Made by a program: the position numbers and the translations under genes. 64,000 nt of DNA from positions 62,001 through 126,000 of the forward strand of contig NW_023365886.1 of assembly GCF_000003815.2 (NCBI RefSeq), in the 5' to 3' direction. The notes below the pieces were generated by a model. The model had not been told where the DNA came from, made no database searches, and saw nothing but the letters and a program-made list of their open reading frames with translations. Shown piece after piece: positions 1 through 64,000 of this stretch (position 1 is its first letter; the number at the start of each line of letters is the position of its first letter). Origin of the DNA: Branchiostoma floridae (Eukaryota; Chordata; Leptocardii; Amphioxiformes; Branchiostomatidae).

Positions 1-119
1 TTCAAAGTATTGTACATCCATAGCCTTTTCAGGCTATAGGGCCAGTGGGTTGTTATTCTACGAGTAAGGTATTGGAAGGCAGAGCCCATATCTCTCCTTC
101 CATCGCCTTTTACCTTCCC

Positions 120-270
120 AACTGAAATCGAGTACCCATTTTTACACCTAGGTGGGGTGAGGAAAGTCAAGGGACTTTCCAAAGAACACAACATCTAGCC
201 AGGAATCAGACCTTCGACCTCTTGATCTCCCATCCATTGACCTGTCTACTCGGCTAGCTATTTTAAGGCC
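120..270 (-). repeat. tRNA-derived SINE-like remnant
   Basis: Read on the minus strand, the stretch has an A-box-like TAGCCGAGTAGACAGG followed about 35 bases later by a B-box-like GGTCTGATTCC, the spacing of a tRNA-type pol III promoter. Parts of it (the segment around 175-235) resemble the repeat at 39700-39895 in a REC8 intron. The boxes are degenerate, so I treat it as an old SINE fragment, not a tRNA gene. Nothing else is recognisable in positions 1-430. Confidence 0.35.
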
Positions 271-430
271 ATTTAATGGAGTATAGCTTATATTGTTGTA
301 ATGATAAAAAATAGCATCGTTAATCCAACCAAGTGTACAGAAATGTTACCCATTGGATTGTTCGTTGGAAAGGTTGTGCTAGTAAGCCAGGTGGTACTGC
401 TAGTTTATCATGACTACTGTTGCACTTCAG

Positions 431-3400
431 GAGCGACCAACAACACAGCAGATGTGGTGCAGGTGAAGCCATTAAAGCCGCCGCCCCCGCCTACATTAGA
501 GGAGCTCCTGAACCCTGCACTGGAGGTCTTCATCTACAGAACCACTAATCAGTTTGAGAGGGAACTGCTCTCTGGTGGGTCCAATTTCCAGATTGAGTTT
601 TCCTCTGATTTACCTTGACTGAATTACTAGTATGCAGTTCCCCCAAAACATGTGCAAATATAGAGTGGAATTGGTTCAGGAGGTAATGTTACAGGCTACA
701 AAGCATCTGCCCAAGAAGATCTGTTTCAGTGACTTGAGTTAAACATTGATACATGTCTAAATTCTGAAACAAACAAGCCAGACCATAATAGGTGATGTCT
801 ATCCTCACACCTACAGGAATGGCAAGCCAGGTGTACCAGAAGACTGGAGACAGACACAGGATCTTCATGGACAGCCATGCTGAGTATAAGACAGAGCTGC
901 AGACCCAGTACCCGCCGGACCCGCTCATGTGGCTGTCGGAGGAGGAGAGGGAGCAGGCCAGGAAGCCCACCAAGATCATCAAGGGCCTGCAGCGCTGGAC
1001 AAAACTACCAGAGCCTGCAGATGTGAGTCAGCTGGGCTTAGAGCTAGCCTTATCTTAGAAATAACAAACTGTACTATCTCTTCGTACTTTTGTTTTGACG
1101 GAGGCTTATAGGAAGCCATGGTGGTTAGACGTGCAGGAGGCACTGTCCGTTGATGTTAATGTCATACTGACACCCTGTTTTTCCAGTTTGCATCAGAAGG
1201 GGGCGTTGTTCCACCCAAGCCGGAGGACACGTCACCAAAGAAGCGAGACGATGGCAAACAGAAGGCCCGAGAGGAACGGGATGCCGACCCACTGTTGAGA
1301 ATAGGTAACCACCCTGGCAGTCTTAAGCTAAGGACTGTTGCATTCTTGGATTGTAGAGTCAGGTTTCTCTATTGTTGTCACATTTATGTCCAATTGCCTG
1401 GGTCTTAGAGACACTATAATGCTGTTTTAATCTACCTTTGTACATCATCCACTTCATGTTCTTTTCCATCTCTTTTTCCACATTGCTGTCTAGAGGAGGA
1501 TGGATAAGGATCATACTCGGTAAAGGCATGGAAGGATGGATGAATGAGTGACAGGTGAATGGCTGAAGACACAACTTTCATTCATCTTAAGGTTTAAAGT
1601 GGATGTTCTGTCCATCCAGACCTATGATCCATTTGGAAACCTGTTGGTTCGTAAATCTCTGTGTAAATTCAGATGGATGGATCTGTCCAGACGGATGTAT
1701 GCATGGACAAACGGATTTTAGGACAGAAGGATGGATGGACCTCTTTATACCTTCCTCAAACTTCCCTGTAATCCTGTCAGATCTTACCGATGTGCTGAAC
1801 CTGCCCCCGCTTCAGCACTTTGGTCCCAGGAAACCTCCCTCTGCAGTGAAGCAAGTCTCCTTACATTACAACCACCGTAGGTTCAGCAGGGAAAATGTCA
1901 TAAAACATTTAGGATGGCATCTGCCAATGTTTCTCTAATATTCATTATTATGAATTTGCCTGATAATCAAATTTGATTTCTTTTCTGTTCCAGATTCCCT
2001 AGAATGTGTTAGACGTTAAGTGGTTTATTAGTGTTTGAATTGTTCCATGAACGTTCTTTGTGCTGTACACACTGTTTGCTCCTCCTGTGCATGTTCTGTT
2101 GCTCCTTTGAAGTGTTGGCTTTCTGAAGCTTTATATATACTGTGACCTCCAGTTTTATAGAAATAACACACAAGCTTTGCAGACAGCGGCAGCTGGTTCT
2201 ACATTTTATCTATTTATTTATTCATCTTTTAGGGTAGTCCCTACAGTTTTCAAAAACTGATTTCCAAGGGAGCCCAACATTGCATTACACTGTGTTACGC
2301 TGAAGGGAAGTTATACTAGGCTTGAAAGGCAAAATAGAGATACAGATTAACCAAGTCTCCATTTAATGTGAGAACCATAGAATATTGAAACCTCACTGTT
2401 CTTATGCTAAGATGGAGAAAAATGAAGACCTAGTGTAGCAAATTATGTTGCACAGCAGGAAAAGATGGTTCCAGTACCTGACAGTTTGGGCAGATATTTC
2501 AGACTTGCTTCTGTCCTCCTGTTTCCAGTTGAGGAGTGGCGAGACAAGTTCTACCTGAAGAACCAGTGGCAGGACTGCACCATCGACGACCTGCTGAAAT
2601 CCATGGAGGATGTACACGAGATTACACGCCTCATCGCCGTGACCGTCTGCTGTCGTGCTGCAGCCCATCGGGCTCTACCAGACGATGAGTATGGATCAGC
2701 AAATCTTGTTTGTTTGTTGGGAAAGTTTAAAATTGTGTAGCTTTGTGTAATGCTAGTTCACCTTTGCCCACTTTATATATATATATATATATATGTCCAT
2801 TGTTTTTTAAGACGGTATAATTTCATGATACCATGTTGAGCGATTTTGAAAATGTTGCAGTTTGATGCAACAATGGAAAAAGGTTACCCCATCATTTGAA
2901 AATAATTCTGTTTGATATAAAAATGGATATAGGTTGCCCTGCAGATAAAGGTGAACTAGCATTAAACTAGGGAGAAGTGAAACCAAAAGAAGCATGGCTA
3001 AACTTCCCTGATGTTTTCCCTGCAGCTTGTCCAATGAGTCCGGCATGGTTGTGATGAAGGCGGAGGTAGGCCCCAAACAGGGCGTCCTTCCCATCAGGCT
3101 AGTGGAAGGAGTGGAGCGCCTTCTGGAAGATCCCGTACTTAAAGTACGCATGGCGTCGGCCATCTGCTTCTACACAATGGACAAGCACAGCGACAAGGTG
3201 ATATATATATGCACTGGTCATGAAACTGTCATGGTATCAAGCCTAAGGGAATGGATGACAGGTAGAAATTCTACTAAAAAAGAATTACAAAACTTAAATC
3301 TCCTCATTAGTCTTGTAACCCCCCCCCCCCCTTATGATATAATGTTCATCTCATATTCATTCAGTACGAAAAGCTAACGTTACACATTCACAGTTTTCGG

Positions 3401-6400
3401 AGTATGGCTTCATGAAAAAAAATGCTGAACAGCAGCACTTTAAATCATCAGATCTAACAATATTTGCGGGTAGAGTAAACCATTGCACCATTGAGTTAAC
3501 TGTAAGAGCGAGTCTAAACCCTGTGTGTTCCTCCCCCAGGCGAGAGTCATCCTGTACAGCATGCTGCAGGAGGGAGGCCCGGCCCAGCGCTGGTTGGCGG
3601 CGCAGTGCCTGGCCACGGCAGGGGAGGTGGAGCCTCACATCGTCAGCGAGATCGTGTTCCAGCTGTTCAACACCAATAGCGACATGCGGCGCGACCAGGC
3701 CATCATCATGCTCAGCAAGATGAGCCAGAACACGGTACAAATATACGCCAAAATTTGTCAACTTTCAACTGTAAATCACTGTACCTAATCTTTTTCTTCA
3801 GGTATCTGTCTTACATTTCACTGTCTAATTACCTGCTACCTTTAATCATTATCTATATTTTGACTAGTTGCTCCACAATGTGCCGAGTATCACTGTGCAA
3901 AAGTATTTGTGCTTTAATGTGAAAGCTAAAATGCACATCAAGTTTGTGTTTTAGAATGTTAATGTAATGTCTTTAGCTTTGTATTTGTGGTCAAAATATG
4001 ATACAGACAAAATATTTCACAGTTGTTTAAATACATATTATTGAAATAGGTTTGTGTACAATTGTAACAGCACATTGTTCCCCTAGTCTAGTCAAACTGA
4101 CTGTATTTGCTGTTCTCTTCTAGACACTGGTACACTCCATGCTGGCAGAGCAGCTGAACAGCAGCAGCTGGACCAGGCGTGTGCTGTCCTGTAAGGTCAT
4201 CCCCAAGCTGTATGGGCCCATCAACAAGGTAACAGCAGAAAGCTAGCTTTTCACAGGACAGGAGTTGTTTCCTTTCAGCACACAGGTTGAAGCATTTCCT
4301 GGGCTGTATACTTTGTGTACATGAACATGATTCAGTAGATCCACCAATATTTCCATTTTGTACATCTACCAAACAGGAGATAAAGACTGCTTGGTCAAAC
4401 TGAGATTTTTTGCAAGGAATTTGTTTCACTAACTCTTTTGGTATAATGTTATTTTATCCTGGATTTTTCTATCTACCCATTCCTCAATCAATCCCGAACT
4501 GAAACATAGACACAGTCACTGATGTAGTCAGTTGAGCTCTTGTTGCCATAGTAACAGAGGTGACCCTGTCCCTCCTCAGGACCTGATGCACAAGCTGTCC
4601 ACCCTGATGTGGCATGACTGGAGCAGTGAGGTACGTAAGGCCGCCGCACAGACCCTGGGACGCACAGGTCACGGGAAGGAGGTCCACAACAACCTGCACT
4701 CACGTCTCACCAACGGCAACGAACGAGAGAAAATCGATGCACTGAACAAGATCGGCCACCTGGGTCCGTGAAATTGCACTTCACTTCCCTGTACATTAAT
4801 TGAGCCAGACTTCAATTCACCAAAATATTTTTTTGCATGTAGAATGTAGTGATTTGGACCCAATCATTACACAGATGGAATCATGGCTAGATATCTGATA
4901 AACTCCAGTCTGTCAGCAGCAAGCTGAATTCAGTTAGATGTCATGTTTTATGCTATACATGTGCACCTCTGACTGAGAGTCCTGATGTTTCACCTCCTGT
5001 ACATTAGCCTGCCTCATTGCCCTGTTCAGGAGGTCTCCTGCATTCTTTACTGTCCTTATAACACCACCTTCTCCTCATACCTTCTCATGCAGGCATCATG
5101 ACGGCCCGGCTGCTCCCCCCGTTCATGGAGTGCTTCCAGGACCCGTACATTTCCGTCCGGATCGAAGTCTGCAACACCGCCGGGCACCTCCGGATCACGG
5201 ACGACGCAGCACTCAACACGCTCCTGGAGATGGCGCAGTTTGACCCCTGCTGGAAGGTCAAGGCACACGCTATCCATGGTCAGTAGACAGAACTCGTTTA
5301 ATCAGCCTAAGAGCTAGTACCAGTATTTGTCTTTGAATCCATAATGGCTGTCACATTCAGCATGGTAAAGGGGTGGTGTGTAAGAAGTCAGAGGGGCGAG
5401 TAGAACAGAAATAAACAATATATACAAATATCCCGACCGACCCGGGAATCGAACCCGGGTCCTAAGGATCACAACACTAGCGGTCTAACTGATCGAGCCA
5501 AAAGCCTGACAGGCGTTTGGCATGGCCAGTTAGCACTACTTAAACCCCCCACTGTTACACTACTCCCCCTCTTCTTCTCAAGATTCGTCCTCGAATCTCC
5601 GAGTTCGAGCACCCTGTGGGCAGGCACATCTCCGGCCTGTTATCCACCAGGGCCACGTCGGGCGCCAATGTAAGAAGTCAGAGGGGCGAGTAGAACAGAA
5701 ATAAACAATATATACAAATATCCCGACCGACCCGGGAATCGAACCCGGGTCCTAAGGATCACAACACTAGCGGTCTAACTGATCGAGCCAAAAGCCTGAC
5801 AGGCGTTTGGCATGGCCAGTTAGCACTACTTAAAGCCCCCACTGTTACACTACTGTTACAGGTGACTGTCCAGTGTTTTTTTTTAATCTTATTTATTTCA
5901 TTTATTCCCCCCCCCCCTCCTTGTCATTAATTACCCTTTGTTTTGAGGATTTTTGACAGTAAGTATTCAAAAGAGAAACTGTGCATACATGTATCTAATG
6001 ATTTCCTGGATGCTTCACATGAAAGGTAACAGTTACTGTGTTAAACTTCTGCCAACATTTGAGGACTAATTCTTGTCAGTTGGACACAAACCCTAACTGT
6101 CCTTACTTCTGCATCAGCCCTTGGTCAGATTGGGATGATGACTGAAGAGATCGTGGAGAAGCTTCTCTGGGCGCTGAAGTACGACGACACGCCCGGCGTG
6201 CGGGCGCAGGCGTGCCGCGCCATCACGGAGCTGGGGCTCCATGATGAGGACGTGATCGCTGTTCTCCAGGACAGGACCATTGTAGAGCCTGACGACATTG
6301 TCAGAAGGTAACTGAACAAAAGGCTGTTCTATTTCAACCATTTTGTTCAGAAGTTTTGCCCTTCGAGGGGGGGGTTAGAAAAGCTGAACACATGATCTTA

Positions 6401-7720
6401 TAGATGTAAGATTTCGATGTTGCAGATACATGTTGTATGTACACTGCTGACATATCAGTAATTGTGGTAACAGTAGCTGTCTTCTCCCAACACAGTGAAG
6501 TGGTCGAGGCTCTTCAATCTCTTGGGCTCACTCCCACTGGGGACCTGGAGACACTTCAGGCTATTAAGAATGAAGTGGGGAGGCTGTGCACTAGGGGGAA
6601 CGTTGCTGCCAAGATCACTAAGAAGGAACAGCGGGATGACAGGACTGAGAACAAAGGCCGGCTGTTGTCGTCAGCAGAACCTCCAGTCACAAAGGTAAGG
6701 ACAGACTTCTGGAATCTTTTGTAGTACATACACATGTACATGATCATGAACCAAGACATGAAGGGTGGAGGTTGAAAACTAACCAGCACTGGGAGTAGGA
6801 TGAACTTTTATCCACACAAGACAGTCAAGACTTTTCAAACATTACAAACAAGTGATTTAGTTGGGACTACAAGATACATGTATAGAGAAATGGTTAGCAT
6901 TTAAAGTGATTCATTGAATAACCAATGCTCCTATTTCCATCAGGAAAGAGCCGTCACCAGTAGGTCCAAGAGTCGAAGCTCCGCCCACCCCACTATCGTT
7001 GTTAGCGAGGACGGTTTGGACCGTATGGACACGCCGTGGAGTGTGGCAGATGCTGAAATCCGAGCTCTAATGCAAAGAAGGGCCAGTGCAGGTCTGAGCC
7101 CCGAGGGTCATCGTGCAGTACCGGACCAGTCCACTCCAGAGGAGGGGGAGAGTGGCGAGACCCACTGGACACAAGTGCAGACGTACCACGAGGTGGTAGA
7201 ACCAGCCGCTGGGGAACCGCCACGGGAACAGCAGGAGAACGATGTTCAGATGCTTGTCATCCAACATGAGGACACCACCGTGTCTGAGACTACCGACACA
7301 AGGTCACCGATAACCGATAAGGAAACGGTCGACAGAACTAAATCTGCATCCAAGATGTCAGAAGGAACGATCAAGACGGTAACCTCACAAACAACACAAA
7401 CAGGACAGTCTGTGTCGGACCTAGAGTCATCAAAGCAGAGTGTTGGTGGTAAAGCAGAGGATAAATCGGGATTAGCAAAGTTACCAGCAGAAATGGAGGA
7501 ATCTGACGTGCCTCCATCAGAGGTTACAGGGTCTGTAATGTCAGCTGCTTCTCCTGAGGCTCAGCAAGGAGAGGAGGATGGAGAAGATGGAGATGGTGAT
7601 GGAGAGGAAGGAGAGGATGAGGAAGAAGGAGAAGAAGTGGTGGAGCAGGGGGAAGATGAAGATGCTGATGATGAAGATGATGGTGAAGATGACGAAGATG
7701 ATGATGACGATGATGGTTAA
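431..7720 (+). CDS. HEATR4: HEAT repeat-containing protein 4-like (5' end outside window)
   Basis: Thirteen exons can be joined in phase: 431-574, 817-1022, 1187-1304, 1781-1876, 2529-2688, 3026-3197, 3540-3734, 4124-4228, 4580-4763, 5093-5278, 6118-6307, 6496-6694, 6944-7720. They give about 909 residues, so one or more 5' exons lie upstream of the window. From 2529 to 6307 the protein is a run of amphipathic helix pairs typical of HEAT/armadillo repeats, with phrases such as VRMASAICFYT, SEVRKAAAQTLGRTG and VRAQACRAITELGLHD. The 777-bp last exon encodes a low-complexity serine/threonine tail ending in about 50 mostly acidic residues before the TAA. The family is a cytoplasmic scaffold of unknown activity. 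The HEATR4 name rests on overall layout and remembered similarity and could be another HEATR paralogue. The donor of the 1781-1876 exon (GTAGGT, phase-compatible) is the least certain junction. The 4763 donor is the weak site GTCCGT. Confidence 0.72.
1495..1745. repeat. degenerate GGAT minisatellite
   Basis: An imperfect array of GGAT/GGATGGAT units runs up to about 35 bp before the HEATR4 exon at 1781. It is intronic, and I see no coding or splicing role in it beyond proximity. Confidence 0.6.
2750..2962. mobile_element. MITE family A, copy 1 (TA-flanked)
   Basis: 213-bp inverted-repeat element inside the HEATR4 intron 2689-3025. It starts ATGCTAGTTCACCTTT and ends AAAGGTGAACTAGCAT, and TA lies directly outside each end (2748-2749, 2963-2964). 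It contains a (TA)n run at about 2775-2794. Three relatives lie at 37855, 38867 and 45469. There is no ORF, so this is a non-autonomous DNA transposon, probably Tc1/mariner-like given the TA duplication. Confidence 0.8.
5379..5559 (-). repeat. LTR of the TRIM element (downstream LTR in sense)
   Basis: 181 bp, TG...CA ends. It adjoins the polypurine tract on its internal side and differs from its partner at the C/G-run near the U3 end (acccccc versus agccccc). This is the 3' LTR of the minus-strand element. Confidence 0.85.
5431..5500 (-). promoter_or_regulatory. tRNA-like pol III promoter inside LTR
   Basis: On the minus strand the LTR holds an A-box-like TGGCTCGATCAGTTAGACC and, about 35 bases on, CCCGGGTTCGATTCCCGGG. 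The latter is a perfect T-arm stem-loop with B box GGTTCGATTCC (5445-5455). An anticodon-loop-like TTGTGAT lies between them. The D and anticodon stems pair poorly, so it is tRNA-derived and not a working tRNA. The same segment recurs in the other LTR at 5721-5790 (B box 5735-5745). Confidence 0.75.
5669..5849 (-). repeat. LTR of the TRIM element (upstream LTR in sense)
   Basis: 181 bp. Its internal end is followed, on the minus strand, by one T and then the primer binding site. Its outer end carries an extra copy of the terminal 11 bp (to 5860). This is the 5' LTR of the minus-strand element. Confidence 0.85.
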
Positions 7721-8690
7721 CTGGTCCTTATTTGTGGAAAAAAGCTTGAGATTAATCCTGTACCATCACAATGATGTAGCAGTATAATCCAGATTGTATT
7801 ACCCATATTTTGTAGTAATTTTGAGTCCATTCCAAGACACCGTGCGGATGTTTGTTGCTATTGTTTAGAATTGGTTTTAAAGTTTTGTAATTATATGTCT
7901 AGGACATTTGATACTTCAGAAATATTTTTAACACTGTTTAACTTTATAAATATTTCCCTGGTCCTGTAAAACTTTGGAACTATTCATGGTGTCGAATTGG
8001 ATACTTCTAATTGTTTCTAAATAATGATAACAGCATTCTACCATTATTTACCATTTTCTACCATTTTTTGTAAATGGTTCAGTGGGCTGGGAAGATAGCA
8101 ATTCACACATCCTTGCTAAGTATGGTTGGGTGCCATGCAACAATGGCCCACCACAAAGGATCCACCAGTACCCAGCAGTGAAATCTAAAAATATACACAT
8201 GCAACAATAGGGCTTACTTTTATGGGGGCAATAAACTAATTTTACCATTTGGCAAAGTTTACAAATGTTTGTAAATATTTGTAAATCTGAAATAATCACA
8301 CAGAGGTTTCACAATTATTCCAAATAAAGATATTTTTGTACAGTTACTTTTAAAATGTTTCTAAAATATTCGGAGAAATTCAAATAAATGAGTATTTTCT
8401 TAGTCAATTTTTTGAAAAGAATTTAATCATCATGGATCAGATATTCTTTTATTCAAAATTATTCAGACTAATTATAAATATCGCCTAAAAACCCTCATGG
8501 TGTCTTGGAATGGACTCTACCCATAAATTGACATAATGCATTAATTCAAATGACATGCAAAATAGGATACATACAATTTTCATGCATACAAGGTGCAGCA
8601 AGTTATATTTTATAAGTCAAATACTATGTACTATATTTTATCCTGTGGAGATTTGTATGATAAGAAATAAATGATTTCTTTTCTGTACAA
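7721..8690 (+). other. HEATR4 3' UTR
   Basis: AT-rich, non-coding sequence after the HEATR4 stop. AATAAA signals occur near 8322 and 8665, and the latter is the likely main poly(A) signal. The opposite-strand signal for WDR54 lies near 8834, so the two convergent transcripts end within about 150 bp of each other. Confidence 0.5.
7823..8517. mobile_element. inverted-repeat element in HEATR4 3' UTR
   Basis: GAGTCCATTCCAAGACACC at 7823-7841 is repeated perfectly in inverse orientation at 8499-8517, with 657 bp between. The right copy is directly followed by TACCCATA, which also occurs 15 bp before the left copy (7800-7807) and may mark the target duplication. There is no coding capacity. It is probably a non-autonomous DNA transposon. 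Confidence 0.55.
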
Positions 8691-8833
8691 CTTGAATCAA
8701 AGTTGTTTTTTCTAAAGAAGGTATTACCAAGGAGCTTGGTATTACTATTGCAGTCTATATAATGTGCATGTCAGACTCAACCAGTTAAATTCCATACCAT
8801 AGAATACCAATACATGACAGGAAGGTGAATTAA

Positions 8834-9668
8834 GATACATGTATTTTATTTTTACAGTTTTATATAAGATATACTTCGTCACCACAGCTTGAGCAGCCTG
8901 TAGTACATTTGACACAAGGACTTATATGACGAGGTAAAACCAACTGAAAAACTGCAGGGACAAAAATATTTTCATTTACTACAAAATAACACATTAGCTT
9001 AAAGTACACTGGACACACAAACATATTACACCTTGGCTCTCAGTTCTAAAGCAGTCTACCAGATATTCTGGTATTGGTCCCAAAGTCCCATCTACGCCTG
9101 ATCTACTGTTCACTGAAACTTCCACCGTGTGAAATGATCAACTCCACAAGTATATTATTCCAACATAAATAGTGGTGCAACAACCAAACAAGAAAACATA
9201 CTATACATAACTCAGACACTTGTACCAACAAAGCCAGTCATGGTGCTATTTGTCAACTATTCACTTTCTTGTTTACACAAAAATGAAGAATTTGATTAAA
9301 GACTATCCCAGGCCACTTTGTGATTCTAGTGAGAAAAATATTTGTCTCATCACCATTTCAAAGATGCTCGTTTGTAGATGATATCCTAATGAAAGGCCTT
9401 GCTCTCTGAACCAGTCCATTGATTCCAGGTCAATTTTTCAATATGACCACATCACATACTGCATCTAAAATGAAGAAATGTTTTCAGATGTAAGTCAATC
9501 TCTAGACCAATAGCATCTTTTTTCTTAGTCTCCATGAGGTGAAAATTTTACAAACTGTTCTGGTTAAAAGCCAAAGGGATGCTATCTAACATCCCTGCAT
9601 GTTCTGGAGTTAAAACCTTGTCACATGATTTGTGAGACACTGACAGAGTATGTTCTTGCACGTTAAGT
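8834..9668 (-). other. WDR54 3' UTR
   Basis: Non-coding sequence between the WDR54 stop codon and a minus-strand AATAAA near 8834-8840. I see no repeat or structured RNA in it. Confidence 0.45.
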
Positions 9669-12600
9669 TTAGTTCTGCACATAGTAGATGATCTCGTTTG
9701 TGTCGTATCCTGTCACAGCGAATGCCTTCCCATCGGGACTGGTGAACTTGCCTCCACACAGCTGTATGTCTGTCACACACTCCGAATGAACATGTTCGAC
9801 CTACGTAAAAACATTACACATTAAAATTGTAACCAAAATCCTGTCCTGAGCTATGAACATAATTAAGACAAAGCAAAGGCACATGTACCAGACAATAGAA
9901 CTTGGACTTGGTAATTTAGCATCAACTACATGTATACCTTTTGGAACCTCACATGTACTTACCTCTGTTGTGTATCCCTTTTTGAGCTGCCAAATGCGGG
10001 CATATGAATCTTCACTTGCTGATATTAGCTGCAGAAAATAAAGCATGGTTTCAGTGCCGCATGCAATACATAACATTATATGGTATAAACTCTTTATTAC
10101 ACTGCATGCACATGAAACAAGGTCCAGGCCACACATCAGCACCAATCCACAACACTTACCAATCCAGATTCTGGTAACATGTCCAGAGAGCTGATCCAAC
10201 GAGCGTGGGCACACACCTCAGCATGGATGTTACCAGTTTCTGCGCCAAAGAGGCGGATGTGACCGGTACTGTACGCTGCTATGACTGTATCCTTCCACAG
10301 ACATACGCAGCAGGCTGGGTTCCTGTTGGAATACCGAGGGTGACAAGGAAGTTATAGCAACTGGCTTTTGCAGAACAACATGAATGTGTGGACATGGCGA
10401 CAGTTCCCATTTTAATTCAAGATTCTGACTTCTGGGCTGGTAGCTCCGGCCACTCCCAGGATAAATAAAGGCAGCTTTGAGGTGAAAATTTTCTGACCAC
10501 AGCAAAGCTATAAAATGGTTTAATAACATACATTGGAAATCAGATATATGCTAGTTGAAGCAAATATGCCACAGCATATTTTTTATTCTTATTAAAAGAC
10601 ATACCGGCTCCCGGAGATTCGTGTCACTTCCACAAATTTTGGTCCTTTCCACACGATGATATTTCCACTGTCGTCAGCAGTGACAACAGTGTCACCCGTG
10701 TGCCCAGTACTGGTGATGTCAGTGATAGCTGAGGAATGACCCTTCATGGTCTCTGTTAATGTCACATTCGGACCCTTGGGAGGAATGTTGAAGCACAGCA
10801 CATTGCCCGAGGAAGTACCTAATATGTGAGAGGCAGAAAAAAATCCATCTTTATCACAAATGAAAGATCGAAATGTTGGTTGTAATTTCATTTTTCCGAA
10901 TCATCACAAATTCACATCGCCCAATTGTTTTTTTAACAGATATTCTCAATTTTAACGGTGCACACACCAGTTCTTCCGCGACAGGGGTCCGAGCTAGTGC
11001 GCGAGAAAAAAGTGACGAAAGGCTTCCGAGGGTCCATGTTTGAGTTGACATTTCTCATTATTTCCTGCGAAATGACATTAAACGGTTACATGGCTGAAAA
11101 GCGTAGGAAATGGTGTGTTTTCGGTGCAAATTGTGTTTTGGTCCGCGTCTTACTTCCGGGATATTCCTACGCCTGAATGTGATTAGGCTCGTGACCTAGA
11201 TTAACCTCTGAAGCGCTGTGTTAAGCCTAGTTGTAATGCCGCGCGCCGTGGACGATTAAAAAAACTGTAGTACTAGAATTTTCTTTATAATTAGCTGGAT
11301 TACTCGTTAGGTTTTCCTCTTTCTGACAGTATCAGTCGTGTTTGCCGGAAAAATCATCTTCATGTTTTTCTTTCAATGCCAAAATGCCCGATTTTTTGCA
11401 TTATTTTTTACATGAAAATAATGTTTTTTCCCTCTAATTTTTTAAAATCAGAGAAGTTGAAGGATCGAAACTTAGTTTGTCTTGTAGCTAAAGGAATATG
11501 CTTTCACCAGATATACAGTTATTTTGCTTCAGGATAATTCCCTGGTAGAGCTGGTCGCTAGACTTTAGGGTATGCCGCCTCCAATTGAAACCCCAAATAA
11601 ACTGGTGTGTGCCCCCTTATGCACATACAGCTGCATTACATCAAAGCAAAAAAGACATCCCATCAATATGTTTACAATTACACCTTTATCTTCAAAATTG
11701 CAATTAAAATTTTCTTCTTCCAGGTCAACTATGTCCCATTCACAAATTATTTCCTTCCCAACAAACAAATCATTTTCCTCTCCAGTACACTTCCATGATG
11801 TCCATGACATGAGGTACGATATCCTTGCCAAAGCAAATAGCTTTACTAACCAACACAGATGAGGTTCCCTGCTACAGGTGCAACACCTCTTGCAAATGTG
11901 CTGTATCCTGGGAGGGAAAACAAGTACAATTAGGTCACACATTCATGATGGAGGAGAGAGAAAATTGCAGCCAGTTTTCTGAAAAGTGTTAAATGACATC
12001 CTGTATACCACCCATAGGTATTGCTGGTGCAGTCATTTGTGGTCCAAGAGATCTGCTTAATGCAGCATAGGCTCTACTTGAGTGTAAATTGTATCTTTTG
12101 TTATAATACAGGCACCATCAAATGTACTTATCACTTACCACTGACGCTCTCTGCAGCTCCTAGGGCATGCCAGAACACCATGATGGCCCCGTCCTGTTCA
12201 AATATCTGTCAACACAAACAGCAGCAATTCACATCTACTTTGGTCTTTTCAATATATATTTTATTTCTCCATAGGGTGATGTATATGCCTTTGGTTCATT
12301 TTCTATATGCCAGAGTAAAAGGTCTTTGATTTCATATTTCATGAAGTAATGCACTGAGACATGAAACTGCAGTGTGCTTCTATTGCACTAGGGGGCATTG
12401 CTTCAAATGTGCCATATGACAGCAATTACCTATATTTCGGGGACTGAGACTCGTAGTTAAGGCCATGTTGATTTGATTATATGGATGACATCCTCTGATC
12501 CTCCCAAACTGATGCGAGCGAGCGAATAAAAAAAAAGTTTGGCCAAAAAAAAAAGTTGCCTTCAGTATGAAATCAAAGTGGCCAGGAAGGTTGAACAGAG

Positions 12601-14482
12601 GACTAAACACACATAGTATGGTTTACCAACAGTTAGGTGTAGGGACCAGTACATCATACGGGTGCAAAACATTTTTTTCTTGGACCATTCTGAAAAAAGC
12701 AGACCTGAAAAAAAATCAGAGGAACAGGTTTCGCCAATTACAAAATGGACACACTATGTCGGCAGGCATTTGGGGTCTTACCGGGGGCCAAGAAGACAAC
12801 AAGAGCGAAGTCATGTAGAGTTTATAGTCAATTGTACCAGGTTTCTACAATCAAAGGTACAGAGACAGTTAGCCTTTATCATATGGAGATAGGATTTTAA
12901 AATGCCAGTGGGAGTCTAATAATCCACCAAACAGATTCCTTTGTAGCAAAATTGACCAATTACCATTGTTTTGAGTATTGCCAGTTCTCAAGTTTCCACA
13001 GACGGAAGTTCAGGTGGAAATGATCCTCTGGACCTGAATTTTCTGTACTGGTACCTCCCCCTGGCAACAATAGATTTTTTTTTTCTTTCTGCCCTTTCAC
13101 ATCTTTGAATTTAGATTTATTTTGGCATTCTATGGCATTAGTTATCTGTTTTCTGATACTTTTTTTTTCATTCTACGGAATATTTGTGCTCATTTTACAG
13201 CGGCTTTGCACAATTTATTGTGTGGTTGAAAACTTTTTTTTTTTGGAAACGGCCGAAAATTGGTGCGACCGCGGATGTCATCCATCATACTAGTAATCAA
13301 ATCAATATGGCCTAAGTGGTTAAGTGAACTTTTTTTAAAAAGATTTGCCAGAAAGTTGTCACAAATGTAACCTAACTTTGTACATGAATATATGACGTGA
13401 ACTCCAACTGGTTATTCCTAAGGTTGCTAAACAATTAAAACAATACAAACCTGCACTCCCTTCTGTGATGTAATGACAAGCAGGTTTCGTGTTGCCAGTT
13501 GACACCATTTGGCCTGAAAATGATTGCATAGTAGATTCATTGAAAGTCCTATTCTATAATTCTCATAACATTGCTGTTGGTTAAATCACAGCTTCATTAT
13601 AAGCCTTCATAGTATGATCAAGGAGCTTATAAACCTCTGTATTACTGCTGGCTGAATCTTTCTGCTGCTTTGTGGTTAGCAAGCAAAAGTATTGAGCCAG
13701 TGGTCACTACAGAGGATGCTATCAAGGCCAGTGCTACCTGAGCTTTACTGTACGATACTAACTGTTACTGTTCTAGCAGAAAGCAATTAAACGGAAAAAT
13801 ATTAACAATTGTATAATTAAGGTAACAAGTCTTGAAAGCAATCTACGATGGATGCAATTCAGTTTAGATCTGCTATGTCTAAAGAAAGGGTTACTCAAGG
13901 GCCTGAAGGAGGTATTGTATGGGTTTGAAAAATAATTATTTGTTTGGTCCCACCTGTAGAACCATGGACCCTGTGTGCTGTCCAGCCTCCCGGCAGGTAA
14001 CCTGTATCAACAATTGGGAACTGCAATGAGTTTGAGGATAACTGCATACTCAGTATACATAACCAGAACACATCAAATACATACAACCATAAATCATACC
14101 AAAAGGCTGCAAATGTTTTGTTGATAATTTTGGCCTAAAAATAACGTTTTCAAAATGACCCCAAAACACAAAATTGTAGCGATTTCAGAATGAATTGGGA
14201 TGTTTCTTGACACCGTTTCTCAGATATCAAAACTAATGTGAGGATATTCAAATCAATTTGATGATCAGATGATGATGGAAATATAGCACCCACCTGTCTG
14301 TGATGGAAATTCTGCTGCCCCTCCCCTGTCACCGGCCCCGACACCGTCACCAGGTTTACCGCTGATCGGTGCACCACTGCATGGGTCGTCAGGTTCTTCT
14401 CGGGGATGCGGTTCAGAGCAAGGTTGTTGCAGAGTGCACTAGCACTTCCGCGGAGAGGAATCGTCTTGCTTTTAGAGTACAT
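9669..14482 (-). CDS. WDR54: WD repeat-containing protein 54
   Basis: Complete in nine coding exons (transcript order): 14294-14482, 13954-14001, 13451-13513, 12139-12205, 11851-11907, 10605-10818, 10160-10322, 9963-10028, 9669-9800. All have AG/GT borders and matching phase, giving 332 aa, close to the human protein (about 334). The N-terminus MYSKSKTIPLRGSASALCNN and later segments GTSSGNVLCFNIPPKGPN, VVTADDSGNIIVWKG and LISASEDSYARIWQLK match WDR54 closely. The C-terminus ends in GYDTNEIIYYVQN. The repeats form a WD40 propeller of the cytoplasmic scaffold type. Vertebrate WDR54 is linked to growth-factor receptor signalling, and its molecular role is poorly known. It is divergent from EMC6 and convergent with HEATR4. 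Its larger introns carry DNA-transposon remnants. Confidence 0.95.
10957..11614. mobile_element. TIR element in WDR54 intron
   Basis: GGTGCACACACCAGTT at 10957-10972 is mirrored by AACTGGTGTGTGCCCC at 11599-11614 (15 of 16 match). The element is about 658 bp with no convincing ORF. A diverged relative lies at 42804-43190 in a REC8 intron, sharing segments such as aaaaaagtgac, gaggtccat-like stretches and gagaccccaaataa. Confidence 0.6.
12457..13315. mobile_element. TIR element in WDR54 intron (about 0.86 kb)
   Basis: The left end TTAAGGCCATGTTGATTTG and the following GGATGACATCC are repeated in inverse orientation at 13270-13315 (GGATGTCATCC ... CAAATCAATATGGCCTAA). The interior is AT-rich with several homopolymers and no ORF of note. 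It is a non-autonomous DNA transposon within the intron between exons 13451-13513 and 12139-12205. Confidence 0.65.
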
Positions 14483-14769
14483 GTTGGTGTTTTGGGTGTT
14501 ACACAGGTGTCTGGCGTTGGTTTTCCGCAGGAACTATGTGTTTAGATTAGTCCCCGCACGGCTTCATGGGATTGATTTAGCTGTTCAATATGAAGTACTT
14601 ACTGCCTAAAATATTTCTTCCCATATATATAAATCATCAGTATAATGAAAAAGAAAACAAAAGCCAACATACAAAGACAAATCATAAAAAGTAATTTATC
14701 TTCATTTAATTCATTTTTCATACTTTATATTGACATGTTGAGACTGTTGTAGCAGGATCGTTGAATGTA
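14483..14769. promoter_or_regulatory. WDR54/EMC6 divergent intergenic region
   Basis: Only 287 bp separate the two initiator ATGs, which face away from each other, so the segment must hold both 5' UTRs and probably a shared promoter. The WDR54 side is GC-richer and the EMC6 side is AT-rich. I see no clear TATA box positioned for either gene. Confidence 0.6.
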
Positions 14770-16210
14770 ATGTCAGCGGACTGCCCTGTAGAAGAAGATA
14801 TGAAGATGGCAGGCATGGGTCGGCGAGGTTTGAAGCTGAGTCAAATCAAGCCTCAGGAGGCTTACAGGTACGGTTTCCTGTCACATATCCGCTCAGAGAG
14901 AATATCGGTGGCCCATGTACTTTTTGGTCTAAGAAAAGTGTGTCAACACATTCGCTGTAGATGTATATTCAAAGACCAATTCTGTGACATCACAGCCCCC
15001 CTCCCCCATCTTGTGTTTTTCGATTCAGCTCTTCAGGTCTCATTGATGAGTTTCTTCTTCCCATAGACTTCTATGTATTAATTCGTGGTTTAAATGGGCG
15101 CCTTCATAATGAAGCTACGTGAAATTTCAGCAGATTTTTCATTCTATGTCGAGCACATTTACCCTATATCGTGGGAAAAAATTGCCAATGTAAACTATAC
15201 GTAGGAACTTTTTTTATAGCAATTACAAACTACGATTAGTCAATCCCCACAAAAGGCACTTTTTCGCTGCTATTGTACAACCGCACCACTCAGAACCCAC
15301 GACTGTGTACCTCCGACCTAGCGCGCGGCTGCAAAACTTTACCTGCTAATTTCTTCAGTTACAAATAAGCTTTCACCAATCTAACTTTTGAGATCATTTC
15401 CGCTGGCTAAAAGGGAATTTCTCACCGCTAAAAACATGTGTCCGTGCAGCCGTTCATTTTTGGCTCGGATCTCTTTTAGGGTCCCCACTCGCGGAGTAAT
15501 ACATCAATGAGACCTTCACTGCAACTGCAGAGGGTAGAGTGATTTTGTTTCGTGGCAAATGTGTTAAGAATAGTGTAAGATGTACACATTTTCCTGTATT
15601 GAATAACTCAGGTATCGAGATTGCATGTTTTTGTCTTAGATTCTCAAGGTCATGTAGCTGATGTAACAAATTATTCCATACATTTTTATGAACCTCATAT
15701 AGTATGCAGTGGTATCTATAGCTGAGGCAACTACGGCAAGGGAAAACGTTTTTACTTGTATGAAGTTGTATCATATACGGCAGGAAAACATACAGTATGA
15801 TATACGTAAATATGTTTCCCTTGCCGTAGTTGCCTCAGCTATTCTGGGCAGTTCCACTTCATGGCTACTAAACATAGCAGTTGGTTCTTTCCTTTATATC
15901 ATTGTTTTTCATACTCTGCAGTGATGCAGCCATAAGGACCAACAATGCAATCCTGGAGTTCTGCAGGACTTCCTTCTCAGGACTGTCCGGAGCCACGGCA
16001 GGTGTGCTGGGACTGACGGCCCTCTATGGATTCATCTTCTACTTTGTGGCGTCTCTGTTCATGTCCTTACTGCTGATCCTGAAGGCCGGCAGCAGCTGGG
16101 GCAGGTACTTCAAATCCCGCTGGAGGATCTTCACCAGCGGGCTGATGGGAGGACTGTTCACATACGTGTTGTCATGGACATTTGTGTACGGAATGGTTCA
16201 TGTCTATTGA
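14770..16210 (+). CDS. EMC6: ER membrane protein complex subunit 6
   Basis: Two coding exons, 14770-14867 and 15922-16210, join in phase to give 128 aa (the human protein is about 110). The second exon reads [17 protein letters not shown], then [39 protein letters not shown] and [20 protein letters not shown] at the C-terminus, a near-exact EMC6 core. Three hydrophobic segments fit its known topology. EMC6 is part of the ER insertase that places transmembrane domains and tail-anchored proteins. The start chosen is the first in-frame ATG (14770). Internal ATGs at 14800, 14806 and 14815 would give shorter N-termini nearer the vertebrate length. The N-terminal 30 residues are lineage-specific. 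Confidence 0.95.
15718..15842. mobile_element. 125-bp hairpin MITE in EMC6 intron
   Basis: A perfect 28-bp inverted repeat begins ATAGCTGAGGCAACTACGGC and ends in its exact reverse complement at 15842. The centre also pairs in part. It lies 80 bp before the EMC6 second exon. There is no coding content, and it is likely a foldback or Tc1/mariner-type MITE. Confidence 0.75.
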
Positions 16211-18198
16211 TCAGGATTCTCATAGGTGAAATCTTCATCCTCATGGACAGATGCCAAGCAAAACCTTTGCTTACTCCCCCTTGACATTACTGTGTTTATT
16301 TCTTCATGAGGATGTGATGCATCATTAAGATGTGAATTGCACTATCTGTACTATTGACAGATGTTAGGCTCCACACATGGACAATGCTGTAATTTTCATT
16401 TTGTTATGCAAGGTTGTGTTTTGTCATACATGTACATTATGATATTCTCTTTTATGTAAGTATAAATGTCGTCAGTAAATGCACCCTTTGACCGAAGGTT
16501 CCGGTTCTGAGTTTTTTTTACGATTTGGGGCCGATTTGACTGTCTCTGAGAAAAGCACTAGCACTTCTCAAAACATCGTTTTTCGGATAATTCAATGTTT
16601 CCGATAGAAAAGGGTGTCTTGTCGCTAAACGACAGACTCATTTGACATTTTCTGTAGAAATATTATTTTTGGTAAAAACCATAAAAATATATGCTTTTCA
16701 TCCAAAAATTGCTAATTTGGGGTCATTTTTTACAGGCCGCTACATGGTAAAAATGAATTTTCCTGGGATAATGACTAATATGGCAATGAAGGTCAAGACT
16801 TCTTCTGTATACTGAGTAACAAGGAAAAAAAGTTTTCGATACGTTTTCCGCGAGCTCCGATCGTGCTAAAACACCCAAAACGCACATAGAACGCACGATC
16901 TGGGTAATCAGGCGACGAAACCCTTTACCGCTATCGCACGCACTAATACCAGGAAGTGTTCACCGCACGATCAAATCTACGACACCATAAAACGCTACGA
17001 ACAACAAGCATTTGGAGAAGTATAAAAGATTATAGACTGCTAAAGCGATAGCCGAAAAATCTAGAGCCAAAACTATGGAGACAACCTCTGATTTGCGTCT
17101 TATTCTTAGGGACTATTTAGATATCTGGTCACTTGAAATTCCGTACCGGAACCTTAAGAGCATGATTTTCTATCTATAGTATATTCAATCGGTAATTTGT
17201 TAGAGCAGTGTTTTGAAAAATGTATAGTATAGATGATATTCATCTCCAAAATACAGACAATGACCAAGCAGATATTAGTAAAAAGCAACTGTAGAGGATC
17301 CTTGGAAAGATGTGCGTTTGCAGCAAGGTTATGTGCAGCTTTTTGTACAGGTTTCTCATTTCATGAGGACCTAGCTGGATTAAGTATGAATAACTTCTAT
17401 CTTGAAAAGTGCTGAGACTAGACACTATTGATACTATGTTGTATTAGTTTTGTATGCTGATTGCTGAACATGTTTTTGTGTGTTGTAATATCATAACTTG
17501 TACAGTATTTGAGATAATTCCATTTCATAGAAAAGTTTGTCTGAAGTGGTAGTATGTTGATATTTGCATGGAAATATTGAAAAATGATTCAGAAAGTGAT
17601 AGAAGTCAGTACTTTAATTTCTTTGTAGAAGAATATGTACATGTACAAATACAAAACTGGGACCGCATGGAACAGTTTTATTGGTCTCTATTGTAAGGCA
17701 TTATGTTGTAATGTGACAAATATCACTCTCTGCTACCTTCTGGTTTCAAACATGTAGAATTCAATATATTCAAACAATAAGAAGTGCATTTATGGTTTGG
17801 TTAAAACTTCGATATATACATTTACTGCCACTAAGAGCTGTGTTGTAGAAAACATCACCTGGCCTATGTATGGTCCATATTTTACAGCAGTCATAGTTTT
17901 GCATCCACTAAAATGGTGGCTCTGAGGAACCTGTCACAACATAGAATCAAACTTTTTTTTACATACATACAGCCAAACTTAAATTAGCGCCAAATAAGGG
18001 GAGTAGAGACACTGTCGCAATCCAGGGAACGAACTTACATCAATTGGGTAGGGATTTGTATCTTCCAAACAAGCCAAATTTGTGGCAAAACTCTTATTTT
18101 TGTTGAATCAAAAAAGAAGCCAATGATATTCAGGATTTTTTTAAATAAGATACAGAAACCCTAGACTAGAAGTAGAAGAATTCAGCTGTTATTGTTTC
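16211..18198. other. EMC6-RSPH1 intergenic / convergent 3' region
   Basis: No gene found. It holds the 3' UTR of EMC6, the inverted-repeat element at 16495-17155, and a minus-strand AATAAA near 17676 that could end RSPH1 transcripts. ORFs here are short and lack codon bias or domains. Confidence 0.5.
16495..17155. mobile_element. short-TIR element
   Basis: AAGGTTCCGGT at 16495-16505 is mirrored by ACCGGAACCTT at 17145-17155. The interior (661 bp) is AT-rich with a GC-richer block around 16850-16990 and no ORF. The terminal repeat is only 11 bp, so this is tentative. Confidence 0.4.
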
Positions 18199-20098
18199 CT
18201 AGTTCTCCCCACCCTCCTCTGCCTCAGCTGCTGGCTCCTCTGCAGGGGCCTCATCACCCCCCTCCCCTTCAGTAGGCTCTTCCGCCTCAGCATCACCCTC
18301 CTCTGCAGCTGCCTCCTCTGCTGCTGGCTCTTCCTCTGTAGCGCCCTCAGTCTGTTCAGCTGGCTTCTCTCCTGGAGGTGGGAAAGAATTCAGATCAATA
18401 CACATAAAGAAGGAAAGCCAAAATGCAGTCAAACATGGTCTCGACAACCATGCAATGGGAAAAAAAATGGTTGCTCGCCAGCCTGTCAAAATCCCTACTG
18501 CTACTGATTTTGCCATGTGTATGGAGCAATCATCTGATCATCAATTTTGGTTGTCGGTTGGGGTATGAATGTAAAAAAGCGGTTGCTTGTTGCACAAAAT
18601 GGTTAGCAGAGGGTGTTAACTATGTAAAATTGGATGGGACTGTTTTAATGTGTTTCATGGCAATTAACTGAAATCATCTGGCTAAAAATCAGACAAACAG
18701 CATGTGCAAACATATCCTTGTTTGTGACTACAGTAGACTTGATAAGTTATAGGGTCCCTACCTTCAGCTTCCTCTGGTGCAGTCTCCCCCTCTGCTGACT
18801 CGGCAGGCTCCTCTGGCTCCTGAACAGCCCTGAGTGTGATGGGGGTGATCTTTCCTGCCTTCCACTTGGGGATGGTCACCATCATGGGCTCTTCCTCCTC
18901 CTCACCTCCAGCAGCCTTGATTCAAGCACAGATATTGAGTTAACCACCAATTAATGCTGTAGTTGCAACAAGTATTCAAACTACATGTACATGCATCCTT
19001 TTTAGTGATGATATTTTTAAGTACTTCCATGTAGTAATTACTGTCACAGTAACTCGTGGAAGGCTGAAACGTCCCTGTGCTTAACCTATGGAGGACTGGG
19101 TGTCTTTCAATAGACTTTTCTACAGATTAAGACTATGCTGTCACCAGCAGCAGAACTTTGTTACATGACACCACTCGTCTGCACCCACCTGTTCCACAGC
19201 GATGTATTCTCCGTGCTGTTCACAGCCGATGTCGAAGATGTACTTTCCTGGTCCAGATGGATGACCAGCCATGAAGCTCCCCTGGTAGCGATGGTTCAGA
19301 TGGACCATCTCCCCGGCTCCATCTGGCTTCCCATTCACCCACGTGCCTACATACTTGCTTCCTGTTTCCTTGTATGTGTATGTGCCTTGCCCATGTCTTT
19401 GATGGTTTTGCCACTCCCCTTCAAAAGTGTCTCCATTTACGTAGAAGTAGACGCCATATCCATGCCGTTGATCATCCACCCAGCTGCCTTCATACTTGGA
19501 GCCGTCCGGATAGATGAAGGTGCCCTGGCCATGCTTCTTACCCTTGATGTATTCTCCTATGTAGCGTGCACCGTTCTTAAATCTGAAAAGACAGATGCCC
19601 ACTTAGGATCGATGCCAAATGACCAATTTGGATGAAACGATGAAGAGGAGCAATTCAAGAATGAGACAAAGGGGCAACTTTGTGGGAAATAAGTAACGCA
19701 GACATCACATGTTGAGATCAATGTTTTTAAAAAATTGCTTTATGTTATTTCAAATATTAATACATCTAGGCATCAATCATGATATGGTCCCAACCTCAAT
19801 TTTGCATTTATCTATGGCAGAATGGCAAACTCTTTCAGGGAAAAGACAAATGAATGAATTGATGTGTAAAGTGAGCAATCTTAGCTGTGACTCTGAATTA
19901 CCAAACAGTTTCCTTGTACCTGTACGTGCCGGACCCGTGTCTCTTGCCATGTTCGTACTGCCCCTCGTATGTGTCTCCATTGGGGAGGGTGGCCTTGCCG
20001 TAACCGTGCCTCTCGCCCTCCTCGTTTCTGTCCCCCTCGTACTCTCCCAAATACGGCCCGGCCTCTTCCTCGAACTCCTCTGAGCCTATATCAGACAT
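18199..20098 (-). CDS. RSPH1: Radial spoke head 1 homolog
   Basis: Four coding exons, 19920-20098, 19189-19582, 18762-18915 and 18199-18371, give 299 aa (human about 309). The N-terminus [20 protein letters not shown] is typical. Six or so MORN repeats follow ([96 protein letters not shown]), then an acidic [12 protein letters not shown] segment and a long Glu/Ala/Pro tail. RSPH1 belongs to the radial spoke head of motile 9+2 axonemes, and its loss causes primary ciliary dyskinesia in people. The gene is divergent from ARF6. A possible RFX X-box lies about 100 bp upstream of the ATG. Confidence 0.96.
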
Positions 20099-20199
20099 GA
20101 TGCACTACCTGTGGTTGTCAGAAGACTAGAATATACAGGATAAGATGAAGAGGACGCGTGAGCCCAACTGTACCGCTGAGAAAAATGGGCGAATGTTTT

Positions 20200-20214
20200 G
20201 TTGCTACTGGAAAC
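20200..20214. promoter_or_regulatory. candidate RFX X-box of RSPH1
   Basis: GTTGCTACTGGAAAC fits the degenerate X-box RYYNYY-N(1-3)-RNNRAC with a 3-bp spacer. It lies 102 bp upstream of the RSPH1 ATG, the usual position for X-boxes of motile-cilium genes. The palindrome is imperfect. Confidence 0.45.
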
Positions 20215-20446
20215 AACAGTCTCCTTGACATCTCGCAACCACAACAAAACGCAACGGGTATATATTGCAAACTGTGGTTTATATTTCTTTAGGTAAAGAC
20301 AACCTCAACAATATACACAAGTTATGACTAAACAACTATTTTTTAGAATCAAAAATTAGATATTTTTGACATATTATCCCATTGTTATGATACATGAAAT
20401 TTTGCTGAAACTTTTTAGTATCTATGCCATTCCAGTGTGCATTTCT

Positions 20447-20456
20447 TCTCGCGAGA
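20447..20456. promoter_or_regulatory. TCTCGCGAGA core-promoter palindrome
   Basis: An exact TCTCGCGAGA, the 10-bp palindrome found at TATA-less and often bidirectional vertebrate promoters. It lies 350 bp from the RSPH1 ATG and 365 bp from the ARF6 ATG. Confidence 0.55.
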
Positions 20457-20637
20457 AAAAGCGAGAAGGTATCCACGCCCACATTGCGCTTGCGCACATT
20501 TTAGGGCATTCCTCCGGCCTGTTCATTTTGCCTCAACGACTTTTCCGCCTCTTTTTCCTTGGATTTCTCAGGATTCCTGCTGTGTACCCGGCCAGATGTC
20601 ACCTGTACCACTCCCAGGGACCATATAGCACCCCTGG

Positions 20638-21351
<714 letters not shown>

Positions 21352-22230
21352 CTGCCTGCCCCCCACCCTCTTCATATCACCGACAGAACTTAAGAGGAAC
21401 TCCACCCCATATGGTTTAATAGCAGCGGGGGTGTAGGATGTGACTCAATTGAGTGAAACCGACATCATAGGTACCCTGTTCAAATCTCTGCCTTTTGGTC
21501 GAAATCTGCATAATTTTCAACCCCATTATGTTTTTATCTGCGTGAATATGAGAGTTAGGATCACATTTGGGTTTATAATCGTCTATTGTCTCCAGGGATA
21601 TATCTGACCTCATTTTGAATGGACATTGATAATATGTGTATTATATATGCTATAGAAAGAATAAAATGAGCCAAGGTAGAGCCCTCTTTTCCTTTGGGTG
21701 TTTGTTTTAATATTGGTTTCTGTGAATTAAATCTTGCCCTTGTGAGGTCTGTTTTCACCTGCTTGTTAAGATTTAGCATCTATTCTAATATGTGGGCACA
21801 AGCTGCAGCCCTGATTTGCTTGCAGGCATTTGTATGACTTTAACCCTTGTACATACTGTCAGAACAGAGGGACAACATTGTATAGCTGTTTAATCATAGC
21901 ACATAGGTGTAGAATTTTGGAGAGAGTAAAAAAATGACCCATCATGCTTTGTGACAAGATGTTTCCCTTAATTCTGTTCACACTAGTTATATCTGATGAA
22001 TTTCTAAGCTTCAGAACTGGTGACTGGTTTGAGAAGGTGGAGAAGTTCCAATACTGGGCGTGTCCCACTCCTGAAATGGACCTGCAGTTTTTGTGGTTAG
22101 GTGTGTTTGTTCTGAGTTAGTCACATGGACTCTGTTTCCAGCTTCTCAAACATGCTGTTTTGAAGCTAAGGGATTTCCCTCAATGTAGGGTATTTTTAGT
22201 TTGACGAGGAGGATGTATGAATAAAATTCT
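21352..22230 (+). other. ARF6 3' UTR (probable)
   Basis: Non-coding sequence after the ARF6 stop with AATAAA at about 21660 and again at about 22222. The true end could be either, or further downstream. No other feature seen. Confidence 0.45.
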
Positions 22231-25200
22231 TTAGCTGATTCCTCACGATGGCTCTGTTCTGAATGTGTTCAATGCAACGGGTCTTTCCTTCAGTGAAGCC
22301 AAGGGTGATATATTGGGAAAGCTGCTGAAATATTCATGTCATTTGATATATGTATGCCAATGGACCCCATTCATAGAGTATGGGTGATAGTAGGTTATAT
22401 TACACTATTTACAGCTACCATAGTAAGACTTGCACTGTCGTGGATTTAGATTTCATTAGCATCTTTATTTCCTTCTTTTGCAAGCAAAAGCCAGGAGAGA
22501 AGGACACAATTTTTATACATATGCACATTTACTGGTTCAGTCTTGCTGCTCTATGTGCTAAATGAATGAACACATTGAACAGCCAATAACTCTTTCAATG
22601 CATACTGCTGGGATCTCATGAATCAATTATATTTATAAACAATGCTAAGGTTGGCCAATATTTTAGCAAAATAAAAATAAAAAATAAGATAAGCAATCCA
22701 CAACAGAAGTGTTTGAAATGTGTCATGTTGTTTTGCAGTAACTTACAAATAAAATTAATGTCAGTACTATCCAAGCAGAGCATTTGGTAATGATAGAATA
22801 ATAATTGGCGCAGGTTGGTTTTTGACATCTTTTTATTGTTTGTACTACATGTATATGTCAATCAATTTTGTTGGGCTTTCTCTTTCAGTTTTTTTTTTTA
22901 TTGCCAAACCAAAAGGAAAACTTGACTAACCAGAAAGCCAGACAAAAATTCCTAAAATATAGTAAAAAGACAAAACCCAGCTAGAGCCAAACCTCTGCTT
23001 GGAAAGTACAATGTCAGAAGCTCAGCTTGCCTTTGCTAATGTGGCAATTATGGCTCAGCACTTCCTAATTGCCAGGGGAGATAATTAAGACATAACCTAC
23101 TTTTCAGTGGATTAGTGGTCGGGTGTTATTGGGTGACAATTTCACACCCGTGTGGTCTTGTAGCATCGGCCTGAAAGATACAACACTCATCTCATTATAT
23201 AGCGCTGCAATATCATGGTTCTGGCCATTTGGGGTTGTAAATATACGTTAATGTTGGTAATATATTTTTCCTGTTGGGGATTGCAGCTTGAAGTATATTG
23301 ACTCAAATAACCATATTGCACATTTCTTCACAGATGGCAAGTTCCGATATTGGACAATGTATTGAACTTCATTGGGCACAATATTGTGCTTTATTTCATA
23401 TTTTTACAGTAGCACTATCAATCTGCCGATCCACTTTTTGACATATTTGTGTCAAGGCTAAGTCCAAAAATATTCAAATTTCATTGGCATAGCACAGAGC
23501 ATGTTTCACCATATCATGACAGCAGGATGTCTGTTTTTGATGGCTCTATTAATTCTCAGTGCCATGTGGTCATAATCTGTCGACACCATTATCCATCATG
23601 TCTATCCTAACATGAGGCCTCAGGTAAAGGTTGCTGTCCTTGTCCCAGTGCAAGCAGCACTCCACACAAAATGAAACATGTAACCCTAGGCTAGAGCATA
23701 TTGTGAATTCCAATCTTAGAACTGTAGAGGTCAAACAATTATCTTCCATTAAAAGATAAACATACAAATGTAGGATATCTTAAAGGGGACATTTTGTTCT
23801 TTCATGTTTCTTCTCCATGTCAAATTGCTGCATATACTACTACTATGATGCGTGCTTACTTTGTGGTAATTTTGTGTAGCAGATTTGCTGCTATGTAGAA
23901 CAGAATGGGTTACAGATTAAATTTACAGTTGTCTTGCCTGTGACATCATGACTATCATGTGCCTTTGCTAATGCATTCTCCACTCATTACTAGGTTTTTG
24001 ATACCTGGCCAGTGGCCAGTGTAGGCTACATTACATATTGGGCGGGGCAACTTTTGCCTTTGGCCTTATTTATATAACAGGTTTTCAAACGATGAACTTT
24101 GACCCTATTTATACAGAACTGGTTCACAGGTTTTCTAGAATAGCAGGGTTGGTGTGTATAACAGTGTATTGGTGTATTAGCCTGACACTGTTACATGTAC
24201 ATGTATCTGGTTCAATAATGATAATCTACATGTTTAACTCTACAGTCAGTTTTGTAAATGTTCATATTGTTCTCTGTGCTCCCCTTTAGAACCAGGATCA
24301 TAGATAGAACCTCCTTGGTCAGAATGATTAAGTATATTGTAGGAAGAAAAATACATTTCACTTCTTCTTTTTTTTTTTAAATTTTCCAAAACAAACATTT
24401 AGTTTTGAGAGTACAATGTCTTGCCCCCATTCTTGCATGAATGAGACATGAGGCAGTAGTCAGGTTGAGATAGCTGTGGTCTTGTGATCCATGCATGTTC
24501 CCACAGATAGCACCCTACCACCATTGCCAGTAGCCATCTGTATGTACTAGTATTCTTTAGATTTATGACCAATATGTTAGACTGTCGCATTGATTCATGA
24601 AAAAATGATGAGTTTCAGATTTCCAACATGGATGCACATGAAACTTGTGGCAGGATTTTTTCTGGCCAACGGGTGCAAATTTATTTTGTTTTAGGTCATC
24701 GTCATCTTGTACCGCCTTGTCTGCAAACCTTGGGCATGTTGACTCAGGGATTGGGTTTGTTGTCAGACCAAATCCTCATGAACTAAGCAAAAACACTTAC
24801 AGTGACTTAAATCTAATTGTCAGTCATGCAATTTGTTAGAGATGTATTCCTTCGCCATGATTATTTCTGTGGTTTATCTTGACAAAATGTTTTCATTCTG
24901 TACATGATATTTTTTTCTAATGCAGTACGACATTAAGTACACATACGGTACCTTGAAGAATTGTTGAAAAGATGGGGGGAAATGGAATGAAGAAAGTGTA
25001 CTATGTAGCAGTACAGTAATTGAAGCATTAATGTGACATGACTGAAGCAAGTTACTGTTGCCATTATATTTTGACTTAAAATTTAGATCTATTCAAGGGG
25101 AGAAGACCTTGGAGACAGCCAACTTTTGTATGTACATGTATACCTTTCACTTCGTAGGTCAGCATGTCGTCTGTCTTGCAGAGGACTGTTTATTGGGGTG

Positions 25201-25596
25201 ATAGGTCAGATGAGGTCACCTGATTAGGTGATGTCACCTAATGTGAGCACTCCAAAAACAGTTTTCAAATGTTGGTGGTGGTGGATGTTACTTGTACTCT
25301 GCCCGCGTTCCTACACACCTAAAATACCATGTTTGTTATGCAAACATGTCTCCTTCACCCCTTTGTAACAGATATGTACCCATCCTTACATCCTCCATAC
25401 ATCATTTAGTATTCTGTCCACTCTGTCATGTATGCATACCTGAAAATGCCCTGGCCGGCACGCAGTCCATTCATGTTACTGTGCTCAATCTACACGGCCT
25501 GCGATCTATGACTACATTGTACATAGCTGGGACCAAGTTTGTAGGCCCATGTGTGTCGTGTCCCATTCATACATCATTCACAGCCAATCAGAGTAT

Positions 25597-25908
25597 GTAA
25601 TGTAGCACCCCAAATCCCTTGTACAGTGGCAGAAATTATGGAATGACGAAAACCGTTCTAATAGGAGAAAAGTACCGAGAAACAACAAATCTTGCTGTGT
25701 CAAAACCTAACGTTAGGCTGGCGTACTTCAAGAAAAATGACAAAATAGAAAGTCGGATAAAAATACAAAAAAACGTTTAAAAAACAGCCTGAGACTAACC
25801 TCTTCTTGGAGAGTAATGTAGCACCCCAAATCCTTTGTACAGTAGCACTGTGGCAGAAATTATGGAATGGCGAAAACAGTTGTAATAGAGAAAAGTACCG
25901 AGAAACAA
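25597..25908. repeat. near-tandem direct repeat (216-bp offset)
   Basis: GTAATGTAGCACCCCAAATC and about 90 bp that follow (25597-25688) recur at 25813-25908 with roughly 90% identity and a 7-bp insertion. The segment between ends in CTAACCTCTTCTTGGAGA, like the terminal repeat of the foldback family at 54906 and 55709. It looks like a transposon-associated duplication. Confidence 0.65.
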
Positions 25909-26159
25909 AAAAGGAGGGCACTTTTTAGCTGTTACTCCCTTTGAAATTGCTGCAGAAAGAATTGAAAGTTAAAAGAGGGTGTATTCCCTCTATCACTGTA
26001 ACCATATGGTAAGGCACTTCTAGATGTTGTGCCCTCCTTCATGATTGTGATCTGACCTTGACCCTACACATCAGTTATGTAGAAGACATACCTTGTGTCT
26101 ATTGTCTGGAACAGTACCTTTCCACTGTCAGTAGTTATAGCTACACATGTACTTCATAG

Positions 26160-26369
26160 CCTCTACCAGGCTCCGCGGACTGGTGGTCTGATACAGTAGT
26201 AGAAATTGGTCAAATAGAGTCATAGTATGCTAGGGGAGTCAGCTGGCTATATTTCCTCACAAACTCTGCTGGCCAACACTCCTAGGCCAATTAACTCCTA
26301 CTAGGCTTTTATTCATAACTTGGCCAAAGTCCCCTATTATTATTTGGCCAGGCGGATGTCTGGTAGAGA
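26160..26369. mobile_element. MITE-like inverted-repeat element
   Basis: Left end CCTCTACCAG, right end CTGGTAGAGAC, 210 bp, with weaker inner symmetry (GGCTCCGCGGA / GGCGGATGTC). No ORF. The interior CAGCTGGCTATA / TTTGGCCAGG resembles the foldback element at 54906. Confidence 0.5.
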
Positions 26370-28514
26370 CCATGTACTTCAATTAATGGCTGAGATTTGG
26401 AAGTAGGTCCCAAGTTCATTGCATTGATACAAAAGAGTCATTTACATCAATGGTGCAAAATTTTGGTAAGTTTGTGTGAACAAGAACTTTAAGAAAAAAA
26501 GAAATTTCATGGAGAAGCAAAGAAGCAAAACTGAAATTGGAAAGAAAAAGTTATGTTAAACCCTTAAATCACATTTCTTCATTAAAGGACTTGCAATGTT
26601 GGCATGTTTTGGGATGTTGCAGTCCCATTTACCCAGACATGGCTGAGTTTATTAGTGAAGTCACTTCCTCTTGACACTGAAACAGGTACTACAGCCTACT
26701 ACAGAGAACTTGATCTGTGCAGACACTTCCTAATTGAACTCACCTTCAACTTCCTTTTACAGATAAAGCCATGTCTTGTTCTTACAGGAGAACAGAGAGA
26801 CCAGTCTTTTCATAATCTGGAGGGCATGGCTTCAAGGGCAAGCCTGCAAACAGGTGCACATCTAGTCAATATCTCAATCAACATTAGACACACTGATCAC
26901 TTACATATTGCACAGTTATCATGATGTTCTCTAACAAAATAGCTCTCAATACTTTTTCGTGTCGGCTTAATGTCTTGTCAGCCTTTGGGCATATATTATA
27001 GGAATGCAAAATTAAATCAATCAAAATTTCACATACTATGCAAGTATTACTTACTTTTCTAAGTCTTTGCCAGCACACATACAATGTACAGAGAGTTGCC
27101 GACTCCTGACTGAGTGTCCAGTCATTTCGGCCACATGCTCTAACGCTAGGCCAGACGAGAATTTAGCATTGTCGTGTGAAGAAGGTTAAAACCAGTAAGC
27201 CAGTTGACTTATGGAGGACAGGAAAAGGATGTGTACTCCCTGTTCTTAACTTTGTAGACCAAACACTCCCCAGCCACTTAGCAAACAAACACAATTTGCT
27301 CAGACTGCTTTCCTGAGTGACGGCATTGGTAGAATACTAAATGCATTATATTGTATATGAATTACATATCTATAGAACATTCCCCTCATGATGGTGACTT
27401 ATCTTGCATTGGCTAACCTGTTTATTTCTCTCCCCACCATTCATTTTTTGTCAACTTTTTAACCAAAAATATATTGTTGATAGCCTTATTCTGCACTTTG
27501 AAGCTTTCCGGTTAGGAGGAATAGGTATACCGGTAGCAATCAATCATTCTTCTATGCCCTTATATTTTTCAAGAGCTGCTGAGTAATTGAAGTTATGCAA
27601 GGAAACGTGTCCAGCCTAAGATGAAAATTGTGTACATCAATATGTGTGTTTTGAAAAAATGGAATTGAAGCATTCACAGAATTGAGACATGAACCATCTC
27701 TGAATTGAGTTATGACTTGTATTAAACTTCAATCATTAATCATTGAATTGCGGCCTCACAAATGATGACACAAACTTCCACTGCTTCTGATATTCTATTG
27801 CGGACACAGCGACTTAGCCAGCGTTATTGATTTCCTGACCAGCCATTATTAATGCTGCATGTACTTACCCACCACTGGTATGCTAAGTGGGTACAAAGGA
27901 GTCTTTCTCCAGCCTGTTTCATCTGCGCATACGTCAGCATCACTGTAAATTGTACCGCAAAATATCAACAGATGACAGAACTGATTCATGCTGCTGTTGC
28001 AGTGCACCACTGATGAAACTTGATTGGACTTGGTCTTGAAAATTTTCTGGTGATATGACCATGTTAACCTGTCCCACTACAGACGAGCAGAGATGTTAGC
28101 TATTAGTATGTTTTATTTAGTCCTTCAAAGAAAAAGAAGGGTCTCTGAGATATTAGCCAAGAGGCCTCCATTTCTTTATTGTTGAGTACACCCAGTCTGA
28201 CTTTCATTGTGATAAAAATCTCCTCCCCCCTCCCTATTTCTCAGTGTTTTGAATGGGCAGAATTTCCCCTGCAGCATTGACTTCTGTTCATGATAGCTAT
28301 GAAAGAAGCTTATAAATAGAGCTGACAGTCTGCTGATCTGATAACAGCGGGCTTGTAATTCCATTTCAGCCTGCCCTCTTCAGTTGGTCATTCGTCACCT
28401 CATGCTGCAGAGTCATGTTCAAACAGCCTTTTTATGATAATCAGAAAATGTAATGACTTTTCATCTGCGCTGCTCAAAATTTTGAATAAGACCCCAAATA
28501 GCCTCCGGTATTTA

Positions 28515-28900
28515 CCTTCGCCAGAAGGTTATATTTTGAGCATGTTTGTCTGTCTGTGTCTGCGTCAACAGCATAATTCGAGAAGCCTTGGATGGATCCT
28601 GATAGTATTTGGTATTTGGGTAGGGCTTAGGAAAACGAAGGTCAAGTTTGATAATGGGCCCCATATCAGCTTGCTAAGGTACTGCAACAGAACTTCCATT
28701 TTTGATACCTCGTATTCTGGACATGATGTGGTTGTGATTTTTGAGTGGTAGATAACCCTTGGGACAGAGAGTAAGTGCTGTAAGTTTGGACCCCATAGCG
28801 GCTTTTTTTAAACTGCAGGCGTTAATTTCCTTTCAAACGAGAACAACTCAAGAACGTCTTGATGGATCAGCATGATTTATTCGTTCTCATATCATTACAT
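28515..28900 (-). repeat. dispersed repeat family B, copy 1
   Basis: The reverse complement matches blocks of the composite repeat at 61931-62940: GTCTGTCTGTGTCTGCG tail, CAGCATAATTCGAGAAG, GGAAAACGAAGGTCAAG, ATAGCGGCTTTTTT and TTTCCTTTCAAAC occur in the same order. Non-coding. Confidence 0.65.
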
Positions 28901-31147
28901 GTATGTCCTGTATCAATGGTCATAGAGTCGACACACGTTCCTCTCATCCTCTGGTCTGAACGGTGTGATAACGTCATAGGTTGAAACAAAATTTTTCATT
29001 TCAACAAGGGCACAATTCAACAGCTAATTTGACAGAATGTTACATGTATTGCACTCAATGGACAAAAAAGTCTGATTGTTCTGATATCTTGACAGACAAA
29101 ATATATGTTACATTACTTCAAATTTGGATTAGATCAAATAATGCCATAACATGAATGGACAGTGCAGCCAAAATTGAGAAAAAATTTAGATCTGTTTAGA
29201 AATTTGACTTCAACAGGAGAATTGTATGTCTAGACTTTCTGACCAAAAATCTAATTTGCTGTCTGGCCAGGAAATCTCATGAGCAGAACAGTTGTCAAAG
29301 GGCTGGAGTTATGGGGATTGTACAGTGCAGTACTATAGAGGGGAGATCACTTTTTTAGATGCACCATGTATGACAAAAGAAACTTGAAAAGGTACAACAG
29401 CAACAACAAAAAATGACCAGTTGATTTTGAAATTGAAATTTTACCAACAACAATTTTCTCCCACACATCCTCCATTGCCTTTCCTGTTCCTGTACCATCC
29501 CTTCTGTGGTCCTGGGATGTTGCCCTTTCTGATTGCTGTATGATTATAGCTAACAGCTGCTCAAAGCTCTGCTTCTGGTGTTGATATTGTTGATCATTTT
29601 TAATAATTGGAAGAAAATACTTCTGAGGGCATTTTTAGACATAACACATTTCAAGGGCTGCCTAAGTCTCTCCCTGTTTCATGGAAGAGATACGATTGTC
29701 CTGGATTCTTTTTACAGCTCTCATGACAGTGTAGATCTACTTTCCCAAATATTACTGCCAAATGCCTGTGAAAATACATTATCATCACATGGTACTCTTC
29801 TCACCTCCATTCAGGCCAAAGGTAATCATGTTCATGTAGTACGTAGTAAGTCACGTAACAAACACTGTGTTTGTTGCTGTTCAGCAAATTTAGGAAGATT
29901 GTAAAAAAAAAAGATGACATTTTGAACTTACTACAGCCTGTATTTCCTGAGAATATAATTGTGACTGTCAGTGACTTAGTGAAGCTTGGAAAGACTTGGC
30001 AAGTGCTTTGATTGCTTCTGGTGCAAATGCAAAATCACTACGGGTGGTACTAGATGACACGGAACACCCAACTGACTTCAACTTTTGATTTAAGGGAATT
30101 TTTTTTCATTTATGAAGTGTGAGCAAGAAAAACAGAGACCCTAAACATCTGTCAAATGTCAGTCTCTGAAAGTTTGTCAATCAAAAATGTTGGCACTAAT
30201 GAAAGTGTGAATTGCTCCCTTTTATTTTGCTCCCTCAATTACTGTTTCTGATTACCACCATTACCATATTACCCTACCTACATGTGATACATGTCATCGA
30301 TCATTATTGTCCCAGAGGTGGCAATCTGAATTGGAACCAATCATGACAAATATGATTGTAGGAAATCATTTCTTCGCATGCATCTATTGCACTTCACTCG
30401 TCGATCCTAATCATATTGCCCATGGAGCTACTTTTAATTTAAACCCAAGAGCAATAGAGAACAACTAATAGCAGTAGATTGTATTCAATTGTTTCCATTC
30501 TTAGCGGTTGAATTACCAACGGAAAATTTGTTTTCTTTTCTGAACAACCTAAGAAAGATAAGGTACTTAGTGAAGGATTGTAGAATTGTATTTCCAAAAA
30601 ATAAGATAGTAGCAAAAGAATCAACCATTAAAGCTTTGAAAAGGTTGCATTCATTTGGTTTTTTACACCTTAATTTGACCCTATTCTTCTTTTCCTCTGT
30701 ATGCAATCATCTGCCCTAGTTTTGTGCTGGACATCAGGCATTTGTGGTATGCCATCCCACTTCTGAGTAATCTTAACAGGCATTCATCATGATATCCCAT
30801 TTATCTTGTCATTCATATGAAACCTTGTTTGAACAGAGGCCACACAAATTTTGCTTCTGATGAATGGAGGCCTGCAATACTAGTGTGTCATTTGTGTAAA
30901 GTGAAATCAATTTTCCCCCAGAATATACTTGGATATTATGTACATAATGTTTTGCAAACTTTGTCAGACCTAATTGTCCATGGATATCAAGGATTTATCT
31001 GACCTTTTGTAGAATAAACAAACATGCAGTTATCATTCTCTGGGTTTTGTTCCCACAAATACCACAAGATCATGTGTGTATTAAAGTAAACCTTCAGTAT
31101 GTAGTGGATGGTATTGTCATCATTGTGACTTGTGACCAAAGTCACAT

Positions 31148-31254
31148 NNNNNNNNNNNNNNNNNNNNNNNNNNNNNNNNNNNNNNNNNNNNNNNNNNNNN
31201 NNNNNNNNNNNNNNNNNNNNNNNNNNNNNNNNNNNNNNNNNNNNNNNNNNNNNN
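31148..31254. other. assembly gap (N run)
   Basis: 107 undetermined bases. Reading frames drawn across it are meaningless. Confidence 0.99.
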
Positions 31255-31289
31255 ATGTATTTGACATAATGCAGAGTGAAGTTATTGCT

Positions 31290-31440
31290 CTTGGTGACTG
31301 GTGTGTCAGTCTCAGTATTTCTGAATGTTTGTGGCCAGCATACATTCTAGCTCTACAACCTCTCGATGGATTGTAGTACTTGGTGATTGTGATGATATTA
31401 GACATAGGGAAAACAAAGGTCAAGCTGGATTTTGGCAATT
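31290..31440 (-). repeat. dispersed repeat family B, diverged copy
   Basis: Shares GTGTGTCAGTCTC, CCAGCATACATTCTAG, CTCGATGGATT and GGGAAAACAAAGGTCAAG in order with the copies at 28515 and 33040. The 5' side runs into the assembly gap. Confidence 0.45.
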
Positions 31441-33039
31441 GCAATATGAAAATAGGAATTGTGCAAGTGATTCTAACACCACAATCCCCTCCATCAAGAA
31501 CAACGGCACCTGTCAGGAAGTGATGCAGCAAACACACCTTTCACCTGCCAGCAGACAATTTAACAGTACCCCACTCTAACTCTTACAACATTTCATCCAA
31601 CTTTACACCAAAGGACTCTCCACAGATCTACATGAGATAGCATATAGAGTTAGTGGGCTGGGTTGTTGGCAAAGCCCAAAATAGTAAGTGCCTCAGACAC
31701 CGTCACCCTATCTTTCAATCATATGATGTCAACAGTGTGTTAAAAGGGGTGACTCACTCCCCTGGTGTGTTTGGGGCCAAAACAGGTGTGTAGTATGTAG
31801 GCCATCATCAGCTTCGGTGGTCTGTTTATTCTGTATTATTTACCGTGAAGTATCAGTTGCCTGATGACAAGAGGGGTCAGGTGTAAGAATGACTGCACTG
31901 TGCAAAGGAATGCACAGCTTAGTCAAGTGCCTAGTCTATCTCAAGGCAGGTGCATGTCTACTCTGTACATCCATGTTTTAAGTCAGGAGAGGATACAACT
32001 TCGACACTTCCAGGTGTCTCAGTGCACCAGATTTACAGGCACCAGCAAAATGCTCAACCTTATTTGGGAATCCTGTTCCTCCTATTTGCTATATTTGCAA
32101 CTCTTTGAAAATTAAAAACTCTCCGTCATGTCACCATTATACAGAGTGATGACATCACCACCTGACCAGTGCTCCACCTGTCACACTGTGACAACCACAC
32201 CCAGTCAATTTCAGCACAGAGCTCCTCTCATTAACTGAGCAAATACATCACAGTTTGAAATTTCAACCCGTTCTCTAAATTTTGTATGAAGTAGACCCAC
32301 CCTAATTTCATATTGTAACAAAACAGGAAGTCCTCTCTATAAGCCCAACTATGTCCTCAATGCAAATTCAATTATGTGGTCATAAAATTGTTGCTGGTGT
32401 GGTGGCATTATCGGAAATTGATTCAGGATGTCTGCCAAGGCCTGGGAGGTTGTCCTTCATGTGTTGGTAAGTAGTGGGAGATGTAATACAGTGGATACAT
32501 CAGTCAAGGCTGGGAGACCTGTCATCACTCCCCTGGGCAGAACCATCTCAACACTCTGCAACACATCACTAGTCTTATTTTTCCTGATGAAGTATGATAT
32601 TTTTGGCACATGAAGGTATCAAACAAGCTTGAAAACTTGAGTTGTTACAAGTCTTGGTTCGTAGACCCAATTTTTTATTTCTACGTTCAGAATGCCAGCT
32701 TAAAGAAAACTAGACTGGTTTTTATTTTTGTATAAAACAGGCTGAAGCTGAAACGGATTTTAAGAATTGACCCTATCCATGCAAATACGCACTATAAAAC
32801 CACATTATGAATGCAGGGCACGTCTTATGTGCAAGCAGTGACCCAACAATGGCCTCTTTCATTGAGTTGGGACTTTCTGGTCTCAGTTCAATGCCAAGGG
32901 TCATCCACACTATGCCTCTTGTCATCTAGGAAAAATATGAATTGTTCAACTTCACTGAGCACAGCAAGGAATACTGGTTGTTTGAAAATAGACTATGGGT
33001 TCTTTGAAAGTTAACATTTTCTAGCTGAATCGTTAACCT

Positions 33040-33190
33040 TTATGTTTTTGGCGAAGTGTGTTGCCAGCATAACTTGAGAGGCTGTGGATGGATCCTTGTG
33101 TGAGGTTAGGGGTTGGGAAAACAAAGGCCAAGGTCCATTATGGGCCACCTAGCGGCTTTCTATGGTACTGCAGCAGAAATTCTGATTTTG
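33040..33190 (-). repeat. dispersed repeat family B, copy
   Basis: Contains CCAGCATAACTTGAGAGGC, GGATGGATCC, GGGAAAACAAAGGCCAAGG, ATTATGGGCCACCTAGCGGC and GGTACTGCAGCAG, in the order of the 28515 copy and the reverse of 62630-62890. Confidence 0.6.
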
Positions 33191-34649
33191 ATATCTCAGT
33201 TCAATTTTTAAATAATTGCCAAATTTTAGTTATGATTTTTGAATGATAAGAAAGTATGAGGTCATGGACCTATTTTTTTATCATTCATCCTGTGCAAAAA
33301 ATCATTTGTGCATGACGATTATTAAACAGAAAGAATTTAGATAGTGTACATAAGACAGTATGAAATACATTTGTACATGCAGCGATGGTTCATTTTGTGA
33401 AAATAAGCACTATTTCCAGTTTCTGTTGGACAGCCTATACATTGTGAATTATCCTGAGACTTGAAGAGAAAAGCTCAGGACACCATGACTGTGCTGAATG
33501 GATGAAAAGCAAAAATACACTGGTAACTGTGAATATTTATTTGAAAATTAAGATCATGTATTGCAGCATTTAATTCCATTATTACTACTTACAGTAGACA
33601 CCAAGTCTATCAATTTAGAATCATTGCAGCACACAAATTCAATTTGTCAGTTGGACTCAAACAGGACTTTGTGCTTTGGACAATAGATATAGTCAACTTC
33701 AAGACTATAAAACACAACAGTGTTGTAACCAGCAACTGGAAGATATCAAAATTTCAAATATTTTCATTTCATCTTTACCAACTTGTTCTCATTCACACAT
33801 TTCATCAAGTGGTTTTCTTACCATCCCAATATTGTCTACAATAAGGTTGAGTACATTTACATCAACATAACATATGCATGATGCATACAACTTTGAAGTC
33901 CTTAAGGTGACAACATAGAAATTGATACAATCTGTCTCCTGAGTTATAACTCACGTAACGCATTAAAAATTCATATTCTATTAATGTAATTGTGCAAAAA
34001 AAAATCAATCCTTCGTCGTCAACAATGGTTATCACCTCATTACAATTAATTCTGCTGTCAGCATATCTGCTTAACAAGGAATAATATACCTCACGAGGAT
34101 TCTGGATTGGTGCAGAGAGGAGTCACAAAAATGCATTTTATAAGAACATTGGGAATTCAATTTACTTGAAAAAGGTAAGTTTTAAAAAAGTAACTTGAAA
34201 TTAGAGCTTGAAACTATCAGTCACCTCTCACAGTTTCTAAATTTATGCCATTTTCAAGTTTTCATTTTTAAAGAATAACATTGATGCTGAAATAAGAATT
34301 GTTCAACTTTACTGAGCATAGAAACAATGGCAAACATGTCACCATTACAGGCTAACGCTGGATCATATCTGCACACACAGTGAGATTTATCAAGAAAAAA
34401 ATGCAACATAAAAAAAAGGCTCAATTTTACTTATTCAGTAAGAACAAAAATACTTGTTTGAACTTCTTAAAACAGAAGAAATATTGGCATGTTTCTTGGA
34501 AATGTACAGTTTCAGCCAAGAATAGTGCAGTGTGGTGGGCTAATGATGTAACCAATCAACATAAACCCATCAACAAATAGCAACATGCTGAACAGTAATG
34601 TTGATAGAAACTACTGGATAATCTACTGGAAGATCACCATCATGATGGC

Positions 34650-37600
34650 TCAGTGCTTCAAGCCTGCTGCTGACAGCATTGCTGTGAATCTTGGCCCCCT
34701 CTCAATGAGAATGTCTTCATATGGCATCAACTGAGTCAGTTGGACCATCTGCTGTTTGTGGAAAACTGTTGGGAGTAACAGAGATTTCATTTTACCACTA
34801 TCAAGTGCTTGATATCACAAGAAATGTAAAGGAGAACATGAAATTGAATGACACTGGGACCTGCCTTGTTCTCAATATTTAGCTGATCACCAGCTATTCC
34901 CAAATCTGATTCAAACAATAACCAATCAATCTCCTAACAGGTGCAACTATGTATAATTTATCCTAATGTTAGATCCCCTTAGATCAACCAGTAAAAGCCA
35001 AACAATTGTACATGGTATTGATAACTGGGAGGCCCTGGTTCAAACCTGGGTAGGGCACCTCAGTTGGGGTTGCATAAATAGTGAACAACCCCTCTGTGTA
35101 AAAAACTATAGTCTGCTGATATCTGGGAAACTTGCTGCCCTAAGTGATAATAGGTAGATATCATCATACCAAGACAGAAGTATAAGAAACGAGCAGCTGT
35201 TGCTCTGTCAGTCTCCTCAGGAGAAGCCAGGGTCTCGAATGTTGTTGAATCATCCTCATCTAATCTTTCTGCAATGGTCCTGTAGCAGAAATGTATGGTG
35301 TTGGTAAAATCTTAGCCATGCCAGTCTAAATTACAAGATTTCAGCATTTTCCCAACATTCATTTTAAGTGCCAATCCATCCATGTATCCAATTATTAGCC
35401 ACCCTTTTTTATATCATATGTCAGGACTGTCTGCAGGACCCATCCCTCTATCAAAGGGCAGAACATGCTTATTGAGATGGATTGAGATTTCACCTTATCC
35501 ATCTGAATTCCATGACATGATAGAAATTCAACAGATAATACACGGCATTAACACCACCGGGTGTCATAATACTGCCACATGAGAAAAAAATCACGAATCT
35601 TTAGTTTTAAAAAGATGTACCAATGCAGCATCAGTAATACACTCAAGATATTTAGGTGTTCCAGACAATCTTGAGCAGGCCTCTATAACTGTGATTTGAC
35701 AGTTTTATGGCACCCAGTGGAATTATGAGAGTGAGGCAGTGAGGCAGGACATTAGCATTTCAAATCAACACCAATTACTGTAAATACATTTAAGTTCGAG
35801 GGGATTTAATTTCGCGGTAACACCATAGACTGCGGCCTAATACTATAATAGAAAAATGTTTGCGGTTACAGGTTTTAAGTTTTACAAAAACCGTGAACAT
35901 TAATCCACCGCGAGAATTTCTATGTCACTCAGAAGAAACAGCTATATTACCTGGTTGCCACGTCCCTGGATAGTTTGGATTTGACCGGAGGAGACCGAGG
36001 GCTGAAGCCTGGTTCCACAGGCTGACAGAGCTCGTTGACAGGAGACTCCTTGCTGCTGACGTCAGCCGTATCGCTAGCGTGACCCTCCGCGTGACCCTCC
36101 TGCTGGGGGCTGACCTCGGGCTCCTCTGGGGAGCGTGGTTGGTCTGGCTCAGGGATGTCTGCAGAAAAGTCGGCAATCCTTATTCTCTATCTCAATAGTT
36201 AAGTCTGAACGTAATCAACAAGAGAGACTATAAGAATAGAAGAAGCTGTTGTGTTGTCTTTGGCCAGGACAGTGCCACATTGATAGACTGGCACTATACT
36301 TAGACTGGTGCTATACTATATGCTGTGGGAAGTATAAAACTGGTGGCCTCATGGCATAAGTATAATTTGGAGAATATTTGCATAAAAGCTGCATTTCCTA
36401 AACTTGATCATTCCAACTGTTATCACAACCACAACTGTTGACAGGCTCATTTCCAAATATCATCACAGTTGTATATGAAAATCATGCAGTCATGTTGCCA
36501 ACTGGAGTTCCCAGTAAACTATATGTAGTATGTTCCATAGTAACAACAGTCCTTTCAGCTAAAACCCACTATATAATCTTACCTGGTGCTGGTCCAATTG
36601 GTCCAGGTTCTTCTGGTACGTCATATAGGATTGACGGCTCAGTTGTCCCACTGTACACAGGACAGGACAGATGTCAACAGAGAAATGGCATGTCAGAACA
36701 TTTACAGCAAGTATTGATAATCAGAGTAATGTGCTTTTGAGACTTGTCTTTAAGATGGCCACCAAATGGTGTGTTCCATTACTTGTTACTGGAAATACCA
36801 GAATGATCTTTAATGCCTCCTCTGTAAACGAAGAAGAAACTTCCATTAACATGTCAGAGGATAGGACTATAGTGGCCTGAAGCATGTCAGAATCAATATT
36901 GATTGTCCCAGAAGGGATCCTGCAATCTTACCTTTTAGTTGGGAGGCTTTCTCTTGGTCTTCGTTCAGAACCACTATCAGACGTGCGGCTCACATCTACA
37001 GACAACGATCACAAACTATTATTGACAGCCATTAGATTAGTGAACACTACACATTGGTGCCGGTTCATTTTCCTACAGGAAAATCTGGTAGAGGGGGAAC
37101 ATAATAATAACCTGGAGATGAAGTAGATAGCAAATATCAAGGGTTGTTTTATCTGAATACAAATATAATGCTATTGACATGAGTGATCTAAGAGAAAAGT
37201 CACATTTCTCTAAAGTTTTAATGTTCTTTGATGTCTGGTCAGCACCAAGGACAGGGTAAACTAAATTTCTCATTTAGCAGATGATACCGGATCAAGACCA
37301 AGCATATAATCTCATATGTCTTAATTGACCAAAAGTTGACCAGTGATGCTGGTGTGGTCAACATCCTGTAATATATCAATCCAAGAAGAAAATTGCACAC
37401 ATTAAGCAATAACGAAGTTATGTAGCCCACTAATACTTGTAAGGTCTAGTAATGAAATGATTCTGTCAGGTCAAATAAATCTTCCTCCCTGAAAAAATGC
37501 ATGTAAGGAGATCTCCAATACAACCTCCTCCTAGAATGTACTCCTGCATATCTAAAAAAAAGCAAAATAAAGTCTGCTGCACAATCTTGTACACACAAAC

Positions 37601-40600
37601 ATCCTAAGATGTAGTCTATCTCTGACAGTAAAGTTTAATCCACCTACCTGGGAAGGACTCTTCTGAAACGTTCAACCGGGGACGTTTGCCACCACTCTCT
37701 GACTCAAAGGTCTCATCTCTAGGTACTTCTGGATCCGGATCCCTTTCCTTGTGAAATGAAGGAGACATTCATTAGCCTAGTATCCAGCCGTACTATAGCT
37801 CCCGAGTCTCTTCTGTCCTCTCTGCTAGATACGTGGCTAGACAGTCATTTGGTAACGTTGGTTCACCATTATCCGCAGGGTAACCTATTTACGTTTGTTT
37901 TTAATGACAGGGTATTTAGGAATGTCAAGTTGATGGATGGTGGTTTCAAATTACAACATTTGAAAATATTGCAATTTGAAACAATCAATTATAGACTTGA
38001 TATCCCTAAATACTGTTTTAAAAACAACAGATATAGGTTACCCTGCGAATAAAGGTGAACTAGCATTATATGCCAACATTTGGCAGGGCTTCACCTTTCT
38101 GGTTACAGGATACTGTTGCGGGGCTTTGGTGGAAAATTTGGTGTTGTTTCCCTGAATTTCTAAATTGCTTTTAGGAATAAAAGGCAAAAATAACAGGTGT
38201 GAAAAAAAAGGGCTGCAGGAAAATGTACAGATTGACAAAAAATTGTCCAAAGTATTGACCTCTCTGATATATTCTCATCACCACAACATTTTTTGTTAGT
38301 CTCTTGGTGCCCACAGTCCCATAGGAGACAATGTTTCCTTTCACACACCATTGGCAGAAGGCAAAATCTTTCCAACAGATCAATTAAAAGTGTACTTACC
38401 TCAGGAGACAATGGTGAGGTTGTCGTATCGCTATCTGAAAAAGAACAACAACAAAATAAATGTAGCATCTTTTGTAAATCAATATAAACCCAGTAAAATT
38501 TTACTTGTGTTAAATTCAGACCAGTTGAATGACAGATGAAACTTCAAAATGATCTTAAGTTGCGAAAATATCCGTTTCCCAAGTTGCTTCATGAATGAAA
38601 CGTGATGAATGAAATTTTGCTTGCTTACTACCTTCCATTTGGAAACTTTATTCAGTCTGCCAGGCACTAGCATAGATTTGTTGTGTAGAGCCTCTTTAGT
38701 AGTTGGACTGTGACTTTTGTTCTCAGTGTCAACATCCATTGATCTAGACTAGGTCAGTGCAGCACTTGAGCAGGACCACTGAGGAAGCCACATGAGTGAA
38801 ACCAGTCTGTATGACAAGCTGAACACAGTTCTAAATGTAACTCTGAGGCTCTGTTTGTTAAATGTAACGCTAGTTCGCCTTTATCCATTGTGGTAACCTA
38901 TATCCGTTGTTTTCACAAGCTGGGTATTTAGGGCTATCATGCCGACGAAATGTGAGTTCAAACTGCTATATTTTGAAAACATTGCAATTTGAAACCACCG
39001 TACGTCGACTTGATATCCCTAAATGCGTTGATTTGAAAAACAATGGATATAGGTTACCCCACGGATAAAGGTGAACTAGCGTTACTGAAGGAAGACAACC
39101 GTGCCAAGCATACAGGCTGGTCTGAGAATTCCTCAGCCCCATGTATCTAATGATGAAGTGATAGTACCTGTCTTCTGTAGATTACGGAACCGTGCAGCAG
39201 GTATCTTACGCTGCCACACGCGAAGCAAGGCTGGGTGATGTAACCCTGAAAATGTGACACATGTAAGTACAAAATATCATGTTCTGATACTGGACAGAGT
39301 TACATGTATGTGATGTGTAAATTGAATGGTATGGCATATTATTTGGATGGTGACATGAACTGGACTCTTTTACTGCAAGATATAAGAAATTGTTGAGAAC
39401 AACACTTATCAGTGGAACATCATAGCTAAGGAACAAGTCACATGCTCCGAGAGCATGGCTAGAAATGCAAAGGCTGCATATTCCACACAGAGGAGAAAGA
39501 ACACAAAATCTAATCTGAATAGAAGAACAAGCTTAAAGTACTAACTTATACATGGCTGGTTGAGGAGTTGCTCTGCTGTTGGAGGTGGAGGTCTGGGGTT
39601 TGCAAGGACCTACAAGGAGCAGATAGCAGGTCAGCACCAAGGGAAGGACAGTACAGGGAGTACAGGACAGAGGTAAGTGATTATTTCATTCACCTGGTGT
39701 ATCATTGCCACCAGTAGGTATCCATTCTGAGTAATCATGCTGCTAACATTTTACGTCCCTTCCAAAAGACAAATGCAATACCTTACAACATGTCCTAGCT
39801 GAGCCAACCCCGAGATCAAACTCAGGCCCTAAGGATCCACGGAATTGGATCCAGATGGCCAAGCAGCGGGGTTACATTACCTCTTGGCCACCTAGACATG
39901 TATATGGTTGCTAAATAATTCCAGGACTCACATTTGCTTCTTTTACTTATGTCACTTGATGCAGACAGACATGGAGACTCACCAGCTTTGCCAGGGTGTG
40001 CTCGGGATGGGCCAGGTTGTCCCTGACATCCTCCCGGGACATCTGTGTGTCTGTATCTATCTGAAGACCCCGCCCAGGCCGGGTGGGGCGGCGGGGGGGA
40101 GTTTTCAGAATATCGTCTAGATTGAGAGGAGGCAGCTCCAGCTAGCCAAAATAAAAGAACGTTAGTAATAGTACTGTGAGTTCATTTAGTTTTGTGATGG
40201 TTTTGTTTCTCGGTAGGCACAAGAAGGTTTTTGCATAATAGTGCCACATGAGAAAAGTACAAGAATTCGACATTATTGAAAGGGATGTACCAATGTGGCA
40301 TCAGTAATCCTTATAGGCCTATACACTTAAGACAATCTTGAGAAAGCCTCCATAATTTCTTTTTATGGTGGTACATGTATCATGGCACCTGGTGGAAGTA
40401 TGAGGGTTAGTTATACAGAAATACAAAAAATACAAACCTCTCTGGTGCGGGTTCTTCTCTCATCTTCTGCAAAATGAATAGCATCAGGCATTGAGATCTC
40501 TTTGTCATTAAAAGAATCATCACTAGTTTCAACCATTTCTAATCATTTACCTCTCCCTTTGAAAATTTTTAGAAGACAATAAAATAGTCCATGTGTATGA

Positions 40601-43600
40601 AGGGGATGCAACAAGCTTTTCTAACTGTCATGAAGAACGTGATATAAGATATAATGTCCTTGCTGTCACCAGATAGTAAATATTAGTTCCCAATTTTATT
40701 ATTGAATATGTATCTAATTTGAATCATTAAAGAAAAAAAGCCCAGTTTTCATACACAGGGCAGATTACAAAGTGCCATTTTTGTATGCATGAGTTAATGA
40801 TTGCACATTTAGTACCTGAGGATGAATGTTCAGGGACTGATGGAGCTTCCCCTCTATCACTAAGATAAATGAAGAAAACATGTCAGTCAGAGAAAATGTT
40901 CTCAAATGTTAACATTCTTACATCATTTCAATCATTGTATTTGTTTCACAAATTATTACAAGGAGAAACTTTGAAATAAGTCCCTATCAAGCTGAATTTA
41001 TACACATGTGACGTACAAAGAACATTTCTACTTGTCGCTGTGTGCGGTGTGCGGTCTAACTGGGCTCAACCCAGAGACCCCGGCAGCAGTATAATCAAAC
41101 AATGGATAGTGAGTGAGTGAGAGAGCTGATAAAAAAATTTAAGCTCCAATGTTTGTTTGCTTATACGTACATAGGGGAATGATCAGCTGGCGACTCCTTC
41201 TCTTTTTCTGGTTCTCTAGGCTCAGAACGTTCCTGTTGGTAAGGTAAGCACTTCTCAGTCATCAAAGAAAATATCCCCATATCAGCTAACTTGCCATCAC
41301 AGTTGTACAAACAGGTTTCTCTGAGATGACGTGTTTCAAAGAAGCCAAAACACTGAAGATAACTTCCTGAGTACCAATTCTAAAGAAAAAGCCTTTGCTC
41401 ACATCTGCTATCACAAATGTAGAATGTCATCTCAAAAAACTCCAACTACAACATACTTTTCTTTTCTTATCCTCAGATTTCTTCTTCTTGGTCGCAGGCT
41501 CCTCCCCCTCGGTCCTGTCTGGTGGAGGGTGGGTTGGCAAGTCCACGGGCAGAATACCCTCCTCCCCTGGTGAGAACAGTATGTCATCCTTTTCTGGAGG
41601 TAGAAGGTCATCATCCAAATCTGTCACCTGATCAGGGACAAGAAATTGTACTCATGGTAAACAGGGAAAGGAGGTTTTCACACTGTTATAAGTTTGCAGT
41701 TGAAACTGTAGTACAGTAGTAATACATAGTGTGATGTCTCAAATATGTGGCGACTTTTTGAAATTGTGCAAAATAGAACCACTGCAAACATTTCAAGATT
41801 TACAGTACATGTATATGGCAACCCACATCAAAGAGCCAGGTTATCATCTTCAGTTAGAACAGCAGGCACAAGCTCATCACAAGAACAATAGACATTCCTG
41901 AGTTAAGCCTCACCCAGGTCACGTGGCTGGTTGGCTTTGGTCATTTGCACCTTTGCCAGCTCTGTACAATGCTACCAGTTCATTCTACCATTACTACCAC
42001 TAGTGCCACCATTGCGTGGTTGTTAACTATTACGTGTGTATATCGTCTAGTCTTGCAAGTGAACAATCTCTCTAATGCAAGGGGATGGTGTCAAACCCTG
42101 GTTACAGTAAACAAGAATGGATTAATAAGCCGTTCTCCTAGCAAGAATTGTAGCTTCAGCAGGCACATAAACTTTCTCACAAAATAGTTATCACCCCAAC
42201 TGTATGCATACAGTATGTAGTATCAAATAGCCATACTACAGACGTAACTAATTTCAGCCATCAAAGTAGTTGGAAATGTCAATGGTACTGAAACAAGTTG
42301 TTGAGAAAGTTCAAGGTAGCAAGTTTCGCACAAGTTGATGCACAGAAGCAAAGGTTTATGCAAGGTATGCTAGCACAGAACTGTACTGTATATTTGTGTC
42401 ATCTTCTTAAAGGAAGAGAATCATACCATTCAATAAATGGTCCATGTCATTTTTCTTACAGACTTAACATTGCACCTATAAACATATGACCCACCATTTC
42501 AGGTATTTTTCAGAGCTAGGACTGCTCTATTTTACCCACCCATCTCCAAGTGTTGTTACTCACCGGAAACGGCAGTTCTGGTGGAACAATGTCCTCAGGT
42601 GGTAGGGAGATGTCTTTTCTGTCCTTCACTTGGGTCTTGTCCTGTTCTGATCATCGACAAATAAGAAAACAGCATAAAGCAAAGCCAGCCTGCCAAATTT
42701 AACAAAATACATAGCAAAAATTTAGCGTGGCATGTTGACAGCACCCCCATTGCTACATGTTGTATCCTCTGTAGATTTTATTGGGAAGAGTATGTTAATT
42801 TGACGGTGCAAGCACTAATTCTCCTGCAACAGGTGTCCTTAAGAATGTGTGACAAAAAAGTGACAGAAGGAATTGGAGGGTCCAGCTAAGAGTTCAGATT
42901 TCTCATGATCTGCTGAAAATGGCATTTTATACGAGCATGGCTGGAAAGCATATGAAGTACTGTGGGTTCTTTAGAGCCATTTTTACTCGGAAAAAATTAC
43001 TCCCATAAAATTTACAAAAAGTACAGAGGTTGAAGAAACTGAAAGTCAGTTGCTCTTAAAGCTAGAGAGATTATCCCATAGTTCATATATATGGCTTTTC
43101 TGCTTCAGAAGTTTTTCTTGGAACAGACAGTTGCTAGACCTGAGGGTGCGCAGCCTCAAATTGAGACCCCAAATAATCTGGGGTGTCCCCTTTTAGTGTC
43201 TTCACCTGAAGGACTAGCTGGAAAGAGTGGGGATGGTGACTTCCTGCTCCTCCCTGGCCACCATTCCGGGGTCGGGGGGTCCTCCGGAAAATGGATGATT
43301 TTCTGGGGAAACAAATTGATATTAGGTTTTATCGCCTTGTACGATTTACTTCTCTTTTAACTAATGATACTTCTTATCTGCAAGCTATCCAAAAAAAAAG
43401 GGATCTGATTCCCCTGTGTATATTGGGTAATGTCTTGACAACTTTTAGCTATGAATTTACACGATATATCGGCATAGAAACCATATCTTGACAGTAAGTT
43501 TTTCAAATAGAATGCTAAATGCATATAACGTTACCAGCATAATTTTGTAGTGAGGTCAGTATTCTTTGTTGTTCACAGTGATCAATGTATTACCATGGGA

Positions 43601-46600
43601 ACGACATTGAATATTGGTAAGCTGATGCACAATAATCACAAATGAAGAATTTTTTTTACTTTTAGCATGCACTTTTGGTTTCCACTTTTATCGTTTGGAA
43701 GTGCTATAATGCTATGGCAGCACTTAGCAGTAATAATGACAACAAAATACTCACTATGTCTGGCAGGAAGGCCGGGTCTATCATGTCCTCTGAAACATTC
43801 AGGCGGCCAAACTCTGGGTCCAGTTCCACCAGCCCTGGACTGTACAAGTCCAGAGGGTCCTCCAATCTCAGAGCTTCTGTTGGTCTGTACAAGCATCAGA
43901 ACAATTAGGCCTTTTAATCACTAACATAGCCAGGAAAACAGTGGACTGGGTTTCATCCCCGCTAAAGAATCAACTGGACATTGCATTGAGAAAAGCTCCT
44001 TGATTATACACGTACAGCAGAACAGGTAGTTATAGAACTGTCTGGGAAGCTGACCTACACATGGTCCATTCTGTAAAGTCCTGGACACACACACTCCCAG
44101 AAATACCAATGAGTCCATGTAACCTTTGCTCCTTATAGATATGCAAAGAAGTCTCATATTAGCATAATAAGCAGATGAGTTGCAAATATCCTTCTTCAGG
44201 AAGTTATTGTAGGATTTCCTCATTAACTATGCACAATGATATCAAAACTTACAGAGTCTGTGTTTGATGACATTCATATTCATCTAACATACATGTGACA
44301 CTAATATGATGATGAACCTGTCATCATAAAAGGTACATGTATTATTAAATTTTCTCAAAATTATGCATATTAGGCCATGATTTGCATTATCAATATCTAT
44401 CAATGTTTCTCTCAAACCAACATGTAAAAAACATTATGTTCCTGTCATTTAGCACAATTGAAATATGAATTGTAAGTAATCAAGCTAGTCAAGTCCTAAT
44501 TTTTCAAAGTTACCAACAGGTCACTCATCGCTGCTTGAAATTCTGCAACTAAAATGCCACAGCAGCTACAACGAAAGTAGCTAGAGAGCCGAAACTTATA
44601 TCACTTCTTTCTGGGCACAAGGCATATATAACCACCCAATATCATGTACCATGGGAGCTACTGAAAGCCCATAATCTAGTCATTTCTTCATTCTGCCAAC
44701 TCCTACCAACATATTATATATCATAAAGATCCATCCATGACTTATTGCTTTTGCTGTTCACAGACAATCACATGCACACACAACATGAAAGCATATTTCT
44801 ATATTACTAGTAACTTCTTGGTGAAGGTAATAAAGATCACTCTGCTGTCCTGGCAGCAGCAAAACATTCAACATTGCCATCTGGCAGACCTAAAGAGAAC
44901 TGCAAGCCTAACATCTTCCAAAAGATCTTTCTCTACATGTACAACTGGCATGGAAATGCAATCACAGGGACACTTGTTTCCCACTTTGATTCTGCACTGC
45001 CAACATGGCTCCAGTCTTACCTGGCCGGTGTCCTCATATCGATGTCCTTGGTACCTCCAGGTACCATACGACGCCCTGGTCTCTTAGGAATAAACTTACT
45101 TTGAAGCGTCATTGCATCACCTAAAGAAGCAGGTAAACATGGTATACAGTTAGAGATATGTTACAAAGCTGTATTACTTGTGTAACAACATGCATATAAA
45201 AAGGATGCAGCACAAATAGATGATGACAATGATGATGATGATGGTAACAAGGATTCAAAGAATTGTTAAAAGATTTAGTTTAACCTATTCATGCCAAAAT
45301 ATTTCATATTTGCTCTTTATATCTAAGTTTCATGAAAACTGTTGTATTAACCTTAAAATTTGAAGCTGTAGAGTGTAGTTTCGTCACAATTTTTGCATCA
45401 ATATTGTGTTGACAGGTTTTGCTGACATTCTATTTTATTCTGTTGTTCATCTGATTTTTTACTGTATAACGCTAGCTCACCTTTATCTGCAGGGTAACCT
45501 ATATTTGCTGTGTTTACCCACACGATGTCAACGAATATCAAGTCGACGGACGGTGGTTTCAAGTTGTAATGAGTTCAAACTACTGTAGAAACTACCGTCC
45601 GTCGACTTGATGTCCCTAAATACCCGTTATTTAAAAGCAACGGATATAGGTTACCCTGCAGATAAAGGTGAAATAGCGTTACCTACTGATATCTTAAGGT
45701 TCCCAAGTGAACCTATTCCCCAAAAACTGAATTTCGTGTCCGGACTGTTGTAAGGTCTATCTTTGCAAGCTTGTACACTTACTGTACAGATACTCAGCAT
45801 GTTTCCCGTGCACCAGGGTGATTCCGAACATCAGCTGAGCAGTCAGATATAGGGAGAAACGAGGGAAGCCACCACGGACGCTATGAGAATTCTCGGGGAA
45901 GTGGATGAGGATTTGTTCACTGAGAAGGAAAAGTGAACAGACACATCATACAAATGGAATCTAGTAACTCACTAGAAACATTAAATCATCACTGACTTAT
46001 GTGGATAAAGATTAGACATCCAGGTAACAAGATATGCCAAATAGGAATTACTCAACACTGACGAAAGATAACGGACTTGCAATTGACTTCTGACAGCTTT
46101 TGGCCCATTGCTGGCGTCACACATTCAAAACGTTATGTGTCCACAGCAATTGGCTCAGATAACTTTCCGAGTTGGTCGTGAATTCCGATGAGTCCAATTT
46201 TGCGTTGGAGAACAGGTAGTTTTACCAACTTGGATGAACTTTCATACAAGCAAAACTAACATTACAATGTTTGAAATATTGAAAGCAAAGACCCTAAATC
46301 GTACCATGTCTTGGTCACATTCACAGTGCTGTAGTCTCTCCGGGTTAGGTCTCTGGCTCTAGTAGCAGCAATCCTATGAATTGTGAGGTCACATGTCACA
46401 AAGGTTTAAATCTTTTCAAAAGGAAGATTATCTTTAATTAATTTCACAGCACTGTTTTTTAAAGTTCATCAACAATGGAAAAAAAGATTCGCTGTTGATT
46501 TCACAACATGTCATCTGGATAACATTAGATGCAAGTAACGCTAGGTGGAATATTTGATTACATGCCTTGAAAACTGTTAACGTTATGACATAGAAAATAA

Positions 46601-46765
46601 AGTTTCAAGTCTTAACAATGTGGTTTTTGTTATGCTTTTAGACAAATGATAAATTTTCAATTCTATACTACGTTATAGACCTAGGGATGGAAGGGATTGC
46701 TTCACATACCAGATGATCCCGAATTTCCCGCCTCTTTTCTGGAGGATATCTTGTGAGTAAAACAT
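34650..46765 (-). CDS. REC8: Meiotic cohesin kleisin REC8
   Basis: 21 coding exons in transcript order: 46710-46765, 46305-46373, 45783-45919, 45021-45120, 43755-43884, 43206-43302, 42564-42646, 41457-41627, 41171-41232, 40816-40859, 40438-40466, 39983-40141, 39552-39609, 39168-39245, 38400-38434, 37648-37747, 36932-36995, 36583-36650, 35951-36158, 35170-35279, 34650-34765. All phases fit; total 1974 nt, 657 aa (human 547). The N-terminal SMC3-binding domain is MFYSQDILQKRGGKFGIIW, IAATRARDLTRRDYSTVNV, TKTCEQIL, PRFSLYLTAQLMFGI. The C-terminal SMC1-binding winged helix is TFETLASPEETDRATAARF through QLTQLMPYEDILIERGP. The middle is disordered and acidic. Kleisins close the cohesin ring, and REC8 holds sister chromatids until separase cuts it in meiosis. 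Candidate separase motifs are SSEDER (315-320) and SREDVR (361-366). The tryptophan and proline-rich exon 43206-43302 is least certain. Confidence 0.93.
34960..35110 (+). repeat. tRNA-derived SINE-like segment in REC8 intron
   Basis: CTGGTTCAAACCTGGGTAGG at about 35035-35054 is a good B box with T-arm pairing, preceded by an A-box-like ATCAACCAGTAAAAGCC region. The following sequence has no tRNA 3' structure. It lies in the last REC8 intron (34766-35169). Confidence 0.45.
35554..35720. mobile_element. 167-bp TIR element, family C copy 1
   Basis: Ends CCACCGGGTGTCATAA and TTATGGCACCCAGTGG are inverted repeats (14 of 16). The interior matches 40226-40412 (CTGCCACATGAGAAAA, GATGTACCAATG, GCATCAGTAAT, GACAATCTTGAG). 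It lies in the REC8 intron 35280-35950. Confidence 0.65.
35777..35922. mobile_element. TIR-like element with ATTTAATTTCGCGG core
   Basis: Contains ACTGTAAATACATTTAAG, ATTTAATTTCGCGGTAA and, inverted, AACCGTGAACATTAATCC and CCGCGAGAATTTCT, giving an imperfect palindrome of about 146 bp. This type of palindromic repeat is common in marine invertebrate genomes as I recall. It ends about 30 bp before the donor of the 35951-36158 exon. Confidence 0.5.
37855..38066. mobile_element. MITE family A, copy 2
   Basis: Flanked by TA on both sides. The left end is degenerate (ACGTTGGTTCACCATTATCC). The right end is GGATAAAGGTGAAC-like (CCCTGCGAATAAAGGTGAAC, then TAGCAT). It shares AGGGTAACCTAT / ATAGGTTACCCT inner repeats and the TTTGAAAATATTGCAATTTG centre with the other copies. 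It lies in a REC8 intron. Confidence 0.8.
38867..39082. mobile_element. MITE family A, copy 3
   Basis: ACGCTAGTTCGCCTTTATCC at the left and GGATAAAGGTGAACTAGCGT at the right, with TA outside each end. About 216 bp, with inner palindromic pieces around the CGTACGTCGACTTGATATCC stretch. It lies in the REC8 intron 38435-39167, ending 85 bp before the donor of exon 39168-39245. Confidence 0.85.
39700..39895 (-). repeat. tRNA-derived SINE-like repeat in REC8 intron
   Basis: On the minus strand: A-box-like TGGCCAAGAGGTAA, then about 50 bases later GAGTTTGATCTC as a degenerate B box. The body downstream resembles the repeat at the window start. It lies in the intron 39610-39982. Confidence 0.45.
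40226..40412. mobile_element. TIR element, family C copy 2
   Basis: Same order of blocks as 35554-35720 (GTGCCACATGAGAAAAG, GATGTACCAATG, GCATCAGTAAT, AGACAATCTTGAG, ATGGCACCTGGTGG) with worn ends. It lies in the REC8 intron 40142-40437. Confidence 0.6.
42804..43190. repeat. diverged relative of the 10957 element
   Basis: Shares GACGGTGCA at the start, AAAAAAGTGACAGAAGG, TCATGATCTGCTGAAAATGGC-type stretches and GAGACCCCAAATAATCTG at the end with 10957-11614. The terminal repeats are eroded. It lies in the REC8 intron 42647-43205. Confidence 0.55.
45469..45679. mobile_element. MITE family A, copy 4 (nested palindrome)
   Basis: ACGCTAGCTCACCTTTATCT ... AGATAAAGGTGAAATAGCGT with TA at each side. 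Inside, ATCAAGTCGACGGACGGTGG is mirrored by CCGTCCGTCGACTTGAT, so the element folds as a double hairpin. It is the best preserved of the four. It lies in the REC8 intron between exons 45783-45919 and 45021-45120. Confidence 0.85.
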
Positions 46766-47285
46766 GACTGGTCTCCCTCACAGCACGGCTTAGGCTGTCT
46801 ACACCAGTCGAGTAGCGTCGATCAGAGAAACCCTGCAAGATCTGGGCGAAAATCCTGTCGTTTTAGGACCAAATTTGCTAACAGCGTTAATTGTTATTTC
46901 AGTTTCTAAAGTTCTTTATTCTTTTCTCGCAAAAAGCAATCATGCACAACACCTAAGCGTTAACCTTATCCCATGCCAACATCGAACAGGTATGCTTCAC
47001 ATAACGTTGCCAGTTTATTGATTTCAGTGGTTATCGCGTCAAACATTTACGCTTATTTTCATCACAGGATTTTAAAAACTGTTCCGGGCATATCAGCTAT
47101 CACAACACAGGAGCGTTCTGTCATGATCGGACGATTGATGTATGGGAACAACAGAAAATCCGATTTGCTACCATATAACAGATGATATAACACAGAAAAG
47201 CTTACAAGACTTTAACTGCAATAGATGATATGTCTTTTTGTTATACAAACACTGTAGATTGATATATAGAATATAGCAACGTACC
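46766..47285 (-). other. REC8 5' UTR with probable intron
   Basis: Upstream of the ATG the minus strand keeps non-coding sequence to an acceptor (ATCTTGCAG, ending 46833). A strong donor AAAG|GTACGT lies at 47285/47284. This suggests a non-coding first exon upstream of 47285 and a 0.45-kb 5' UTR intron. Transcript data are not available here. Confidence 0.4.
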
Positions 47286-48550
47286 TTTCCGGTGAATTTT
47301 TTTCAGGAGACTAGGTCCTCTTCTCTACATCTGCAGAGGTCCCACTTGCTAGGGTGCACTCCTGACCAATGGCGATTGGTGTTACATGTCAAACAAAAGA
47401 CCTCAGCCAATCAGATGAGATTTTATAAGAACCTCTGACAGGGAAATTCGCGGGCTTTTTGAGCCTCAGTCAACCTTTGCTGACAAGCGTCCAATGAGCT
47501 CTCATGTTACAAATTGGCGTCATTTGAATCATGGATACAAACCAATCAAGTTTCTTCTTAGTGTGTGGCAAAATTTATTTATTTCTCCGTTGCCATGGGA
47601 ATATCATCTCGTGTGTGCCTGGTTCAACGCGGTTACCATGGCGATGCAACAACAGCGTTGCTAAGGAGAGACAGGTGTGTCTGACAAGACGACTGCAATA
47701 CATCAGGATTGGAGCATCCTGCCGATTCCTGGCTTATACTAGTATATGTAACGTTATATCCTCCTGCTGCTCTGATGGCTAACACTGAAAACCTCGTTAT
47801 TGCATAACCAATTTGTCCAATTTTTTTACCAGGTTCCTTACTCATTTTTCGTGTACGCGACTTAATTGAACTATTTGACCACATAATAAGAGGAGGTTTA
47901 ACAGAATTACACTGGCCCGGTTAGCTCAGTCGGTAGAGCATCAGACTTTTAAACGCACTGTGGACAATTCATGTGAAGGTCTTTGTACTATGCAGGAATT
48001 CCCCGCAAGACGGCTCCCCTATCGAACAGAATCGCACGACCAGCCAATGCAATGGCAACTGTTTTTCCCTCGGATCACAGAATTACTAGTATTATAGATA
48101 AATGCCATCCTCGGATCCTGCGTAAATGATCGGTGTTTCATCGTCGCGGCGTTTAGAAGTTATGTCAAGTTAGATATTGCCTTATATGAATCAATGCAAA
48201 TAAGGCCCTCATTTACCATTTTTTTCCAAGAGACTTTCATACTTTTCCGAGTCTGTGTCTCTTCGCCCCTATCCTTTTTAAATAGATTAGTTTGACATCT
48301 GGCTCGTCAGAAGTCACAGGCCTGTAGGGTAAACACCTAAGCCACACCATAATAATCACTTTACCAGAGGATTGTGTCCTACGGATTGTTGTTTTAAGGT
48401 CTTTCTACTGTTGCATTATTTGCTTGTTATAACTACATAACGTTACACGTATATAGTCTACAGCTACAACATACCAAAATATAGATCATGTACCTTTCGC
48501 TTTCCTGCAAAAAAAATGCAGACATCAACAAACTTGTAGATTTCAGCCTT
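47286..48550. other. REC8-TIMP intergenic region
   Basis: No gene found apart from the tRNA-Lys fragment. REC8 promoter DNA should lie in the first few hundred bases. ORFs at 47531-47884 overlap on both strands and have no recognisable domain. Confidence 0.45.
47915..47952 (+). pseudogene. tRNA-Lys(UUU) 5'-half fragment
   Basis: GCCCGGTTAGCTCAGTCGG, then TAGAGCATCAGACTTTTAA: a nearly exact tRNA-Lys acceptor 5' strand, D arm, anticodon 5' strand and loop with anticodon TTT. Similarity stops at the end of the anticodon loop. No variable loop, B box or 3' acceptor strand follows within the next 200 bases. It cannot make a tRNA; it is a truncated copy. Confidence 0.85.
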
Positions 48551-49148
48551 TATTTGGTGGTCTTGCGGTCAGCACAGACGACGCCTATTTGTGAAGCGTG
48601 TTGGTAACTTCGTAGTTCGTACAAAATCCAGATAGTGAATATGACTTTATAAAAGACTCATAAGGGTTTTAAAGGAGGGGCATTTCATGATTTTTGTTCG
48701 TTTTCGATAGCAGATTTAAGCACACTTCCTGAATTTCACTGTGCATGTGCGTTCGGTACACTTAAATGATAGCGCAACTGTCTTAGCTTGACTCATACAA
48801 AAGTTCCTCCTACACAGGTATTTACAATATCTCCACCGCTGCTATGAGCAAGGCAGCAACTAGCAAAAGCAATCATGATCACATCATGTTATAGCACTCA
48901 AGCCCTTATTCCATTTTATCGTCATCATACAATTCCAAACAATAATATTTTCCTTATGATTATGAAAAAAATATTCCTATAATACAAAGATATCTGCTTT
49001 TTTTAAACAAAAGCCAAATGAAGATCGACATTCTCAAAATCACAATGTTAGTAACGTTACAGGTAATACGAAGGTTAACCGAAATAGTGGTTTAGTTTCA
49101 TGGGAGATAATTTCAGGGGTTGGGGAAAATCATCATGGCGGTGGGTTC
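48551..49148 (-). other. TIMP 3' UTR (probable)
   Basis: Non-coding sequence from the TIMP stop to a minus-strand AATAAA at about 48551-48556. It is AT-rich and includes a poly(A/T)-rich patch at 48960-49015. Confidence 0.45.
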
Positions 49149-52100
49149 TCAGGGGGCGTCCCCGTCGATGTCCCAGCGACCTAACCACACATCTATGGGC
49201 TCGTCCAGGTAGTCATACGCCGCCTTCTCCGCATCTATCGGCTCGTCCGCCTTCTCCACCGGGTGACCGACGGGGTCCACCTCGTTGCTGCCGTCTTCGA
49301 ACCGCTCGTTCTCGCGGTTGACGTCACTTTCGCCCCCGTGGAGCGGCACAAGAGGCTTGTGTGTTTCCACCTGCGGGTAGAAGGGCTCGTCCACTTCAGG
49401 TAGCCGGGGGATCTCCGGGACGTTAGGGATGTTGCCAGCAGCCTCGGGAGAGATGGGGTTGGTGCAGTCCCGCATGGCCTTGTGCACGAACCAGCTGCAG
49501 GTGTTGTCGGAGCTCTTGACGCACGCGCTCAGGCGACTGGAGCAGTCGGTGGTGTACATGTCGTCCCACAGGCACGTCTGCTCGTCCCAAGGTTTGCACG
49601 TCTTCCCGGGGAAGCAAGGCTGGATCTAGAAAGAGGACGTTTATAGGTCTTTATAGAATGGCAATTTTCTAGGGCGTCGCACGAGATTACTACAACACAC
49701 TACGTTTAATAATGAACAAGATACTTAAAATAAAATAAAAATCAAGAACGCCGTCCCATGTAAGTCCGGGCACTTCTCCGATTTTCAGAGCAAAGTTACC
49801 ATTATACCTACTTAGTCTGAAATCCAGAATGAGGTGAAGAAATGCATCAAGGCCTGGTCCATACAGCTTTCACAATATAAGTTTCCGAAGTGCGTACTTT
49901 TAAGTAAAAGTGCCAAATGGTTTACTTACCGCACATTCGCAGTTGTCTCTGTACATGTACTTGAGTCCACGCCTCTGCTTCTCTGTCACTTCTTCCCACG
50001 GACTGACCCAGTTACACAGCCCCACGTGCATCTTGTTCTTATAGATGTAACCTGCGCAACAAGGACGGGGAAAGTGTTATTTGTATGAACCATATGTGAA
50101 TTTGACAATGAGAAATGTTTATGCATTTGACAAACTCATTGGTTTCATGACATTGGGAAGAACGAAACAAAGCACTTATAAGTAATATGGCGCGACAATG
50201 TATTTTCTTCTTCGTAATGTTATTATTATCTGTTAATGGAGCGGTAGGATTATAATTTAATGTCACCAGTGATACATGTATACGTGATGCTGGTCTTTGT
50301 ATATATTATTTTTATGTTATGTATTGTTGATATGACATGTACTTTGTGTAATCCAGGGCCCCACTGTAAAGCGGTGACTTACTTACACTGAGTTGGGTCG
50401 CCCTGGCTAAAGAAAACAGAATTTTAAAAAAAATGCTGTGGCTGTAGTATTTATATACCTCGTTGATGACCTAAGAGCCGTATCTCCCTTTGAAAGAATG
50501 GTCATTGGACCATAAACTTAACGTTGTGACTCTTTAGTCACTGGGCCGTGTGCTTCACCTCCGATAGATTACTGGGAACATGACCCTTTGGCCTCTGGTT
50601 TGATGGTAAAGCAATAAAGGGGAAATGAATGAGCATAGGGAGACAGGGCTAGAACACGGGTATTACTCAGACCAAACACAATAGGCCAAGCTCACAAACA
50701 TAGTGGCCAGAACCATTGTGTGCCATTTCCTCTTGCCAAAGGGCAAAACTTCCCGACTTAAGAGTAGCTTTTGTGATTGTCTCATGTATTTGTTTTGATG
50801 TTTATGTACGACTACTTAGAAGTAAGATCACCCCACAGTTTTCTAAAACACAATACGTTGGCTTTTGTAAGCCTTTTCCTGATGCGGTCCAAGCCATAGC
50901 AATGGGATGATGTTTTAAGGCCCCGTTGCTTCCACTCTTTGTTGTGAAATGCGTACATTCAAAGCGAGCCAACGATTAGTCACCTCAAGTTTTCACCACA
51001 TAGTACAGTCTACTAACCGTGGGAATTTGAAAAGCCGACGTACACGTGCGGGACAATCCTAGCCGAAATTAGAAAGAATGCGGGGAAATTTGGAAAAGTT
51101 TGATACTCTTCAAATGACCCCCCGAGTGGCGCTATGCGTAGAAGTAGTGAAGCGAGTAGCACTAGAGGTCAATTACCACTTTAGCATTTTTAGTGGGTTT
51201 GTAGGGAATAGAGTTGTCATTTTCATACCTGCCAAAATGTAGAGCTGTCCAGACTTGAGTTCCATATCAATGCCACACAGAGACGTCTCTGCCATGGTGT
51301 ACACGCTGGAAGGGTCCACATCTTTTCCTAGCTGCCCCTTGAAGTTCTTATTGATGGAGATACTGTACCTGTGGACGTCGGTAGATGGCGCATCGTCCTG
51401 TAGGTGAAGGGATAATGTTTTCTCATTGACGATATAGCGATTGCAGGAGAAATTGATAACAACAACAATAAAAAACTCAGCTGTTCTGTAAAATAGATAT
51501 GTCAATGATAACAGCATGAGCAAGTCAGTTGGAGTATGAATCACCATGTTTACACGCTGAGTGGCGTATAGGGTTACCATGAAGTGTTTTGCTTCTTTCA
51601 TCAATCGGCTGTATCTTTGGCATTGTGACAAGAACTGCATCTACAAGCATTCATTTGCTAAATCATGTCCAATGCTGTGTTAAGTAAACAAGACACGGAT
51701 CTCCAAATATTAGATCGCAGTGTCAGTAGATAACGCAAACGAGTCAAGCAAAACAAGCGACTTGAAGATGAAAGAAGACTAGATCCATTCCAGAAAAAAA
51801 TGACCGAAAACTAACACAGGATTCAAACACCCTCAAAACCAGATTTCTACACCTATTATTATATTCTTCTATCTTGAATTTATATTGGGTGGGTGGGTGG
51901 GGGGCTGATCTTGACTTATTAAGTATAGTCGTCAACATTTTTCAGGTCCATGGCCACTGTCAGTCATTCGGCATTATGGTGTGCCAAAACCAGAAAGGGT
52001 TTCTTACCGACATGCCGTAGAATGGTAAACGCAGACTCGTCGTTTCGAAGTCTACAAACCTCCATCCATTGTTAAAGACAGGACAAGCTTACCATGAGCA

Positions 52101-53620
52101 CAATTTGGCGAGATACGTAGGTCTCTGTATACGGTCTGTGACTTTATCAGTCGAAATCATTCGTAGTTCGCCATGCTCTAGATCTCATTCGCCGTTACTT
52201 GCATTTTTTAAAGTGGGGGTGTAGGATTTTCAGAGATTTCCTGAAGGATCTAAGAAATTTTCTTTTGGTCTCAGGTCTGATTTTGTACGACACATACACG
52301 ACTGTCCCAGTAATAACTTCAAATATGCTGTCGTGAACCTGTATCGTACGACGGATGTGACCGGACCCTCACGCTGGCTCTAATATCAAATATCTCCGAG
52401 TAGTTAGTGAGTATTCTTTTGTGCATGAACTATTCAGAAGCGATGAGAAATTAAAGATAGTTACAAACGTACATCAGCCGGCAGAGGTGGCAGGGTTGTC
52501 CTTTCCAAGCTGGCATCAGTCGGCAGCTCGTAGACCAGACCATCTGTCTCCGGTTCCGGCTCAGGGGAGGGCACTCCGTCCGGGTTGTAGAGATGGGGGC
52601 CGTCCATAATCTTGGCACGGACAACTTAAGTGGGACAAGGGAACAAAAAAACAAGATGTGAGATGGAGATGGATTTCGTGCCAAGACCACACTCATGCAA
52701 AGATTAGCCTCTCGCTTGTTTTGCACTACCCCGACATAACCAACAGATGACACACAATGATAAATATCTGAAGGGTGAAGGACCTGCCTAAACAGTGCTC
52801 TGCCTACGTCAACAGATCTAGGATTCGGAGTTTGGGATGTACATGTGCGGCGATATTTTGGTACATGACAATAGACATGTTATAAAACCAGTATAATGCC
52901 ATAGATAAAGAAACAGTCATTTATAATTGTTAGACAGACTGTCTTAGATGTGACTTATGTTGGTGTCCAGCCTCCGCTGCCTACGTACCGCTGCCGACGG
53001 TCGCTTCCTTGCAGTGGGTTGGCGGGCTAGCGACCGTTAAAAGGGCTTTTACTCCATTGTAGTACTTATGTGGCAGAGACTGTCATTATCGAATAGAACT
53101 GTTAAGCCGTAGCCGCGCCGATGCTGTAGGGCTGATTTTACCATGGACATGGTCAATATTGACCGACGGAAGCCATATAGAAAATCCTCCCTGCCGTTTT
53201 CGATCAGAGACCTTCCTTCTACTGGTTTTACCCGAGTCACTACACTTCTTGCACTCCTCGCAATATTCTACGAGACTATGTAAATGTGCGAAAAGATTTT
53301 TTTTCTAACTTAAACTTAAGTCAAGGAAGAAATATCACACGAGAACATATCTATATTAATGTTTTGTCCCAAACCTCAGCCTTTTCACGTACCGCCACTT
53401 AGGCAAGAACCGCAGAACAATCAGCGATGGTCACTGCAGTTGACATACTTGTGGTCACAACGTGGTAACATAAAAGTAGTCCACGGGAAGAATCAAAGGT
53501 CTTACCGAAGTCTGCAAAGCAGTAGTGAGTCTGTGGGTGGGTCGGCATACAGGAGCAGCCGAGGGCCCCGCCGGCCATACAGGCCGCCACCAACAAGCAC
53601 AGGAACACACCGCGGGCCAT
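49149..53620 (-). CDS. TIMP: Tissue inhibitor of metalloproteinases (TIMP), extended form
   Basis: Five coding exons, 53506-53620, 52473-52624, 51229-51397, 49930-50051 and 49149-49625, all in phase, 344 aa. Signal peptide residues 1-21 (MARGVFLCLLVAACMAGGALG) end right before Cys22, which heads the inhibitory ridge CSCMPTHPQTHYC. The free N-terminal Cys of TIMPs chelates the metalloproteinase zinc. VVRAK, YSISINKNFKG, ETSLCGIDM, YILAG, KMHVGLCNWVSPW and YRDNCEC follow the TIMP N-domain. The C-domain has the CLWDD, SACVKSSDNTCSWF pattern. All 12 canonical cysteines are present plus two more (TTDC, RDC). The AB loop is about 34 residues longer than in human TIMP-2, and a proline/acid-rich tail adds roughly 95 residues. 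It is secreted and acts on matrix metalloproteinases. Only the paralogue number is unassignable. Confidence 0.93.
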
Positions 53621-53820
53621 CGTAGCAGGAGAGAGAGTTCGTCTGGTGCGGCCGCAGATGAAGCGATGAAGTGCACAGAACTGAGCTACTCCGTCAGCCG
53701 GTCCTCAATTTATCTCCGATCTCGATGCGGGCGCTGCCCGCCCACTTCCCGTCTCGTTCTGCGTTTCCGGGAAGGCCGGGGAGTTTTGACGGAAACCGCG
53801 GACTAGGCCCTCACAGTCTC
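53621..53820 (-). promoter_or_regulatory. TIMP upstream region
   Basis: GC-richer sequence directly upstream of the TIMP ATG, with a TATA-like GATAAATTG on the minus strand about 85 bp upstream of the ATG (53703-53712). It then runs into an assembly gap. The promoter assignment is by position only. Confidence 0.35.
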
Positions 53821-53929
53821 NNNNNNNNNNNNNNNNNNNNNNNNNNNNNNNNNNNNNNNNNNNNNNNNNNNNNNNNNNNNNNNNNNNNNNNNNNNNNNNN
53901 NNNNNNNNNNNNNNNNNNNNNNNNNNNNN
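53821..53929. other. assembly gap (N run)
   Basis: 109 undetermined bases, just upstream of TIMP. Confidence 0.99.
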
Positions 53930-54905
53930 TGTCAGCTTTGTTCTGGTCAAACGATAAATACTGGCCATGTTTATTTTGCTTGACGGGTCCTGAGGTGTAG
54001 GGGATACCGTGAGTCATGCCAGGTTCTGAACTCTAGTCGTGCCTTGTATACAAGACGTCCATCATTAGCCTTATAAAGTTATCTTTGGCAGAATTGATGG
54101 ACACTGCCAGACCACGTATACAGCCCAATGACGCGAACTGTAATGATCCCCTACGTCACAACAGGGGTCCGGGGAGAGAGTGGCGTGACGACCACTAAGT
54201 GCTCATTTCATTAATCCGTGCGAGTCGGTAACAACTCTGGGAGATTGCCAAAATTCCGCTGTATGTACGTTACAGCGGATAGAGACGAACTCAGGTTGAA
54301 CTCGAGTAACACAAAACACAGACAGCTCTGTAGGTGCCAAGGTGTGTCTGGCCCCAGCTTTGTTTTGGCAGGAAGCGTCACGTGTTTCTATCTTTATAAG
54401 GTGTTCTGGGTGGATTGTTTTGTGTACAAACAAACTAGTGAGGAGGTTTCCGAATAAAAATAAACACGGCTGCCCGATTCTTCAATGCGACTCCCCGAAA
54501 AAGTTATGACTGGACACGGGGGGTGCGAACATGAGTTGCTTCATTTTCTTCACAATCTACGTTTAAAACCGACAGTATCTTTCTGCAGATTAATATGAAC
54601 AGTATTTTGCTTCGGTATGTTTCAAAATCGGTACTTAACTGCATGAATTTGTCCTTGTACTGTACTTCTCCGTGATCCCACGTTTTTGTTGACATCCAGT
54701 TACAGGACGCACTGACCACTCGCCGTGTCCCGCATTATCACTTAATCCCTTTGCGGTCACGCTAATCTTTTTATGGACAATTTGGATTAGAGGACGTGTG
54801 GCTGGGATTAGGATTTCACAAGTCAGATAAGCGACATCACTCAATCATTTCTCGTTTCGAGAGAGACGTTTTAGTGTTGCTAGTCAGCCTAAGGAGGTAA
54901 TAGCG

Positions 54906-55093
54906 TAGTCTCCAAGCAGACCCAACGGTGCCTTAGAGATAGTATCAAAGCTGGCAAAGGAGAATAGCCGGCCAAAGGGAGATAGCCGGCTAAGGGAGTC
55001 AAACGGGCATTGATACTATTTCTAAGGCACCGTTGGGTCCCTGGCCAGCTTTGATACTATTTCTAAGGCACCGTTGGGTCTGCTTGGAGACTA
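54906..55093. mobile_element. foldback element with 9-bp target duplication
   Basis: 188 bp. The left arm TAGTCTCCAAGCAGACCCAA and about 45 bp in all is mirrored at the right end (TTGGGTCTGCTTGGAGACTA). The block GATACTATTTCTAAGGCACC is present twice in the right arm. GTAATAGCG lies directly outside both ends (54897-54905, 55094-55102). Non-coding; the TSD length fits Mutator-like or related elements. Confidence 0.85.
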
Positions 55094-55708
55094 GTAATAG
55101 CGCAGATAACCTCCGTCATATACACGAATCAGTATCAGTCTGTCACCATGAATATGGCCAAATAATTGAATATAAAGATTGAAATTTGTAGTAGGCAGGT
55201 TGACCCTCGCAAACATGAGAAACGTGAATGCGTCATGAAATCACGGATCGAACGGTGTAGTAGTAGCTTTCGGGTGCATGTCAGTTTTGTCTCGCTTTTC
55301 ATTGGTTGTTACTTTTCTGTCTTTTAATGTCAAGTGAAAACAAGCTGCGATCCTAACGTCAAGAGTGGTATTTGTTTGGGCCATTTTCCCCTGGAATCAA
55401 AAATCAATCCGAAGTTGAAAAGCAAACGACAAAACGAGGTCATTGACTCCCTTCACCCAGATGAATACGGCGGGATGACGAGGTCGTTTCTACTAAAGCG
55501 ATGTTCCTAAGCCGTAGCAGTGCGTGGCTGAATCATGCCACTCTGTCTATTTGTATGACAATCCTGCTACAATAGTACAAAGCTCGCGAGGTCAGTTCGT
55601 CCCTTCTTCGAAGCCGACCGGGGTGGATCCCAGGCCGGGGTGTGGATTTCGGACTACGTAGGCCAAAGCACGTTGACCAATAAGATACTACGTTATAGTG
55701 TGATAGCA

Positions 55709-55822
55709 ACTCTCCAAGCAAAGGTTGGTGGGCAAAACTGTGACCTTTTCCTCATTTGGTCGTTTATACGTCATATGAGGAAAAGATCACGGTTTTCCCC
55801 CAAACCTCTGCTTGGAGAGTAT
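55709..55822. mobile_element. foldback element, second member
   Basis: ACTCTCCAAGCAAAGGTTGG at the left and AACCTCTGCTTGGAGAGT at the right, with inner arms TGTGACCTTTTCCTCAT / ATGAGGAAAAGATCACGG. It is flanked by GTGATAGC (55700-55707) and GTAATAGC (55823-55830), a one-mismatch duplication at the same kind of target as the 54906 element. Confidence 0.75.
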
Positions 55823-58800
55823 GTAATAGCCACACAGTGTCTCTGGTCACCTGCTCTGTCAACCCTTTCATAAATGTGGTAAATCCCAAGTTATGACAAA
55901 CAATAACGATATAAGTCATACATGCCACACCATGGACCAGTCTTGATAGTCCGCCCCAAAACGAACCAGCACACCCTAGCTAGCATGCTGTGTTACAATC
56001 GGTCGTCATTACGACATCGCGTGAGTGAACGTCATACAGAAACCGGGCCTTACGGCGTCGGAAAGAGCTTGTTTCGGAAGATGTCGACGTCGGTTTTGCC
56101 GGGTAACAGTCGGATCCGAAGATGTCCAAATAAGGGTCTTCTGACACACGGACGCCCGACCGGGATGGGCCCTATAAACGAGACTTAATTTGCATAATGA
56201 ATAGAATCGTACGTTAACTATAACATTATGTCTAGTCGCTGGAGGCCTATCATATTCATACTGAAGAAACTGTCGATAAAAGTTGACCTAAACTAGTACA
56301 CTAGAGTGAATGTAATAAAACTACAATATCGACAACTATTGTTATCTTCAGTCACACCAGTAATTTCCTCTGGTACACCTTTGCAACGCTGGAATATTGC
56401 ACGTAATTCCACGAACACTGATTCAATAGACAATGACTTCTTTCATATAATTCCGGGTATTGTTTATTATTTTGCTCCAGGGTGTCATTATGTAATGTTG
56501 TCTTCCTTAGTCAATATATCCTTATGATCGTGGCGTGACAGGTAGTGTTTGTTTTTAGGAGAGGGAAGGGTTAGGCCGTACGTACCCTACAACATTGCTA
56601 TGTACTGATGAATGCTCATGACGCAAACATTCCGTACAAATGCCGTTCAGCCATGATGCAGCATCTCACCAGAAACAAACGCGACCCGGAGTCACGGACA
56701 ATTTCCTTTACTGTCGTGCTCATGTCCTTCCTAGCTATCATGTCCTTCCTTAACTATTCCCATCCCCAGCTACACACCGTTGGCCCTAAGTTAGCTCTTG
56801 CTAGGGCAGTAATGCATCGTCATTGAGGACAGGAGCACATGGGGTGGGGTGGGATGGAGGTATGCAGACAAGTGCAAGATACTCGTCTTCCAAGAAGACT
56901 TCTAAAGTACAAGAAGTAATCGTCCGGTCATGACAGATGTGCGTATATTGCAAGCATGAAGTTGCAGGCACAACAAGTACCTAGGTATAGGCACATATCA
57001 AACAATGAAGGGCGTGTAGCGATGTAATCAAATTCATAAAAGCTGAATGCAGAACATTTTAACACTCGATAGTGTAAAATTGTGCGAAACAGTTAGAATG
57101 TGTGTTAGTGCTACCACTGAACAAAGCGTAGCAAAACGTGTAAGGAATTAAATATAACGTTAGAAGAAATCATCAGCTAGCACAGTGCATCTATGAAAAT
57201 ACTGAATACGTCATGAACCCTAGGAGGTGTTGGTCGGGTTACAGACGTCGAATGAGACTATGAATGAAGATTACCCAAAAGACATACAGGGGCACCGTAA
57301 TGATATAGTGGAAGAGAAAGAGACAGATAACAGAAGCATTGACAAGTTTGTTTTTCTTTAGCTCAAACGAGTTTTCACACTGCTCCTTTTCGCCGACTAT
57401 CACAAGTAGACAATCACAGTTGGCAGCATTTTTGCAGTTTTTGTGGTTTCACTAAAACGCCGACCGGTGTTGTTGTTTCTCTTGAATACGCCGCAGTGGT
57501 AAAACACAAGTTCGGCGGAGCTGGCTTTCTCAGTCTATGTGTTGTTGGTAGACACAACATTACCAATCAACTCAAGCTAACTGCGCCAGAATAAAAACAA
57601 TATGAGTATGTCACCTTGCAATTGAACGTATGTGGATAGGCTTGAATGTATATTGTGTTCTGTAAGCACTTTAATTTCAACATTACAGTGAATAGAAATG
57701 ACATCACCCTTTTCCTTTTTGCTTATATATGTTAATGTATTCAAGGTATAAATGTAACAGATCAGAAGCAAAGACTTTTATCTAAATCATATTGGTAGCA
57801 GTCGTTACTTTTTCCGCACGAAATGCGATGCTTCTCAGTTCCCAAAGACTTGGACAGTGAGTCATCTCGCACCCACAACAAATACGCACGGCAGGGGACA
57901 AAACTTCGCACTCCACAAAAATACAGCATTTCCTTTCAATGTCAAGTTGTGACAACAGTTTTTCGTCTCTTCTCGTCCATGTTCCATGTTTTTGGCGAAG
58001 AGGCGGAATTTTATACCCAGAAAGTGGTAAATATATTTGATGTTAAACATCTCCCGTTGTGTGTAGTTTCTTCGGAATGTGTAATAGGTTGAAAACATGC
58101 CAACAGATGTAATTTGGCGGGCTTTTAGTTGTGGTCTTAACGTGTTTATAGCTTTTAGTACTAGTGCTAACGTTACCATACTTGTATGGCCCTACACAAA
58201 ACAACCACTTAAGGTAATACTGTAATGTCTCCGATCCTCAACTGCTCGTAAGTTTCTCTTGACTGCGCTATACATTCCTAAGTCTCCTTACTCTTGTTTA
58301 TGTATATGTTGACAACATTTTAGGGTGCAAGATTTCCGTAAGTTTGCATGATCAGCACAAGTCTACGTCACTACTTGAAACATTCACTCTCCTTGATACA
58401 GAGAATGATCCCCAGGGATCTCATTATCTCAGTTTGACTCTGTGCTTGAGAGAACCGGATATTGTAAGGAAACGCAGTCTTGTATCTATTAGTCGCGTTG
58501 ACAGAGAAGTGTTCTATGACAAATCCACAATTTGTGTACTGCATGCAGGGTCGCTGAACTACTACTATGAAGCTATTGTTCTATCCCTAAAAAGGACATG
58601 TTATTGGACTATGCGCCAGTTTGCACCCAATCTAGACACAGTTAAAGACTGCCTAGAGCAATTTGGCGCATTCTTACGTGTGATACCCGCTACGGATGTC
58701 TCTTTGCATCAATCTTGCATTCCTAAATTCTGCGTCCAGTGTATAATAATTCCTGTCGTATACAGACCGACGCGGCTATCGTTGTGACCATAAAGCCCCG

Positions 58801-60440
58801 AGGATCGGTAGTGGCAGAAAAGACAAATGACCTTGAAAATGACTCAAAGCAGTTCTTGACCTTGACTGTGTTCGCTCTGGATCAATTTGAGCAATGTAAG
58901 TAAACCCTTCAGCAGGGAGCCTGTGTGTTTCATGTGAATGAGTCAGTTGTTCTTGGCTTCTCTCTCCATCAACTTTCCACATTTGTCGTATCTCCTGGTG
59001 AGATCAAGCCGTCCATCTGCCTTTTGTCTGTTGGATCTTTCTTGATCTACAAAGACTGTGATAACGGCCCCCAACAGAAACGGTAATCGCCCATTTCCTA
59101 CTATTAAAGTTTTATGTACTGCTGTTGTCGCCTTTGTGCCCGGGCACTGCATTAACGTTACGCCCACGGCGATAATTATGGAGTTTAGGAGATGGCAAAG
59201 CAGACTGTGGCAAAGGGAGTGACTGGGCCTTATAACTTCTTGGAAAGGAAAACAAATAGGTACATAATCGTTCGTTTCCTGTTCATAACTCTTTTGAGCA
59301 CTTTTAACGTTTCCTGCTCGAGTATCTAATTGTGTCCAGGAGAAATCCCACCAACAATGGGGAGAGACCGCGATGACTTCCACTGTTTTGTTCAGGATTG
59401 CTCCCAAGGTCGAACGTAATATTGATGATTGTGAACTGGTTTAACCTCAAGGAGATGAAGAGATTGTGGGGGAAATTACGAGAATAAAGCGCTTAAGTCT
59501 TCACCGATCCTATAACCCCCTGTGCACCCCTTCTGTGCCAGTGCTGTTCATGCATTCGGAACTGCGTAGTTCACGTCTTTGGAATGTACGAGAACGAAGG
59601 CTGAACATAGAGGCAGGGATGGTAGCTAGCAAGTTCTATAGCATTTTACATTGTCTGCCCGATTTTGTAACGTTTCAGAAAATTAAAGGTTTGGTCATCG
59701 ATGTACAAAAATCAACCCAGAAGTGACTTTTGCACTGTAACGTCACATTCCCCCTTTCCATTGTCCGACATGCTCGCTCAGTATACTGATTAATCTAGTC
59801 TGTTTTGTTTCACTGACACAAATCAGATCTGAACACAAATGTTTATGATTTACCAACTGTGCCGAAGGTCACAAATAATGCTACACTTCTTCTGATCAAT
59901 TTCAATGTCCCTTTCCCGTGTACTATTTTTGGCTCGAGACAGACAGAAATGGAATTCGTCCTATTTTGCTGTCCGTTTTCTCAGAAGAAGCTGTATATAC
60001 ACTGATAGTGATAAGGAGCTTCAAGCGATGTCCCATGTAGAGTAGACACTAAAACAGACCTGGATTTATATCCTTAGACCTACACGTATATGGAATGTGT
60101 GAATGTACGTAATTCACGGGTTTGCAGAGTGAAAAAGAACTACAGAAACAGAGAATTTAGATGTAGCCCCTCGCTATCATGAGACCATAGGTCATTCGCC
60201 GTCACCGGTTTTCGTGATATAAGTAGAATTGATTTCTCTGGTGTTTTGTGTGAGCTGTTCATTGCAGTCATCTGAACACAGTAACAGTAATTCAATGCAC
60301 ACGCGCTGAAAAAAATTAAAGATAGTCACGAGATTGCTAAGTCACCGTTAGATCTAGAAAGTAAAAGTACGTGTTAAGGAAGGGGTACTTATGGTCTCCA
60401 TGACTTCTAAGTAACGTCTCTATATCAAACCACCCTGCTC

Positions 60441-60510
60441 TGACGTCAAAGCCTCCAATCACGTCACAGTTTCAATGAAGATAAAAAGGTTTTGAAAGTT
60501 CATGCAGGGG
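60441..60510 (+). promoter_or_regulatory. possible TATA/CCAAT/CRE core promoter
   Basis: A perfect CRE TGACGTCA (60441-60448), CCAAT (60455-60459), a second CRE half-site CGTCA (60462-60466) and a TATA-like ATAAAAAG (60481-60488) occur in standard order and spacing. Initiation would be near 60510. No coding exon is visible downstream in the window, so any gene would have a non-coding first exon or lie beyond 64000. Confidence 0.4.
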
Positions 60511-60814
60511 GATTCGGCATTTCCGTTTTATTTTGTTTAGATTCAACAAAACTCGTCTGCTGCTCGAGACAGTGTGTTGGGACTCTGCCAAGGTCGGGCA
60601 TCCTGTGGTAGTGAAAGTTATTTCAGGATGTGTGGTGACATTACGTACTCATAAATCACGCTAGTGTACGTGACAAAAAGGGAAGAAATCGGATATATTA
60701 AAGTCTAACCGTCGGCGTGTTTCCTGTGATGTCAAACATGCTTAAACGTTACATTCATCTTCAAATAATGTTGCATCTTGGCTGTTCCTTGAACATTGAT
60801 CCTCTGCAGTAGGG

Positions 60815-60905
60815 GTGGGTACCGGTACAGAAAATTCGGGTCCAGGTACGGTCCAGGTCCAGAGGATCAGGTCCAGGTCCGGATCTGAACCTGAACCTGA
60901 TTGTT
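60815..60905. repeat. GGTCCAG / GAACCT short-motif repeat
   Basis: Imperfect tandem GGTCCAGGTCC units followed by GAACCTGAACCTGA. They start at GGTGGGTACCGGTAC, a sequence with its own short palindrome. It is probably part of a dispersed repeat whose limits I cannot set. Confidence 0.5.
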
Positions 60906-61930
60906 TGTGAAAAGTTGTAAAAGGGCGCCCGGGCGATACTCAAAACAATGGTCCATTTCGAATTCGCTACGAAGGATTCCGTTTTGGTATATCCCGCGTT
61001 TTAAAATCCTATATTCATATCATGCAAAAACACTAACTGACTCTGTTTTAGACCATGATCGACTGCAGAAATTTGGTAAAAATAACTATCAACACTCCCC
61101 TACTTAGCTTTGTTATTTTCTTGGACTTATACCCCCCCCCCCCCCCAAAAAAAACGTGAACGCCTGCCGGTATTTGTTCATTTTCTAATCGGTTCAAAAT
61201 CCGGTCTACTGATTTCTTGGTTTTTCTGGACCAGTCCAACAAGAAAGAAACTCTGCAGTATTCTCACTGGACTGCCGTACAGATATATACGTTGGCGCCG
61301 TCGCTGCGTTCCAAACTGCATTTGTGTTACGCGTATGCTTGACTTTATGATAGGAATATCCTTCAATACATCACAAGTATGACTAGAAATACAACAAAAC
61401 ACACAAAGCGTACAAAGATTCGTCTTTTTATTGATGAAATTAATTCAGCGCTCTGTCAGATCGCTCTACCGCAGCGACGCCGCCAACGTACCGACGCTTC
61501 AGTGACCACACGTGAGACTTGAAATCTTAAAACTTTCTTGACAGTTTGGCAAAATACAGTAGGCAGGTTTGATGTAGGCGATCTTCAACGCAAAACGTAA
61601 AGTGATTTGCGCTACAGAAATCCAAACTAGAGTTCCACGAACACATACCTTTGCCAAATAAACTAAGTTTGTTATGTAGAATGGTGTCTGTAGACAAATG
61701 CGTTACTCATTTCATTTTGTTTTATAATTATATGCTTGGAGTTGGTTTGTAAAATTTCGGCATTAATTGTGCAAATTTGGTCCCAATTTACAATTAATCA
61801 ATATCAAATTGTATCAAGCATTGCTTAAGCTATCAGCATACCAAGCTATCAGCATACCAAGAATCAATTTCTTGACTTATTCTCTTTCAAAGTCTTTAAA
61901 TACACCCCTTATACTCTCTTTCCTCTTTCT

Positions 61931-62940
61931 CAGTTACATGTGTGACAACGTTGAAACTACTATAATGGAATGCAGTGGATTTATGAACTTTTCATAATCA
62001 ATTATGCAAATTAACTGTTAATTTGCATAATAAGTATCACATTGTGTAAGTCTTCACTTAGGCTATCTACATGCCAAAAATCGTGACGATCCGTCAACAC
62101 GTTCATATTTTCTCATTAATTATGCAAATGAGGTCGTCATTTGCATGATTAACATGTATTGCCATTTCTCTCCTCTCAGCTACATATGTGACAAGTTTCA
62201 AAGTCCTATCATGGAATGTAGTGGATTTATAAGATGTCCTCATTAATTATGCAAATTATCTGTTGATTTGCATAATTGGTATCTCATTATGTAGGTCTTC
62301 ACTTACGCTACCTACATACCAAAAAACATGATGATCCGTCAACATGTTCAAATTTTCTCATTAATTATGCAAATGAGGTCATCATTTGCATAATTGATAA
62401 CTATTGACATTTCTCTCCTTCTCAGCTACATATGTGACAAGTTTGAAAGTCCTATCATGGAATGCAGTTGATTTACAAACTTTCCTCATTAATTATGCAA
62501 ATTAGCTGTTGATTTACATAATTAGTATTTAATTATGTAAGTCAACACTCATTCTATCTACATACCAAAAATCATGAAGATCCGTCAACACGTTGCAGAG
62601 TTATTCTCGTCCAAAGTTTGAAAGGAAACCGGCGCCTGCAGTACCAAAAAAGCCGCTAGGGGGCCCAAACTCACAGCACATACTCTCTGCCCCGTGGGCT
62701 ATCTACCACCCATAAATCATGACCACAGCATGTCCAGAACACGAGATATAAAAAATTGAGTTTCCGCTGCAGTACCTTACCAAGCCGCTAGGGGGCCCAT
62801 TATCGAACTTGACCTTCGTTTTCCCGAACCCTACCCACCTACCAAATATTATCGGGATTCATCCAAGACTTCTTGAGTTATGCTGTTAACACACACACAC
62901 ACAGACACACACACAGACACACACACAGACTCACAGGCCC
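61931..62940. repeat. composite tandem repeat with 246-bp period and CACAGA tail
   Basis: Units begin at 61931, 62177 and 62423 (CAGYTACATRTGTGACAA), exactly 246 bp apart; the third is partial, to about 62597. Each holds TTAATTATGCAAAT and its inverse ATTTGCATAATT. A second module follows with two copies of the block CTGCAGTACC...AAGCCGCTAGGGGGCCC (62635, 62770). It ends in CTTGAGTTATGCTG and a (CACACAGA)n tail (62888-62930). Relatives lie at 28515, 31290 and 33040. Confidence 0.8.
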
Positions 62941-63250
62941 AAAACATAACCTTAGCCATTCTGGCAAAGGTAAAAACAATTGTACCCCAAAACCATGATT
63001 ACGTTCCAAAGGCAACTTTGCACCTTTAGCATTTTGAATACCGGCAGATACATACTCGTAAATGTTCAATAGGGGAATGAGATCGGGTAACCTGGATAGC
63101 AGACTCCGGTCCGATCTCACTAATATCTATCATGCTCAGGGTCTAACTCAGGGGGCCTGCTGTAGAACTTCCATAGGGGCATGTTGGTCGTAGAGCCGAG
63201 GAGTTGGGCTGTATAGGCTTTATAGGAAACAGTCTGGCAAACAGGCTAGG

Positions 63251-63431
63251 AATCGGTGGATTCCCTAATTTTGTATTTCGCTTAGTTCAGTTATGTCTAT
63301 GTCTTTGTATATATGTATAGTGGTGGCGTGAATATAAGTTCCCAACTTGAGTGCGTCACCACTATGTCTGTCTTATATGTCTCATATGTCTGAATAAAAA
63401 AAAAATTAAAAAAAAAAAAAAATCGGTGGAT
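63251..63431 (+). mobile_element. short poly(A)-tailed retroposon with 11-bp target duplication
   Basis: AATCGGTGGAT at 63251-63261 and again at 63421-63431 flank a 159-bp insert. The insert ends in a poly(A) signal (AATAAA) and an A-rich tail (63393-63420). It has no ORF. The hallmarks are those of a 5'-truncated non-LTR element or other L1-type retroposed RNA. It is inserted in otherwise unassigned DNA. Confidence 0.85.
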
Positions 63432-64000
63432 AGTGGATACGCATTCCTTCGCAGCGGTTGTATGTTCAAATAGACCGGAGACCTTGCTATGGATCTCAAA
63501 TGACAGATCTCCTTCAATGAATGCCAATGTCACACAACCGGTCCAAGTCAAAGGGAACTGAGGAAGCTAACTCTTCAGTTTATCCCTTTCATTAGTCAAC
63601 CGCGGTCATTGCGACCGGAAACTTGCGCAATTGCAAACGTCCTGTTTTTGCCACTGTTGACCTGCGTGCAATAGATTTTGCAGTCTTAATCATGAGATTT
63701 GGCCACCGGACCTTTCCTCTCTTTGAAAGGTCTCACTCAAGTTGACCTTTCCTCTCATTAATCTAAATCCATCCCTCAATCTATATTCAACTCCCGGTTT
63801 CCGGATCGTTGGACGCCACAGAAAAGCCTACCTTCTGCCTTGTTGCTATTTCCTCTGCCTCCGCTAAGCGGTGCTCTTGTACAGTGATATTTAGGATCAT
63901 TTAGGATCATTTAGGATTGGCAGGGTACTAGTATACTACATCCCGATCAGTATATTCTCTTTATAAAGACTTATCAAGCTTGAGTTTAATCTTAGTTAAT

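Follow-up and report, generated by a model that had tools for sequence, protein, structure and literature searches.

Layout of the element

The window, a 64,000-nucleotide stretch of the Branchiostoma floridae genome, contains on its minus strand, between positions 5375 and 5864, a complete non-autonomous LTR retrotransposon, including both copies of a GGTG target-site duplication (5375..5378 and 5861..5864). Host coding pieces recognised by Pfam belong to EMC6 (15881-16207), a MORN-repeat protein (19141-19599) and an ARF-family GTPase (20773-21348), and a tandem repeat with a 246-bp unit (2.8 copies) occupies positions 61919-62594.

A repeat search of the window revealed a direct repeat (5379-5564 / 5669-5854) with 99% identity. 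Combined with copies fetched from the genome, it defined a family unit of 471 bp, in which two LTRs of 181 bp enclose a core of 109 bp; the window copy is 482 bp long. On the minus strand the 5′ LTR extends from 5669 to 5849, the internal region from 5560 to 5668 and the 3′ LTR from 5379 to 5559. The two LTRs of the window copy differ by one substitution in 181 bp, in agreement with the one or two differences noticed in the sequence-only reading of this DNA.

The primer binding site (PBS) TGGCGCCCGACGTGG, of tRNA-Lys(CTT) type by sequence and by comparison with the tRNA, lies at 5653..5667 (minus strand). The polypurine tract (PPT) GAGAAGAAGAGGGGG (5565..5579, minus strand) is followed by AGTAG and then by the LTR. 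Beside the PPT there is a perfect short hairpin, AGATTCGAGGACGAATCT (5581..5598, minus strand), most of which falls inside a stretch common to related families. PBS, PPT, 109-bp core and GGTG flanks were all found where the earlier reading had placed them. Its bounds (5379-5860) were exact as well, though they include 11 bp that other copies lack.

These 11 bp (TGTAACAGTAG, 5850..5860, minus strand) adjoin the 5′ LTR, at the 5′ end of the element, and are peculiar to the window copy: they were absent from every other fetched copy. Nine of the 13 other near-full genome matches stop at base 471 of the 482-base query, the rest at 474-479. The extra bases sit inside the intact GGTG duplication, and five of them equal the AGTAG adjoining the PPT, which points to a misplaced plus-strand end with slippage as their likely origin.

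Each LTR carries, on the minus strand, four further sequence elements. The B box lies at 5445..5455 in the 3′ LTR, where it reads GGTTCGATTCC, and at 5735..5745 in the 5′ LTR; the A-box-like motif lies at 5489..5500 in the 3′ LTR (TGGCTCGATCAG) and at 5779..5790 in the 5′ LTR. The palindrome GCCTGTCAGGC followed by TTTT occupies 5500..5514 in the 3′ LTR, where we propose that it serves as Pol III terminator and R region, and 5790..5804 in the 5′ LTR, where it would be the Pol III start region. Around the palindrome an imperfect inverted repeat of 49 bp (5485..5533 and 5775..5823) was recognised in the sequence and in the hairpin test described below.

Copies in the genome

The host assembly searched comprises 513,431,437 bases in 431 contigs. 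It contains at least 53 matches to the element, a count for which 40 of 672 first-look candidates were scored. A 20-base word of the LTR, GCCTGTCAGGCTTTTGGCTC, occurs 80 times, and its reversed control was not found. A pattern scan of viral contigs brought no hit. Target-site duplications (TSDs) were tabulated for 19 of the 40 loci L009-L048, picked because both outer ends were present. A 4-bp TSD flanks 17 of the 19 copies: 13 of 14 with two LTRs and four of five solo LTRs. The flanks of L026 and L027 are alike and may represent one insertion, in which case the two-LTR count becomes 12 of 13. The LTR pair is identical in six of the 14 copies compared and differs by one substitution in three more, including the window copy. 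The two-LTR copies have both PBS and PPT, and TG..CA ends were seen at many loci.

A single tRNA-headed unit was the alternative against which the LTR reading had to be judged. A tRNA-derived SINE (SINE2) is defined by a single unit with a 3′ tail, LINE-type TSDs of variable length and the lack of PBS and PPT, a combination that the window family does not show. That the repeat is a tRNA-headed SINE occurring in tandem by chance could draw on the tRNA-like head with its B box, but it is highly improbable in view of the many loci that show the LTR-core-LTR order together with PBS, PPT and TG..CA ends, the TSDs of fixed length, also at solo LTRs, and the inserts of primer tRNA at the PBS (see below). 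The fixed 4-bp duplications, the solo LTRs and the PBS and PPT favour the LTR reading over the SINE reading. The element is a TRIM, not a SINE, and the LTR interpretation, for which many genomic copies with 4-5 bp duplications and solo LTRs had been predicted, withstood this comparison.

The tRNA-like module of the LTR

TRIMs with tRNA-like LTRs have been named Helenus (Kojima 2024, PMC10886601). With default settings ARAGORN called no tRNA in the element, and Rfam gave no match, 5S included, at the gathering score. When the ARAGORN threshold was lowered, a tRNA-His(GTG) of 68 bases was called; a second, overlapping call looks spurious. Sub-threshold tmRNA matches (E 2.9e-6 and 1.2e-5) rest largely on the T arm. 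The tRNA resemblance of the LTR is real but degenerate, as it was missed at the default or gathering score and found only with relaxed settings; the suggested tRNA check of the LTR was thus negative in its standard form and positive in its permissive form.

The earlier description of a tRNA-like A box and a perfect B box in each LTR holds for the B box. Of the A box only the first half agrees with the consensus: TRGC fits, the final GG does not. The conservation of the A-box motif is 0.868 against an LTR mean of 0.923 (138 of 170 LTR windows are at least as conserved), and that of the B box, where it is present, is moderate (41 of 171). Most Helenus A boxes end in YGG (PMC10886601), whereas that of the window matches TRGCY, not YGG.

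These features bear on the possibility that the TRIM is transcribed from a Pol II promoter in U3 and owes its tRNA-like part to the remains of a SINE that inserted long ago. We regard this as unlikely. Consistent with a relic, the A-box motif is conserved below the LTR mean, the B box is wholly or partly lost in 10 of 65 LTR sequences, and 15 of 78 LTRs have a changed form of the TTTT described below. Against it, the B-box core GGTTCGANYC is found in 61 of 78 LTRs belonging to several families, GGTTCGATTCC is intact in all six copies with identical LTR pairs, and the palindrome with its T run keeps a nearly fixed place beside the A box. The first suggestion, that this is an animal TRIM whose LTR includes a Pol III module resembling a tRNA, is borne out by the many copies, their TSDs and the PBS and PPT, and we infer that the element is transcribed by Pol III.

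Two loci, L023 and L033, are head-to-tail LTR-core arrays. The LTR units listed for L033 have no B box, which suggests that this array may have expanded through recombination rather than retrotransposition.

The probable primer tRNA and antisense tRNA-Lys inserts

The PBS pairs with the 3′ end of tRNA-Lys(CTT) over 15 nt, including one G.U pair. A word consisting of the PBS and the next bases, TTGGCGCCCRACGTGGCCCT, has 26 exact copies in the genome (reversed control, 0). A genome pattern search for tRNA-Lys-type 3′ ends gave 16 matches with at most two mismatches (control, 1), and two of these places fall inside the Helenus loci L026 and L028.

In L026 an antisense tRNA-Lys follows the 5′ LTR directly: 69 nt could be aligned, with 8 mismatches, to the tRNA-like sequence of L157. 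The insert (393-465) is followed by a second LTR-end/PBS junction, and ARAGORN called a tRNA-Lys(CTT) at 388-460, over the insert. L028, which belongs to a different subfamily, retains 51 nt of antisense tRNA-Lys (380-448) with 4 mismatches, and the break points of the two inserts differ. L027 has Ns where L026 carries the insert. ARAGORN recognised no tRNA gene at either of the tRNA-like loci L157 and L158.

Antisense tRNA beyond the PBS is expected if plus-strand strong-stop DNA copied the primer far past the PBS and then switched template. To judge from their sequence and position, the inserts in L026 and L028 are likely to be a fossil of tRNA-Lys priming. A search of titles and the opening parts of abstracts, which cannot prove absence, found no published report matching such primer read-through.

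A palindrome followed by TTTT beside the A box

Just 5′ of the A box, 56 of 78 LTRs have a palindrome of 8-11 bp followed by TTTT, whose sequence differs between families. The 78 LTRs come from the 75 of 100 fetched element loci that passed the junction filter, and a palindrome was counted if arms of at least 4 bp abutted TTTT at LTR position 53-65. Elsewhere in the same LTRs the rate was 190 in 6954 positions. The main types were GGCTTAAGCC (n=21), GCCTGTCAGGC (n=16), GCTCTTGAGC (n=7) and GCACTAGTGC (n=5). By eye, 15 of the other 22 LTRs have a palindrome with altered TTTT (TTTA in eight), and seven are truncated, rearranged or mutated. The block is among the best-conserved stretches of the LTR: only 3 of 167 LTR windows were as conserved, and 5 of 167 in a divergent subset.

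Folding of the 62 nt around the palindrome gave a hairpin with a mean z of -3.3 (range -0.6 to -6.0) in 19 representatives, compared with -1.8 to 1.6 for other LTR stretches of six LTRs. For this test seven of 24 cluster representatives, truncated or rearranged in the region, were dropped and two others added. In 18 of the 19 at most 17 of 300 shuffles were as stable as the hairpin; in L102 the number was 75 of 300. RNAalifold predicted no pairs on the MAFFT alignment. When arms were swapped, the energies were -21.1 kcal/mol for own arms, -21.9 for arms of the same group and -17.3 for arms of other groups; with the diagonal ranking 47 of 720 this is only suggestive.

Eight of nine chosen loci were folded as modelled RNA (L050 had a single palindrome), and five of them entered a test of pairing between the 5′ and 3′ ends, with two assumed starts per copy and 60 shuffles for each. 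The window copy formed 32 and 28 pairs, numbers reached by 1 and 3 shuffles, and L020, of the window family, 24 and 19 pairs (2 and 5 shuffles). The values were 23 and 3 pairs for L062 (4 and 36 shuffles), 23 and 17 for L061 (8 and 13 shuffles) and 12 and 7 for L066 (19 and 36 shuffles). In these models the predicted panhandle stands clearly above the shuffles for the window family and is weak for two further families.

The palindrome and the longer inverted repeat may have been inherited by descent, for example from a fold-back at a SINE insertion, and have no function. We consider this a real possibility, somewhat short of an even chance. It would explain why the alignment gave no pairs, why swapping of the arms was only suggestive, why pairing of the modelled RNA ends was weak in other families and why 15 of 78 LTRs deviate from TTTT. 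It does not readily account for different sequences occurring at the same place with both arms matched each time, or for the difference in hairpin z between this region and the rest of the LTR.

Transcription of tRNA genes usually starts 10-20 bp before the A box, which would put both the start and the stop of Pol III at the palindrome with its T run. We offer, tentatively and with more doubt than belief, the interpretation that the palindrome and TTTT form one dual-use device. Pol III would start inside it in the 5′ LTR and stop at the full palindrome and TTTT in the 3′ LTR, so that no poly(A) signal would be needed to define R. The inverted-repeat arms would come to lie at opposite ends of the RNA and pair as a panhandle aiding first strand transfer. 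The copies with altered TTTT make this hypothesis slightly less probable.

In the life cycle that we propose, transcription by Pol III would begin in the 5′ LTR, at or within the palindrome that precedes the A box, and would terminate in the 3′ LTR at the TTTT that comes after this palindrome. The resulting RNA of about 300 nt would repeat about 10-18 nt at its two ends. First-strand synthesis would be primed by tRNA-Lys(CTT), and reverse transcription and integration would be carried out by proteins of an autonomous element, probably of Gypsy type.

Related families and the search for an autonomous partner

The PPT/LTR junction is common to related families and has 261 exact copies in the genome (reversed control, 0). 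A pattern made of the shared core end and the PPT gave 288 matches, overlapping ends being counted repeatedly, and none when reversed. The shared core motif is GAGGACGAATCTT and the LTR start TGTAACAG. Sixty sister loci were fetched: by the pattern used, 44 have a PBS of TGGTTCCCA type, which presumably resembles tRNA-Glu, three have another candidate and 13 have none. A manual count of the first 20 found 15 whose PPT is spanned by a direct repeat. A permissive automatic TSD search reported 4-bp matches for 32 of the 60 loci and was kept out of the evidence.

Flanks are shared with L055 on both sides in 11 loci and on at least one side in 14, L055 itself counted. The 11 loci are L055, L060, L071, L073, L083, L087, L092, L099, L100, L101 and L106, with flank identities of 94.6-100%. 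Loci of this group are thus not independent insertions; from their sequences, a single Helenus copy (TSD TTCC) seems to have been carried along in a different repeat that was itself amplified.

A PBS region in common with an autonomous Gypsy element counts among the Helenus features, and the sequence-only reading had proposed to look for a full-length Ty3/gypsy partner; none that has this PPT was found in the sample searched. For 40 of the 128 integrase matches listed, the 3.2 kb that follow downstream were examined, and the shared 3′ core motif was absent; LTR starts of TGTAA type follow G runs in several of these stretches and prove nothing. An exact search for the LTR-end/PBS pattern yielded no autonomous partner, and four pieces from the ends of the best integrase group were without a match. 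Inspected by eye, the odd PPT loci L069 and L070 have no recognisable Gypsy reading frames. An Integrase_H2C2 match at a distance of about 1 kb made the PPT hit C4:32563073 a promising candidate, yet this PPT is part of a further Helenus with about 98% similarity to L062.

Relation to known elements

The window element is a further member of Helenus, with the core structural features of that group. It has the tRNA-like A and B boxes in the LTR, the PBS and the PPT, the 4-bp TSD of animal Helenus, the putative tRNA-Lys primer, as in some Helenus, and a length (471/482 bp) within the published 311-1263 bp; tandem arrays (L023 and L033) are likewise known, from LTR-11_DR (PMC10886601). The design itself is already described, and the notion that it is an unprecedented counterpart of the plant Cassandra had to be given up. 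The lancelet host is absent from Table 1 of PMC10886601, and the main text of that paper nowhere mentions Branchiostoma, amphioxus, lancelet or cephalochordate. No earlier Helenus from a lancelet appeared among the papers listed in literature searches on Helenus and on TRIMs or LTR elements of lancelets; a 2026 meeting report, in the part seen, names Helenus in passing (PMC12859917).

Cassandra also has a Pol III-type promoter in its LTR, but one derived from 5S rRNA, and it is found in plants; the LTR of the window has no 5S match. According to PMC10886601, both ends of the Cassandra RNA fall in the 5S-derived portion, and the RNA has a terminal duplication of 18 bp; a super-hairpin fold has been modelled for the element (PMC7215508). 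Ajax, a nemertean TRIMp3 of similar size (421-434 bp), is an animal element, yet again 5S-derived, and has a 5-bp TSD (PMC10886601). The biv-TRIM of bivalves is an animal TRIM of similar layout with solo copies and tandem arrays; in the portion consulted its authors report no canonical PBS, and no tRNA-like part of the LTR is described there (PMC6934838). As for the proposed panhandle, the 5′-3′ complementarity of Ty1 RNA (CYC5/CYC3) offers an analogy only, since Ty1 is autonomous and its CYC5 lies downstream of the PBS, as given in the section consulted (PMC4974528).

The sequences show two LTRs, a tRNA-Lys-type PBS, a PPT, 4-bp TSDs, solo LTRs, many dispersed copies and identical or nearly identical LTR pairs. 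We are confident, short of certainty, that the window element is a Helenus-type TRIM (TRIMp3) of a 471-bp family with no coding capacity, whose LTR would carry a tRNA-derived internal Pol III promoter, with the proposed Pol III start and stop at the palindrome, priming by tRNA-Lys and borrowed proteins.

Three features go beyond the main text of PMC10886601, in which the strings hairpin, palindrom and TTTT do not occur: the shared PPT/LTR junction, the recurring palindrome with TTTT and the antisense tRNA-Lys beyond the PBS. The range of Helenus appears to reach lancelets. The captured primer tRNA is sequence evidence for tRNA-primed, LTR-type reverse transcription of such elements, and the recurring palindrome with its T run offers a possible account of how RNA ends are marked in an LTR element driven by Pol III.
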